From contig JAPPPQ010000051.1 of the NCBI GenBank assembly GCA_028817435.1, positions 62,001 through 126,000 on the forward strand: 64,000 nt of DNA, read 5' to 3'. The position numbers were made by a program, and so were the translations under genes. Position 1 is the stretch's first letter. Every line of letters begins with the position of its first letter. Source of the DNA: Deltaproteobacteria bacterium. GTDB taxonomy: Bacteria; Myxococcota_A; UBA9160; UBA6930. The notes under the pieces were generated by a model. It worked only from the letters and a program-made list of their open reading frames with translations, had not been told where the DNA came from and did no database searches. This document shows, piece after piece, positions 1 to 64,000 of the stretch.

Positions 1-4153
<4,153 letters not shown>

Positions 4154-4201
4154 GCAGACCTCAAAACGCTTGGGGAGAGCTTACAACCCGGCTTCCCGCC
4201 G

Positions 4202-5488
4202 TCAACGCGGGGCGGCTACGAAGTGGGCGAAGACGCTGTCGGCCAAAGGCCAGGCGCGGGGGGTGAGGCGCAGGTCGCCGCCGGGGCTTTCGGCGAGCAG
4301 GCCGGCGGACAGCAATTCGTCAATGGCGGCGGCGAACCAGCGCCGGGGCGGCGCGCCGAATTCGGCGGCAAAGGCCGCCGCCGCCAGGCCCTCGCGCTGC
4401 CGCAGCGCCAAAAAAGCGGCCTCGCCCCTGGCGGTGGGGCCGTCGAGCACTTCGCGCACCGGCGGGCACAGCCCGCCGCCCGCCGCACCCGCGCCGCCCG
4501 CCGCGCCGTCCGCCGCGCCTGCGCGCGCTCTCGCTGCCGCCGATTCTGCGCCTGCCGCGCCCGCCGCCGGGGCGGATTCGATGCGCGCGAGCCAGGCGGA
4601 AAGGCCGCGCTCGTTGGCGCTGCGCGCGCCATAGGGAGCGCCGGGGCCGGGCGGCTCGCTGCTGTGCGCGCCGGGGCCGAGTCCCAGGACGGGCTGGCGG
4701 CGCCAGTAGCGGCGGTTGTGCCGGGCCTCGCAGCCGGGGCGGGCAAAGCTCGAAAGCTCGTAGCGGCGCAGCCCGGCGGCCTCCAGGCGCTGGGCCAGGG
4801 CAGACATCATCCCGGCGCAGGCGTCATCGCCGGGCAGCCGGACGCGCCCCTCTGCCACCGCCCGCGCCAGCGGCGTGCCCGGCTCCACGGTCAGCGCGTA
4901 GGCGGAAATATGCTCCGGGCCGTGGGCCAGGGCCGCCTCGGCATCGCGCAGCACATCGGCCTCATTTTGCCCCGGCGCGCCGAAAATCAGGTCCAGCGAA
5001 ATGCGCCGGAAGCCCGCCGCCCTTGCCGCCCGCAGCGTCCGGTGGCAATCCGCCGCCGGGTGGGCGCGCCCCAGCCGGCGCAGCACGGCATCGCCAAAGG
5101 ACTGCACGCCAATGGAGAGGCGGCTCACCCCCGCCGCGCGGAAGCCCGGCAGCCGCTCGCATTCCAGCGTCCCCGGGTTGAGCTCCAGGGTGACTTCCGC
5201 GGGCTCGCCGGGGAAGGCCGCCCGCAGCGCGGCGAGGACGCGGGCCAGCGTTTCCGGGCGCAGCAGCGAGGGCGTCCCGCCGCCCAGGTAAATGGTCTCC
5301 AGGCTGCGCCCGGCGCAGGACGCCCGGCGGCCCTCGAGCTCGCGCAGCAGCGCGGCCAGGTAGCGCGCTTCCCGCGCCGCGCCCAGCGGCCCCCGCCCCG
5401 CTGCCACCACGGCGAAATCGCAGTAAGGGCACACCCTCTCGCAAAAAGGCACATGCACATAAACGCCCAGATCGCCCCCGCCGCTCAT
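4202..5488 (-). CDS. hemW: Radical SAM coproporphyrinogen III oxidase-like protein HemW
   Basis: LGVYVHVPFCERVCPYCDF radical SAM CxxxCxxC, ETIYLGGGTPSLL, SIGVQSFGD. Confidence 0.9.
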   Translation of the reverse strand: MSGGGDLGVYVHVPFCERVCPYCDFAVVAAGRGPLGAAREARYLAALLRELEGRRASCAGRSLETIYLGGGTPSLLRPETLARVLAALRAAFPGEPAEVTLELNPGTLECERLPGFRAAGVSRLSIGVQSFGDAVLRRLGRAHPAADCHRTLRAARAAGFRRISLDLIFGAPGQNEADVLRDAEAALAHGPEHISAYALTVEPGTPLARAVAEGRVRLPGDDACAGMMSALAQRLEAAGLRRYELSSFARPGCEARHNRRYWRRQPVLGLGPGAHSSEPPGPGAPYGARSANERGLSAWLARIESAPAAGAAGAESAAARARAGAADGAAGGAGAAGGGLCPPVREVLDGPTARGEAAFLALRQREGLAAAAFAAEFGAPPRRWFAAAIDELLSAGLLAESPGGDLRLTPRAWPLADSVFAHFVAAPR

Positions 5489-5529
5489 TCCGGCGGAGCA
5501 TAGGCGCGCGCTGCTAGAATGCCGCCGCT

Positions 5530-8211
5530 TTGTCCGCCGCCCGCCGCTCCGCCGCATCGGCCGTCCGCAGTGAAGTGCTGCCGGGGGGAACGGGGGTGCT
5601 GTTGCGCGAATCCCGCGGCGCGCCGGTGGTGGAGGTGCAGCTCTGGGCGCGCAGCGGCTCTGCCGACGAAGCCGCAGGCGAGCACGGCCTGGCGCACTTT
5701 CTGGAGCATATGCTCTTCAAGGGCACGGCCACGCGGGGCGTGGGCGAGATTGCCGGAGCCATTGAGGGCGCGGGCGGGAGCATCAACGCCTACACCTCGT
5801 TCGATGTCACCTGCTACCACGCCACTTTGCCCGGCGACGCGCTGGAGCTGGGCATCGAGGTGCTCTGCGACGCCGTGCTGAATCCGGCCTTCGACCCCGG
5901 CGAACTGAAGCGCGAGATTGAAGTGGTGCTGGAAGAGATCGGGCGCTCCGACGACAATCCGCACCATGTGCTCTCCGATGCGCTGTTTGCCGAGAGCTAT
6001 CGCGTGCATCCCTATGGCCGCCCCATTTTGGGAACCCGCGAGAGCGTTGCCGCAATTACCCCCGAGGCGGTGCGCGGCTTTCACCGGCGGCATTATGCGC
6101 CGGGCAATCTGGTGGCGGCGCTGGCGGGCGATTTCGACGGGCCGCGCGCGCTTGCGCTGCTGGCCGCCGCCTTTGAGGGCGCTTCGCCCGGCCCGCGGCT
6201 GCCGAGAAAGCGGCCGGTGGAGCCGGAGCAGCCGCGCCTGCGCAGCCGCCTGCTGGCGCGGCCCTTCGAGCGCGCCAGCCTGGAGTGCTCCTGGCCCGCC
6301 GTGCCGCTGCGCCACCCCGATTCGCCGCTGCTCGATATGCTCGCCTTCATTCTGGGCGGTGGCGAAAGCGCCCGGCTGCTGCGCCGGGTGAAGGAAGAAC
6401 TGGGACTCGCCGACCGCGTGGATGCCTCCTGCTACACGCCGCTGGACGCCGGCGTCTTCGGCGTGGCGCTGGATTGCCAGGCCGAAAGCGCCGCCCCGGC
6501 TCTGGAAGCCGTGCTGCGCGAAACCGAGCGGCTGCGGCGCGAGCCCGTTTCGGAAGAAGAGCTGGACCGCGCGCGCCGCAATTTTCTGGCCACCCGCGCC
6601 TGGGAGCGCGAGAGCGTCTCGGGCATGGCGCACAAAATGGGCAACAGCCTGTTGCTGGCGGGCGATGCGGATTACGAAGACGCCTGGCTGGCCCGGGTGC
6701 GCGCGGCCACGCAGCAGGATTTGCTGCGCGTGGCGCAGGAATGGCTGCCGCCTGCGCGCATTACCCTGGCCGCGGTGCTGCCGGAGTCTCAGGCGAATGC
6801 CCTCGACTCTGCCGGGGTGGCCGCCGCGGTGCAGCGGGGCTGCGAGGCCACGGCGCGGCTCTTTGCCGCGCCGCGCGCGCTGTCTGCCGCGCACGCGGCG
6901 CGCCCGGCGCGCGCCGCCGGGTCTGCGGAGCCGCGCGGGGCCGCGGCCGCGGCAGATGCGGCCGAAGCCGCGGCGCGCTGCGCCGAGGCCGGCATTCACG
7001 GCTACACGCTGGCCAACGGCGTGCGCATCTTCGTGCAGCCGCGCCGTTCGAATCCCGTGGTGGCGGCGCGGGCGGCGCTGATTGGCGGCCAGCTTGCCGA
7101 GGACGAGGAATCGGCGGGGCTCTCGCAGTTTCTCGCCGGTATGTGGCTGCGCGGCACGGCCAGCCGCTCGGCGGCAGATTTCGCCGCCCGGGTGGAATCG
7201 CTGGCCGCCGATGTGGATGGCTTTTCGGGCCGCAACAGCAGCGGCCTGAGCCTCGATTGCACCGTGGAGCAGTTTCCCGCCACCCTCGACCTTTTCGCCG
7301 AGGCGCTGCTTGCGCCGGCCTTTGCGCAGGAAGAGATTGAGCGCGAGCGCCGCGACACGCTGGCCGCCATTGCCCGGCGGCAAGATCGGCTCTCGGCCCG
7401 CGCCATGGATCTGTTTGCGCGCACGCACTTTGCGCGCCATCCCTATCGGCTGCCGCTGGCCGGCAGCGCCGAAACCGTGGCGCGCTTTGACCGCGCGCAA
7501 ATTGCCGCGCATCACCAGCGCCTGGTGCGCGGCGGCAACCTGGTCATTGCCGTGGCGGGCGATGTGGAGCCCGCCGCCGCCGCCGCCGCGGTGGCCCGCC
7601 GCTTCGGCGCGCTGCCCGAAGGCCCGCCGCCGCCGCTGCCCCCCGCCGAGCCCGCGCCCACTGCGCCGCGCCGCGCCGCCGAAAAGCTTTCGCGCGCGCA
7701 GGTGCATCTGGTGACGGGCTTCCGCGGCCTCGCCCTGGACGATGCCGACCGCCCCGCCCTGGAAGTGCTGGTGCAACTGCTCGGCGGCCACAGCGGGCGG
7801 CTCTTCATGGAATTGCGCGAGCGCCAGGGACTCGCCTACACGGTGAGCGCCTTTGAGATCGCGGGCCTGGCGCCGGGCTGGTTCGCCATTTACATGGGCA
7901 CCGCGCCGGAGAAAGCCGAACAGGCGCTGGCCGGAATGCGCGACGCCCTGCACCGCGTCTGCGATTCCCCCCCGCCCACCGAAGAATTCGAGCGCGCGCG
8001 CCGCTGCCTGATCGGCAATCACGCCATCTCCCGCCAGCGCAGCTCCACCCGCGCCATGCACATGGCGCTGGACGCCAGCTACGGCCTCGGCGCAGCCGCC
8101 GACGAATTCCACCCCGAACAACTGCGCGCCGTCCGCCCCGAAGATGTCCTGCGCACCGCCCGCCGCATCATCAATTTCCAAACCGAAACCACCGCCGAAA
8201 TCCGCGCCTAG
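5530..8211 (+). CDS. M16 family zinc metallopeptidase (two fused M16 halves)
   Basis: HGLAHFLEHMLFKGT (HxxEH) in N half; second M16-like domain in C half without HxxEH; TTG start. Confidence 0.9.
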   Translation: MSAARRSAASAVRSEVLPGGTGVLLRESRGAPVVEVQLWARSGSADEAAGEHGLAHFLEHMLFKGTATRGVGEIAGAIEGAGGSINAYTSFDVTCYHATLPGDALELGIEVLCDAVLNPAFDPGELKREIEVVLEEIGRSDDNPHHVLSDALFAESYRVHPYGRPILGTRESVAAITPEAVRGFHRRHYAPGNLVAALAGDFDGPRALALLAAAFEGASPGPRLPRKRPVEPEQPRLRSRLLARPFERASLECSWPAVPLRHPDSPLLDMLAFILGGGESARLLRRVKEELGLADRVDASCYTPLDAGVFGVALDCQAESAAPALEAVLRETERLRREPVSEEELDRARRNFLATRAWERESVSGMAHKMGNSLLLAGDADYEDAWLARVRAATQQDLLRVAQEWLPPARITLAAVLPESQANALDSAGVAAAVQRGCEATARLFAAPRALSAAHAARPARAAGSAEPRGAAAAADAAEAAARCAEAGIHGYTLANGVRIFVQPRRSNPVVAARAALIGGQLAEDEESAGLSQFLAGMWLRGTASRSAADFAARVESLAADVDGFSGRNSSGLSLDCTVEQFPATLDLFAEALLAPAFAQEEIERERRDTLAAIARRQDRLSARAMDLFARTHFARHPYRLPLAGSAETVARFDRAQIAAHHQRLVRGGNLVIAVAGDVEPAAAAAAVARRFGALPEGPPPPLPPAEPAPTAPRRAAEKLSRAQVHLVTGFRGLALDDADRPALEVLVQLLGGHSGRLFMELRERQGLAYTVSAFEIAGLAPGWFAIYMGTAPEKAEQALAGMRDALHRVCDSPPPTEEFERARRCLIGNHAISRQRSSTRAMHMALDASYGLGAAADEFHPEQLRAVRPEDVLRTARRIINFQTETTAEIRA

Positions 8212-8289
8212 TCTCTAGTTCGCTTTTGCCGCAGCTTGCCGCGGAGCCGTCCGCTGCTTTATGCGCCTGCCAGACGCCTTGCGCGCCGG

Positions 8290-9276
8290 TCAGGCATCGA
8301 GCAGGGCGCGCATTGCCGTCCCCGTCGCGCGGCGCGAAAAGCGCGCCGCGTTCGCCTGCCCCGCCGCGCGCGCCGCCGCGTGAGCCGCCGGATCGGCGAG
8401 CAGCGCCGCGAGCGCCTCGGCGAAGCCGCCCACATCGTCCGGATCGAGCAGGGCCGCGCCGTTGCCGAGGACCTCGGGCAGCGAAGTAGCGTTCGAGGCG
8501 ACCACGGGCACGCCGCAGGCCTGGGCCTCGAGCGGCGGCAGCCCGAAGCCCTCCAGACGCGAGGGAAACACGAACGCGCGCGCGCCGCGGTAGAGCGAGG
8601 GCAGCTCCTCGTCGCCCAGGTCCGCGATGAAGCGCGCCTCGATCCCCAGCGCGCGCAGAAGCTTCTCGCTCTCACGCTCGGCACGCCGCCGGCTCCCCGC
8701 GAGCACGAGCGGATGCCGCGCGCGCAGCTCGCCGGGCAGCGCGGCGAATGCCCGCACCGCCGTCTGCCAGTTCTTGTGGCGCCGGAGCGCGCCGAGGTAA
8801 AGCACATAGCCCGGCGTCAGCCCCCAGCCTGCGAGCCGCGCCGCATCGCGCTCGTCCGGCGTCGGGTTCAGCTCGCCGGGCGCAAACCAGGGCACCACAT
8901 GGGGGGTCGGCCCGCCGAGGGCCGCGGCCACCCGCGCTGCCGCATCGCGGGACGGGGAGCACATGCGCCAGGCGCGCCTCGCCGCCGTGCGCAGCAGCGC
9001 CAGGTAGCGCCGCGCGCGCCACCAGCGCTTCCACGCCGGCCGCCCATCGGGGAGCAGCGGATTCACATCGTGGCAGGTCACCACCAGGCGCGGGACATCC
9101 ACATCGGGCAGGCGCAACCGGGGCACCCAGAGCACCTCGCTCCCCAGTCGTCCGCCGTGCCAGGGCTCGACGGTCAGCCCGGCTTCCTCCGCCGCCTCTC
9201 GCAGAAACCGGGTGCAGCGCGCATACGAGCTGTAGGGCGCAGCGAGCGCCGACTCATCGAGGGCGAAATCGGCCAT
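8290..9276 (-). CDS. Glycosyltransferase, GT4/group 1 family
   Basis: FPSRLEGFGLPPLEAQACGVPVVASNATSLPEVLGNGAALLDPDD signature. Confidence 0.88.
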   Translation of the reverse strand: MADFALDESALAAPYSSYARCTRFLREAAEEAGLTVEPWHGGRLGSEVLWVPRLRLPDVDVPRLVVTCHDVNPLLPDGRPAWKRWWRARRYLALLRTAARRAWRMCSPSRDAAARVAAALGGPTPHVVPWFAPGELNPTPDERDAARLAGWGLTPGYVLYLGALRRHKNWQTAVRAFAALPGELRARHPLVLAGSRRRAERESEKLLRALGIEARFIADLGDEELPSLYRGARAFVFPSRLEGFGLPPLEAQACGVPVVASNATSLPEVLGNGAALLDPDDVGGFAEALAALLADPAAHAAARAAGQANAARFSRRATGTAMRALLDA

Positions 9277-9348
9277 TGGGTCGGATGCTACGCGGCGGGG
9301 GCGGCAGGTGCCGCAGATTGCCGCAAATTCAGCCGCCTCATGCGTCCT

Positions 9349-11565
9349 TCACAGCAAATCGGGAAGCTTCAACACCCGCCCGAACCACGAAATGGCCGCT
9401 TCGCCCTCTTTGCGCGTCACATCGCCAATCTGCCGGCTGTGGCTGAGCGCGTTTCTCAGTTCAGCGAGCTGTCCGAATTTGATTTCGAGCGTCTGCTTGC
9501 TCTTCCAGGTTTCCTGAAATCGAGACCAAAGAGCCTTGTTCTCCATCAATTGGTGCAATTCCATCAAATCGAAATACTCCAATATGTTGGAGAGCTTGTC
9601 GTAACGCTCCTCGTTCATGGGATTCTTGTGAATACCCCGTTGTATGCGCTCTTTGACCTTTCTGCCAATGTGCTGCGGAATCAATTCTGCATTTCCGTCC
9701 AATTTCTCCTGAATCAGCTCCCGCATTTTCATTTCCACGGATTTCACACCATCTTGCAAAGCCCGAAGATTGGGAGGAAGCTCCAATCGCTCTTTCACAA
9801 GCAAATTCTCAATGCCGTCCAAAATCGCTCGCTGCCTTTCGGTCACAAACGCATCGAATTCCTTATCTGTGAACGGCTTTCGCAGGAGGATATCGAGCGC
9901 ATCGCCCGATATGAAATGGCTCTCCAGTATTGAGGCAACCTTTTCCTTCCCCGCACTCCCTATGAGTTCAGGAAGGTATTCATTTGGCAGCCTGTCCTGT
10001 ATCACTTGCCTGTTTGTCTCGGCCGACAATGGAGTCCGGTTCAAGATGGTGTGCACGAACCCCCTTTCCAGGTTCTTGTTTCCCCAAGAGACGGGAATGA
10101 TGTGATGGTTGTCCATGTTGTCTGGCTGCAGCATGAAACCCTCGACCCAGTCGCGAGGTCCTGCCTTGATCATGAGATTGAAGATGCCCCGGTAAGTGGA
10201 ATTTCCACCTCTGGTCTCACCCTTGAGATCGAAGGACCGGATGGATTTCTTGAAGTCACTCACAAAATCAGGCTCTTTCGAATCGTCGTCCGAATCATCT
10301 TCGATCCAATTTCGAACGCTCCGGTAGTCCGATGCGCTGGTCGAATCGACAGCGCTCTTGTATCGGTTCAGAAATACTGAAGCCCAATACCAAAGCTGAA
10401 TCTTGTGATGCGCCTTGATCCGTTGTGCCGGGGCAAGGCTTTTTGCGTGCATTTGGAGAACTGCGAAAGCAGGGAGAATGGTTGTGTAGGGAAGATAGTT
10501 TTCGGCAACGGCGCCGAATTCCCGAGGATCGCGGAGAAGCTGCATCGTCCCCTCAAGAGCGGTTACAGCGTCCTCCCACAATTCCACGAAATGCCTGGCA
10601 TCGGGCACGAGGACCACCGTTTGGCGCTTTCCCCTGGAATCCCGAGTCTGCTTTTCCGATTTGGGCACCAGGTAATACAAATACCGGGGCGAGCAGGCCT
10701 CCTGCAGCTTCAGGGACATGACCTGCAAGATGCGGATATTCAGCCTGTCATCGCCGCTGAATGAAGCCAAGCGCGGGGCTGCCTTCTCATACATTGCCCG
10801 AAGCTTCAATTCCTTCGGGCTGAGCATGGCGTTCATCAAGTCAAATGTGTCGAGGGAAATTCCCTGGCTGTTGATTTTTGTGAAAATTTCACAAACTTTC
10901 TCGAGGGCAACCTTCTGGCCGAGCCCAATGTAGGAGATTTGATATTTCCTGATCAAGTCTTGTATGTATATTGCGAACTTCTGTGCGTTTTTCGCCTGCT
11001 GAGAGTCACCAGCCTGTTCCCAGTGATTCTTGTAGCCCTGCAGCCAATTGGACAGTGAAAACCGGTCTTCATCTCCGATGATATAGAGAGGAAAGATATG
11101 CTCTCGGAATTGCCAATCGAGGTCTTCTTGCATCCGGGTGATTCGATTCACAAGGGATTCGTATTGGAATGCCTTGTCGTATTCCTCTGCCATGAAGTGG
11201 TCAACCCGAATGTAGTAGAGCACGCGCTTCTTCCGCCTCGGCGGCGGGATGTCGGGGGCGAAAAAGGAGTAATAGATTGCCGTCAGGCGCTGCTGACCAT
11301 CGAGGACAATGTGCTCCCGATGATCATTTCCCTCAAATCCCTCAATCGGAATGCAGGAAAGAGTGTCGAAATTCTCTTCCTTCCCATCCCACAGCAACAG
11401 ATTGCCAATGTAGTAGTCCAGAAAAATTGAGCGCATCAATTCGCGGATATCGGAGGTGTCCCACTCGAAGTTGCGCTGGAAATCGGGGATCACAAAGCGT
11501 CCATCGCGCAGCCACTCAATCAGCGTGGCCAGGACGACTTGGCCCGGTTGCTGTGTGTCCTTCAT
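9349..11565 (-). CDS. DUF262 (GmrSD/ParB-like) protein with HNH motif and C-terminal HEPN-like segment
   Basis: MKDTQQPGQVVLATLIEWLRDGRFVIPDFQRNFEWDTSDIRELMRSIFLDYYIGNLLLW..HIVLDGQQRLTAIYYSF is DUF262; DNMDNHHIIPVSWGNKNLERG.HTILNRTPLSAETNR is HNH-like; ELRNALSHSRQI resembles an Rx4H HEPN motif. ATG at 11565. Confidence 0.85.
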   Translation of the reverse strand: MKDTQQPGQVVLATLIEWLRDGRFVIPDFQRNFEWDTSDIRELMRSIFLDYYIGNLLLWDGKEENFDTLSCIPIEGFEGNDHREHIVLDGQQRLTAIYYSFFAPDIPPPRRKKRVLYYIRVDHFMAEEYDKAFQYESLVNRITRMQEDLDWQFREHIFPLYIIGDEDRFSLSNWLQGYKNHWEQAGDSQQAKNAQKFAIYIQDLIRKYQISYIGLGQKVALEKVCEIFTKINSQGISLDTFDLMNAMLSPKELKLRAMYEKAAPRLASFSGDDRLNIRILQVMSLKLQEACSPRYLYYLVPKSEKQTRDSRGKRQTVVLVPDARHFVELWEDAVTALEGTMQLLRDPREFGAVAENYLPYTTILPAFAVLQMHAKSLAPAQRIKAHHKIQLWYWASVFLNRYKSAVDSTSASDYRSVRNWIEDDSDDDSKEPDFVSDFKKSIRSFDLKGETRGGNSTYRGIFNLMIKAGPRDWVEGFMLQPDNMDNHHIIPVSWGNKNLERGFVHTILNRTPLSAETNRQVIQDRLPNEYLPELIGSAGKEKVASILESHFISGDALDILLRKPFTDKEFDAFVTERQRAILDGIENLLVKERLELPPNLRALQDGVKSVEMKMRELIQEKLDGNAELIPQHIGRKVKERIQRGIHKNPMNEERYDKLSNILEYFDLMELHQLMENKALWSRFQETWKSKQTLEIKFGQLAELRNALSHSRQIGDVTRKEGEAAISWFGRVLKLPDLL

Positions 11566-11636
11566 GCTCTGTCTCCGTGTTTTTGCCGCCCGGCTGCGAG
11601 CCCTCCGCCCGCCAACCGGTCGGCAGCCTAGGGCCT

Positions 11637-13424
11637 TTACAGCCCTTGGGCGAGGCCGTCGCGGCGGGGGTCGGGTGCGCCGTGGAGGCGGCCGGTTTGG
11701 GGGTCGCGGGTGATGGCCTGGACGCCGGTGGGGATGCGCGGGGTGAGCTTGACTTTGTGGCCGCGGCGGCGCAGGTCGGCGGCGACGGCGGCGGGGTGCG
11801 CGGCTTCGAGCAGGATGCGGTCGGGGCGCCACTGGTGGTGGAAGCGCGGGGCGGAAACGGCTTGCAGCACATCCATTTGGAAGGCGAAGTGGTTGAGAAA
11901 GCTCTGCAGGGTGGCGGTGATGATGCGCGGGCCGCCGTTGCTGCCGGCTACAAAACGCACCGCGCCGTTTTCGAGCACGATGGTGGGCGCCATGCTGGAG
12001 AGCGGGCGCTTGCCGGGCGCGACCAGGTTTGCGCTGTCGCGCCGCCCGGCCAGGCCGTAGAGGTTTGCGCCTTCGGGGTCGGTTACGAAATCGTCCATTT
12101 CGTTGTTCAGCAAAATGCCCCAGCCGGGCACGCTGACCATGGAGCCGAAGGGGCCGTTGATGGTGCCGGTAAGCGCCACGGCGTTGCCGGCGGAATCCAC
12201 CACCGAGAGATGCGCGGTGCCGCCATCTTCGGCGGCAAAGCCGGGGCCTTCCACAAGGGCGGCGCGCTCGCCAATGCGCCCGCGCAACTGCGCGGCGTAT
12301 TTTTTGCTGATGAGTTGGGCGGCGGGAATCTCCGCAAAATCCGGATCGCCGAGATGCACGGCGCGGTCGGCGAAGGCCAGCTTCATGGCTTCGGCCAGGC
12401 GGTGGATGGTGCGCGCCGAGCCCGCGCCGTCGCCGCGCAGGTCGAAATCTTCCACCACATTCAGAATTTCGAGCAGGGTCACGCCGCCGGAAGAGGGGGG
12501 CGGGAAGGTGAGCAGTTGCAGGCCGCGCCATTGGCCGCGCAGGGGCTCGCGCAGCACGGGGCGGTAGGCGGCCAAATCGGCCTGGCTGAGCACGCCGCCG
12601 TGCTGCTGCGCGGTGCGCGCCATGCCGGCGGCGGCTGCGCCCTGGTAAAAGGCGCGCGGGCCGTCTTTGGCAATGGCGCGCAGGGTGCGCGCGAGCTCGG
12701 GCTGGCGCTTCACCCAATCGGGGCCCTGGGCGGTGGGGGGAAACTGAATGCGCGAGGCTTCGGGAAAGCGCTCCAGCAGCTCCGGGGTGCGGATGCGGCG
12801 GATAATGCCCCACTGATAGGGGCCCAGCGGCACGCCTTCTTCGGCCAGGCGGATGGCGGGGGCCAGCAGCGCGTCGAGGGGCAGCGCGCCCCAGTCTCGC
12901 TGCGCCTGGGCCAGGCCCGCTACCAGCCCCGGCGTGCCAATGGCCAGCCCGCCCCGGCGGGAGGCGTCCCGCGGCGCGGGCGGCGCAAACATATCCGGGG
13001 TGGAGGCGGCGGGCGCGGTCTCCCGGGCGTCCAGGGCGAAGGTGCGCCCGTCGGCCAGCCGCACCAGCAGGAAGCAGCCGCCGCCAATCCCCATGGACTG
13101 GGGCTGCACCACGCCCAGCGCAAAGGCCGCGGCAATGGCCGCATCTACCGCCTGCCCCCCGGCTTCGAGCATGGCGAGCCCGGCGCGGGTGGCCTCGGGG
13201 TGGGGGGTGACCACCATCGCCCGCGTCCCCTGCGCCGGCTCGCTGGGCTGCGCGTCATTGCCCGGCGCGCAGCCCCAGAGCGGCAGCGCCGCCAGGCACA
13301 GCGCGGCCGCGCGCCGCGCCGGAGAGGCTGCGCGCCGCGCCGGGGCCGGGCGCGCCGCCCGTGCTGCCCGTGCTGCCATGCGCCGCGCCGCCCGCCGGGC
13401 CGGGGCCGCCTGCTGCTTCCGCAT
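11637..13424 (-). CDS. ggt: Gamma-glutamyltranspeptidase
   Basis: GTRAMVVTPHPEATRAGLAMLEAGGQAVDAAIAAAFALGVVQPQSMGIGGGCFLLV; GGTAHLSVVDSAGNAVALTGTINGPFGS; lipobox in N-term. Start placed at MRKQQ (13424), not at 13580, which overlaps the tRNA. Confidence 0.9.
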   Translation of the reverse strand: MRKQQAAPARRAARRMAARAARAARPAPARRAASPARRAAALCLAALPLWGCAPGNDAQPSEPAQGTRAMVVTPHPEATRAGLAMLEAGGQAVDAAIAAAFALGVVQPQSMGIGGGCFLLVRLADGRTFALDARETAPAASTPDMFAPPAPRDASRRGGLAIGTPGLVAGLAQAQRDWGALPLDALLAPAIRLAEEGVPLGPYQWGIIRRIRTPELLERFPEASRIQFPPTAQGPDWVKRQPELARTLRAIAKDGPRAFYQGAAAAGMARTAQQHGGVLSQADLAAYRPVLREPLRGQWRGLQLLTFPPPSSGGVTLLEILNVVEDFDLRGDGAGSARTIHRLAEAMKLAFADRAVHLGDPDFAEIPAAQLISKKYAAQLRGRIGERAALVEGPGFAAEDGGTAHLSVVDSAGNAVALTGTINGPFGSMVSVPGWGILLNNEMDDFVTDPEGANLYGLAGRRDSANLVAPGKRPLSSMAPTIVLENGAVRFVAGSNGGPRIITATLQSFLNHFAFQMDVLQAVSAPRFHHQWRPDRILLEAAHPAAVAADLRRRGHKVKLTPRIPTGVQAITRDPQTGRLHGAPDPRRDGLAQGL

Positions 13425-13499
13425 GGCCCCGATGGTAGCGGCCTTCGCCCGGCAAGCGGGGGCGCAAACGGCCGGGCGGCGTGCTAGCTTTCGCCCTTC

Positions 13500-13575
13500 G
13501 GCCCGGTAGCTCAGTTGGTAGAGCACCGCACTGAAAATGCGGGTGTCGCCAGTTCGATTCTGGCCTGGGCCACCA
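13500..13575 (+). tRNA. tRNA-Phe (GAA)
   Basis: GGCCCGGTAGCTCAGTTGGTAGAGCACCGCACTGAAAATGCGGGTGTCGCCAGTTCGATTCTGGCCTGGGCCACCA; acceptor GGCCCGG/CTGGGCC, anticodon loop CTGAAAA, encoded CCA. Confidence 0.95.
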
Positions 13576-13611
13576 TTCAAGCCAGCGAGCGGCGAAAACG
13601 CGGAAATCTCT

Positions 13612-14310
13612 GTGCGCGAGCATTCCCCCGTCGAAGCGCTGCGGCTCGGAGGCTTCGCCGGGTTGCTCGCGCTGGCGGTGGGTTGCGCGGGGGGCGCGCC
13701 GCCGCCGCAGCCGGCAGAGCACCTGGCGCCGCTGGATGTGCGGCGCTTCGATCAGGTCTGGGTAGATCCGGCGCACCCCGGCGAGAGCTGGCGCGCGGTG
13801 ACGCTGCGCGTGAGCGAGATTCGCCTGGCCTGGAATTTGGCTGCGGAGCGCGGCTCCTATCAGGTGAACCGCAGGCGGCAGGCGCAGGCGCTGTTCGATG
13901 CCTGGTCAGAGCTGCTGCGCGCGGTTTTCGCCGAGCCCGGCTGCGTGCAGGTGATTGCCGAGCCCCGCGCGCAGAGCCTTGAGGTGGTGCTGGCGCTGCG
14001 GGATGTGGAGCTGGCCGGCCCCTCCACCCCTGCGCGCGGACTCGGCGCGGGTTTCTCCGGCAGCCGGGTGCATTTGGTGGCCGATGCCTACGATGCGGAA
14101 TCGCGCAACCAGGTGGCGCACTTCGAAGAGCGCCGCACGCTCTCGCCGGGTTTCGCCACCCGCAGCAGCGACACCCGGCTGCTGCGGGGCCTGTTTCAAC
14201 TTTCGCAGGATTTGCGCGCCCAGTTTGAAGATCTCTGCATACCCGTCCCCCAAAACGCCGAAAGCAGCGAAAGCAGCGGGGACGGGGAAGGCGGCGGGGC
14301 TTCGCGCTAG
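13612..14310 (+). CDS. Putative lipoprotein of unknown function
   Basis: GTG start after the tRNA; hydrophobic segment with LALAVGCAGG lipobox. Confidence 0.55.
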   Translation: MREHSPVEALRLGGFAGLLALAVGCAGGAPPPQPAEHLAPLDVRRFDQVWVDPAHPGESWRAVTLRVSEIRLAWNLAAERGSYQVNRRRQAQALFDAWSELLRAVFAEPGCVQVIAEPRAQSLEVVLALRDVELAGPSTPARGLGAGFSGSRVHLVADAYDAESRNQVAHFEERRTLSPGFATRSSDTRLLRGLFQLSQDLRAQFEDLCIPVPQNAESSESSGDGEGGGASR

Positions 14311-14313
14311 CCT

Positions 14314-15669
14314 GTGCTCGTGAGCCGCATTCTCATCGTAGATGACGAACAGGGCATCCGGCGCTCGCTCTCGGGGCTGCTCTCGGACGAGGGCTTTGAG
14401 ACCAGCGGCGCGGCGGATGGCGAGCAGGCGCTGGCGGCGCTGCGCGAGGAATCGCCGAACCTGGTGCTGCTGGATATCGCCATGCCCGGCCGCGACGGCA
14501 TTGCGGTGCTGGAGGAACTGCGCCGGGACTGGCCGCAGTTGCCGGTGGTGATGATGAGCGGCCACGGCACCATCGAAACCGCGGTGCGCGCCACGCAGCT
14601 CGGCGCTTTCGACTTCATTGAAAAGCCGCTCTCCTTCGAGAAGCTGCTGCTGACCATTCGCAATGCGCTGGAAGCGCAGCGGCTCGCCGACGAGAACCGC
14701 GCGCTGCGCGCGCAAATGCTGCACGCCCGCGAGCTCATTGGCGAAGCGCCGGTGATGAAGAAGCTCAAGGAGCAGATTTTGCAGGCCGCGCCCACCAACG
14801 GCTGGGTGCTTATCAGCGGAGAAAACGGCACCGGCAAGGAACTGGTGGCCAAGCAGCTTCATGTGCACAGCGCGCGCAACACGGGCCGCTTTGTGGAGGT
14901 GAATTGCGCGGCGATTCCCGAAGAGTTGATCGAGTCGGAGCTTTTCGGCCACGAAAAGGGCGCTTTCACCGGCGCCATTGCGCGCAAGCAGGGCCGCTTC
15001 GAACTCGCCCACGGCGGCACCATTTTTCTGGACGAGATTGCAGACATGAGCCTGCGCACGCAGGCGAAGATTTTGCGCATTCTGCAGGAGCACAAGTTCG
15101 AGCGCGTGGGCGGCAGCGAAACCATCGAGGTGGATGTGCGGGTCATTGCGGCGACCAACAAAGACCTCGAACAGGAAATGCGCGCGGGCAACTTCCGCGA
15201 AGATCTCTACTACCGCCTCAATGTAATTCCCTTCCGCATTGCCCCGCTGCGCGAGCGCCGCGGGGATATTCCGGCGCTGGTGGCGGCCTTCGTCGGGGAA
15301 TTCTGCGCCGAATCCGGCGCGCGGCCCAAGCGCGTGGCCTCTCCCGCGCTGCGGCTCATGGCCGATTACGCCTGGCCCGGCAATGTCCGCGAGCTGCGCA
15401 ATTTGATGGAGCGGCTGGTGCTGATGACGCCGGGCCTGTGCATCGAGGCAGCCGACCTGCCGCCGGAGATTGTGGGCGGCGCGCGCCCCGCGCCGGCCCC
15501 CGCCGCCAGCCTCGATCACGCCCGCAAAGAGTTCGAGCGCAGCTTCCTCGCCGCCCGCCTGGCAGAGCACGGCTGGAATATCTCGCGGACAGCGGAGGCC
15601 ATCGGCATTGCCCGGGAGAGCCTGTCGCGCAAGCTGCGGCAGTTCGGGATTCGCGCCTCCCGGGACTGA
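14314..15669 (+). CDS. Sigma-54-dependent response regulator (NtrC family)
   Basis: REC domain ILIVDDEQGIRRSL..LVLLDIAMPGRDG; AAA+ GENGTGKELVAKQLH, ESELFGHEKGAFTGA, C-terminal Fis-type HTH. Confidence 0.93.
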   Translation: MLVSRILIVDDEQGIRRSLSGLLSDEGFETSGAADGEQALAALREESPNLVLLDIAMPGRDGIAVLEELRRDWPQLPVVMMSGHGTIETAVRATQLGAFDFIEKPLSFEKLLLTIRNALEAQRLADENRALRAQMLHARELIGEAPVMKKLKEQILQAAPTNGWVLISGENGTGKELVAKQLHVHSARNTGRFVEVNCAAIPEELIESELFGHEKGAFTGAIARKQGRFELAHGGTIFLDEIADMSLRTQAKILRILQEHKFERVGGSETIEVDVRVIAATNKDLEQEMRAGNFREDLYYRLNVIPFRIAPLRERRGDIPALVAAFVGEFCAESGARPKRVASPALRLMADYAWPGNVRELRNLMERLVLMTPGLCIEAADLPPEIVGGARPAPAPAASLDHARKEFERSFLAARLAEHGWNISRTAEAIGIARESLSRKLRQFGIRASRD

Positions 15670-15709
15670 GGGCCCGGGGCCGCCCCCCGGCGGCCTGCGG
15701 CGCTTGTCA

Positions 15710-15740
15710 ATTGCCGGGGTTTGGGATAAATTCCGCGCCG
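15710..15740 (+). promoter_or_regulatory. Possible sigma-70 promoter upstream of nusA operon
   Basis: TTGTCA-17 nt-TAAATT (ttgtcaattgccggggtttgggataaatt). Confidence 0.4.
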
Positions 15741-15853
15741 CTTGGGCACTGGGCCCGGGTGGGGGAAGTGGGCGGAAGTCCGCTTCTTTCTGTTTGGGGA
15801 GCCGGGGACTTTCGAGGCCCGCCAGAAAAGCGCCGCCGGAGGGGAGGCAAGCG

Positions 15854-17227
15854 ATGAACATTGCGCCGCTCACGCGGGAAATCGAGCAGATGTCCAAAGA
15901 CCGGGGCATTGACAAGAGCTCCATCATCGGCGCCATTGAAGAGGCCATTGTGCAGGCGGCGCGCCGGAAGTTCGGGCAGGAGAAGAAGTTCGAGGCGCGC
16001 TTCAACAGCGACAGCGGCGAAATCGAGCTCTTTGAGTTTCTGGAGGTGGTGGAGGAGCTCTCGAACCCGGAAAGCCACATTCTGCTCAAGAACGCGCGCG
16101 AATACGATCCCGATGCGGAGGTGGGCGACGAAATCGGCGTCCGGCGCGACACTTCGAGCTTCGGGCGCATTCTCGCGCAATCCGCCAAGCAGGTGATCAT
16201 TCAGCGCGTGCGCGACGCCGAGCGCCACAATGTCTATGAGGAATACAAGGACCGCAAGGCCGAGGTGGTGAACGGCATTGTGCGGCGCTTCGAAAAGGGC
16301 GCGCTGATTGTGGATTTGGGGCGCGCCGAGGCGGTGCTGCCGGTCAAGGAGCAGGTGCAGCGCGAGCACTACCGCCCGGGAGACCGCATCCGCGCCTTTG
16401 TGATTGAGGTGAACCAGGAGAGCCAGGGCCAGCAAATCGTGCTCTCCCGCGCCGCGACGGAGTTTCTGGTCAAGCTCTTTGAGCTCGAGGTGCCCGAGAT
16501 TTACGAGGGCGTGGTGTTCATCGATTCGGCGGCGCGCGAACCCGGCGGGCGCTCGAAGATCGCCGTGGCCTCCCGCGACGGCGATGTGGACCCGGTGGGC
16601 GCCTGCGTGGGCATGAAGGGCAGCCGCGTGCAGGCGGTGGTGCAGGAACTGCGCGGCGAGCGCATTGACATTGTGCCCTGGAACACGGATCCCGCGCGCT
16701 ATGTGTGCAGCGCGCTGTCTCCCGCGCAGGTGACGAAGGTGATCATTGACGAAGAGCGCAAGGCGATGGATGTGATCGTCCCCGACGACCAGCTTTCGCT
16801 GGCCATCGGCCGCAAGGGGCAGAATGTGCGCCTGGCGGTGCAGCTCACCGGCTGGGAGATTGATATCAACAGCGAATCGAAGATGCGCGAGATGGCCGAG
16901 TGGTTCGCCGAGGCCGTGAAGGTGGCGCCGGGCTGCGGCGAGAACGAGGCCGAGCTGCTGCTGCAGAGCGGCATTACCTCGCTGGAAGATCTGGCCGGCT
17001 GCCAGGTGGAGGTGCTCACCGGGCTGCCCGGCATTGACGCGGCTGCGGCAGAGGCGATTCGCGCCCGCGCCGCCGAGCTGGCCATTGAGAAGAAGGAGCG
17101 CGACGAACGCGCCGCCGCCGAAGCCGAGGCGGCCGCCAAGGCCGAAGCCGCCGAAGCGGCTGCCGCGCGGGCCCAGGCCGCTGCGGAATCGGCCGGGGCC
17201 GCGCCGCCCGCCGGTGGGAGCGGCTGA
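15854..17227 (+). CDS. nusA: Transcription termination/antitermination factor NusA
   Basis: [41 protein letters not shown]..., KH/S1 regions, [17 protein letters not shown]. Confidence 0.95.
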
Positions 17228-17239
17228 AGCCCCGTCGAC

Positions 17240-19621
17240 ATGGCAAAACGCGCTTACACCGTTGCGGATGAACTCGGCATTGCTCACGACGAGATTGTCG
17301 AGAAGGCCGCCACCTGCGGCATTAAGTTGAAGACCAAGATGTCGCTGGTCTCCGATGAGGATTTGGAGACGCTGCGCAAGAAGTTCGGCACGGCGCGGCG
17401 CGAGTCCGTGACCGAGGTGCGCTCGGAGCGCAAGGGCGGCACGGTGATCCGCCGCCGCAAAGCGCCGGCCAAGTCCGCCCCGGCCAAGCCCGCCGCGCCG
17501 GAGACCGCGCCCGCCGAAGCCGCTGCGCCCGCGCCCACCGCCGAACCCGCCGCCAAGGCGCCCGCGCCCCAGCCCACGCCGCCGCCTGCCCCCGCGCCCG
17601 CCCGGCAGCCGGCCCGCCGGGAGGATTCGCGCCCCGCGCCCCGCCGCGCCGCTTCCCGGGAAGAGGCCGCCTCTGCCGAAAGCCGCGCGAGCCGCAAGCA
17701 GTTTCGGGAGGTGGTGAATCTGCGCGAGCAGGAGCGCATTGCGCGGCAGGTCACCAGCCGCACGGCGGGGCGGCCGGCCCGGGTGGCGGCGTCCATTCAG
17801 CCGCTGCGGCGGCGGCGGCGGGATCCGCCGTCCCAGCGCAAGCAGGCGGCGAAGGCGCAGCCCGCCCGGCGCGTGGTGCGCGTGGAAGGCGAGATTGGCG
17901 TGGCCGAGTTCGCCCGGCACCTGGGGGCCAAGGCCGCCGAGGTGCAGGGCAAGCTCATGGCCTTCGGCACCATTGTGCCGCTGCATCAGGCCATTGACGC
18001 GGAGACCGCCGCCCGGGTGGCCGGCGAGTTCGGCTTCGAGGTGGAGAACACCGGCTTCCGGGAAGAGCACTATCTCGAAGCGGCGCAGGATTCCGCGCAG
18101 CCGGAAGCGAGCCAGCCCCGCCCCGCCGTGGTTACGGTGATGGGCCATGTGGATCACGGCAAGACCTCGCTGCTCGACGCGCTGCGCGAATCCGATGTGG
18201 TGAGCGGCGAGGCCGGCGGCATCACCCAGCACATTGGCGCCTACCGCGTGCGCGCGGGAGAGCGCGAAATCACCTTCATTGACACGCCGGGGCACGAAGC
18301 CTTCACGGCCATGCGCGCGCGCGGCGCGCAGGTGACCGACATTGTGATTTTGGTGGTGGCGGCCAGCGAGGGCATCATGCCCCAGACCATCGAGGCCATT
18401 GACCACGCGCGCGCCGCGGGCGTGCCGATGGTGGTGGCCATCAACAAGTGCGATTTGCCCGGCGCGAATCCGCAGCAGGCGCGGCAGCGGCTGACGGAGC
18501 ACGGCGTGGTGGTGGAGGAATTCGGCGGCGATGTGCTGGCGGTGGATATTTCCGCCACGCAGCGCAGCAACCTCGACAAGCTGCTCGACGCCGTGGCGCT
18601 GCAGTCCGAGCTGGTGGAGCCTTCGGCAGATCCGGCGCTGCGCGCGCAGGGCGTGGTGATAGAGGCGCATTTGTCCAAGGGCCGCGGCCCGGTGGCCACG
18701 GTGCTGGTGCGGCAGGGAACGCTGCGCCGGGGCGACATTATTGTGGCCGGCGCAGAGTGGGGCCGCGTGCGCACCATGACCGACGAGCGCGGCGAGGCCC
18801 TGGCCGAAGCGCCGCCTTCCACGCCGGTGCAGGTAATTGGACTCTCCGGCGTGGCCGCCGCGGGCGAAAAGGTGCACGCCGTGGAGAGCGAGCGCGTCGC
18901 CAAGGAAATCATCGCGCACCGCGCCGGGCAGCGCGCGCCGCGCGGCGCGCCCCGCCCCCGCGCCGTCAGCCTGGACGAGCTCTTCGCCCGCGCCGAGGGC
19001 GAGGGGCCCGCGGCGCTGCGGGTCATCATCAAGGCCGACACGCAGGGCTCGGCAGAGGCGCTGCGGCAGTCTCTGGCCGACCTGGGCGGCGAGCGCGTGC
19101 AGCTCGAGGTGCTGCACAGCGGCGTGGGCGGCGTGACCGAGCGCGATGTGCAGCTCGCCGAAGCCAGCGGCGCCATCATCATCGGTTTCCATGTGCGGCC
19201 CGACGCCAAGGCACGCCGCGCCGCCGAAGCGGCCGGCGTGGCGCTGCACCTCTACCAGGTAATTTACGAGGCCATTGACGAGGTGAAGGCGGCCATGGCC
19301 GGCCTGCTGCCCCCCACCCGCCGGGAGGTGGTGCTGGGGCAGGCCGAGGTGCGCGAGCTCTTCAATGTCCCCAAGGTCGGCACCATCGCCGGTTCCTATG
19401 TGACCGAGGGCGGCATTCGGCGCAGCGCGCTGTGCCGGCTGGTGCGCGGCGGGGTGCAGGTCTACGACGGCCGGTTCGGCTCCCTCAAGCGCTTCAAGGA
19501 CGATGCGCGCGAGGTGCAGTCGGGCTTCGAATGCGGCATTGGCATCGAGAACTTCAACGACATCAAGGTCGGCGATGTGATTGAGGCCTACGAGATTGAG
19601 GAGACGCCGGCCGAATTGTGA
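17240..19621 (+). CDS. infB: Translation initiation factor IF-2
   Basis: PAVVTVMGHVDHGKTSLLDALRESDV..ITQHIGAY, FIDTPGHEAFTAMRARGAQVTDI. Confidence 0.97.
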   Translation: MAKRAYTVADELGIAHDEIVEKAATCGIKLKTKMSLVSDEDLETLRKKFGTARRESVTEVRSERKGGTVIRRRKAPAKSAPAKPAAPETAPAEAAAPAPTAEPAAKAPAPQPTPPPAPAPARQPARREDSRPAPRRAASREEAASAESRASRKQFREVVNLREQERIARQVTSRTAGRPARVAASIQPLRRRRRDPPSQRKQAAKAQPARRVVRVEGEIGVAEFARHLGAKAAEVQGKLMAFGTIVPLHQAIDAETAARVAGEFGFEVENTGFREEHYLEAAQDSAQPEASQPRPAVVTVMGHVDHGKTSLLDALRESDVVSGEAGGITQHIGAYRVRAGEREITFIDTPGHEAFTAMRARGAQVTDIVILVVAASEGIMPQTIEAIDHARAAGVPMVVAINKCDLPGANPQQARQRLTEHGVVVEEFGGDVLAVDISATQRSNLDKLLDAVALQSELVEPSADPALRAQGVVIEAHLSKGRGPVATVLVRQGTLRRGDIIVAGAEWGRVRTMTDERGEALAEAPPSTPVQVIGLSGVAAAGEKVHAVESERVAKEIIAHRAGQRAPRGAPRPRAVSLDELFARAEGEGPAALRVIIKADTQGSAEALRQSLADLGGERVQLEVLHSGVGGVTERDVQLAEASGAIIIGFHVRPDAKARRAAEAAGVALHLYQVIYEAIDEVKAAMAGLLPPTRREVVLGQAEVRELFNVPKVGTIAGSYVTEGGIRRSALCRLVRGGVQVYDGRFGSLKRFKDDAREVQSGFECGIGIENFNDIKVGDVIEAYEIEETPAEL

Positions 19622-19658
19622 ATGGCAAGCCGGCGCGGGCCGGCGGCACGGAGAGGCC

Positions 19659-19940
19659 ATGGTCGTCGGCGCAGCGCGCGTTTCGTTGCAGGTGCACGGC
19701 TCGCAGTCGCTGAAGGCGAAGCGCGGCGTGCTGCGCTCCATTACCCGGCGCTTGCAGAACCGCTTCAACCTTTCGGTGGCCGAAGTGGGCGGGCAGGGCA
19801 CCTGGCAGAGCGCGGAAATCGGCTTGGCCACGGTGGCCAACGAAGCGGTGACGGCCCGCCGCCGCCTCGAAAAGGCCATTGCGTTTGTGGAGGATCTGCA
19901 CCTGGCCGAGGTGCTGGGGCAGGAGGTGGAGATTTGGTGA
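19659..19940 (+). CDS. DUF503/YlxP-like protein
   Basis: VVGAARVSLQVHGSQSLKAKRGVLRSITRRLQNRFNLSVAEVG, between infB and rbfA. Confidence 0.85.
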   Translation: MVVGAARVSLQVHGSQSLKAKRGVLRSITRRLQNRFNLSVAEVGGQGTWQSAEIGLATVANEAVTARRRLEKAIAFVEDLHLAEVLGQEVEIW

Positions 19941-20314
19941 CGCGGCGGACGCTGCGCATTGCGGAGCAATTGCGCGCCGAACTGGCGCGGCTGCTGCGGG
20001 AGAAGGCGCTGGATCCGCGTCTGGCCATGGTGGTGCTGACGCGGGTGGATGTGTCGCCGGATCTGCAGAACGCCCGGATCTATTGGAGCCGCCTGCAGCG
20101 CGAGGCGCTGCCCGATGACGACGCCGTGCCCCAGGCCGACCCCGAAACCGCCCGCGGACTCGCCGCGGCGCGCGGCTTTTTGCGCAGCGAACTGGCGCGC
20201 TGTATGCCGCAGCGGCGCGTCCCCGCGCTGCACTTCCACTACGATCCCTCCATTGCCGTGGGCTCGCGCATTGCGGCCCGCTTGGGGAGTGCGCCCGATG
20301 GCGCGCAGGGGTAA
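19937..20314 (+). CDS. rbfA: Ribosome-binding factor A
   Basis: RIAEQLRAELARLLREKALDPRLAMVVLTRVDVSPDLQNARIYW; GTG start; position infB-rbfA-truB. Confidence 0.9.
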   Translation: MTRRTLRIAEQLRAELARLLREKALDPRLAMVVLTRVDVSPDLQNARIYWSRLQREALPDDDAVPQADPETARGLAAARGFLRSELARCMPQRRVPALHFHYDPSIAVGSRIAARLGSAPDGAQG

Positions 20315-21272
20315 GCGCCGGGACCGCCCCGGCCCCCGGGGCTTTCTGGTGGTGGACAAGCCGGCGGGCTGGACCTCCCACGATGTGGTGGATGCCGCGC
20401 GGCGCTGGTTCGGCGTCCGCCGGGTGGGGCACCTGGGCACGCTGGACCCCATCGCCACGGGGGTGCTGCCGCTGGGCGTGCGCGAAGCCACGCGGCTCGC
20501 GCCCTTTCTGGAGCGCGGCGAGAAGGTCTATGTGGGCACCATCCGCCTGGGCATTGCCACCGACACCTACGACGCCGAGGGCAGCGCTACCTATCGCCAC
20601 GAGGGCGCGCTGCCCGGCGAGGAAGCGCTGCGCCAGGCGCTGGCCGGATTTGTGGGCGACATCGAGCAAGTGCCGCCCATGTTCAGCTCGGTGAAGAAGG
20701 ACGGCGTGCCGCTCTACCGGCGCGCGCGGCGCGGCGAGGTGGTGGAGCGCGAGCCCCGGCGGGTGCACATTGCCCGGGCCGAGGTGCACCACTACGCGCC
20801 GCCGGAGGTGGGCATTGAGGTCGCCTGCTCGCCGGGCACCTATGTGCGCGCCGTCGCCCACGAGCTGGGAGAGCGGCTGGGCTGCGGCGCTCATTTGGCG
20901 GGGTTGCGCCGCACCCGCAGCGGGCCTTTCGCGCTCTCCATGGCCGCCGGCCCCGAGACCTTCGCGGCCCTCGCCGCCGATGGGCGCATTGCCGGGCGGC
21001 TGATTTCCCCCGAGGTGGCGCTGGGCTACCCCCGCGTTTCGCTGAGCGCCATGCAGACCCGCCTCGTCGCCAATGGCGCGGCGCTGCCGGTGGCCGAGGC
21101 GCGGGGCGATTTCGAGCGGGGCGAGCCGCCGCGCCCCGGCGCGCGCCTCTCGGCGCTGTCTGCGGCGGGCGCGCTGCTGGCGGTGCTGGAGCTGCGCCCC
21201 GACCGCCGCCTCCACCCGCTGCGGGTGCTTCCCCTCAGCGGGGCAGAGGGGGCGGGGGCAGAGGGGGCGTAG
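20298..21272 (+). CDS. truB: tRNA pseudouridine(55) synthase TruB
   Basis: [42 protein letters not shown]. Confidence 0.95.
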
Positions 21273-21351
21273 CGCCGCGCCGCCATCTCTGGTAAGACTC
21301 GGCCATTCATTCAGTCAGCCATTCGGGCCACGGCCCCGGGGAGTTTCCCGC

Positions 21352-21636
21352 TTGAGCGAAAGCAGCGGCAACGAGGGCGCAGAGAGCGTTCGGGAAGTGA
21401 TTGCGGCCTACCGCACTCACGAGTCGGATACCGGCTCGCCGGAGGTGCAGGTGGCGCTGCTCTCCCGGCGCATTGCGCATCTCACCCAGCACTTTCAGCG
21501 CCATGCCGGCGATCACCACTCGCGCCGGGGGCTGCTGAAGCTCGTGAGCAAGCGGCGGCGGCTGCTGAAGTATCTGCGGGGCATCGCCCCCGAACGCTAC
21601 CAGGCCCTGATCGCAAGGCTGGGTCTGCGCCGCTAG
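21352..21636 (+). CDS. rpsO: 30S ribosomal protein S15
   Basis: [57 protein letters not shown] start. Confidence 0.96.
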
Positions 21637-21654
21637 GAGGAAAAGGGCGGCAAT

Positions 21655-21676
21655 CCGCTCGAGGGTCGAGCGGTTT
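21655..21676 (+). terminator. rpsO-pnp intergenic hairpin (weak terminator or RNase III-type processing stem)
   Basis: CCGCTCGA-GGG-TCGAGCGG-TTT perfect 8-bp stem. Confidence 0.5.
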
Positions 21677-21810
21677 CATCATTCGAAAAAGCGCCTCTGG
21701 CATTTCACCGGGCAAACCGATTCTGCATCCCCTCCGCCCGGGAGTTTTTGCGTCACAGCGCAGGCAGCGGCGGCCCCGTCCATCCCGGCCCGCCGACAGG
21801 AGTTCCGTTC

Positions 21811-24000
21811 ATGCCCTACTGGTTCGAACCCAAGCAGGTGTCGCTCTCAATTGGCGGCCGCAACATCACCATCGAGACGGGCCGCATGGCCAAGCAGTCT
21901 GCGGGGGCGGCCGTGGTCACCCTGGACAACAGCGTGGTGCTGGTCACCGTCAACACCGCCAAGCCGCGCGCGGGGATTGACTTCTTCCCGCTCACCGTGG
22001 ATTTCGTCGAGAAGACCTCGGCGGCGGGCAAGATCCCCGGCGGCTTCTTCAAGCGCGAGGCGCGGCTCAGCGACCGCGAGATTTTGGTCTGCCGCTTCAT
22101 TGACCGCTCGATCCGCCCGCTCTTTGCCAAGGGCTTCCGGGACGAGGTGCAGGTGACCGCCACGGTGCTCGCCGCCGATGGCAAGAACCCGCCCGATATG
22201 TGCGCCTTCTACGGCGCATCGGCCGCGCTCACGCTCTCGGGCCTGCCCTTCAACGGGCCTATCGGCGCGCTGCGGGTGGCGAAGATTGACGGCGAACTGG
22301 TAGCCAACCCCGGCTACGAAGAGCAGGAGCGGGCCACCCTTGAGTTGATGGTGGCGGGCTCCCGCGAAGCGCTGGTGATGGTGGAAGGCGGCGCGCGGGA
22401 GGCCAGCGAAGCGGAACTGCTCGAAGCGCTGCAGTTTGGGCATCGGGAAATGCAGCCGCTCATCGAGGCGCAGCACCAGCTTGCCGAACAGACCGGCGCG
22501 CCCCGGCCCGCAGCGCCGCCCGCGCCCGAAGCGCCGGGCGATCTGGAAGCGCAGGTGCAGGCGCTGGCGGGCGAGCGCATGCAAGAGGCCGTGCGCATTA
22601 CCGAAAAGCGCGCGCGCTACGAAGCGCTGCGGAGCATTGAAGACGCCGCGCTGGAAGAGCTGTGCACGGCTTACCGCAACGCTCCGGCGGAACTGAACAG
22701 CCTGGCGGCGGTGGAGCAGCGGCAGCAGGGGCTGCGCGAGCTCGTCAAGAACGCCAAGGAGGCGCTGCACGCGCTGCGCTCGAAGCTCATGCGCGCGCGC
22801 ATTCTGGGCGAGCAGGTGCGCATTGACGGGCGCAGCCCCCGCGATATCCGCTCCATCTTTTGCGAGGTGCGGCCGCTGCCGCGCGCCCACGGCGTGGCGC
22901 TGTTCACCCGGGGCGAAACGCAGGCGCTGGTCTACACCACGCTCGGCAGCAGCGACGACGCGCAGACCATTGACGCGCTGCACGCGCGCACGCAGAAGCA
23001 CTTCCTGCTGCACTACAACTTCCCGCCCTTCTCGGTGGGCGAGGTGCGCCCGCTGCGCGGCCCTTCGCGCCGCGACATTGGCCACGGCAACCTGGCCGAG
23101 CGCGCGCTGCTGCCGGTGATTCCGGACCGCGAATCCTTCCCCTACACGGTGCGGGTGGTGTCGGAGGTGCTGGAATCCAACGGCTCCTCCTCCATGGCGA
23201 CCATTTGCGGCGCCACCCTGGCGCTCATGGACGCCGGCGTGCCTTTGGAAGCGCCGGTGGCGGGCATCGCCATGGGCCTGATCGAAGAGGACGGCCAGCG
23301 CGTGGTGCTCTCGGACATTCTCGGCGATGAGGACCACCTGGGCGACATGGACTTCAAGGTCGCCGGCACGCAGCGCGGCATTACGGCGCTGCAGATGGAT
23401 ATCAAGATTCCCGCCATTGACTGGAAGGTGATGGAGCAGGCGCTGGAACAGGCCCGCGAAGGCCGCCTGCACATTCTCGAGTGCATGGCGCGCGATTCGG
23501 CGGAGATTTTGCCGGGCTTTGCGGCGCGGGCGCAGCTTTCGGATTGGGCGCCGCGCATGGAGGTTATCCGCATCAAGCCGGACCGCATCCGCGATGTGAT
23601 CGGCCCCGGCGGCCGCGTGATTCGCGGCATCCAGGAGATGAGCGGCGCCAAGGTGGAGGTGGATGACAGCGGGCGCGTCTCCATCTTCGCCCCCGATGTG
23701 GAGGCGCTGAACCGCGCCCAGGCCATGGTGGACGAACTCACCCAGGAGGCCGAGCTGGAGAAGCTCTACACCGGCAAGGTGCGGCGCATCACCGACTTCG
23801 GCGCATTCGTCGAGATTTTCCCGGGCACCGACGGGCTGGTGCACATCAGCCATCTCGCCGAGGGCCGGGTGGAGCGCGTCGCGGATGTGGTGGCCGAAGG
23901 CGATGAGATTTTGGTGAAGTGCATTGACATTGACCCCAGCGGGAAGATCCGCCTCTCGCGCAGGGAGGCCCTGGCGGAGGCGCTCGCAGGCGCAGAGTGA
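21811..24000 (+). CDS. pnp: Polyribonucleotide nucleotidyltransferase
   Basis: [40 protein letters not shown] motif [13 protein letters not shown]1 domain. Confidence 0.97.
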
Positions 24001-24452
24001 GCGCGCCGGAAATCGCCGTCCGCGTGATGCGGCTGGCAACGGCGGCGGATCTGCCGCTGCCCCGCTACCACAGCGGCGGCGCGGCGGGGCTCGACCTGCG
24101 CGCGGCGCTGGCGGAAGAGCTGGTGCTGCCGCCGGGGAGGCGGGCGCTCGTGCCCACGGGGCTGCGGCTGGCCGTGCCCGCGGGCTACGAGGCGCAGCTG
24201 CGCCCGCGCAGCGGACTGGCCCGGCGCGGCCTGCTGCTGCCCAACGCCCCGGCTACGATAGACTCCGATTACCGCGGAGAGCTGCAGGTGCTCGTCTGGA
24301 ATGCAGGCGATGCGCCCCATGCAATCCGCCGGGGGGACCGCATCGCCCAGCTCGTGCTGGCGCCGGTTGCGCGCATTGCCTGGCGGGAATGCGGCGAGTT
24401 GCCGGAAACGCCGCGCGGCGCGGGGGGCTTTGGTTCGACGGGGGAGCGATGA
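23997..24452 (+). CDS. dut: dUTP diphosphatase
   Basis: [52 protein letters not shown] start overlapping pnp stop. Confidence 0.92.
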
Positions 24453-25396
24453 ACCGGGAAGCGGAGTCCGGCGCACCGCGCGCCGTCTCCAGTGCGGCCA
24501 TGCAGCACAATCTGAATCTGCGGCTGCTCACCGCCGCGGTGCTGATCCCCATCGTCTGCTGGGCCATTTGGCAGGGCGGGCTGGCCCTCGTGGTGGTGGT
24601 AACGGCGATTACGCTGATCGGGGTGGACGAGTTCTACCGCCTGATCGAGGCGAAGGGGGCCGCGCCGCTTCGCAGCTTCGGCTACGCCGCCGCCGGGGCG
24701 CTACCGCTGCTGGTGCACATCGGCGGCCATTATCCGGCGACGGTGCTGCTCTCGGCGGCGCTGCTCTGCCTGCTGGTGGCGCAGCTCGGCAAGGCGCAAA
24801 TTTCCGAATCGCTGGCGAGCATTTCCGGCGCGTTCTTCGGCATTTTCTATGTGGGCTGGCTGCTCTCGCACGCCGTGGCGCTGCGCGATTTTCACGAAGT
24901 GGCGGTCCGCTGGGGCGAGACGGTGGCGGCGGGGTTGCACCCGCAGGTGGGCGGCTACTACCTGTTTTTCGCCATCGCCGTGGTGGTGGGCGGCGACGCC
25001 GGCGCTTACTTTGTGGGCCGCGCCTACGGCCGCCGCAAGCTCGCTCCCCAGGTAAGTCCGGGCAAAACCGTGGAGGGCGCGCTGGGCGCAGTGCTGGCCG
25101 GCGCGCTGGTGGGCCTCGGCTGCAAGCTCGCCTTTTTGATCTGGGCGCCGGGGCTGGCAGAGCGCCCGGGCTGGTTCCTGACTCTGCTGCTGGCCATGCT
25201 GCTGTCCGTCGCCGGCATTCTCGGCGACTTGGTGGAATCGCTGCTGAAGCGCGACGCCCGGGTGAAAGACTCGGGCAGCCTGCTGCCCGGCACCGGCGGC
25301 GTGCTGGACCGCATTGATTCGAGTCTGATCGCCATTCCCGTGCTGCATCACCTGTTGCTGCTGTGGTTCTACGCGCAGGCGCGGGCGGGGGGCTGA
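24449..25396 (+). CDS. cdsA: Phosphatidate cytidylyltransferase
   Basis: [26 protein letters not shown] and [34 protein letters not shown]. Confidence 0.93.
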
Positions 25397-25399
25397 GCC

Positions 25400-26869
25400 G
25401 TGCCCGAAAGCCGCGCAGCAGGCCGCATGGACCGGCCCGGCCAGCCGGACCGGCCGCGCGAAGCCTGCGGCGTGATGGGCGTGCACGGCCACCCCGAGGC
25501 CGCCAACATCGCCTACCTGGGACTCTACGCCCTGCAGCACCGGGGGCAGGAGAGCGCGGGCATTTGCTCCCGGGGGGGCAGGGAGGGCGAGCAGTTTGTG
25601 CACCGGGGCATGGGGCTGGTCTCCGATGTCTTCGGCGAGCAGAGCATTGCCAAACTGCGCGGGCGCCACGCCGTGGGCCATGTGCGCTACTCCACCTCGG
25701 GCGACAGCACGCTGCGCAACGCGCAGCCCTTCTGCGCCAACACCGACGCCGGCCCCGTGGCGCTGGCGCACAACGGCAACCTGGTAAACGCCGCGCGGGT
25801 GCGCGACGAGCTAGAGGGCCGCGGCGCAATCTTCGCCACCACCAGTGACAGCGAGGTCATCGTGCACCTGCTGGCGCGCTCGCGGCAGCCCACGCTGGAA
25901 GACAGGCTGGTAGATGCGCTCTCGCGGCTGAAGGGCGCTTACAGTTTGGTCATGCAGACCCGCGATGCGCTGGTGGCGGTGCGCGATCCCCACGGCTTCC
26001 GCCCCCTGGTGCTGGGGCAACTGGACGGCGCATGGGTGGTGGCCAGCGAAACCTGCGCCCTCGATCTGATCGGCGCCGCCGTCGAGCGCCACATTGCGCC
26101 CGGCGAAATGGTGGTGATCCGGCGCGGAAAGCTGGGCGCGCTGCAGCCCTTTCCGCGCGCAGACTGCGGGGCATTTTGCATCTTCGAATACATTTACTTC
26201 GCGCGCCCGGATTCCAATTTGCCGGGCGGCAATGTCTATGCCTTCCGCAAGGAACTGGGGCGGCGGCTGGCGCGGGAGCACCCGGCGCCGGCCGATGTGG
26301 TGATTCCGCTGCTCGATTCCGGCAACGCCGCCGCGCTGGGCTACGCCGAAGAGCTCGGCGTTCCCTACGATACGGGCATTATCCGCAATCACTTTGTGGG
26401 CCGCACTTTCATCGAGCCCGCGCAGACCATCCGCAACTTCGGCGTGAAGATCAAGCACAACGCGATTCCCGGCGTCATTTCCGGCAAGCGGGTGGTGCTG
26501 GTGGATGACTCGATTGTGCGCGGCACCAGCATCATGAAAATCTCGAATATGCTGCGCGCCGCCGGCGCGCGCGAGGTGCATGTGCGCATTTCTGCGCCGC
26601 CCACCACCCGCCCCTGCCATTACGGCATTGATATGCCCACCCGGCAAGAACTGATTGCGGCAGACCTTCCGGTGCCGGAGATTTGCGCTTCCATCGGCGC
26701 GGACAGCCTGGGCTATCTCTCGCTTGCGGGGCTGCGCGACGCCGGCGGGCGCGGCCACTGCGACGCCTGCTTCTCCGGCGAATACCCCGTTCCCATCACC
26801 GCCGATTCTTCCCCGCCGCAGATTTCGCTGTTGCGCGAATCCAGCGCGGCGGCCGCCGCCGAGGGTTAG
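25400..26869 (+). CDS. purF: Amidophosphoribosyltransferase
   Basis: ACGVMGVHGHPEAANIAYLGLYALQHRGQESAGI; VVLVDDSIVRGTS PRPP motif. Confidence 0.96.
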   Translation: MPESRAAGRMDRPGQPDRPREACGVMGVHGHPEAANIAYLGLYALQHRGQESAGICSRGGREGEQFVHRGMGLVSDVFGEQSIAKLRGRHAVGHVRYSTSGDSTLRNAQPFCANTDAGPVALAHNGNLVNAARVRDELEGRGAIFATTSDSEVIVHLLARSRQPTLEDRLVDALSRLKGAYSLVMQTRDALVAVRDPHGFRPLVLGQLDGAWVVASETCALDLIGAAVERHIAPGEMVVIRRGKLGALQPFPRADCGAFCIFEYIYFARPDSNLPGGNVYAFRKELGRRLAREHPAPADVVIPLLDSGNAAALGYAEELGVPYDTGIIRNHFVGRTFIEPAQTIRNFGVKIKHNAIPGVISGKRVVLVDDSIVRGTSIMKISNMLRAAGAREVHVRISAPPTTRPCHYGIDMPTRQELIAADLPVPEICASIGADSLGYLSLAGLRDAGGRGHCDACFSGEYPVPITADSSPPQISLLRESSAAAAAEG

Positions 26870-28491
26870 TTGCCGGGGCGGGGTTCGGAGGATTTTCGCA
26901 GCAAAGTGTCGCGGCAAAAGTTCGCGTCGTCGCGCTGCGGGTGATCCAGGTTGTAATGCAGGCCGCGGCTCTCCCGGCGCTGCATGGCGCCCTCAATGGT
27001 GAGCCGGGCCACCAGCGCCAGGTTGCGCAACTCAATCAGCCCAGGGGCCAGGCGGAAGTTCCAGTAGTATTCGTCAATCTCGCCGCGCAGCGCCAGCGCG
27101 CGGCGGCGGGCGCGGGCCAGCCGCTTGTCCGAGCGCACAATGCCCACATAGTTCCACATGAAGCGGCGAATCTCGTCCCAGTTCTGCGTAATCACCACCG
27201 CTTCCGAAGGCTCTTCGGCGTCTCCGTCGCGCCAGGGCTCGATGTTCTGCGGGGGCGGCGGCAGTTCGGGCAGCCGCGCGCAGGCTTCGCGCGCCGCGGC
27301 TTCGGCGAAGACCACGCCTTCCAGCAGCGAGTTCGAGGCCAGCCGGTTTGCGCCGTGCAGCCCGCTGCAAGTGACCTCGCCGGCGGCGAAGAGATTTTCA
27401 ATATCGGTTTCGCCGCAGAGATTGGTCACCACGCCGCCGCAGCAGTAATGCGCCGCCGGTACCACCGGGACGGGCTCGCGCGCCATATCGAAGCCGAGCT
27501 CCAGGCAGCGCCGGTAAATGTTGGGAAAGCGCTGCTGCAGAAAATCTGCGCCGCGCGCGCGAATGTCGAGAAACACCGCATCCGCCCCGGATTGCTTCAG
27601 CTCTGTGTCAATGGCGCGGGCTACGATGTCGCGCGGCGCGAGATCGGCCATGGGGTGGTAGCGCGCCATGAACGCTTCGCCCAAGGCAGAGCGCAGCACG
27701 CCGCCCTCGCCGCGCACGGCCTCGCTGATCAAAAAAGACTTGGCCTGCGGATGGTAGAGGCAGGTGGGGTGAAACTGGAAGAACTCCATGTTCGCCAGCG
27801 TGGCGCCGGCGCGATAGGCCATGGCAATGCCGTCGCCGGAGGCGATATCCGGGTTGCTGGTGTAGAGATAGACCTTGCCCGCGCCGCCGGTGGCCAGAAA
27901 AGTGATGCGCGCGCGGAAGCGGTGCACCGCGCCGCGCCGGGAATCCAGCACATAAGCGCCCAGGGCGCGGTTCGCGCCGGGCTGCCCGGCCCGCGCCGAG
28001 GTGAGCAGATCCACGGCGTAGTGATTCTCCAGCAGCGCCACATTCGGGTGGGCGCGGATGCGGGCGAGCAGCGCCCGCTCAATTTCGCGCCCCGTGGCGT
28101 CCCGGTTGTGCAGCACGCGGCGCTGGCTGTGGCCGCCCTCGCGCCCCAGCGCAAAGCCGCCGCCGGCCTCCAGGTCGAATTCCACGCCGAGCTTGCGCAG
28201 CGCCTCGATGGTGTGCGCGCCGCGCTCCACCACAAAGCGCACCACCTCTTCGCGGCACAACCCGGCCCCCGCCTCCAGGGTGTCGCGCAGGTGCGCCTCC
28301 ACCGAATCGCTGCCGGCCACCGCCGCCGCCACGCCGCCCTGCGCGAAGTTGGTGGCCGAATCTGCCGCGCGCTTCTTGGTAATTACCGCCACGCGGCCAT
28401 GCTCCGCCGCCTGCAGCGCAAAGAAGAGCCCGGCGATGCCGCTTCCCAGCACCAGGAAATCAACCTCGCGCGGATGCGGCCCCGGCGGCAT
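26866..28491 (-). CDS. nadB: L-aspartate oxidase
   Basis: DFLVLGSGIAGLFFALQAAEHGRVAVITKK; ATGGAGKVYLYTSNPDIASGDGIAMAYRAGA; HYCCGGVVT. Confidence 0.95.
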   Translation of the reverse strand: MPPGPHPREVDFLVLGSGIAGLFFALQAAEHGRVAVITKKRAADSATNFAQGGVAAAVAGSDSVEAHLRDTLEAGAGLCREEVVRFVVERGAHTIEALRKLGVEFDLEAGGGFALGREGGHSQRRVLHNRDATGREIERALLARIRAHPNVALLENHYAVDLLTSARAGQPGANRALGAYVLDSRRGAVHRFRARITFLATGGAGKVYLYTSNPDIASGDGIAMAYRAGATLANMEFFQFHPTCLYHPQAKSFLISEAVRGEGGVLRSALGEAFMARYHPMADLAPRDIVARAIDTELKQSGADAVFLDIRARGADFLQQRFPNIYRRCLELGFDMAREPVPVVPAAHYCCGGVVTNLCGETDIENLFAAGEVTCSGLHGANRLASNSLLEGVVFAEAAAREACARLPELPPPPQNIEPWRDGDAEEPSEAVVITQNWDEIRRFMWNYVGIVRSDKRLARARRRALALRGEIDEYYWNFRLAPGLIELRNLALVARLTIEGAMQRRESRGLHYNLDHPQRDDANFCRDTLLRKSSEPRPGN

Positions 28492-28517
28492 GGCGCAAAT
28501 CTAGCTATTGTCCGCCC

Positions 28518-29153
28518 GTGGCGGCCATCGAGCGATTCTGGAATTTGCCCAACACCATCACCATGGTGCGCCTGGTGGTGGTGCCGCTGCTGCTCGGCTT
28601 TCCGCTCTACGCGGGCTGGCGGGGCAGCCTGGTGGTGGGCTGCCTGTATGTGGTGGCGGCCTTCGGCGATATGGTGGACGGCTGGGCCGCCCGGCGCGGG
28701 CAGCAGGTTACGCGCATTGGCAAGCTGCTCGACCCGCTGGCCGACAAGCTCATCGTCTCCACCGCCCTGATCGTCCTGCTCAACATGGGGCGCATTCCCT
28801 CCGAGGGCTGGGCGGGGGTCGGCGGCCTGACCATGGTGGTGGTGGTGGTGGGGCGCGAGCTGGCCGTGACCGGGCTGCGCGGCATTGCCTCGGCGGGCGG
28901 GCAGGTCATGGCCGCGCGCCCCGCCGGCAAAATCAAGACGGCGAGCCAGAACATCGCCCTGGGCTTTTTGCTCTTTCACCACGACACCCTGGAGCGCCTG
29001 TGCCGCCTGGCGCTGCCCGGCGACTGGCCCTGGCCCCTGCCGAACAACCACGAAATCGGCCTGCTGCTGCTGGCGCTGGCGGCGGGGCTGGCCCTGTGGT
29101 CCGGCTATGTGTATTTCGCCGATTACTTCCGGGCCGGGCGCGCGGCGGGCTAG
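28518..29153 (+). CDS. pgsA: CDP-diacylglycerol-glycerol-3-phosphate 3-phosphatidyltransferase
   Basis: NLPNTITMVRLVVVPLLLG; GDMVDGWAARRGQQVTRIGKLLDPLADKL CDP-alcohol phosphatidyltransferase signature. Confidence 0.93.
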   Translation: MAAIERFWNLPNTITMVRLVVVPLLLGFPLYAGWRGSLVVGCLYVVAAFGDMVDGWAARRGQQVTRIGKLLDPLADKLIVSTALIVLLNMGRIPSEGWAGVGGLTMVVVVVGRELAVTGLRGIASAGGQVMAARPAGKIKTASQNIALGFLLFHHDTLERLCRLALPGDWPWPLPNNHEIGLLLLALAAGLALWSGYVYFADYFRAGRAAG

Positions 29154-29218
29154 CCCCGCCTGCGGCAGCCCCTGCGGGGTGGACTTGCGCGCGGGGCTGG
29201 CGTAGAGTCCGGGGCAGG

Positions 29219-29294
29219 GCACGAGTAGCTCAGTTGGTAGAGCACCACGTTGCCAACGTGGATGTCGCCGGTTCGAGTCCGGTCTCGTGCTCCA
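29219..29294 (+). tRNA. tRNA-Gly (GCC)
   Basis: GCACGAGTAGCTCAGTTGGTAGAGCACCACGTTGCCAACGTGGATGTCGCCGGTTCGAGTCCGGTCTCGTGCTCCA; anticodon loop TTGCCAA. Confidence 0.96.
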
Positions 29295-29343
29295 AACCAT
29301 TTTCTTTGCCCCGCCTTGGCAGGGCAAGCCGATTTCCGGCCTC

Positions 29344-29712
29344 TCAGGCCCGCGCAGTGGCGAGCCGCGCCCCCTCGCGCAACCTGCGCCGCTCCACTGC
29401 CGTCATGCGCCGCTTCTCCCGCTGCAACGCCCGGCGCGCGTGCCAGACATCGTGCGAAACCTGCATATTCAGCCAGACCTCCGGCCCGTTGCCAAAGAAT
29501 TCGCCGAGGCGCACCGCCATCTTCGGCGTGACGGGCCGCTCCGCAGCCAGAATGCGGTGCAGATTCTGCCGGGAAGTCCCGAGCCGCCGCGCCGTTTCGC
29601 TCACGCTCAGCCCCGCCTCCGGCAGCAAAATCTCCCGCAACAAAGTGCCCGGATGCGTCGGTTCGCGCTTCCGCTCGGGCCGATTCACCAACTTCGCTCG
29701 TGTGGTGGCCAT
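29344..29712 (-). CDS. higA: HigA-type addiction module antitoxin (XRE family)
   Basis: HPGTLLREILLPEAGLSVSETARRLGTSRQNLHRILAAERPVTPKMAVRLGEFFGNGPEVWLNMQ. Confidence 0.92.
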   Translation of the reverse strand: MATTRAKLVNRPERKREPTHPGTLLREILLPEAGLSVSETARRLGTSRQNLHRILAAERPVTPKMAVRLGEFFGNGPEVWLNMQVSHDVWHARRALQREKRRMTAVERRRLREGARLATARA

Positions 29713-29732
29713 GGTATTGCTCCTTTGGATTT

Positions 29733-30038
29733 TCAGTGCTCTTGCTCCAAGTTCACATCGCGCGCACCGCCTGCTTCCATATCCCAAGTGAAGGTGATGC
29801 GCCAAGGCCCATTCACATCCACCCCGTAGGTGCCGCTCCTGTCGCCCTTGTAGGAGTGGAATCGCCATCCTCGCCTCACGCGCATTGCCAAGGGATGGGT
29901 GACGGAGTCCAGAAAGTCGAGAATGGCCGTGCACCGCTTCCTGAGCGTGCTCGGAACTCTCGAAGAGTTTCCCGTTGCGAACAATTCCCTGAGCCCCTTG
30001 TGCTTGAAATGCTGGATCACGGCCTGCTCTGCCTCCAC
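29733..30038 (-). CDS. higB: HigB/RelE-type toxin
   Basis: VIQHFKHKGLRELFATGNSSRVPSTLRKRCTAILDFLDSV..GWRFHSYKGDRSGTYGVDVNGPWRITFTWD; directly upstream of higA. Confidence 0.9.
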   Translation of the reverse strand: MEAEQAVIQHFKHKGLRELFATGNSSRVPSTLRKRCTAILDFLDSVTHPLAMRVRRGWRFHSYKGDRSGTYGVDVNGPWRITFTWDMEAGGARDVNLEQEH

Positions 30039-30056
30039 CCCGCCTTGGATGGCAAA

Positions 30057-30096
30057 ATCTAGTGCACGCCAAAGCGCCTGTCAACTACCAGTTGAC
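30057..30096 (-). promoter_or_regulatory. Putative higBA promoter with palindromic operator
   Basis: GTCAACT-ACC-AGTTGAC (30080-30096) overlaps a minus-strand TTGACA-17 nt-TAGATT promoter. Confidence 0.6.
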
Positions 30097-30294
30097 ATTT
30101 TTGCCTCTCTCTCCCCAGGGGGAGCGCGGATAGCGAAGTTGACATTCTGGGGAATATCGCCAGTGATCTGCGCAGCGCGGACGGCATTCAACTTGCTGGT
30201 CACCACGCCCAGCACATGGCCAGATCTGTCTCAACGCGCCCTGCGTCCTACGCCTTTCCGCGCTGCCGCTGGGTGCAGCCGGCGGGCGGCGGCT

Positions 30295-30714
30295 TCAGTT
30301 GCCCCGTTTGTTGGCGGCCTTGTATTCGCGCACCACCTGGTTGAAACGGTCGCCGGCGGCGTGCATGGCGTCGGCCATGTGGTTGTGGTGGCGAATCACG
30401 GCCATGCGATCCTCATCGCTGATCTCGCCGCCGCGGGATGCCTCCCACTTGTCCAGACAGGTGAAGAATTCCTCGCCGCCGGCCACGAACGCCTTGACCG
30501 CCTTTTGTGCGGCCAGCACATCCGCCTTGGCGGCGCTTGCGCCGTCCGCGGGAATTGCCGGATCGGCGGGGGCGGTGCAGCCGCCGGGGGGCGGGCCCAG
30601 GGGCTTCGCTTCGTCCTCGTGGTGCGCGGCCAGCGCGGGAAGCGCTGCGGCCCAAAGCAGGGCGAGCAGAGCGGCGGGAAGGGGCGTCGGGCGTGCCATG
30701 GTGGTTTCTCCCAA
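30295..30714 (-). CDS. Small secreted protein of unknown function
   Basis: Signal peptide-like N-term LLALLWAAALPALAAHH. Confidence 0.5.
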   Translation of the reverse strand: MGETTMARPTPLPAALLALLWAAALPALAAHHEDEAKPLGPPPGGCTAPADPAIPADGASAAKADVLAAQKAVKAFVAGGEEFFTCLDKWEASRGGEISDEDRMAVIRHHNHMADAMHAAGDRFNQVVREYKAANKRGN

Positions 30715-30756
30715 AGTTGGGGGTTGAAAATGCCGCGGAGCCGGCAGTGTAGCCCG

Positions 30757-31548
30757 CTACTCGAAGGCCCGCGGAAGCTGCATATTCAGCATCACCTGGC
30801 CGCCGGCCACGCCGACAATTTCGCCGGTTACATAAGAGGCGGCGGGAGAGGCCAGGTAGGTGGCGCAGGCCGCCACATCCTCCACCTCGCCCAGGCGGCC
30901 CAGCGGCGTGAGCCGCAGCATGGCGGCTTCCACCTCCGGCGTGAGCACGGTTTCCAGCCCCTGGGTGCGGGTTGCGCCCACGGCAATGGCGTTGACGCGC
31001 ACCAGCGGCGCGAAATCCTGCGCCAGCTCGCGCGTCATAAAGTCCATAGCGGCCTTCGCCGTTCCGTAGGCGGCAAAGCCCGCGCCGGGAAAGCGCCCCG
31101 CCGCCGAGGAAATGTTGATTACCGCGCCGCGCCCCGCGCTTTCCACCATGCGCGGCGCAGCCAGGCGGGTCATGGCAAAGGCCGTGCCCGCGTTGAAGCG
31201 CAGGGCGGTGTCGAAATCCGCATCGCTGGTTTGCAGCGCGGGCTTCGGCGGCGAGCCGCCGGCGTTGTTCACCAGAATGTCGAGCCTGCCGAACTCTTCC
31301 ACCGCCGCGCGCACCAGGTTCTCGCGCTCCGCCGCCTGCATCACATCGCAGCGCAGCGCCAGTGCGCGCCGGCCGCGCGCGCGCACCTCGGCTGCGCTGC
31401 GCTCAATTTCAGATTGCGTGCGCGCGGCGCAGATCACATCTGCGCCGGCTTCGGCAAAGGCCCGCGCAATGCCCGCGCCAATGCCGCGCCCTGCGCCGGT
31501 CACAATGGCCACGCGCCCTGCCAGCGAAAAGCGCTCCAGAATCTTCAC
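30757..31548 (-). CDS. SDR-family oxidoreductase
   Basis: VAIVTGAGRGIGAGIARAFAEAGADVI; LVNNAGG; YGTAKAAMDFM; GTG start. Confidence 0.93.
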   Translation of the reverse strand: MKILERFSLAGRVAIVTGAGRGIGAGIARAFAEAGADVICAARTQSEIERSAAEVRARGRRALALRCDVMQAAERENLVRAAVEEFGRLDILVNNAGGSPPKPALQTSDADFDTALRFNAGTAFAMTRLAAPRMVESAGRGAVINISSAAGRFPGAGFAAYGTAKAAMDFMTRELAQDFAPLVRVNAIAVGATRTQGLETVLTPEVEAAMLRLTPLGRLGEVEDVAACATYLASPAASYVTGEIVGVAGGQVMLNMQLPRAFE

Positions 31549-32351
31549 TGCGCGCCCCCGCGCGGCGGGCCGGGGAAGAAGGCGTTGGTGCGCGCCTGGT
31601 AATCCGCATAGCCGGGGCGGCGGCGGCCGATAGAGCGCTCCAGCTTGGCCACGCCGGAAATGCGCAGCAGCAAAAATGTCATGAGCAGCGGGCCGAGCAG
31701 CGCCAGCCAGCGCCAGGGCACAGCCGCCGAAAGCGCCACCAGCCCCATGCCCCAGTGGACGCAAGCGTCGCCGAAGTAATTGGGATGGCGCGTGTAGCGC
31801 CACAGCCCGCTGCTCAAAACGCGCCCCGCGTTGGCCGGATCGGCGCGGAAGCGGCGGAGCTGCGCATCGCCCAGCGTTTCGAAGCCGAGCCCCAGCGCCC
31901 AGAGCGCAACGCCGAGCCCGTCCAGCCAGCCAAGCGCTGCCGCGCCGGCAAAGCCAATGCCAATTTGCAGCGGCAGCGATACCAGCCACATCAGCGTGCC
32001 TTGCAGCAAAAATACCGTGCCCAAACTTACCCACGGAAAGCGCGCGCCCCAGTAGCGGCGCATGGCCTGGTAGCGCGGGTCTTCGCCGCCGCCAAAGCTG
32101 CGGAGCAGCAGATAGACGCCGAGCCGCAGCCCCCAGGCGCAGGCCATGAACAGCAGCAAGCTTGCCCGCGCGCCGGGGGATTCGCCCGGCGCGGCGTTGG
32201 CGCTGGCCGTGAAAAAGGCCGCGGCGGCGGCAATGCCGAAGCCCGGCCCCCAGAAAATGTCCACGATGCTGGCGTCGCGCAGCCGCAGCGAAAGCAGCCA
32301 CAGCGCCAGCACGCAGACGGCGATGCAGAGTGCGGTGTTTGCGAAGATCAT
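31545..32351 (-). CDS. DUF1295-family integral membrane protein
   Basis: SIVDIFWGPGF; SSGLWRYTRHPNYFGDACVHWGMGL. Confidence 0.88.
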   Translation of the reverse strand: MIFANTALCIAVCVLALWLLSLRLRDASIVDIFWGPGFGIAAAAAFFTASANAAPGESPGARASLLLFMACAWGLRLGVYLLLRSFGGGEDPRYQAMRRYWGARFPWVSLGTVFLLQGTLMWLVSLPLQIGIGFAGAAALGWLDGLGVALWALGLGFETLGDAQLRRFRADPANAGRVLSSGLWRYTRHPNYFGDACVHWGMGLVALSAAVPWRWLALLGPLLMTFLLLRISGVAKLERSIGRRRPGYADYQARTNAFFPGPPRGGAQ

Positions 32352-33457
32352 GGCTTCTCCCTTTGCAGTGCGGTGGTGTCGCCGGCCAGCAATTGCGCCA
32401 GCGGGCGGCTGCCGCTGAACTTGGAAAGCAGCATTTTCAGCACCGCCGTCATGGGCGTCGCCAGCAGCATGCCCACCACGCCCCACAGCATTCCCCAGAC
32501 AATCAACCCAATCAGCACCGCCACCGGGTGCAGGCCCAGCGAATCGCCCACCAGCTTCGGTTCAAGCACGCTGCCCATGGCGAATTGAATCGCCGCGGGC
32601 AGCACAATGGCCAGCACCGCCGCCACCGGCCCCACTTCGGGCGAGACAATCACCACCGGCAGTGGCAGCAAAGTCGAAATAAGCGAGCCCACATTGGGAA
32701 TGAAGTTCAGCAAGAAGGCCATGACGCCGAAGGCCATGGCCAACGGCACGCCCAGCAAAAACAGCGCGCTCCCCACCAGCACGCCGGTGGCGGCAGAAAT
32801 AAGCAGCTTCGAGACCAGATAGCTTTCCACCTGCACGCGCACCTCGCCCCAAATGCCCGCCGCGCGCCCGCGCGTGCCGCCGCCGGTCACCAGAAACAGC
32901 ACGAAAATCAGCACCAGCAGCGATTGCGAAAACAGGTTGACAATGGCGTTGGCAATTCTCGTCAGCAGCCCGCCGACGGTTTCCACCGGAATGCTGCGCA
33001 ATCGCTCCTGCTCGGTGCCCAGCATCGCGCGAAATTCGCCGGGCAGCCCGTTGTAAAGGCGATCCAGCAATTCGCCCAGTTGCTCGCCGTAAAGATCGGC
33101 GTTGGCGGCAAGCTGCGCCACCGAAGCGCTGAGCAGCGCGCCAAGCCCCGCCAGCGCGCCCAGGCCCAGCAGCGCCACAACAGGCAGGGCCAAGGCCCGC
33201 GGCGCGCGCAGGCGCTGCAGCGTTTCGACGCACAGCCCGAGCCCCAGCGAAATGACGAGAGAGAGCACAAAGGGAATCATCACCGGCCGCAGCCAGCGCA
33301 GTGCGAACGCGCCCGCCACCGTCGCCAGCACCAGCAGGCACACCGTCTGCACCCGCATTTCCCGGCTCGCGGCGCGCCCGCCCGCTCCGCTCACTTCGCC
33401 CGCTCCGCCCGTTTCGCTCACCCGCGCCAGCATAGCCCGGCTGCGCCCCCCGGACAC
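32348..33457 (-). CDS. AI-2E family transporter / PerM-like permease
   Basis: LRWLRPVMIPFVLSLVISLGL..; VGSLISTLLPLPVV; GDSLGLHPVAVLIGLIVWGMLWGVVGMLLATPMTAVLK. Confidence 0.88.
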   Translation of the reverse strand: MSGGRSRAMLARVSETGGAGEVSGAGGRAASREMRVQTVCLLVLATVAGAFALRWLRPVMIPFVLSLVISLGLGLCVETLQRLRAPRALALPVVALLGLGALAGLGALLSASVAQLAANADLYGEQLGELLDRLYNGLPGEFRAMLGTEQERLRSIPVETVGGLLTRIANAIVNLFSQSLLVLIFVLFLVTGGGTRGRAAGIWGEVRVQVESYLVSKLLISAATGVLVGSALFLLGVPLAMAFGVMAFLLNFIPNVGSLISTLLPLPVVIVSPEVGPVAAVLAIVLPAAIQFAMGSVLEPKLVGDSLGLHPVAVLIGLIVWGMLWGVVGMLLATPMTAVLKMLLSKFSGSRPLAQLLAGDTTALQREKP

Positions 33458-33494
33458 GGCGGGAAACCGCCGCCGCCGCGCCTACAATGGCGCC

Positions 33495-34400
33495 ATGCCC
33501 GCGCGCCGGCCGCTTCCCCATTGCACGCTCTTCACCGGCGATAACCTGCAGCTCATGCGCCGCGCAGCCGGCGGCAGCGTAGATCTCATCTACCTCGATC
33601 CGCCCTTCAACAGCCGCCGCCACCACCGCGCGCCCGGCGGGGCCGAGGCCGCGGGCGCAGCGTTCCGGGACGCCTGGACCCCGGAAGATGCGCGGACGCA
33701 GTGGCAGGACGAACTCGAGCGAGCGCGCCCCGGCCTCGCGCAGTTGCTCTGCGCAGTCGCGCGCCGTCCCGGCGACCGCGCCTATCTGCTCTACATGGCG
33801 GTGCGTCTGCTCCAAATGCACCGCCTGCTAAAGCCCGAAGGCTCCATTTACCTGCACTGCGACCCCACCATGAGCCACGCGCTCAAACTGCTGATGGATG
33901 CCATCTTCGGCGACGGCGGCGCAGACCGGCGCGCCCCCGGTTTTCGCAACGAGATTGCCTGGTGCTACGGACTCGGCGGATCGAGCCGCCGCTATTACCC
34001 CAGAAAGCACGACACCATCTTTTGGTATAGCAAGGGCGCGCGCTGGTTCTTCAATCCGCCCATGGTTCCCGCAACCTCCCGCAAACTGCGCGGCAGGCAG
34101 AAGAAGTGCCCCGACCACTGGAACATCCCCGCGCTCAACAATATGTCGAAAGAGCGCACCGGCTACCCCACGCAAAAGCCCCTGGCCCTGCTGCACCGCA
34201 TCATCGCCGCGGGCAGCGCGCCGGGCAGCTTCATACTCGACCCCTTTTGCGGCAGCGCCACCACCCTGCTCGCCGCCCAACTGCTGCACCGCCGCTGGTG
34301 CGGCGCAGACCTCAGCCCCCACGCCACCCACCTGGCCGCCCGCCGCCTCACCCTCGAATCCCCCGGCTGCCAGGTTGCCCTGCGCGCCGTCGAGGGGTGA
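33495..34400 (+). CDS. DNA methyltransferase (N6A/N4C, DPPF before FCGSATT order)
   Basis: MPARRPLPHCTLFTGDNLQLMRRAAGGSVDLIYLDPPFNSRR..; TGYPTQKPLALLHRIIAAGSAPGSFILDPFCGSATTLLAAQLLHRRWCGADLS. ATG at 33495. Confidence 0.88.
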   Translation: MPARRPLPHCTLFTGDNLQLMRRAAGGSVDLIYLDPPFNSRRHHRAPGGAEAAGAAFRDAWTPEDARTQWQDELERARPGLAQLLCAVARRPGDRAYLLYMAVRLLQMHRLLKPEGSIYLHCDPTMSHALKLLMDAIFGDGGADRRAPGFRNEIAWCYGLGGSSRRYYPRKHDTIFWYSKGARWFFNPPMVPATSRKLRGRQKKCPDHWNIPALNNMSKERTGYPTQKPLALLHRIIAAGSAPGSFILDPFCGSATTLLAAQLLHRRWCGADLSPHATHLAARRLTLESPGCQVALRAVEG

Positions 34401-34434
34401 ATGCGCCCCCGGGGGGAGAAAATATGCGCCTGCC

Positions 34435-34546
34435 AAAAAAGACTTGGGGCACCAGGCCGAGACCTGGTGCCCCGTATCGGGCGGCCTTCCCTTTCGGTAA
34501 GGCCTAGTTGCCGATAAGTCCCCACCTATCGGAATGCCTGATACAA
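34435..34546 (-). ncRNA. tracrRNA of the Cas9 system
   Basis: Minus strand: GTATCAGGCATTCCGATAGGTGGGGACTTATCGGCAAC anti-repeat, then hairpin GGCCTTACC-GAAA-GGGAAGGCC, then terminator GGGGCACCAGG-TCTCGG-CCTGGTGCCCC-AAGTC-TTTTTT. Confidence 0.88.
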
Positions 34547-34547
34547 T
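34507..34547 (+). promoter_or_regulatory. Degenerate CRISPR repeat (complement of anti-repeat) ending in extended -10 TGATACAAT directed at cas9
   Basis: GTTGCCGATAAGTCCCCACCTATCGGAATGCCTGATACAAT aligned to repeat GTTCCGATACCCCACCATCGGAATGCCTGATATACT. Confidence 0.6.
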
Positions 34548-34582
34548 CCCAATGCTGACACACGCAGCGGGGGCAGTCAAGC

Positions 34583-37500
34583 GTGAAATACAGGCTCGGG
34601 CTGGATGTGGGAACCGCCTCTTTGGGCCTGGTTGCCTACAAGTTGGACGCCCAAGGGCGGCCGGTTTCCATCCCCTACCACTCGGTCCGCATCTTCGATG
34701 AGCCGTTGCTACCGCCCGGCCAAGGGGGCGGCATCGGCGAGCTCAAGCAGGCCGCCCGGCGCAAGACTCGACAGCAAATGCGCCTGCATCAGCGGCGCGC
34801 CCGCAGGCTTCGCAAGCTCGCACACCTCGCGCACCTGCTCGGCATTGACCCTGAGGCGGTAGCGCGCCGGAGGAAGCCGCACATCCTCGAGGTTCGCGCC
34901 CGGGCCGCTACGGAAAAGGTGGATTTGGAAGACCTGCTCCGCATTTTCCTGCACCTTTCCAAACGGCGTGGCTATGCCGGAATTTTCCGCGCCGGGAAGG
35001 GTGGCGATATGGGGCAGGTGCAGACGGGAATCGGCGACATCCGGAAGAAGATGGACGAGGCCGGCTGCGAGACTCTGGGGGAGTATCTCTGGCATCGGCA
35101 CCGGCAGGGACAGGATCTGCGTTTGAAGGGCCACGGATTGTATGCCGACAGGGAAATGATCTTCAACGAATTCGACCGAATCTGGGCCAGGCAGGAGAGG
35201 GAGCATAAGCAGCTCTGTGGAGAGCACAAAGGCCGTCCGCTGCGAAAGACATTCGAAGAGGCAATTTTCTACCAGCGGCCCATTCGCATTCTCAGTGCGG
35301 GAAATTGCGAACTGGAGACCAGCCTGCCCCGCTCGCCCTTGGTGCAGCCCGCATATCAGGAATTCCGCATTGAAAAGCAGATTGCAGATTTGCGCTGGGC
35401 GAAAAAGGGTCGGCGCCATCCGAAGCCCCTTGAAGAGCCTGCGAAACAGGTCATTCGCAAACTGCTTTCCGAAAACGAGAGGGTGAAATTCGAGGAGATT
35501 TACAAAGCTCTTGAGAAAACGGGAATTCCCCCTGCACCCGACGAGTATCTGAATTTGTCTGAAGGCGGCCGCGAAGACCTGCACGGGAATGTGACGAATG
35601 CCTGTATGAAGAAGCTCGGCCTGGAGTCAGAGTGGCAGAGTCTCACAGATGGCCACCAAATTGCGGCGCTCAACCTGCTCGCCAACACTGGTTCGCCCGA
35701 TATTTTTTATGCACGGAATTGGCATGAGAATATCCCCAAGGGCAAGAAGCGCGCCGACGGGACGCCTGAATACCGGTGCATTCCAGGCAAAGTGGTGAAT
35801 TTCATCAACAGCATGGTCAAAATGGAGAAACTCGACTGGCTTTCGAAGATGGGTTTCCAAGCCGGGCGTAGCCCGTATTCGATAAAAGCGCTGCGTCGGC
35901 TCACCGCTGCTATGCGGGAACAGAATCTCGACGAAGCAGACGCCAAAGCTCTGTTGTATCCCCGAGCAGCAAAGGCCGTCAGCCGGGGAGAGATGCAGGG
36001 AGAATTGCCGCCCCACCAGCATACGAGGAATGTCGTTGTGGATGTGTCGCTGCGCCAGGTTCGGCGAGAGGTGAATGCCGCCATTCGGAAACTCGGCGGC
36101 CCGCCGGACAGCGTGATCATTGAGCTTTCCAGGGATATGCCGTTGGGCGTGAAGCGCCGCGGAGAGATTGTGGACGGAATCAATAAGAACCAGAGGGCCA
36201 GACAGAAGGCAGCACGGGAAATTGAAAAGGAGACGGGGAAGGCAGCATCGAATGTTGCCATTATGAACTATCTGCTGTGGAGAGAACAGGATGAGCAATG
36301 CCCCTATTGTGGTAAGGATATCAGCTTGCCTGATGCCCTGGACGAGTTGACAACCAATCGCGATCATATTATCCCCCGGTCTATTACGCGGATTGGCAAG
36401 AGCAGGAATTATCTCGTTCTCGTATGTCATTCGTGCAACGACGAGAAGGGAGCGCGGACTCCGAGGGAGAAGTGGGGTGACGACCCCGAGCGCTGGAAGG
36501 TGATTGAAAAGCAGGCAAAGCGGCTTGGGAAGAAAAAGCTGCTCGGGAAAATGCGGCAGATTCTCTCCAGGGAGAGTGGCGAATCGCTGCTCGACGACGA
36601 AGCGATTGGAGATTTCTCCGCTCGTCAATTGCAGGAAACATCATGGATTGCCAAAAGCTGTGCGCAGTGGATGGGGATGATCTGTTCCAATGTGGCGGTG
36701 AGTCGGGGAATTTTGACTGAGTCTCTGCGCCGCAAATGGGGGCTGGATACCGTGATTCCCGAGGTGCGATTGGAAAAGAAGCTGCCCGTTTTTGACAGGG
36801 AGAAGCAACTGATTACGCCGGAAGACTTTGAGCGTCACCGCGCGTATTGGGAGGAAAGGGGAGAAGAGGGGGATTCCGGTAAGACTCATCGCCGAATTGA
36901 CAAGCGCATTGACCATCGCCACCACTTGATAGACGCCTTGGTGATTGGTCTCACCAGCCGTGGCCTCTACCAGAAAATGGCGCAAGCCTACAAAAGGGAG
37001 GCCGAAAGGACGGCTTCTCCTGCCGACCGGCGCAGCATTCCCCTGCGGGCGAAGACTCCGATCGCTGACATTAGAAATCTGGCGCTCGATCTCGTTCGCA
37101 ACTGCAATCTCACACATAAGCGCGACCGATGGCCTGCCGGTCCCTTTTTCGATTTGAATCCTGTTTCGATATATGAAGGGCAATTTTCTCAGCGTTGGGA
37201 ATTGACCAAGCTCGCCAAAAAGCTTTCCGATAAGGTTTCCGACAATCCCGAGAAAAGGGCCAAGGATCTGGCGGCGGGGTTGAAGCAAATCAATAAAATT
37301 GCGAACCCGTCGACCCGCGAAATTGTCAGGCGGGCATATGAAGAGCGCATCTCCACCGGGAAGAGCCCCAAGCAGGCGCTCTCCATGCCGATTCTTGATA
37401 TGCGATTCAATAAGCGATTTGGGACGCAGATTCGGCGGGTTTTGGTGAGATACGATGAGAAGGCCAAGGGACAGATTACCGTGAAGCATGGGCGGAATGG

Positions 37501-37855
37501 GGAATTGAAGAAGTATCTGAAAACGGAGGGATACGCTTGGCTGGAATGGGACGCTCAAAAGGGAGAGGCGCGCCTGGTGACTCTGTATGAGGCTATGAAA
37601 TCCGGCCGGTCGGAAGCGCCGAAGGGGGTTCGTTTCTTCAAGGGCGATACGGTTCTCAATGCCAGTGACGAAAAGCGTTATGTCGTTCGTCATATCAAGG
37701 CCGAGAAGGGTGGGTGCCTGGTTTTGATTCTTCACACTGAAACCAGAGAGGTTAAGCACATGGACAGCGATTCGGGGAAAAAGTGGGTTTCGGGCAAGAA
37801 TTTGTCCAAGCTCAGCTTGATTTCCGATGACTGGCCGCCGCATTCTTCTGAGTGA
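34583..37855 (+). CDS. cas9: CRISPR-associated endonuclease Cas9 (type II-C-like, 1090 aa)
   Basis: RuvC-I YRLGLDVGTASLGLVAYKL; Arg-rich bridge helix ARRKTRQQMRLHQRRARRLRKL; RuvC-II DSVIIELSRDMPLG; HNH CPYCGKDI..NRDHIIPRS..CHSCNDEKG; RuvC-III DHRHHLIDALVIGL. GTG start. Confidence 0.96.
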   Translation: MKYRLGLDVGTASLGLVAYKLDAQGRPVSIPYHSVRIFDEPLLPPGQGGGIGELKQAARRKTRQQMRLHQRRARRLRKLAHLAHLLGIDPEAVARRRKPHILEVRARAATEKVDLEDLLRIFLHLSKRRGYAGIFRAGKGGDMGQVQTGIGDIRKKMDEAGCETLGEYLWHRHRQGQDLRLKGHGLYADREMIFNEFDRIWARQEREHKQLCGEHKGRPLRKTFEEAIFYQRPIRILSAGNCELETSLPRSPLVQPAYQEFRIEKQIADLRWAKKGRRHPKPLEEPAKQVIRKLLSENERVKFEEIYKALEKTGIPPAPDEYLNLSEGGREDLHGNVTNACMKKLGLESEWQSLTDGHQIAALNLLANTGSPDIFYARNWHENIPKGKKRADGTPEYRCIPGKVVNFINSMVKMEKLDWLSKMGFQAGRSPYSIKALRRLTAAMREQNLDEADAKALLYPRAAKAVSRGEMQGELPPHQHTRNVVVDVSLRQVRREVNAAIRKLGGPPDSVIIELSRDMPLGVKRRGEIVDGINKNQRARQKAAREIEKETGKAASNVAIMNYLLWREQDEQCPYCGKDISLPDALDELTTNRDHIIPRSITRIGKSRNYLVLVCHSCNDEKGARTPREKWGDDPERWKVIEKQAKRLGKKKLLGKMRQILSRESGESLLDDEAIGDFSARQLQETSWIAKSCAQWMGMICSNVAVSRGILTESLRRKWGLDTVIPEVRLEKKLPVFDREKQLITPEDFERHRAYWEERGEEGDSGKTHRRIDKRIDHRHHLIDALVIGLTSRGLYQKMAQAYKREAERTASPADRRSIPLRAKTPIADIRNLALDLVRNCNLTHKRDRWPAGPFFDLNPVSIYEGQFSQRWELTKLAKKLSDKVSDNPEKRAKDLAAGLKQINKIANPSTREIVRRAYEERISTGKSPKQALSMPILDMRFNKRFGTQIRRVLVRYDEKAKGQITVKHGRNGELKKYLKTEGYAWLEWDAQKGEARLVTLYEAMKSGRSEAPKGVRFFKGDTVLNASDEKRYVVRHIKAEKGGCLVLILHTETREVKHMDSDSGKKWVSGKNLSKLSLISDDWPPHSSE

Positions 37856-37882
37856 GAACGCCGTTCCCGTGGCCGAGAAAAG

Positions 37883-37925
37883 CCCTCAGAGCTGCGTTAA
37901 ATTGAGCCGCTCTGGGGGTTTTTCT
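37883..37925. terminator. Bidirectional intrinsic terminator between cas9 (+) and CRISPR array (-)
   Basis: CCCTCAGAGC...GCTCTGGGGG followed by TTTTTCT on +; the minus strand of the same hairpin is followed by CTTTTCTC. Confidence 0.7.
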
Positions 37926-37954
37926 ATTATATATCAGATATTTACAGAATTTCT

Positions 37955-38311
37955 AGTATATCAGGCATTCCGATGGTGGGGTATCGGAACTACAGCGAAA
38001 AGGCGGCGGTGGTGGAAACCAGTATATCAGGCATTCCGATGGTGGGGTATCGGAACGCACTTCGCCGAGCAGAACGCTTTGGGCCGAGTATATCAGGCAT
38101 TCCGATGGTGGGGTATCGGAACATACTGCATCGAAATTGCCACACGGCTTGCAGTATATCAGGCATTCCGATGGTGGGGTATCGGAACAGTTCGTGCTGC
38201 CCGAGAGCGCCGTGGCGCAGTATATCAGGCATTCCGATGGTGGGGTATCGGAACAGGACGAGGCCGAACTGGGAATGGAGCACAAGTATATCAGGCATTC
38301 CGATGGTGGGG
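37955..38311 (-). CRISPR. CRISPR array: five identical 36-bp repeats, one 27-bp truncated repeat, five 30-bp spacers
   Basis: Repeat on + AGTATATCAGGCATTCCGATGGTGGGGTATCGGAAC at 37955, 38021, 38087, 38153, 38219; truncated copy 38285-38311. crRNA orientation is minus (GTTCCGATACCCCACCATCGGAATGCCTGATATACT), set by tracrRNA complementarity. Confidence 0.97.
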
Positions 38312-38317
38312 CGCTGG

Positions 38318-43803
<5,486 letters not shown>

Positions 43804-43880
43804 TCGCCTCCCCGTGAGCCGCCCGGCCCCGCGGCCCACCCCCATACTAGCGCCCCCCACGCGCCCTGCGAATTTTGGGC

Positions 43881-43909
43881 TTGACAGGGGGGATTGTCTG
43901 TGGTCTATT
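43881..43909 (+). promoter_or_regulatory. Putative promoter of small lipoprotein gene
   Basis: TTGACA-17 nt-TCTATT. Confidence 0.5.
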
Positions 43910-43916
43910 GAGGGGG

Positions 43917-44074
43917 CAACCAGAACACGAGATCCGGCTGTGCCGGGTCTCCCGCTCAATACAAGACCCGGCAAGTGGATTGGGAGTAGCTACCCAGTTC
44001 CAGGGAAATAGGCGGGCGACACCTCGTGTTGTCGGTTGCAGGCCCGGTTCCTTAACCGCGGCCTTTCTTGCAAC
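43917..44074 (+). ncRNA. Structured leader candidate with mutually exclusive hairpins and a hairpin plus U-run
   Basis: GAGATCCGGC-TGT-GCCGGGTCTC versus GCCGGGTC...GACCCGGC; final hairpin GTTGCAGGCCCGGTTCCTTAACCGCGGCCTTTCTTGCAAC. Confidence 0.45.
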
Positions 44075-44095
44075 AACAAAACACGGGGGTTTCTC

Positions 44096-44395
44096 ATGAC
44101 TCGTTTCGCACTTTGGCCTGCTGCATTTTCCATGATTCTCGTGGCGACAGTCGCCTGCGTTGCGCCTTCGGGGAGCGTCGGGATCCTCGACGTCCGGGAG
44201 GATCAGGTCCGCATGGTGTGGGAGGGGGGGCTGTTTGGGACTTTCAAGGAAACCGACAAAGAGGAGATGGATAAGCGCGCCAGCGAAGTCTGCGAGGACT
44301 TTAGCCGCCGCAGTGTGTTTCGTGGTGAGCGCAATTTGCCCGCTCCTGAATACGGCACACGAATCGAGCGCCTCTACTCCTGCGTGGAGGAGTGA
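44096..44395 (+). CDS. Small putative lipoprotein
   Basis: MTRFALWPAAFSMILVATVACVAPSG lipobox VATVAC. Confidence 0.6.
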   Translation: MTRFALWPAAFSMILVATVACVAPSGSVGILDVREDQVRMVWEGGLFGTFKETDKEEMDKRASEVCEDFSRRSVFRGERNLPAPEYGTRIERLYSCVEE

Positions 44396-44421
44396 CCTGA
44401 GCAAGCTCTGCCCCCTCCCCC

Positions 44422-45822
44422 TCAGCGCTTTTTGGCGGGGGGGAGGTCGGTGGCGGTTTGGGTGGCGGCTTCGGCGGCGATGGCGAGGGATTCGGAGAGG
44501 GTGGGGTGGGGGTGGATGGTCAGGCCCAGGTCGCCGGCGTCTGCGCCCAGCTCGATGGCGAGGGTGGCTTCGGCGATGAGTTCGCCGGCGTGGGGGCCGA
44601 CGATGCCTGCGCCGAGCAGGCGGTTGTCTTCGGCGGCGAAGAGCAGCTTGGTGTGGCCTTCGCCGCGGCCGCTGCCAAGGGCGCGGCCCGATGCGCTCCA
44701 CGGAAAGACGCCTTTGCGCACTTCCACGCCGCGCTGCTTTGCTTCGGCTTCGCTCAGTCCGGCCCAGGCGATTTCGGGATCGGTGTAGGCGACGCTGGGA
44801 ACGCAGCGCGCGTCAAAGGCGGCGGGTTCTCCGGCGATGACCTCTGCCGCCACTTTGCCATGGTGCATGGCGCGGTGGGCCAGCAGCGGCGGGCCGGTGA
44901 GATCGCCGATGGCGAAAATGTGCGGGGCGCTGCTGCGCAGTTTCTCGTCCACGGTCACAAAGCCGCGCTCGTCGGTTGCAACGCCCGCGCTGTCGAGTCC
45001 CACTGCGCTGTTCGGCGCGCGCCCCACCGCCACCAGCACGCGGTCGTAGCGCGCGGGCGCGGGCGCGCTTTCGCCGGCAAAGCGCAGGTGCAGTCCGTCT
45101 TCGCGCGCTTCGGCTTCGGCCAGCGCCGCGCCCAGGTGAATGGCCTCGCAGCGCGCGCGCAGCCGCTTTTCCAGCGGGCGCACCAAGTCTGGATCCACGC
45201 CGTCCAGCAGGTGATCTTGCAGTTCGGCAATGCTGACCTTCCAGCCGAAGGCGAGATAAACCGTCGCCATTTCGAGTCCGATGACGCCGCCGCCCACCAC
45301 CAGCAAATGGCCGGGCGGCCCGGCGATGTTGAGGGCAGAGGTGGAATCGAGAACGCGGGGATCGCCGGGCAGCGCGGGCAGCTTCACCGGATGCGAGCCC
45401 GTTGCCAAAATGGCGTGCTCGAAGCGCAACGCCTGCGGGCCGTCTGCGGTTTCGACGCGCAGTTCGTTCGGGCCGGTAAGGCGGCCGTCGCCCGTTAGCA
45501 CATTCACTTTGCGGCGCTTGGCCAGTGCGGCCAGGCCGCGGGTCAGCCCCGCCACCACTTCGTCTTTGCGCGCGCGAATGCGCGTCCAGTCAAAGGCGGG
45601 CTCGCCGAATGCAATGCCGTGCGCGCCCAGTGCACGGGCCTCTTCCAGCGCGCCCGCCATATGCAGCAGCGCCTTCGAGGGAATGCACCCCACATTCAGG
45701 CACACGCCACCGAGCGCGGGGTAGCGCTCGACCAGAGTTACCTCCAGCCCGAGATCGGCCGCGCGAAAAGCGGCGGTGTAGCCGCCGGGGCCTGCGCCCA
45801 AAACCGCGAGTTGGGTGTTCAT
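44422..45822 (-). CDS. lpdA: Dihydrolipoyl dehydrogenase
   Basis: LAVLGAGPGGYTAAFRAADLGLEVTLVERYPALGGVCLNVGCIPSKALLH. Confidence 0.95.
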   Translation of the reverse strand: MNTQLAVLGAGPGGYTAAFRAADLGLEVTLVERYPALGGVCLNVGCIPSKALLHMAGALEEARALGAHGIAFGEPAFDWTRIRARKDEVVAGLTRGLAALAKRRKVNVLTGDGRLTGPNELRVETADGPQALRFEHAILATGSHPVKLPALPGDPRVLDSTSALNIAGPPGHLLVVGGGVIGLEMATVYLAFGWKVSIAELQDHLLDGVDPDLVRPLEKRLRARCEAIHLGAALAEAEAREDGLHLRFAGESAPAPARYDRVLVAVGRAPNSAVGLDSAGVATDERGFVTVDEKLRSSAPHIFAIGDLTGPPLLAHRAMHHGKVAAEVIAGEPAAFDARCVPSVAYTDPEIAWAGLSEAEAKQRGVEVRKGVFPWSASGRALGSGRGEGHTKLLFAAEDNRLLGAGIVGPHAGELIAEATLAIELGADAGDLGLTIHPHPTLSESLAIAAEAATQTATDLPPAKKR

Positions 45823-47126
45823 CAGAGCAGCAACCGCCGCAGGTCGCAGAGAAATTCGGCCAAGCGCCCGGTGAAGCGCACCGCGTCTGCGCCGTCTATC
45901 ACCCGGTGATCGTAGGAGAGCGAGAGCGGCAGCACCAGCCGCGCTTGCCATGCGCCGTCGCGCCAGGCGGGCTTCCAGTCCATGCGCGAAACGCCGAGAA
46001 TCGCCACCTCCGGATGATTCACAATGGGCGTAAAAAAGGTGCCGCCAATGCCGCCCAGGCTCGAGATGCTGAAGCTCCCGCCCTGAATATCGGCGGGCCG
46101 CAGCTGCCGCGTCCGCGCCTTTTCGCTCAGCGCTTCCAGTTCGCTGGCGAGCTGGAAGAGTCCCTTTTGGTCGGCGTCGCGGATCACGGGCACCACGAGT
46201 CCGTTGGGCGTATCCACCGCCACGCCGATGTGGTGATAGCGCTTCAAGATCAGGTTTTCGCCCGTGGCATCGAGCGAGGCGTTGAAGTGCGGAAACTCGT
46301 GCAGCGCGGCGCACAGCGCCTTCACCACAAAGGGCAAAAAGGTCAGCTTCACGCCGCGCGCAGCGGCCAGCGCTTTCTGCTCGCGGCGGAAGCCGTCCAG
46401 TTCGGTAATGTCGGCCTCGTCGAATTGAGTCACATGCGGCACCGTGACCCAACTGCGGTGCAGGTTGGCGGCGGAGAGCTTGCGCACGCGGTTCAGCGGC
46501 GTCTGTTCGGTTTCGCCGTAGCGGCTGAAGTTGATCTCCGGCGGCGCCGCCACATGGACTCCGGCAATGGGCACGCCGCCGCCGCTGCGCTGCGCCAGCG
46601 ACGCCTTCACGAACTGCTGCACATCCTCCTTGGTAATGCGCCCCTTGCGCCCGGAACCCGGCGTCAGCGCCAAATTCACGCCGAGCTCCCGGGCCAGCCG
46701 GCGCACCGAGGGGCTGGCGTGCACCCGAGGCGCGCGCTGCTCCGGCGCTTCGCCGTCGAGCACCTCTGCCATGGCATTCGGCGTCCCCGCCAGCGGCGGG
46801 GCGGAAGGCGCGGGCGGTGCGGGGGCCGGTTCCGGTTTCGGCGCGGCGGGTTCTGCGGCGGCCGGCGGCGAGTCCGCTTCCGAATCCTCCACGGCAATCA
46901 CCGCCACCAGCGCGCCCTCTCCGGCCTTGTCGCCCACCTTCAGCGCCAGCTCTTCCACCACGCCGGCCACGGGAGAGGGAATCTCCATGGCCGCCTTGTC
47001 GCTCTCCAGCACGATCAGGGATTGCTCGCGCTCCACCCGGTCGCCGACAGAGACCAGCACCTCGACCACATCCACCTCGTCGAAGTCGCCAATGTCGGGA
47101 AGCAGAACCTGCTGGCGGCGCGGCAC
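45822..47126 (-). CDS. aceF: Pyruvate dehydrogenase E2, dihydrolipoamide acetyltransferase
   Basis: Lipoyl domain VLESDKAAMEIPSPVAG; peripheral subunit-binding domain; catalytic SLSYDHRVIDGADAVRF. Confidence 0.93.
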   Translation of the reverse strand: MPRRQQVLLPDIGDFDEVDVVEVLVSVGDRVEREQSLIVLESDKAAMEIPSPVAGVVEELALKVGDKAGEGALVAVIAVEDSEADSPPAAAEPAAPKPEPAPAPPAPSAPPLAGTPNAMAEVLDGEAPEQRAPRVHASPSVRRLARELGVNLALTPGSGRKGRITKEDVQQFVKASLAQRSGGGVPIAGVHVAAPPEINFSRYGETEQTPLNRVRKLSAANLHRSWVTVPHVTQFDEADITELDGFRREQKALAAARGVKLTFLPFVVKALCAALHEFPHFNASLDATGENLILKRYHHIGVAVDTPNGLVVPVIRDADQKGLFQLASELEALSEKARTRQLRPADIQGGSFSISSLGGIGGTFFTPIVNHPEVAILGVSRMDWKPAWRDGAWQARLVLPLSLSYDHRVIDGADAVRFTGRLAEFLCDLRRLLL

Positions 47127-47128
47127 GG

Positions 47129-49786
47129 TCAGCTCCTCGCCGGATCCGGCTTGCCGGATTCGATGCCGAACTTTTGCAGCGCCTTCTGCACGCTGGCCGG
47201 CGGCACGCGCCCTTCGTCGCAGAGCGCTTTGAGCGCCGCAATGGCGATGAAGTAGCGGTTCACCTCGAAGAAGTGGCGCAGCCGCTCGCGCACATCCGAG
47301 CGGCCGAAGCCGTCGGTGCCGAGAGTGCGGTAGCGCATGGGCACCAGGCCGCGAATCTGTTCGGGGACGGCGCGCACATAGTCGGTGGCGGCGATGGCGG
47401 GGCCGCTGCGCCCGGCGAGCTGCTCTTCCACATAGCACTGCCGCTGCGGCTCGGTGGGGTGCAATGTGTTCCAGCGCTCGACCGCTGCGCCGTCGCGCTG
47501 CAGTTCCGTGAAAGAGGTGACGCTCCAGACATCGCAGGCCACGCCAAAATCGGATTGCAGCAGATCTGCCGCGGCCAGCGCCTCGCGCAAAATGGCGCCG
47601 CTGCCCAGAAGCTGCACCCGCTCGCCGTCGCCTTCGCCCTGGCGCAGCAGATACATGCCGCGCAAAATTCCCTGGTGCACGCCTTCGGGCATGGAGGGCT
47701 GCGGGTAGTTCTCGTTCATCAGCGTAATGTAGTAGAAGACATCCTCTTGCTCGGCGAGCATACGGCGCATGCCGTCCTGCAAAATGGCGGCGAGTTCGTA
47801 GGCGTAGGTGGGATCGTAAGAGATGCAGTTGGGCACCGCCGCGGCCCAGGCGTGGCTATGGCCATCCTGGTGCTGCAGGCCCTCGCCCGAGAGCGTGGTG
47901 CGGCCAGAGGTGCCGCCCAGCAAAAAGCCCCGCGTGCGCGAATCGGCGGCGGCCCAGATCAAATCGCCCACGCGCTGAAAGCCGAACATGGAATAGAAAA
48001 TGTAGAAGGGCAGCATGGGCAGGCCGTGGTTTGCGTAGGCGGTGCCCGCGGCGATGAAAGAGCAGAGTGCGCCGGCCTCGCAAATGCCCTCTTGCAAAAT
48101 CTGCCCGCTCTGGTCTTCGCGGTAATAGGCGATGGTTTCCGAATCCACCGGCTCGTAGAGCTGCCCCGTCGAGGCGTAGATTCCGATCTGCCGGAACAGC
48201 CCCTCCATGCCGAAGGTGCGCGATTCGTCCGGCACAATGGGCACAATGGCGTGGCCGATCTTCTTGTCGCGGGCCAGCGTGGCGAGCATTCGCACAAAGG
48301 CCATGGTGGTGGACATGGCGCGCTCGCCCGAGCCCTTGAGCAGCGAGGCGAAGATGGAGAGATCCGGCGCAGCCAGCTTCGGCGCGCCCGCCCGGCGCGA
48401 GGGCAGGTAGCCGCCCAGCGCCTGCCGGCGCTCGTGCAGGTAGCGCAGCTCCGGGCTGTCTGCGGCGGGCTTGTAAAAGGGCGCTTCCCGGATCTTGTCG
48501 TCGGGAATGGGAATGCGGTAGCGGTCGCGGAGCTTGCGCAACTGCTCTTCGCCGAGCTTCTTTTGCTGATGGGTGAAGTTCTTGCCCTCGCCGGCTTCGC
48601 CCATGCCGTAGCCCTTGACGGTTTTGGCGAGGATCACGGTGGGCTGCCCCCGGTGATTCACGGCGGCGTGGTAGGCGGCGTGGAGCTTAATTGGATCGTG
48701 GCCGCCCCGGTTCAGCCGCCAGATATCGTCGTCGGTGAGGTTTGCCACCAGCGCCCGCAGCTCGGGCCGCGTGCCGAAGAAGTGCTCGCGGGTGTATGCG
48801 CCGCCGCGCGATTTGTAGTTCTGGTAATCGCCATCTACCGCCTGCTCCATGCGCTCGAGCAGTTTGCCCTTCGGGTCGCGGGCAAAGAGCGGATCCCACT
48901 GCGCGCCCCAAATTACCTTGATTACATTCCAGCCCGCGCCGCGGAAGTCGCCTTCCAGTTCCTGGATAATTTTTCCGTTGCCGCGCACCGGACCGTCGAG
49001 CCTCTGCAAGTTGCAGTTGACCACGAAGATCAGGTTGTCGAGTCCCTCCCGGGCGGCCAGGCCAATGGCGCCCAGCGATTCGGGCTCGTCCATTTCGCCA
49101 TCGCCCATAAAGGCCCACACTTTGCGGCTCTTCATTTCGGCCAGGCCGCGGTGCTCCAGGTATTTCATCAGCCGCGCCTGGTAAATGGCCATGATGGGGC
49201 CGAGGCCCATGGAGACCGTGGGAAACTGCCAGAAGCCGGGCATGAGCCAGGGGTGCGGATACGAGGAGAGACCGCGCCGCCCCACCTCGCGGCGGAAGTT
49301 GTGAAGCTGCTCTTCGTCGAGCTGCCCTTCCAGAAAAGCGCGGGCGTAGATGCCCGGCGAGCAGTGCCCCTGCATATAGACGAGGTCTGCGCCCTCCGGA
49401 TGCTCCGGCCCTTTGAAGAAGTGGTTGAAGCCGACATCGTAGAGAGTCGCCGCGCTGGCAAAGGTGGCAATGTGCCCGCCGAGTTCCGAGGATTCGCGGT
49501 TCGCCTGCACCACCATTGCCAGCGCATTCCAGCGGACAATGGAGCGGATGCGGTGCTCCAGCCCCGGCTCTCCCGGCATGGGCGGCTCCTCCGCCGCCGG
49601 GATGGTGTTCAGGTAGGCCGTGGTGGCCGTGTAGGGCAGGTGCGCCCCCGAGCGCCGCGCCCGGTCTATCAGGCGCTCAATCAGGTAGTGGGCGCGCTCG
49701 CCGCCCTGGCTGTGAAACACCGAGTCGAGGGCTTCGAGCCACTCCGCCGTCTCGGCCGCATCGCTGTCCGCGCCCCGGTTTGCCAC
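47129..49786 (-). CDS. aceE: Pyruvate dehydrogenase E1 component (homodimeric)
   Basis: LGGHIATFASAATLYDVGFNHFF; VWAFMGDGEMDEPESLGAIGLAAREGLDNLIFVVNCNLQRLDGPVRGNGKIIQELE; probable GTG start at 49786. Confidence 0.96.
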   Translation of the reverse strand: MANRGADSDAAETAEWLEALDSVFHSQGGERAHYLIERLIDRARRSGAHLPYTATTAYLNTIPAAEEPPMPGEPGLEHRIRSIVRWNALAMVVQANRESSELGGHIATFASAATLYDVGFNHFFKGPEHPEGADLVYMQGHCSPGIYARAFLEGQLDEEQLHNFRREVGRRGLSSYPHPWLMPGFWQFPTVSMGLGPIMAIYQARLMKYLEHRGLAEMKSRKVWAFMGDGEMDEPESLGAIGLAAREGLDNLIFVVNCNLQRLDGPVRGNGKIIQELEGDFRGAGWNVIKVIWGAQWDPLFARDPKGKLLERMEQAVDGDYQNYKSRGGAYTREHFFGTRPELRALVANLTDDDIWRLNRGGHDPIKLHAAYHAAVNHRGQPTVILAKTVKGYGMGEAGEGKNFTHQQKKLGEEQLRKLRDRYRIPIPDDKIREAPFYKPAADSPELRYLHERRQALGGYLPSRRAGAPKLAAPDLSIFASLLKGSGERAMSTTMAFVRMLATLARDKKIGHAIVPIVPDESRTFGMEGLFRQIGIYASTGQLYEPVDSETIAYYREDQSGQILQEGICEAGALCSFIAAGTAYANHGLPMLPFYIFYSMFGFQRVGDLIWAAADSRTRGFLLGGTSGRTTLSGEGLQHQDGHSHAWAAAVPNCISYDPTYAYELAAILQDGMRRMLAEQEDVFYYITLMNENYPQPSMPEGVHQGILRGMYLLRQGEGDGERVQLLGSGAILREALAAADLLQSDFGVACDVWSVTSFTELQRDGAAVERWNTLHPTEPQRQCYVEEQLAGRSGPAIAATDYVRAVPEQIRGLVPMRYRTLGTDGFGRSDVRERLRHFFEVNRYFIAIAALKALCDEGRVPPASVQKALQKFGIESGKPDPARS

Positions 49787-49832
49787 GGGGGGAAGGAATA
49801 GGCGAAATTGCTGATTTTCGCAATGTGAATTT

Positions 49833-49944
49833 TTGTCTCTGCATTGACAATCTACTGGCCCCGCTTGCCGCTGTGGATCGCCCGGAGCGGGCGGATGTTG
49901 CCCATCGCCCGCCTTGCCGCGCCGAATTGACAGGCTATTGTCAA
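49833..49944. promoter_or_regulatory. Divergent aceE/marR-type regulatory region with two inverted repeats
   Basis: TTGTC-N8-GACAA (49833-49850) and TTGACA-GGCTAT-TGTCAA (49927-49944). Confidence 0.55.
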
Positions 49945-49948
49945 CTCC

Positions 49949-50458
49949 ATGGAAACGGCCCCGCAGCGCGGCGCATACCCGGACCGCAGCGTCCCCGGCC
50001 TGGGCCGCGCCGCCCGATACAGCGAGGCGGGGGCCGCCGTCTTCCACCTGCTGCAGGAGCTGGACCGCAGCGCGGCAATCCGGGGCGCGCTGCCCATCTC
50101 TCAGGGCCGCCTGGAGGTGCTGCGGGTGCTGGCGCTCAGCGGCCCGCTCACTATGAGCCAGGTGGCGAGGGCGCGGCACAGCAGCCGCCAGGCGGTGCAG
50201 CGCCTGGCCGCAGAGCTGGCGCAGCAGGGCTGGATTGCGCTGCGCCCCAACCCGCGCCACCGCCGCGCCCCGCTGCTGGAGCTCAGCCCGTCGGGCCTGG
50301 CCGCTCACCGCCGCCTCGCCGAGGCCGAGGCCCTGCGCCTGAACGAGCTGGCCCGCGGCCTGCCGGCAGCCCAGATTCGCGCCGCCCAGCGCATTCTGCA
50401 AACCCTCCGCAGCCGCGGCGCCGCCACGCCCCCTGCGCCCGCCGGGCGCGGCGCGTAG
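49949..50458 (+). CDS. MarR-family transcriptional regulator
   Basis: RLEVLRVLALSGPLTMSQVARARHSSRQAVQRLAAELAQQGWIALRPNPRHRRAPLLELSPSG winged HTH. Confidence 0.85.
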   Translation: METAPQRGAYPDRSVPGLGRAARYSEAGAAVFHLLQELDRSAAIRGALPISQGRLEVLRVLALSGPLTMSQVARARHSSRQAVQRLAAELAQQGWIALRPNPRHRRAPLLELSPSGLAAHRRLAEAEALRLNELARGLPAAQIRAAQRILQTLRSRGAATPPAPAGRGA

Positions 50459-50462
50459 CGGG

Positions 50463-52391
50463 CTAGCTCTCCCCCTCGGCCAGTTCGGCGAGGAAGGGCT
50501 CGGCGTAGCGGGCCAGCTTGGCTTCGCCGACGCCGTGGATGCGGGCCATTTCGGCGCGGGTGCGGGGGCGCTGCCGGGCGAGTTCGAGCAGCGTGCGGTC
50601 GGGGAAGACCACATAGGCGGGCACCTGCTGGGCGCGGGCGAGTTCGAGCCGCAGGCGCTTCAGGCGCTCGAAGAGCTCGCGCTGCTCTGCGGAAAGCGCG
50701 GCGGCCAGCGTGGCGCGGGACTCCGCGGTGCGCCCCCCGCGCGCCCGCGCCGCGCCCGCAGATCCCGCTGCCGCGCGCGTTTCGCCCGCCGCGCCGCTGC
50801 GCTCGCCCGCGCCCGCGCGCGAAGCGCGGCGCATGGTGTCGCGGCGGCGCTCGAAAGAACTGCGGCCGTAAAGCAGCTCGCGCCCGCTCTCGGTAATGGT
50901 AAAGCGGCCATAGCGCGCAATGTCGAGCTCAATGTGACCGGCGGCGTAAAGTTGACGCAACAGGCCCAGCCATTCGCCGCTTTCCATGTTTGCGCCCACG
51001 CCAAAGGTGGGCAGACGCTCGTGGCCGAAGCGGCGGATGTTTTCGCTCTGCGCGCCGCGCAAAATGTTCACAATGTGGGTGGCGCCGAAGCGCTCGCCGG
51101 TGCGCGCAATGGCAGATAGCGCCTTGCGCGCATCGGTGGTTGCATCCAGCAGCTCTGCGCCGTCTTCGCACAAATCGCAGTTGCCGCAGGGCTCGGCGCT
51201 TTCGCCAAAATAGGCCAGCAGCACCTGGCGGCGGCAGCGCGGCGCTTCGCAAAGAGCAATCAGCGCGCTCAGCCGCTGGCGCTCGGTGCGCTTTTGAGTG
51301 TCCGGCGCGTCGCTTTCTTCAATCTGCTGGCGGCGGCGGCGAATATCGTCGAAGCCGTAGAGGGTGAGCGTATCGGCGGGCAGGCCGTCGCGCCCGGCGC
51401 GGCCGATCTCCTGGTAATAGGCCTCAACGCTCTTCGGCATATCGGCGTGGGCCACAAAGCGCACATCGGGTTTGTCCACGCCCATGCCAAAGGCCACGGT
51501 GGCGGCTACCACCACGCCGTCGCCCTGGGTAAAGCGATCTTGCGCTTCGGCGCGCACATGGGAATCGAGTCCGGCGTGATAGGGCAGGGCGTAGTGGCCT
51601 TCTTGCACGCATTTTGCCGCGATTTCTTCCGCGCGCCGCCGCGTGCCGCAGTAGATAATGCCGCTTTCGCCCCGCCGCGCATTGACAAAAGCCAGCACCT
51701 GTTTTGCCGCGCCGTCCTTCGGCGTCATGGCCAGGCGCAAGTTGGGGCGGTCGAAGCCGGAGGCGAAAACCTGCGGCGGCCCGGCAAAGAGCTTTGCCAA
51801 AATGTCTGCGCGGGTGGCGGCATCTGCCGTGGCCGTGAGCGCCAGCGTTTGCACACCGCCCAGCGCCTCGCGCGCTTCGCCCAGCGCCAAATACTCCGGG
51901 CGAAAATCGTGCCCCCACTGCGAAACGCAGTGCGCCTCGTCAATGGCCAGCAACCCCGGTTGCAGCGCGCGAAGCTGCGCCAGCGCGCCGCCGCCCATCA
52001 GCCGTTCCGGCGAAATAAACAGCAGGCGCAGTGTGCCCGCGCGCAGTTGCGCTTGCACCGCGCGGTTTTGTTCCGGCGCATTGGCAGAGTTGAGGCTGCC
52101 GGCGGCAATGCCCAGCGCGCGCAGCGCCAGCACCTGATCGCGCATAAGCGCCAGCAGCGGTGAAACCACCACGCTGAGCCCGCCGCGCAGCACGGCGGGA
52201 AGCTGGTAGCACAGCGATTTGCCGCCGCCCGTGGGCATAATCGCCAGCGCGTCGCGCCCCGCCAGCACGGTTTCAATGATATCCCGCTGCCCAGGGCGAA
52301 ACCCGTCAAAGCCAAAAGTGGCGCGCAGAACTTCCAGCGCTTCGCGCAAGCTTTGCCCCCCATTGGCGGCATCTTCCCGCCGCCGCGGCAT
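50463..52391 (-). CDS. recQ: ATP-dependent DNA helicase RecQ
   Basis: GFRPGQRDIIETVLAGRDALAIMPTGGGKSLCYQLPA; IDEAHCVSQWGHDFRPEY; C-terminal HRDC. Confidence 0.96.
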   Translation of the reverse strand: MPRRREDAANGGQSLREALEVLRATFGFDGFRPGQRDIIETVLAGRDALAIMPTGGGKSLCYQLPAVLRGGLSVVVSPLLALMRDQVLALRALGIAAGSLNSANAPEQNRAVQAQLRAGTLRLLFISPERLMGGGALAQLRALQPGLLAIDEAHCVSQWGHDFRPEYLALGEAREALGGVQTLALTATADAATRADILAKLFAGPPQVFASGFDRPNLRLAMTPKDGAAKQVLAFVNARRGESGIIYCGTRRRAEEIAAKCVQEGHYALPYHAGLDSHVRAEAQDRFTQGDGVVVAATVAFGMGVDKPDVRFVAHADMPKSVEAYYQEIGRAGRDGLPADTLTLYGFDDIRRRRQQIEESDAPDTQKRTERQRLSALIALCEAPRCRRQVLLAYFGESAEPCGNCDLCEDGAELLDATTDARKALSAIARTGERFGATHIVNILRGAQSENIRRFGHERLPTFGVGANMESGEWLGLLRQLYAAGHIELDIARYGRFTITESGRELLYGRSSFERRRDTMRRASRAGAGERSGAAGETRAAAGSAGAARARGGRTAESRATLAAALSAEQRELFERLKRLRLELARAQQVPAYVVFPDRTLLELARQRPRTRAEMARIHGVGEAKLARYAEPFLAELAEGES

Positions 52392-52418
52392 GGTAGTGCA
52401 TTGCGGCGCGCGCGGCGC

Positions 52419-53183
52419 TCAGCCGTGCAGGCGGCGCGGCAGCGTGGCGGGGTGGAGCCGCCAGGGCGCGCGGCGGCCGGGCGCTTCCACGGCGCGGGCC
52501 AGCTTTGCCAGGTAGCGCTTGCGCGAAATTTCGCGCACGCCCAGCGAGGCCAAGTGCGGGTTCTGCACCTGGCAATCGAAGAGCGCAAAGCCCCAATCTT
52601 CCAGTTGCCACACCAGCGCGGCCAGGGCGGCCTTGCCGGCGTCGCGCCGCCGGTGAAACATCGATTCCGCAAAAAACGCCGCCCCCAGCGAAACGCCGAA
52701 CACCCCGCCCACCAGCGCACCCCCGCACCACGCTTCGCAAGAGTGCGCAAAGCCGAGCCGGTGCAGCGCGCCATAAGCCGTAATCATCCCCGGCGTAATC
52801 CAGGTGCGCGCATCAAGGGCGGGGCCGGGCGCGCCTGCCGCGCCTGCGCCGTCCTCCGCCTCTTCCGCATCGCCGCGCCGCGGCTCTGCGCAGCCGCGCA
52901 CCACCGCCGCAAAGTCCGCATCCAGCGTGATGGCAAAGCGCCCCTGCCGCAGCGTCCGCCGCAGCCGCCGCGAAACCCGCAACCCGCCCCGCGCCAACAC
53001 CGCCCGCCGCTCCGGCGAAAACCACAAAATAGGCGGTGCTTCAAACCACGGAAAAATCCCCCGCCGATAAGCCTCCAGCATCCGCTCCGGCCGCAAATCT
53101 CCCCCCCCCGCCACCAGCCCCTCCGCCCCCGCCCCCCAAGCCGGCGGAAACACCGGAGCCTCCCCAAGCAAAGTAATCGCCAC
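52419..53183 (-). CDS. aat: Leucyl/phenylalanyl-tRNA-protein transferase
   Basis: [76 protein letters not shown]. Confidence 0.95.
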
Positions 53184-53196
53184 GCTGCTGAAGTGG

Positions 53197-53631
53197 TTAG
53201 AAACCGATAGTGAATTTGCCGTTGAACATTGTGAGGTGGCAATGGATCAAGATGTCCATTCCCAGCAAGACGTCGAAATTTTTGGACCCAGGAAATTCCG
53301 TGACTTCTATTGAGACTATGTGCTTCCAGTGCTCTTGTGCGAATACCTGCGTCTTTGTAGGGCGAAGCTCGGTAATCGGGATGTGCAGGTCGACTCGGTG
53401 AATGGGAACCGCACTCTTCTTGCCTGTCACACCCACAATGTCTCCCTTTTCAATAGAAGTCAGATTCAGCTTGCGCACAATTCCCTCAGAAATGAGAGTG
53501 GCGTTAGATCCTGTGTCGACCAACGCCCGAAACATATCCTCGTTCTTTTTGATTTCTCGCGTGTCCGGGAGCGTAATAGCCACGGCGATGATGGGCTGTC
53601 CATTGACAACCTCCCCCTCAAAGAACGGCAT
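53197..53631 (-). CDS. Retropepsin-like aspartic protease
   Basis: [16 protein letters not shown] catalytic DTG and [10 protein letters not shown] flap/helix motif. Confidence 0.82.
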
Positions 53632-53893
53632 AGGTTTGGAATCCCAGCATTGCAGCCGGCCTGCCGACCATCTGAACGGAAAACAACCCGTCCTTGAAAA
53701 GGAAGTGTCCGGCTTCGACGGCGTCTTCGCGGCTCGAGTAGAGCTTGACGACCTTTTCGTTCTTCATCAGGGCGAACTTGCCGAAATTCCCGTGGCGGAA
53801 ATCCGTTCCGAGGGCCTTAAATGCCTCGTAATTCTTGTCCACCTCGTGTTGCAGGTCCGTCTTGGAGACTTCCATGCTCACTTCCATGCTCAT
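53618..53893 (-). CDS. Small protein overlapping the protease (DUF5678-like by eye)
   Basis: NYEAFKALGTDFRHGNFGKFALMKNEKVVKLYSSREDAVEAGHFLFKDGLFSVQMV; 14-bp overlap with 53197-53631. Confidence 0.6.
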   Translation of the reverse strand: MSMEVSMEVSKTDLQHEVDKNYEAFKALGTDFRHGNFGKFALMKNEKVVKLYSSREDAVEAGHFLFKDGLFSVQMVGRPAAMLGFQTYAVL

Positions 53894-54131
53894 GCGTTAA
53901 CTCCTTCCGTGTTTCCGTATTTGCCCCCGGACCGCATAAAGTATTGTGTTTCGGGAGAGAGTGTCAAGCCCCTTGAAGGCGCTCGCTTGAAGCAGCCTCC
54001 GCCGGGGCGCGGATATCCAATCCTGGGCCAACCGGCCATTCCCCGCGGGGATAGCTCCCTCTCAGGGCAGCCCCCACCGGGCCAGGCCTGTAGCCCCCAG
54101 CCCCGCAAGCCCCCGCCGCGCCCCCGCTTGG

Positions 54132-54422
54132 CTACTGGAACAGCGCGCCCTTGACGGGCGGGGCGGGCGGGCGCGGGGCTTCGGGCAGGCCCGCGCGGGG
54201 CGGCGCGCCGCAGACCTGCGCCGCCATCGGATGCGCCGGGCGCACCGGCGGCAGATTGTGCGCGGTGGAGATGTCAAAGCGCGCGCGCTCCGCCGCCCAA
54301 ACCACCGCCTGCGCCGGATCGCAGGAAACCGCCCGCACCGGCGCCTCGCACCCCGCCCAAGTAGCCTCCGCCACCCACTGCCCCGCCGCCCCCGGCCGAG
54401 TCTCAATGATGATCTTCACAGC
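54132..54422 (-). CDS. Hypothetical protein
   Basis: Possible GTG-start ORF VKIIIETRPGAAGQWVAEATWAGCEAPVRAVSCDP... Confidence 0.35.
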   Translation of the reverse strand, partial: AVKIIIETRPGAAGQWVAEATWAGCEAPVRAVSCDPAQAVVWAAERARFDISTAHNLPPVRPAHPMAAQVCGAPPRAGLPEAPRPPAPPVKGALFQ

Positions 54423-54460
54423 GCCCCCTGCGCCAGCAACGCGTCTGCGCCGCTCGGATT

Positions 54461-55480
54461 TTAGACGATGATGACGCCTTGCGATTGCCGATTGATCATG
54501 AAGGTTTGCCCAATCCACCCGATTCCCACAACCCAAGCCAGCGGGTTAAGGTGAAAAGGCGGCGGGTGAACAAGTCTTGTCATGTTGATTCGATCGCTTG
54601 CGCGGAGATTCAGAGTCTTTGAGTTCAGAAAATACATTCTGTCCTTAGGACAAAATTCATCCCAAACCACATCTGTGGTTTCGAAATCAAGTGCTTTGCA
54701 ACCCAACACTGTATACAAATGTTTTGTCGTGACAATAATGTCTGTCTCGCCATTTTCATCATATATCTTCTCACTCATTTGGTTCATTGCGTCGAGAAGA
54801 GAAGCCTGATTAGTCGGCTTGCCCATGTAGTTGAGGTTAATAACCTGGTTTCGCCAGAATGAAAAATCATCAGAGTCCATCTCCATGGCTTTTCCATGGC
54901 CTGTATCCGGCACAAGATTTTGCAAGCCCACAATGCCATTGCCTCCGAATGGAAGGCCATTAATAGATAGTGTGAGCGAGAAACTACCAAACATTGCGCG
55001 CGAGAGATATGAAGTGATATCGTTCATCAATTCCAGTGCGCGCGTTGCTGCCAGGCCAGCCACTGATCTGCAATCTTGCGACATCTCCATCTCCGTCTGT
55101 GTGAATGGAATTAGGAAAGAGCTTTCTGCCAGAGGTGCGCGCACTGTGACCGGTATCTCGCTCAATTGAATGCCGGTAGCCCCATGCTCCAACTTTTCAG
55201 CGATCTCAATGCCTTCAATTTTGGCACTTCCATAGCCTCGGCGGCCTCCCTCGGAGAGTTTCGCCAAAAGCGGTGAGCGTTGGCAGATATAAGCGCTCCA
55301 AAACTCGCGAAATGCGCAATCCACGACATCAGATGCCATTGCCGCCGCTCCACTGGGGCCGCCAGGGGGCACTGCAGAGCTGTCCCATCCTGCGGACGAT
55401 AGGAAGCGCCGTGCGATGACTTCCGGCTCAATCGGGATGGGCCGAAGCGCTGTGGGCTGAATCTCCATTCCGGCAACCAT
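54461..55480 (-). CDS. Phage major-capsid-like protein (HK97-fold type), orphan
   Basis: GIVGLQNLVPDTG..DDFSFWRN, MNQMSEKIYDENGETDIIVTTKHLYTVL, DVVWDEFCPKDRMYFLNSKTLNLRASDRINMTRL..WVVGIGWIGQTFMINRQSQGVI resembles the C-terminal half of tailed-phage major capsid proteins (recalled pattern, not a search). Confidence 0.62.
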   Translation of the reverse strand: MVAGMEIQPTALRPIPIEPEVIARRFLSSAGWDSSAVPPGGPSGAAAMASDVVDCAFREFWSAYICQRSPLLAKLSEGGRRGYGSAKIEGIEIAEKLEHGATGIQLSEIPVTVRAPLAESSFLIPFTQTEMEMSQDCRSVAGLAATRALELMNDITSYLSRAMFGSFSLTLSINGLPFGGNGIVGLQNLVPDTGHGKAMEMDSDDFSFWRNQVINLNYMGKPTNQASLLDAMNQMSEKIYDENGETDIIVTTKHLYTVLGCKALDFETTDVVWDEFCPKDRMYFLNSKTLNLRASDRINMTRLVHPPPFHLNPLAWVVGIGWIGQTFMINRQSQGVIIV

Positions 55481-55616
55481 ACACCGATTTTTGGATTTCG
55501 CAAGTCCAGTCTGGAGCCCATATTCCCCTCCCTAGCCGCTAATCGTCGGCGCAGACGGGCTTTCCCCGTGGGGAAGGGGCAAGGGGCAGTCTGCGGTGTT
55601 GTGGGCGCTTTGTCTT

Positions 55617-56402
55617 CTACCAGCGCCAGCGGTAATGCAGCACGGCGGTTTCGGCGGCGGCGTTGGTTTTGAATTCGAGTCTGTGGCGCGAGGTTGAGTC
55701 CTGTATCGCGATCCCGAATAGCGGCGCGCCGGTGTGGGCGTCGTAACCGGTGGCGGGGGCAACGGGCCATGGCAGCCGGAATCCGGGAAAGAAGGTTGCG
55801 ATTGCATAGCCGCCGGCTGTTCCCAGAAGCAGTCCGCCTGCAGCGTATATCTGCGCGGTGCCCTTATCTGTTTTTGATGCTCTCGTGCATGGGCCGAAAT
55901 ACGCACGCCGAGTCCTAAGCGTGTCCTGGGCGTCAAGAGAATAATATTCCCTTCTAAGATGCAAACTACACTCATCAACATCGACGATTTCGGAAATCAT
56001 CCACGCGCTGCCGATGAGTCCGAGCGCCGCAATTGAAGCGGTCCCCCACGGAATCACCGAGCGCCCGCGATCGCCCGGTGAACCGGGCCACGGCAGGAAT
56101 TTTGCGAGCAGATAGCCGCCACTTACGCCAGTGAGCAGTCCGCCCGCGATAAATTGAGCGCGCGGGATTCTTTTCGATCCTCTTGCTTGGCTGCAACCCA
56201 TACCGAAGCCATCAGAGGGCAGCAAAAGACCCGTAAATGCGGTCGCTTCATTGGCACTCACAGTGAGATAGGAGCCGTCCGATTGCCGGATTTGAAACTC
56301 GAGCAGGGAGCCATCACAACGAATATGCCGAATTCGCTCAGTGCTGTCTTCAATAATTGCGCCGCCGCCGATGAATCCGAGTGCAACAATGGTGGCGGTG
56401 GA
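55617..56402 (-). CDS. Membrane protein fragment with internal duplication; same frame as the upstream signal-peptide ORF
   Basis: Open frame from the TGA at 56403-56405 to 55617; duplicated units STATIVALGFIGGGAII / GTASIAALGLIGSAWMI and FIAGGLLTGVSGGYLLAKFLPW / IYAAGGLLLGTAGGYAIATFFPG. The listed start at 56261 is an internal GTG. Confidence 0.5.
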   Translation of the reverse strand, partial: STATIVALGFIGGGAIIEDSTERIRHIRCDGSLLEFQIRQSDGSYLTVSANEATAFTGLLLPSDGFGMGCSQARGSKRIPRAQFIAGGLLTGVSGGYLLAKFLPWPGSPGDRGRSVIPWGTASIAALGLIGSAWMISEIVDVDECSLHLRREYYSLDAQDTLRTRRAYFGPCTRASKTDKGTAQIYAAGGLLLGTAGGYAIATFFPGFRLPWPVAPATGYDAHTGAPLFGIAIQDSTSRHRLEFKTNAAAETAVLHYRWRW

Positions 56403-56543
56403 TCAGTTGAGCGTCTGCACGCCGTCATCCCACTGAAAGCCCGCGCTACTGGTGCGCTGGGTATTCGCCAATTGCGCGGCCGCCGGGGTTGCCGAAAGCC
56501 CCGCCGCCGCGATTGCGAGCATGAGTGCTATGAGCCTTTTCAT
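56403..56543 (-). CDS. Signal-peptide ORF ending at in-frame TGA (possible 5' part of 55617-56402)
   Basis: MKRLIALMLAIAAAGLSATPAAAQLANTQRTSSAGFQWDDGVQTLN-stop. Confidence 0.5.
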   Translation of the reverse strand: MKRLIALMLAIAAAGLSATPAAAQLANTQRTSSAGFQWDDGVQTLN

Positions 56544-56665
56544 TTCGCGCCCCCTTGTCGAGAGATAATTGATACCTTGCTGGTAGCGGCCGCGCAAGGC
56601 CCTATTGGGTTTGGTTGCTGGAGCGTGGGTGCCCGGAGCGGCCGGTTGTGCTATCCCGTTGCCCC

Positions 56666-57220
56666 ATGGGGTTTCGCGCCGCCGCCACTGTTGCCGCCTT
56701 CATACTCGCCGGCTGCGCGGCTGCGCCGCCGCCGGATGAGGGGCAGGCGGCCCGCGCCGCCGCTGTTGCGGCCGATGCGGCGCGGGCGCAGGCGAGGGCG
56801 TTGCGCGCGTGGCTCGGCAGCGAAACCACCTATCGCGCTTTTTCTCTGGTGGGCGCAACGAAGGCCGATCTGCGTGCCGCGCGCTCAGCCGCGGACGAGG
56901 CGTATGTGGGCTACCGGTCCGCTGCTGCTGCGCATATCCGCACGGCTCGGCGTGTGGCGCGCGCACATCGCGCGGGTGGGTGGGGAATTTTCCCCGAGGC
57001 CGAAGCGCGCGCGCAGTTTGAGTCTGCGTGGGCGGATGCGTGGAGCAGCACCCGGAGCGGCGTGTTTCGTGGGCAGATAGGCAATTTCGACCGCTGGGCA
57101 GAGGCGGTGGAAGCGGCGGCGGCGGCGCTGGACAAAGCGGCGTTGCATTATCCGGCGGCCAGTGCGGAGGTGCGTGGCGGCGCTGCGGATGGCGCGCCGC
57201 CCGAAGCCGCCGCAAAATGA
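56666..57220 (+). CDS. Putative lipoprotein
   Basis: MGFRAAATVAAFILAGCAAAPPPDEG lipobox. Confidence 0.6.
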   Translation: MGFRAAATVAAFILAGCAAAPPPDEGQAARAAAVAADAARAQARALRAWLGSETTYRAFSLVGATKADLRAARSAADEAYVGYRSAAAAHIRTARRVARAHRAGGWGIFPEAEARAQFESAWADAWSSTRSGVFRGQIGNFDRWAEAVEAAAAALDKAALHYPAASAEVRGGAADGAPPEAAAK

Positions 57221-57269
57221 CTGCCTGCAGTCGCCGGGGTGCCTGCGCCCGAATCGGCTGCGCCGCTGC

Positions 57270-57926
57270 CTAGCAGCGAAGCCGAGTCACTTCGTAGGGA
57301 AACAGGCGGCTGAATTCGATCTGCTCAATGACCGCGCCTCTCGCGGTGGAGTAGCTCCACACCGCGCCGCCGGCATGTATCTGGTGGTGATGCGGTTCGC
57401 CTGCAAGGCGGAGCACAACGGCGGGCTGCATTCCGCGCTCCACGCAGGCGCAAGGGTGTTTGGGGCAGGGCGCGCGTTCGGCCGCGCCGATGATGCGCGG
57501 CGCGCTGCCGAGGGCCGCACCGTCACCGGGGGGTTGCTGTTGCGGCGCCGTCGGTGCATTGCTGTTTGCGGGGGGCGGTTCGCCGTCCCGGTAGAGTTCG
57601 CGCATCTTGCGATGGTGCTCGGCCTCTTCGCGCTGCACCCGGTGACGGCGCGCGCGTTCGCGGTCTTCCTCTGCTTCACGGAGCAGGGCAGCGGCGCGCT
57701 CCTCCTTTTCGCGGGCTGCCGCCTGCGCCTCTTCCTCGCTGCGCTGCAGCGCGCGCTCTTTGGCCGCCTGCTGCTCGGCGAGCAGCCGCGCCGCTTTTGC
57801 CGCCTCGTCCTCGTCGCGGAAGAGTCCGCCGATGCCGCCCGCGCAACCCAGCGCCAGATTCGCCGCCACCAACAACGCCCCGAGCCGCGCCGCTTTCGCT
57901 ACTGCGTTCCGGATGATTCCCTGCAT
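57270..57926 (-). CDS. Putative lipoprotein with coiled-coil region
   Basis: MQGIIRNAVAKAARLGALLVAANLALGCAGG, then Glu/Arg/Ala-rich helix. Confidence 0.6.
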   Translation of the reverse strand: MQGIIRNAVAKAARLGALLVAANLALGCAGGIGGLFRDEDEAAKAARLLAEQQAAKERALQRSEEEAQAAAREKEERAAALLREAEEDRERARRHRVQREEAEHHRKMRELYRDGEPPPANSNAPTAPQQQPPGDGAALGSAPRIIGAAERAPCPKHPCACVERGMQPAVVLRLAGEPHHHQIHAGGAVWSYSTARGAVIEQIEFSRLFPYEVTRLRC

Positions 57927-57993
57927 AGTTTCTCCTTCGTCACCAGCGCGCGCAAAATCACGGCGCTGGCCTTCTATCGCCGGGCGTGCCGAT

Positions 57994-58897
57994 TCACCAG
58001 CGGAATTCCCAGCGGATTCCGGCGTAGGCGTTGCCGCTCTCATCCAGCTGGAAATCGTAATCGAATCCACGCCGGTGCAGCGCGCTGTAAATCGTGGGCG
58101 TGCCGCGGCCGAATATCGCGCGGGCCGCTTGGTTCGCAATGAAGCTCACCAGAACGACGGTGACTCCTGTGGCGAGATAGGTTTTCGCCACATCGCCCGG
58201 CGAGCAGTTGATTCCAATGGGGACGAGGTAAGGAGGTGTGTCTGCTGTCGCGCCCACAAACCCTTGCTCCAACACTCCCTCATGTTGCATTGCATAGTCC
58301 GCCTCGAATTTCGCTATCCGCTGGGAGTGGGTATCTGCTTCGTTCCCGGCGCGATACCGGCGAATCGTCGAGCGCGCCTGTTGCTGATATGGAAGTGCGA
58401 CTGCTTCTCTGTGTGCTTCTCTGTGCGCCGCTTCAATTTCGGAACGGTTGAGCATTCCGAGCCGGTTCGTGTGCGCCTCTTCATTTTCGCCGCGCATCCG
58501 GGGAAACAGCCCTCCGAGAAACATCGTATCTGGCATCTCGGGCAAAGGCGGCAGCGGCGGCAAAGGAGGCAATGGTGCGGGTGGCGGGGTTTCGGCGGTA
58601 GCGGTGGCATCCGTATATCGAGGCAACGGATCATGGGCGTCAACGAAGAATTGCGCGGGCCGCCTCCCATCGCTGGGGCGCGGGGCCGCGTCCATATCCC
58701 GCGACACTTGCGCCGATTCCACACTCCAGCAACTGAAAAGCTGCCCACCTTCGGCGGATGCGCCCACTGGCGCAAATATTACTACCGCTACGAGAAGAAG
58801 CGCTGCGTAGATGTTTTCCCCCGGGGGGGGGGGGGGTGGGGGTGCCAGCGCCAGCCGAGGAAGTCTTCCTCAAGGGCGAGCAAACAGAATTGGGCAT
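57994..58897 (-). CDS. Putative secreted/envelope protein with a C14 tract that breaks the reading frame near its 5' end
   Basis: Main ORF 57994-58767 extends in frame upstream to a signal-like segment NIYAALLLVAVVIFAPVGASAEGG. The only well-placed start (ATG 58897 with AAGGAG) is in another frame, with C14 between them. Confidence 0.5.
58823..58836. repeat. Homopolymer G14 (C14 on minus strand)
   Basis: Direct count in ccccc-gggggggggggggg-tggggg. Confidence 0.95.
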
Positions 58898-59197
58898 GGG
58901 TTCTCCTTTCATTCTCCGCTCACCGGGTGTGCTTCCGCCACTAGCGCAGTTCCCAGCTTAGCCGAGCCAAGTCATTCAAAAATAGCCTCGAATGAGCAGA
59001 CTGCCACAAACAGTGTGTCTTCACAGGGGGAATCTCGCCTAGAAGCCGCTCGGGGCGTCCTCTGCGGAGGGGGCGCACCTGAGCGACGGATAGGGGGTGC
59101 GCTACAGGGGGTTGACGAGGGCCTGAGGGCGTGCCACGCTGGGTTTCCGTAGGGCTAGGTTGCCAACCCGTGGGCGATCGGGCGAGAGGGGGAGGTC

Positions 59198-60979
59198 GTG
59201 ACTAAGCCGAGGATTCGGGAGAATCACCTGAATCTGGCGGAGTACAGGGTTCTCGAGGCTTTTCGAGGTGGCGTTGAGAAAATCGCTGTTATGCTCCCGC
59301 CAGTCGAGAATTCCAACTTCCCACAGGTGGGTCACCCTGGAGAGCTTTCGGAAGAGGATTGGGAGAGCGCAATTCTGCGGAGTGAATTCCTGCGCGATCT
59401 CTATCTTGGAAATTACGGTGAGTTGGACACTCGCCGTGTCGAAATTCGGTGGGCCAAGGTAAGTGGCAGGCTTGATCTCAGTTATTGCAGAATTCGTCAG
59501 CCCATCTTGTTTAGACAATGCTTTTTCTCAGAGGGAATTTCATTGCTGGATTCGGTCATTCCCATTTTGCATTTGAAACGATGCTTGGTTCGAGGAATCG
59601 AACGAGGCTATGATCTTGATACCTCCAATGCTCTTAATGCCAATAGGCTAAAGTCTGGGCATGTGATGTTGGATAAGGGTTTCATAGCTGATGGAGATGT
59701 AAGTTTGGGTGGAGCGGTCATTGATGGGCATCTTGATTGCAGTGGCGGAATCTTCGAAGGTGGATTCTTGGCACAGGGATTGAAGGCTGGAGATGTGAGG
59801 TTGAATAACGGTTTTACGGCAAAAGGTGAAGTGAATTTGATAAACGCAGATATCGACGGGCAAGTCATTTGTCAGGGTGGAATATTTAATGAGAAATTTA
59901 CTGCTCAGAGTTTGAACGCGGAGGTTGTATTTATGAATCATGGATTCATAGCTAAAAATGAAGTGTTCCTGTTCGGTGCAAAAATCAAAGGTCAATTCAG
60001 TTGCCGCGGCGGGAAATTTAATGGAGGTATTAATGCGCAAGGCACGGAAGTTGTGGATGTGATACTGGGCGATGGTTTCATAGCTAATCGAGATGTGAAA
60101 TTTATGAACGCGCGTATTGATGGGCAGCTAACATGCATCGGTGGTAAATTCATGGAAGTCCTTGAATTGGCCGATGCCAAAATAGGGACATTTGTGAGCG
60201 ACAAACAGAGTTGGCCGAGAAAAGGCTCTCTGCGCTTGGATGGGTTTTGTTATCAGTGGCTTGTAGGGGATGCAGCGGATAGTGCAGAGGCTGGCTTGGA
60301 TTGGTTGAGTCGGACGGGGGAAGGAGAATTCTATCCCCACTCCTACGAGCAGTTGATGTCAGTGTATCGCCGTATGGGACGCCCTGACTGGGCAAGGAAG
60401 GTTGGATTCAAATTGGAGAAGCGAAGGCACCGAGGATATAAGAAGCGTGGAGATGCCGAGGATAACGAACGCCGTTGGTGGGATATTTGGTATGAGATTC
60501 TGCGTGTGACGATTGGCTATGGCTATAAGCCGTTTCGCTCTCTCGGCTGGATCTTGGGGCTGTGGCTGGGGGGCACTTTGGTGTTCGGGGGAGCGAACTT
60601 GTGCGGCGGTGGGAGTTTGCCGCCGCAGTCTTTGGAAGAGGCGAAGGCATTGTTCCTCGGATCTGAGGATCGTTCAGAGTGCTCGAACAGGTTGATTCTT
60701 CCGTTGGAAGGGCATTCGCTGATTTCGAGGGACGGTGAGGTGACTGAAAAGCGGACTCCAGAGCATTACCCGCAATTCGTCCCGGTCGTTTATGCCTTGG
60801 AGGCGCTGTTTCCCGTGCTCAATTTCGGCCAGTTGGAAAAGTGGCATCCGGGGAGTTGGCTGAGTGGCATTCGCTGGGGCATGACATTTCTCGGCACATC
60901 ACTGCTGGCAATTCTGGCCCTGTTCGGCGTCGGCGTGCTTGGCCCGCAACTCTGGCGTAGCGGGAAAGACAGCGTCTGA
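59198..60979 (+). CDS. Membrane protein with 44-aa solenoid-type repeats and C-terminal hydrophobic segments
   Basis: Repeats GFIADGDVSLGGAVIDGHLDCSGGIFEGG.. / GFTAKGEVNLINADIDGQVICQGGIFNEK.. / GFIAKNEVFLFGAKIKGQFSCRGGKFNGG.. / GFIANRDVKFMNARIDGQLTCIGGKF; C-term ILGLWLGGTLVFGG and FLGTSLLAILALFGVGVLG. Confidence 0.7.
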   Translation: MTKPRIRENHLNLAEYRVLEAFRGGVEKIAVMLPPVENSNFPQVGHPGELSEEDWESAILRSEFLRDLYLGNYGELDTRRVEIRWAKVSGRLDLSYCRIRQPILFRQCFFSEGISLLDSVIPILHLKRCLVRGIERGYDLDTSNALNANRLKSGHVMLDKGFIADGDVSLGGAVIDGHLDCSGGIFEGGFLAQGLKAGDVRLNNGFTAKGEVNLINADIDGQVICQGGIFNEKFTAQSLNAEVVFMNHGFIAKNEVFLFGAKIKGQFSCRGGKFNGGINAQGTEVVDVILGDGFIANRDVKFMNARIDGQLTCIGGKFMEVLELADAKIGTFVSDKQSWPRKGSLRLDGFCYQWLVGDAADSAEAGLDWLSRTGEGEFYPHSYEQLMSVYRRMGRPDWARKVGFKLEKRRHRGYKKRGDAEDNERRWWDIWYEILRVTIGYGYKPFRSLGWILGLWLGGTLVFGGANLCGGGSLPPQSLEEAKALFLGSEDRSECSNRLILPLEGHSLISRDGEVTEKRTPEHYPQFVPVVYALEALFPVLNFGQLEKWHPGSWLSGIRWGMTFLGTSLLAILALFGVGVLGPQLWRSGKDSV

Positions 60980-61231
60980 GCCGGAAAATCCCGCGTAATC
61001 CCCGAAAATCCCGGTTGGGGCAGGGTTAGGGGCAGTCTCCCCGCGGGGAAGGTGGGCGCGCGCCGCCCGGCTGACGGGCCGGGTGGGGCTTCCCGGCGGG
61101 GTGGGGGGTGTAGTATGCTCCCGGGCGCTGGGCTTGGGCGCGGCCGCGGGGCCTGCCGGGGGTGGGGGGCGGGGCTGGCGCGGCTCGAAAATCAACGGCA
61201 CAGAACAACAGAAACAGGGAGACAGGGCGAA

Positions 61232-62338
61232 ATGAATTTGGAGTTCTCCGACGATCAGAAGTTCGTTCAGCAGACTGCGCGGGATTACCTGGCGGAGAAC
61301 TGCGAGCTGGGGGTTTGCCGGGGGGTGTTGGAATCCGGGCAGCCCTTTGCGGCGGATTTGTGGAAGGGCGTGGCAGAGATGGGCTGGCTGGGCGCGGCGG
61401 TGCCGGAAGAGTTCGGCGGCGCGGGGCTGGGGCGGCTGGAGCTGGTGCTGATTGCGCAGGAGCTGGGGCGCGTGCTTGCGCCCATTCCCTTCTCTTCCTC
61501 GGCGGTGCTGGCTACGGAGGCGCTGCTGCTGGCGGGCAGCGAGGAGCAGAAGCAGCGCCATTTGCCCCGGCTGGCCTCGGGCGAGGCCATCGGCGCCTTT
61601 GCGCTGGCCGAAGGGCTGGGAGATTTCGATCCCACCAGCGCCGGGGTGAAGTTTGACGGCAAGAAGCTCAAGGGCGAAAAGCTGCCGGTGCAGGACGGCG
61701 CGGCGGCCACGCTGGCGGTGGTGGTGGCGCGGGAGGGCAAGGGCCAATCTCTGGCGCTGGTGGATTTGCAGGCGCAGGGCGTTACCCGCAGCGCGCTGCA
61801 GAGCTTCGACCCGAGCCGCCCGCTGGCGCGCATTTCTTTTGACGGCGCGGCGGCAGAGCGCCTGGGCAAGGCGGGGCAGGGCGCGGCGCTGGCGCAGCGC
61901 GTGCTGGACCGCGCGGCGGTGGTGATGGCCTACGAGCAGATTGGCGGGGCCGAGCGCGCGCTGGACATTACCCGCGAGCACACTATGGGGCGCTTCGCCT
62001 TCGGGCGGCCGGTGGCGAGCTTCCAGGCGCTGAAGCACCGCATGGCCGATGTCTATGGCAAGATTCAAATCGCCATTTCCAACGGCTATTACGCCGCCTG
62101 GGCTTTGGAAAACGACGAGAAAGAGCTGGGCGTGGCGGCCTGCGCGGCGCGGGTGGCGGCCAGCGAGGCGTTTGTGCTGGCCAGCGAGGAGATGATTCAA
62201 ATGCACGGCGGCGTGGGCTTCACCTGGGAATACGATTGCCACCTTTTCTACCGCCGCGCGCGCAGCCTGGCCCAGGCCATTGGCGGCGCGGACGAGTGGC
62301 GCGAAAAGCTGGTTTCGCGGGTGGAGGCCACGCTGTAA
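61232..62338 (+). CDS. Acyl-CoA dehydrogenase
   Basis: MNLEFSDDQKFVQQTARDYLAENC..GLGRLELVLIAQELGR; QMHGGVGFTWEYDCHLFYRRAR. Confidence 0.93.
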   Translation: MNLEFSDDQKFVQQTARDYLAENCELGVCRGVLESGQPFAADLWKGVAEMGWLGAAVPEEFGGAGLGRLELVLIAQELGRVLAPIPFSSSAVLATEALLLAGSEEQKQRHLPRLASGEAIGAFALAEGLGDFDPTSAGVKFDGKKLKGEKLPVQDGAAATLAVVVAREGKGQSLALVDLQAQGVTRSALQSFDPSRPLARISFDGAAAERLGKAGQGAALAQRVLDRAAVVMAYEQIGGAERALDITREHTMGRFAFGRPVASFQALKHRMADVYGKIQIAISNGYYAAWALENDEKELGVAACAARVAASEAFVLASEEMIQMHGGVGFTWEYDCHLFYRRARSLAQAIGGADEWREKLVSRVEATL

Positions 62339-62400
62339 CCGTAGCTGCCGCCCGCAGCTTCAACTTCAACTGCAATCGCAGCGAAAAAAAGGAGCGAGTC

Positions 62401-63648
62401 ATGAATTTCGACGATACCCCGCAAGAGGCCGAGTTCCGCGCCCGCGCGCGCGCCTTTCTGGAGCAGCACATGGAGCCGCTGGACCCCAAGGCGCCGCCCG
62501 GCTCGGTGTTTGGCGAGCGCGAGGACGAGAGCGCGATTCGCAGCGCCAAGGAGTGGCAGGCCACCAAGTTCGACAACGGCTGGGCGGTGCTCACCTGGCC
62601 CAAAGAGTTCGGCGGCCAGGGCCTGGGGCGCATGGAGAATGTCATCTTCAACCAGGAGCAATCGAAGTTCCAGACGCCGGCAGACATCTACGGCATTGGC
62701 CACGGCATGCTCGGCCCCACGCTCATGACCCACGGCAGCCAGGAGCAGAAGCAGCACTACCTGCGCGAAATGGCGCGGGGGCAGGTGGTGTGGTGCCAGT
62801 TGTTCAGCGAGCCCGCGGCGGGTTCGGATTTGGCGGGGCTGCGCACCAGCGCTGTGCGCGATGGCGACGGCTGGGTGATCAACGGGCAGAAAATCTGGTC
62901 CACCGGCGCGCACTTCAGCGATTGGGGCATGATCGTAACGCGCACCGATCCCGATGCGCCGAAGCACGATGGCCTTACCTACTTCATTGTGGATATGCAC
63001 GCGCCCGGTGTGGAGGCGCGGCCCATCCGGCAAATCAACGGCGGCTCGGGCTTCAACGAGGTGTTCTTCAACGATGTGAAGGTGTCGGATGCGCAGCGCG
63101 TGGGCGGCGTGGGCGAGGGCTGGAAGGTCTCCATTACCACGCTGATGAACGAGCGCGTCTCTATTGGCGCGGGGGGCGGCGCGGGCCGCACGCGGGATTT
63201 GTTCCGCCTGGCGCAGCAGTGCCGCCGCCGCGGGCGCCCGGCTATTGAAGACCCCTCGGTGCGGGAGCGGCTGGCGGACTTTTTCATCACCTCGAAGGGG
63301 CTGCAATACACCAGCTACCGCATTCTCTCCGCCGTCTCGCGGGGCGCCACGCCGGGGCCGGAGGGCTCCATTAGCAAGGCCATTGGCGCGCCCATGGCGC
63401 AGCGCCTGGCCGCCTTTGCCATGGAGCTGCAGGGCGCCATGGGCGGCGTGATGGACGGCGATTTGGCCCTGCAGGACGCCACCTGGCAGCAGAACTACCT
63501 GGGCGCGCCGGGCCTGCGCATTGCCGGCGGCACCGACGAGGTGCTGAAAAACATCATCGCCGAGCGCGTGCTGGGCCTGCCCGGCGAGGCGCGGCAGGAC
63601 AAGGGCATTCCCTTCCGCGAGGTGCCCACCGGCCCCGCCGCCAAGTAG
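62401..63648 (+). CDS. Acyl-CoA dehydrogenase
   Basis: VWCQLFSEPAAGSDLAGLRTSAVRDGDGWVINGQKIWSTGAHFSDWGMIVTRTD; GGTDEVLKNIIAERVLGLPGE. Confidence 0.95.
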   Translation: MNFDDTPQEAEFRARARAFLEQHMEPLDPKAPPGSVFGEREDESAIRSAKEWQATKFDNGWAVLTWPKEFGGQGLGRMENVIFNQEQSKFQTPADIYGIGHGMLGPTLMTHGSQEQKQHYLREMARGQVVWCQLFSEPAAGSDLAGLRTSAVRDGDGWVINGQKIWSTGAHFSDWGMIVTRTDPDAPKHDGLTYFIVDMHAPGVEARPIRQINGGSGFNEVFFNDVKVSDAQRVGGVGEGWKVSITTLMNERVSIGAGGGAGRTRDLFRLAQQCRRRGRPAIEDPSVRERLADFFITSKGLQYTSYRILSAVSRGATPGPEGSISKAIGAPMAQRLAAFAMELQGAMGGVMDGDLALQDATWQQNYLGAPGLRIAGGTDEVLKNIIAERVLGLPGEARQDKGIPFREVPTGPAAK

Positions 63649-63792
63649 GTCATTTTGGCATTGACCCGGCGGGCCGGGGCAGGCTAGGCTTGGGGGGACG
63701 ATGTTTGCCTCGCCCCCACAGATGACTGCGGACGAACCCGAGCAACCCGGGCCCGGCCCCAAGCAGGGCGCGGCGCGGTGCGGAGGCGCGCA

Positions 63793-64000
63793 ATGGACGC
63801 GCTGACGCTCGGGCTGCTGGTGGCCTTTTGCCTGCTGCTCTCCGCGTTTTTCTCGGGCAGCGAAACGGCGCTGCTGCGCCTGCCCCGCCACGAGGTCGAA
63901 TCCGAGGAATCGCCCTCGCTGTCCGGCTTGGCGGCCCGCGAGCTGCTGCGCAACACCTCGCGCATGCTCGTCACCATCCTGCTCGGCACCAACCTGGTGA
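63793..64000 (+). CDS. CNNM/CorC-type (DUF21) membrane protein, truncated at window end
   Basis: MDALTLGLLVAFCLLLSAFFSGSETALLRLPRHEVE..LLRNTSRMLVTILLGTNLV. Confidence 0.8.
   Translation, partial: MDALTLGLLVAFCLLLSAFFSGSETALLRLPRHEVESEESPSLSGLAARELLRNTSRMLVTILLGTNLV

What the first reader, a model, noticed from the sequence alone, without database searches (positions are those of the whole stretch)
34435..34583. Anti-repeat doubles as a probable cas9 promoter: tracrRNA and cas9 are head-to-head over one fossil repeat
Seen: plus-strand 34507-34547 (GTTGCCGATAAGTCCCCACCTATCGGAATGCCTGATACAAT) is a degenerate repeat in crRNA orientation and ends with the extended -10 TGATACAAT, about 35 bp before the cas9 GTG. 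On the minus strand, TTGACT lies just upstream of the cas9 start codon (34573-34578) and would place a tracrRNA start near 34545. Known: Neisseria II-C repeats carry extended -10 promoters, and S. pyogenes uses a long tracrRNA form to repress Pcas9. Inference: cas9 may be driven by a captured repeat promoter, so tracrRNA and cas9 transcription would interfere with each other.
Basis: partly seen in the sequence, partly recalled or inferred. Interest (0 to 1): 0.85.

Follow-up and report, generated by a model that had tools for sequence, protein, structure and literature searches.

The report
CRISPR anti-repeat doubling as cas9 promoter
In front of this bacterium's cas9 gene, one short stretch of DNA encodes the start of the tracrRNA guide on one strand and, on the other, the only good promoter-like sequence for cas9, a leftover from a CRISPR repeat; relatives suggest that this promoter is kept where the guide gene sits close to cas9 and lost where it sits far away.

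Summary
Plus 34507-34547 is a degenerate repeat (anti-repeat) ending in TGATACAAT, 35 nt before the cas9 GTG. The minus-strand TTGACT is real but lies at 34575-34580; with 17 nt to TGT-CAGCAT it would start tracrRNA near 34545. In this 67% GC window the anti-repeat -10 is the only plus-strand site scoring 6.5 or more between 33400 and cas9.

Across 81 related loci with this divergent layout, the tracrRNA promoter beside the anti-repeat is strongly conserved (p = 7e-19). The anti-repeat -10 is kept where the anti-repeat lies near cas9 and lost where it is far (rho -0.48; phylogenetic contrasts r = -0.29, p = 0.009). Changes away from the repeat's own -10 preserve promoter quality only in near loci (window: 99th percentile). 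Three Neisseria-type loci, with long gaps, have lost the first T of this -10.

Against: closest relatives keep mostly mediocre hexamers, tracrRNA pairing explains part of the conservation, a stricter phylogenetic subset is not significant, and no transcript data exist. Mutual interference is geometrically possible but untested; five comparable E. coli promoters show none at basal activity. The locus has also lost cas1 and cas2.

The parts
34507..34547 (+). Degenerate repeat in crRNA orientation; its complement is the tracrRNA anti-repeat
34539..34547 (+). Extended -10 TGATACAAT, proposed cas9 promoter; predicted start near 34554 (inferred)
   Evidence: top plus-strand site of 135 positions before cas9; score 8.5
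34575..34580 (-). -35 TTGACT of the proposed tracrRNA promoter, between the G-rich ribosome-binding stretch and the cas9 start codon
34552..34560 (-). TGT-CAGCAT, weak extended -10 of the proposed tracrRNA promoter
   Evidence: positional match to TATGAT or TACGAT in relatives
34435..34545 (-). Predicted tracrRNA
   Evidence: fold z-score -5.35; covarying stems in ten homologues
34435..34473 (-). Terminator hairpin and T run of tracrRNA
34583..37855 (+). cas9, 1090 aa, GTG start
   Evidence: TIGR01865 E 1.6e-106
37955..38311 (-). CRISPR array, six copies, 66-nt period, every copy with TGATATACT
38285..38311 (-). First ('extra') repeat, lacking its first 9 nt but keeping the -10

Best explanation
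The segment 34507-34583 is a compact divergent (bidirectional) promoter made from an old CRISPR repeat. On the minus strand, TTGACT-17-CAGCAT drives tracrRNA, which starts at about 34545 inside the anti-repeat (inferred; the promoter is conserved in relatives). On the plus strand, the extended -10 that the anti-repeat inherited from its parent repeat (TGATACAAT) drives cas9 from about 34554, giving a leader of about 29 nt (inferred). The two starts lie 9-10 bp apart, so polymerase can engage only one direction at a time; whether this limits either transcript is unknown. More generally, in related type II loci the repeat-derived -10 tends to be kept when the anti-repeat lies within about 60 nt of cas9 and lost when it lies further away.
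For: In the window: it is the only plus-strand site scoring 6.5 or more from 33400 to cas9, and one of 16 sites in 64 kb that score at least 8.5. Across 81 loci: anti-repeat -10 score against gap rho -0.48, p 7e-6, while the repeat's own -10 gives rho 0.01; no other offset from -14 to +12 gives as strong a negative trend; phylogenetic contrasts r -0.29, p 0.009; still rho -0.34, p 0.005 without the window clade and the methylotroph-type group. TA...T core kept in 21/31 near and 3/18 far loci, p 9e-4. In near loci the anti-repeat -10 is the best plus-strand site in 9 of 37 and among the top three in 19 of 37. Hexamer changes preserve promoter quality in near loci (median percentile 0.76, p 0.007) but not far ones (0.31); window 0.99. 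tracrRNA promoter at the anti-repeat edge: mean score 8.15 against 4.43 shuffled, p 7e-19.
Against: In the ten-member window clade the plus hexamers are mostly weak (TACGGT, TACGAT, TACGGC, TACGAA). The invariant TGATAC is also the tracrRNA 5' end, which pairs with the repeat and with its own tail, so only positions 4-6 are informative there; outside the window clade those positions average percentile 0.41 in near loci. The stricter phylogenetic subset is not significant (r -0.20, p 0.18). No transcript data. The scoring model is E. coli sigma-70.
Confidence: 0.58

Rival explanations
1. The -10 likeness is a passive leftover: TGATAC is kept only as the tracrRNA 5' end, and cas9 is transcribed by read-through from the co-directional methyltransferase gene that ends at 34400, or from a promoter the model does not recognise.
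For: The methyltransferase runs in the same direction, 183 nt upstream of cas9. TGATAC pairs with the repeat and with GAUAC in the tracrRNA tail. Weak hexamers in several close relatives.
Against: Does not explain why retention depends on distance to cas9 or why hexamer changes preserve promoter quality in near loci. In 15 of 31 other near loci the upstream ORF, called by a crude longest-ORF rule, is on the opposite strand, so read-through is unlikely there.
Confidence: 0.25
2. cas9 is driven by the other strand of the tracrRNA promoter's own -10 (a symmetric -10 shared by both directions), not by the anti-repeat -10.
For: Symmetric -10 elements are common in E. coli (PMC12825309). Near relatives show possible overlapping plus hexamers there, such as TATCGT in L033 and TATATT 31 nt before the start in L166.
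Against: In the window the tracrRNA -10 is CAGCAT, whose other strand reads ATGCTG, and no plus-strand site there reaches 6.5.
Confidence: 0.1
3. The plus-strand promoter makes a small crRNA-like or tracrRNA-regulating RNA rather than cas9 mRNA, in the manner of the S. pyogenes long tracrRNA or of repeat-driven crRNAs.
For: Repeat-internal promoters start crRNAs in type II-C systems (PMC12080349).
Against: The transcript would enter cas9 within 29 nt and has no further repeat. The best opposite-orientation repeat match upstream of cas9 is at noise level, 17 against 50 for the anti-repeat.
Confidence: 0.05

Closest known systems
Type II-C CRISPR-Cas with repeat-embedded promoters (Neisseria and Campylobacter type)
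   Same: Each repeat has its own extended -10, crRNA runs toward cas9, and tracrRNA lies upstream of cas9 (PMC12080349, PMC6282205).
   Different: Here the anti-repeat also keeps the -10 and points it at cas9; in the Neisseria-type loci examined the anti-repeat -10 has lost its first T. The window also lacks cas1 and cas2.
Bidirectional promoters of E. coli (Warman, Grainger and colleagues)
   Same: Divergent starts about 10 bp apart with closely packed -10 elements (PMC12825309).
   Different: One direction makes the CRISPR guide scaffold, the other the nuclease that uses it, and the plus -10 comes from a CRISPR repeat. Activity untested.
S. pyogenes long tracrRNA (tracr-L) repression of Pcas
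   Same: Would link tracrRNA to cas9 expression.
   Different: tracr-L acts as a natural guide on Cas9 (own knowledge; PMC11417352 seen); no repeat-like segment for that exists here.
Extra repeat that keeps only its promoter in type II-C arrays
   Same: A degenerate repeat retained for its promoter; PMC12080349 suggests this for the first repeat of the array, and the window's own first repeat fits it.
   Different: The anti-repeat would do so for a protein gene.

Membership tests
Type II-C CRISPR-Cas | Cas9 of about 1000-1100 aa with RuvC and HNH motifs | tested here: met
   1090 aa, RuvC_III, HNH_4 and Cas9_a domains; TIGR01865
Type II-C CRISPR-Cas | Cas9 groups with II-C proteins by phylogeny | tested here: inconclusive
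   Closest solved Cas9s include short II-C-like proteins and relatives have the cas9-cas1-cas2 set, but no tree with II-A and II-B references was built
Type II-C CRISPR-Cas | cas1 and cas2 present, no csn2 or cas4 | tested here: not met
   No Cas1 or Cas2 in the held genome, 92% complete; present in relatives, so a reduced derivative of the type
Type II-C CRISPR-Cas | tracrRNA with anti-repeat and terminator | tested here: met
Type II-C CRISPR-Cas | Promoter inside each repeat | tested here: met
   TGATATACT, score 8.7, in all six copies; by sequence only
Bidirectional promoter | Divergent promoter elements with starts about 10, 18 or 23 bp apart | tested here: met
   Predicted starts 9-10 bp apart, by sequence only
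Bidirectional promoter | Transcription detected in both directions from one fragment | not testable with these tools
   No transcript data
tracr-L autorepression | Repeat-like segment 5' of the anti-repeat on the tracrRNA strand | tested here: not met
   Best match scores 17 against 50 for the anti-repeat

The most novel reading that the evidence does not exclude
In many type II-C loci the anti-repeat is a two-strand element: tracrRNA on one strand and, on the other, a cas9 promoter taken over from a CRISPR repeat. It is kept by selection while the anti-repeat is close to cas9, so crRNA and cas9 are started by versions of the same repeat promoter, and tracrRNA and cas9 compete for polymerase binding at one site.
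Probability: 0.35. Interest if true: 0.72.

Novelty: new variant of a known kind. Interest (0 to 1): 0.57.

Why it matters
How type II-C cas9 genes are switched on is little studied. If the anti-repeat is the promoter, a change in repeat sequence must satisfy RNA pairing, crRNA transcription and cas9 transcription at once, which would constrain repeat evolution. The near/far rule is testable from sequence and by start-site mapping, with Neisseria-type loci as a natural contrast. It also warns that trimming or moving a tracrRNA gene in such systems may remove the cas9 promoter.

Tried and rejected
Scanning genome contigs with the single protein gave no relatives; an alignment query was needed. 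A faulty orientation rule mislabelled every array as '+'; orientation was redone. The tracr-L architecture was rejected. Rfam has no match at its gathering score for this tracrRNA. The generic promoter scan lists neither site, because it requires at least 4 of 6 matches in each hexamer. Zhang 2013 and Heidrich 2017, which may hold Neisseria start sites, are not in the library. The restricted phylogenetic contrast was not significant and is reported as a limit. Spacer targets were not searched.

Full report
WHAT IS THERE. The window holds a small type II CRISPR-Cas locus: cas9 (34583-37855, 1090 aa) and a six-copy array (37955-38311, 66-nt period). The array's crRNA strand is taken to be the minus strand: read that way, the repeat (GTTCCGATACCCCACCATCGGAATGCCTGATATACT) begins with GTT and ends in an extended -10, TGATATACT, and it pairs with the tracrRNA. 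Upstream of cas9, plus 34507-34547 is a degenerate repeat in the same crRNA orientation. Its complement is the anti-repeat of a tracrRNA that runs leftward to a strong terminator (34473-34435). The repeat:anti-repeat duplex is -55.2 kcal/mol against -16.3 +/- 3.4 for shuffled anti-repeats. The tracrRNA folds 5.35 SD better than its shuffles, and its stems covary across ten homologues. The genome (92% complete) has this array only and no Cas1 or Cas2, whereas homologues have cas9-cas1-cas2-array.

TGATACAAT is at 34539-34547, 35 nt before the GTG. In this 66.8% GC window a score of at least 8.5 occurs at 16 of 127,908 positions; the six array repeats and this site account for seven of them. No other plus-strand site between 33400 and cas9 reaches 6.5. 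The scoring is a simple E. coli sigma-70 model with credit for TG or a -35 element, so it is a guide and not a measurement.

RELATED LOCI. Cas9 loci were collected from GTDB genomes, viral contigs, the window's phylum and the order of the L033 betaproteobacterium. The window Cas9 is closest (37-47% identity) to betaproteobacterial and a few other proteobacterial proteins. In 379 sampled genomes of its own phylum only four others matched, at about 30-35% over parts of the protein, so horizontal acquisition is likely (inference). Of 91 loci with a usable repeat, the best repeat match outside the array was upstream of cas9 in the window's orientation in 77; 81 deduplicated loci with such a match entered the tests.

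tracrRNA PROMOTER. At the anti-repeat edge, minus-strand promoter scores average 8.15 against 4.43 for shuffles (p 7e-19), with the hexamer most often ending 3-8 nt from the edge. In several loci with very short gaps (L058, L060, L070, L076, L092, L178, L185) the -35 falls inside the cas9 reading frame. The window's own hexamer, CAGCAT, is the poorest of its clade, while its -35, TTGACT, shared with L163, is the best.

cas9 PROMOTER. The anti-repeat -10 cannot simply be called conserved, because the anti-repeat derives from a promoter-bearing repeat and is held by pairing. Three tests try to separate these. (1) Across 81 loci the anti-repeat -10 score falls with distance to cas9 (rho -0.48, p 7e-6) while the repeat's own -10 does not, and no other offset gives as strong a negative trend. 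Phylogenetic contrasts on a Cas9 tree keep the sign (r -0.29, p 0.009), but a restricted set is not significant (r -0.20, p 0.18). (2) The TA...T core is kept in 21/31 near loci (gap up to 60 nt) and 3/18 far loci (p 9e-4). (3) Where the hexamer differs from the local repeat, near loci show promoter-preserving changes (median percentile 0.76 of random mutants, p 0.007; near against far p 0.002), with the window at 0.99. Limited to positions 4-6, which lie outside the window-clade tracrRNA, the window clade averages 0.77 (window 0.96), but other near loci average 0.41. So the evidence is good for the window clade and for the overall trend, but not uniform. The loci share ancestry, so the p-values without contrasts are too small.

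CONTRAST CASES. Six similar loci (L058, L060, L070, L076, L079, L092; several from methylotrophs) have anti-repeats ending in TTACACT 27-29 nt before the cas9 ATG. Neisseria-type loci (L181-L183, recognised by their repeat) have gaps of 110-133 nt and have replaced the first T of TACAAT by A or G. L181 and L183 have a TATATT site 34 nt before the start; in L182 the best site is 90 nt before it. L178 and L185, which fall next to them in the Cas9 tree, have gaps of 30-31 nt and carry TACAAC and TACAAT. This is what the near/far rule predicts.

LIMITS. In the ten-member window clade most plus hexamers are mediocre, and the invariant part of TGATAC is also the tracrRNA 5' end, which pairs with the repeat and with a GAUAC in the tracrRNA tail, with G-U changes keeping the pairs. 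The upstream methyltransferase gene runs in the same direction as cas9, so read-through is an option in the window. In 15 of 31 other near loci the upstream ORF is on the other strand, by a crude longest-ORF rule that misassigned the window itself. Repeats for L034, L035, L039 and L163 were taken from partial arrays or borrowed from relatives.

INTERFERENCE. Predicted starts at about 34545 (minus) and 34554 (plus) are 9-10 bp apart, close to the 10-bp class of E. coli bidirectional promoters. In that study basal activity of all five promoters tested was too low for polymerase competition, which appeared only on activation (PMC12825309). Mutual exclusion follows from geometry if both promoters are active, but functional interference is not established.

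VERDICT. A real and compact two-strand element. The tracrRNA promoter is well supported; the cas9 promoter role is more likely than not for the window; interference is open. I found no paper in the open library that says a type II-C anti-repeat serves as the cas9 promoter, but key Neisseria papers were not available, so priority cannot be claimed.

Noticed in passing
37856-37954: cas1 and cas2 are missing between cas9 and the array, although close relatives carry them there; no Cas1 or Cas2 was found in the held genome, so the array is probably frozen.
   Followed up: yes
38285-38320: The first array repeat lacks its first 9 nt but keeps TGATATACT, and it directly abuts the stop codon of purB on the same strand, so purB read-through could also feed the array. 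This fits the 'extra repeat' described in PMC12080349.
   Followed up: partly
34435-34545: The tracrRNA 5' end GUAUC pairs with GAUAC in its tail in all ten clade members, with G-U changes keeping the pair in L164, L165 and L039; this could compete with pairing to the 3' end of the repeat.
   Followed up: partly
34583-37855: The Cas9 is nearest to betaproteobacterial proteins while the genome's own phylum nearly lacks it, which suggests horizontal transfer; the host phylum was not identified.
   Followed up: partly
L181-L183: Neisseria-type anti-repeats carry AACAAT or GACAAT where the repeats have TACAAT, so the promoter copy next to tracrRNA appears disabled.
   Followed up: yes
37926-37945: Past the far end of the array, the minus strand reads CTGATATATAATA, similar to the 3' end of the repeat and scoring as a promoter (TAGAAA-18-TATAAT) pointing toward the cas9 3' end; possibly a repeat remnant.
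   Followed up: no
33102-34400: A DNA methylase (PF01555) gene lies just upstream of cas9 in the same direction; its ORF as listed overlaps an AI-2E transporter gene on the other strand, so its true start is probably after 33457.
   Followed up: no

Follow-up and report, generated by a model that had tools for sequence, protein, structure and literature searches.

The locus described here raises the question of how the crRNAs of a short CRISPR array are transcribed when the array lies immediately behind the housekeeping gene purB. An earlier note on this DNA had proposed that an extended −10 element at the 3′ end of each repeat initiates the crRNAs one at a time and dispenses with a leader promoter. 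We examined this proposal in the 64-kb window (the whole stretch of DNA analysed) and by comparison with related loci, and found it supported both by the established mode of crRNA transcription in type II-C systems and by comparative tests: the repeat 3′ end is very probably a promoter that starts each crRNA separately. The phenomenon is already known for II-C systems (Neisseria, Campylobacter), and this locus is a new example of it.

A type II-C-like locus with no detectable cas1

The locus comprises the following features:

34446–34547, minus strand: tracrRNA with a putative 5′ end, consisting of anti-repeat, hairpins and an intrinsic terminator (34473–34446), divergent from cas9
34583–37855, plus strand: cas9, encoding a type II-C-like protein of 1090 aa (TIGR01865, E=1.6e-106; Pfam RuvC_III, Cas9_a and HNH_4)
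37856–37954, no strand assigned: interval between cas9 and the array, with T runs that follow a G+C-rich inverted repeat
37955–38311, minus strand: CRISPR array of five full 36-nt repeats, five 30-nt spacers and one truncated repeat
38318–39718, minus strand: purB, adenylosuccinate lyase (NF006764, E=9e-209), in an open frame that runs to 40228

The type II assignment follows from a Cas9 with RuvC and HNH domains and a tracrRNA with an anti-repeat. The Cas9 scored 357.8 bits against TIGR01865 (cut-off 100), and its RuvC/HNH positions D8, E514, H595, H780 and D784 align as invariant. Its best solved structure matches are compact Cas9s of about 1055–1095 aa, its nearest relatives in genomes belong to cas9 loci with II-C-like arrays (Devosia MAG, 42% identity; Gallionella MAG, 37%; others near 25–28%), and neither csn2 nor cas4 was found beside cas9, where the neighbours examined were a methyltransferase and purB; the compact II-C assignment was made from these closest matches and gene neighbours. 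The repeats are read on the minus strand and cas9 on the plus strand, the orientation expected of II-C loci, and the leader-distal repeat is degenerate, as is also expected. II-C systems carry cas1 and cas2; here cas1 had no match in the assembly (91.9% complete), and we therefore class the locus as II-C-type but adaptation-less: it comprises effector, tracrRNA and array and is incomplete relative to a full II-C system. Matches to the Cas9 within the host's own order and class were only distant, which suggests that the cas9 locus was gained horizontally. An N6/N4 DNA methyltransferase gene (33102–34400, plus strand, PF01555) lies directly 5′ of the tracrRNA/cas9 pair.

The tracrRNA was located by searching for the complement of the repeat. 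The anti-repeat/repeat duplex has a predicted energy of about −50 to −55 kcal/mol, the tracrRNA fold has a z-score of −5.2, and the region aligns with that of relatives. An Rfam search for the tracrRNA gave no family match and returned two tRNAs only. Exact matches to two of the five spacers and to the repeat core were absent from viral contigs, and over that scan CRISPR activity is unsupported by targets.

An extended −10 element at the end of every repeat

In crRNA direction the array runs on the minus strand, from right to left, with a constant repeat-to-repeat spacing of 66 nt and the following elements:

37955–37990, 38021–38056, 38087–38122, 38153–38188 and 38219–38254, minus strand: full repeats, identical, 36 nt each
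38285–38311, minus strand: truncated first ("extra") repeat of 27 nt, with positions 1–9 missing and 10–36 kept
37955–37963, minus strand: TGATATACT of the last (leader-proximal) repeat, an extended −10 at the repeat 3′ end
38021–38029, 38087–38095, 38153–38161 and 38219–38227, minus strand: identical copies of TGATATACT

The repeat sequence reported in the earlier note, GTTCCGATACCCCACCATCGGAATGCCTGATATACT in crRNA orientation, is correct for the minus strand, and no further copies of it occur elsewhere in the assembly. All six repeats end in TG-A-TATACT as the note had stated, including the truncated one, the sixth copy and the first in crRNA order, which lies at the leader-distal end of the array and retains TGATATACT at 38285–38293. 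At the sequence level, each repeat carries an embedded −10 element in its 3′ terminus.

Promoter statistics were computed over the 64-kb window. The 9-mer TGATATACT occurs six times, always in repeats, with zero occurrences expected from dinucleotide shuffles. When every position on both strands was scored against TGnTATAAT, a sigma-70-type consensus that may not match the preference of the host's sigma factor, eight sites reached at least 7/8 matches: the six repeats, 34539–34547 (plus strand) and 5512–5520 (plus strand). AT-rich −10-like sites are rare in this window because its G+C content is 66.8%. Since the repeats copy one another, the six −10 copies count as a single event, and the argument that the element is more than chance rests on the comparative tests described below, not on its six-fold occurrence. 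A TTGACA-like −35 element at the right spacing is absent from the repeat, in which positions 8–13 read TACCCC; any promoter there would therefore belong to the extended −10 class.

The site at 5512–5520, TGCTAGAAT, is located just 5′ of a large ORF (5530–8211) that matches M16-type peptidase families, with another ORF (4202–5557) divergent from it, and is likely to be an ordinary extended −10 promoter. On the leader side of the array, the stretch following the last repeat (37926–37945, minus strand) includes CTGATATATAAT, which resembles the repeat end and fits a −10; a promoter-like TAGAAA-18-TATAAT arrangement is predicted there, which would fire toward the inverted repeat near the end of cas9.

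The element is conserved among II-C repeats

The comparison set consisted of 47 distinct repeats of II-C-like loci, the repeat of the window included. TAnnnT ended no more than 3 nt from the crRNA 3′ end in 44 of the 47 (shuffles, 8.6%) and was exactly terminal in 38 (81%), while none carried it at the antisense 3′ end. Kinship among loci is only partly corrected for in these repeat counts and in the E-values; when the repeats were clustered by their first 26 nt alone, TAnnnT was present at the 3′ end in 16 of 17 clusters. The TGn extension accompanied it in just 17 of the 47 distinct repeats, so the extended form of the repeat −10 is common, not universal.

Three related repeats illustrate this conservation. 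Those of Photobacterium pectinilyticum (locus L030) and of a Gallionella MAG (L026) are near-identical to the repeat of the window over the 5′ 25 nt (GTTCCGATACCCCACCATCGGAAT) but differ from it in the last 11 nt, and their Cas9 proteins share only 28% (P. pectinilyticum) and 37% (Gallionella) identity with the one described here. The three ends read TGATATACT, TGTTACACT and TGTTAGAAT; they drift, yet TG-n-TAnAnT is kept in all of them. As in the window, the first repeat of the P. pectinilyticum array is damaged, with roughly the first 15 nt overwritten.

Characterised II-C systems provide precedents. In Campylobacter jejuni, each crRNA was found by dRNA-seq to have a start of its own, and the 3′ part of the repeat upstream of it contains a −10 box (PMC3656092, Dugar et al. 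2013). That system shares with the present locus a compact Cas9, a tracrRNA and the placement of the box in each repeat, but it has both cas1 and cas2, its sequences are unrelated in detail, and its starts were measured where ours are predicted. For N. meningitidis, the precedent invoked by the earlier note, PMC7038990 cites individually initiating repeat promoters as experimentally shown (Zhang et al. 2013). For this species, PMC7038990 and PMC5006608 describe an extended −10 in the terminal nine nt of every repeat and no identifiable leader promoter, as found here; the present locus differs in its repeat sequence, in the lack of a detectable cas1, in having a first repeat that is truncated and borders on purB, and in a tracrRNA divergent from cas9. 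The terminal nine nt of the Clostridium cellulolyticum H10 II-C repeat also resemble an extended −10, and sequenced mature crRNAs of that strain contain 23–26 nt of spacer (PMC7038990), a length compatible with transcription beginning some 7 nt inside a 30-nt spacer, as we propose for this array. A study of 650 II-C systems states the repeat-promoter model (PMC12080349).

A different element was observed in Cas9 loci of the class to which a Flavobacteriales MAG (L081) belongs (loci L139–L178). Terminal TAnnnT was present in 1 of their 24 repeats versus 43 of 45 elsewhere, and TAnnTTTG in 12 of 24 versus 0 of 45 (shuffles, 4.3%), at a fixed place 16–17 nt before the repeat end; the repeats of this class are interrelated and the counts are not independent. 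TAnnTTTG is a Bacteroidota promoter motif (PMC10309648). No promoter was reported for the repeats of R. anatipestifer (PMC5006608), and a TTG −33 element has been proposed for F. columnare (PMC8092290). The pattern suggests that the repeat promoter follows the sigma factor of the host.

First repeats decay but spare their 3′ ends

First and last repeats were compared in 33 arrays using a symmetric criterion for the two repeat halves. Last repeats were unchanged. Leader-distal first repeats carried 18.7% changes per site at positions 1–18, 1.35% at 19–27 and 0.34% at 28–36, and all 18 mutated first repeats with a terminal TAnnnT in their consensus had it intact. This is the pattern that a promoter for spacer 1 would require. 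The truncated sixth repeat in the window fits the same pattern and is no oddity, because first repeats in other arrays decay likewise at the 5′ side. In several of these arrays (L030, L040, L057, L089 and others) the 5′ 10–17 nt of the first repeat seem to be truncated or overwritten, and the remainder is intact from about position 21, a kept stretch that exceeds the need of a −10 alone.

These results agree with the finding that extra repeats of II-C arrays are mutated in 60% of cases, mostly in the first 15 nt, for which it was proposed that mutation blocks an extraneous crRNA while the promoter role must stay (PMC12080349). Over repeat positions 1–18, the predicted duplex with the tracrRNA weakens from −24.6 kcal/mol for the full repeat to −19.5 kcal/mol for the truncated one.

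Alternative explanations

The crRNAs might instead derive from a single long precursor, made by transcription running on from purB or from a promoter within that gene and then matured by tracrRNA and RNase III, with the −10 elements unused. The setting invites this explanation, since purB and the array share a strand, the purB stop codon lies 6 nt before the truncated repeat, and neither a terminator nor a −35/−10 promoter was found between the two. We nevertheless consider it unlikely, as it leaves unexplained both the conservation of TAnnnT at the repeat 3′ end across II-C families and the retention of that very end in decayed first repeats. Read-through could coexist with internal starts and add a long precursor to the individually initiated crRNAs.

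Two further explanations attribute the conserved 3′ end to some other constraint and treat its promoter likeness as incidental. Under one, it is a Cas1-Cas2 integration signal that merely looks like a −10, a reading that draws on the fact that the leader-proximal border in II-C systems is the repeat 3′ end (PMC12080349). The same study places the entry of new spacers at the last repeat, which relieves the leader-distal first repeat of integration duty; this repeat, no site of acquisition, has retained the element and decayed in its other half. Moreover, cas1 was not found in this genome (identical repeats by themselves say little), and transcription has been shown to start at such a box in C. 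jejuni. We regard an integration signal as the sole cause as very improbable, but the repeat 3′ end may serve both as promoter and in integration. Under the other explanation, which we give the smallest chance of all, the end is kept for tracrRNA pairing. The anti-repeat at this locus does pair with repeat positions 1–32, reaching into TGATA. Across 40 anti-repeat copies, however, identity to the repeat is 84–100% between positions −26 and −12 but 47–79% over the last six positions. Pairing therefore does not require the repeat 3′ end, which array repeats nonetheless keep, and on this comparison the pairing explanation is already disfavoured. Taken together, these comparisons favour the promoter reading over its rivals.

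A repeat-like −10 element upstream of cas9

The second window site with 7/8 matches to TGnTATAAT outside the array repeats lies within the tracrRNA locus, where the following elements were identified:

34507–34543, plus strand: anti-repeat as plus-strand sequence, a degenerate repeat copy of repeat positions 1–32
34539–34547, plus strand: TGATACAAT, the extended −10 belonging to this repeat-like copy, directed toward cas9, 35 nt before the start codon
34552–34580, minus strand: candidate tracrRNA promoter, TTGACT - 17 nt - CAGCAT, with a weak −10, read from the sequence

TGATACAAT differs from the array-repeat −10 at two hexamer positions and is equally close to the consensus, and may be a cas9 promoter at this locus. 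One could imagine that a single repeat-derived extended −10 serves both the crRNAs and cas9 while the opposite strand of the anti-repeat makes the tracrRNA, an arrangement that we consider somewhat doubtful. As a general II-C rule, an anti-repeat acting as cas9 promoter was rejected: TAnnnT directed toward cas9 occurs in only 16 of 40 copies (background, 4.6%), anti-repeat identity to the repeat drops gradually toward the end, where it is 47%, and of the two nearest relatives Devosia has a weak version of the element (TGATACGAT) and Gallionella has lost it (TGATACGGC). Among relatives, retention of the −10 toward cas9 does not exceed what drift would leave.

Proposed mechanism and implications

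We propose that RNA polymerase, with a sigma-70-type factor recognising the extended −10, would initiate some 7 nt inside each spacer. Each transcript would comprise about 22–24 nt of spacer and then the next repeat, which would pair with the tracrRNA encoded 5′ of cas9, load into Cas9 and undergo trimming, with RNase III as the probable enzyme. The truncated sixth repeat would keep the promoter half for spacer 1, and part of its other half, which would allow an extraneous crRNA to form a complete duplex with the tracrRNA, is missing. The anatomy of the locus, the predicted tracrRNA pairing and the conservation pattern are results of this analysis, whereas transcription starts, processing and function are inferred.

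The locus offers a clean natural case of crRNA transcription without a leader promoter, in an array without cas1 and right behind a housekeeping gene, where even a truncated repeat retains its promoter half. If TGATACAAT does drive cas9, then cas9 and crRNA transcription would be tied to variants of one sequence, and if the Flavobacteriales lead is true, the type of repeat promoter would track the host's sigma factor. The opposite decay of the two kinds of repeat copy, in which first repeats spare the −10 and copies at tracrRNA loci spare the pairing part, separates the constraints of promoter, pairing and integration, and the comparison of first repeats with anti-repeats can be repeated on larger sets.
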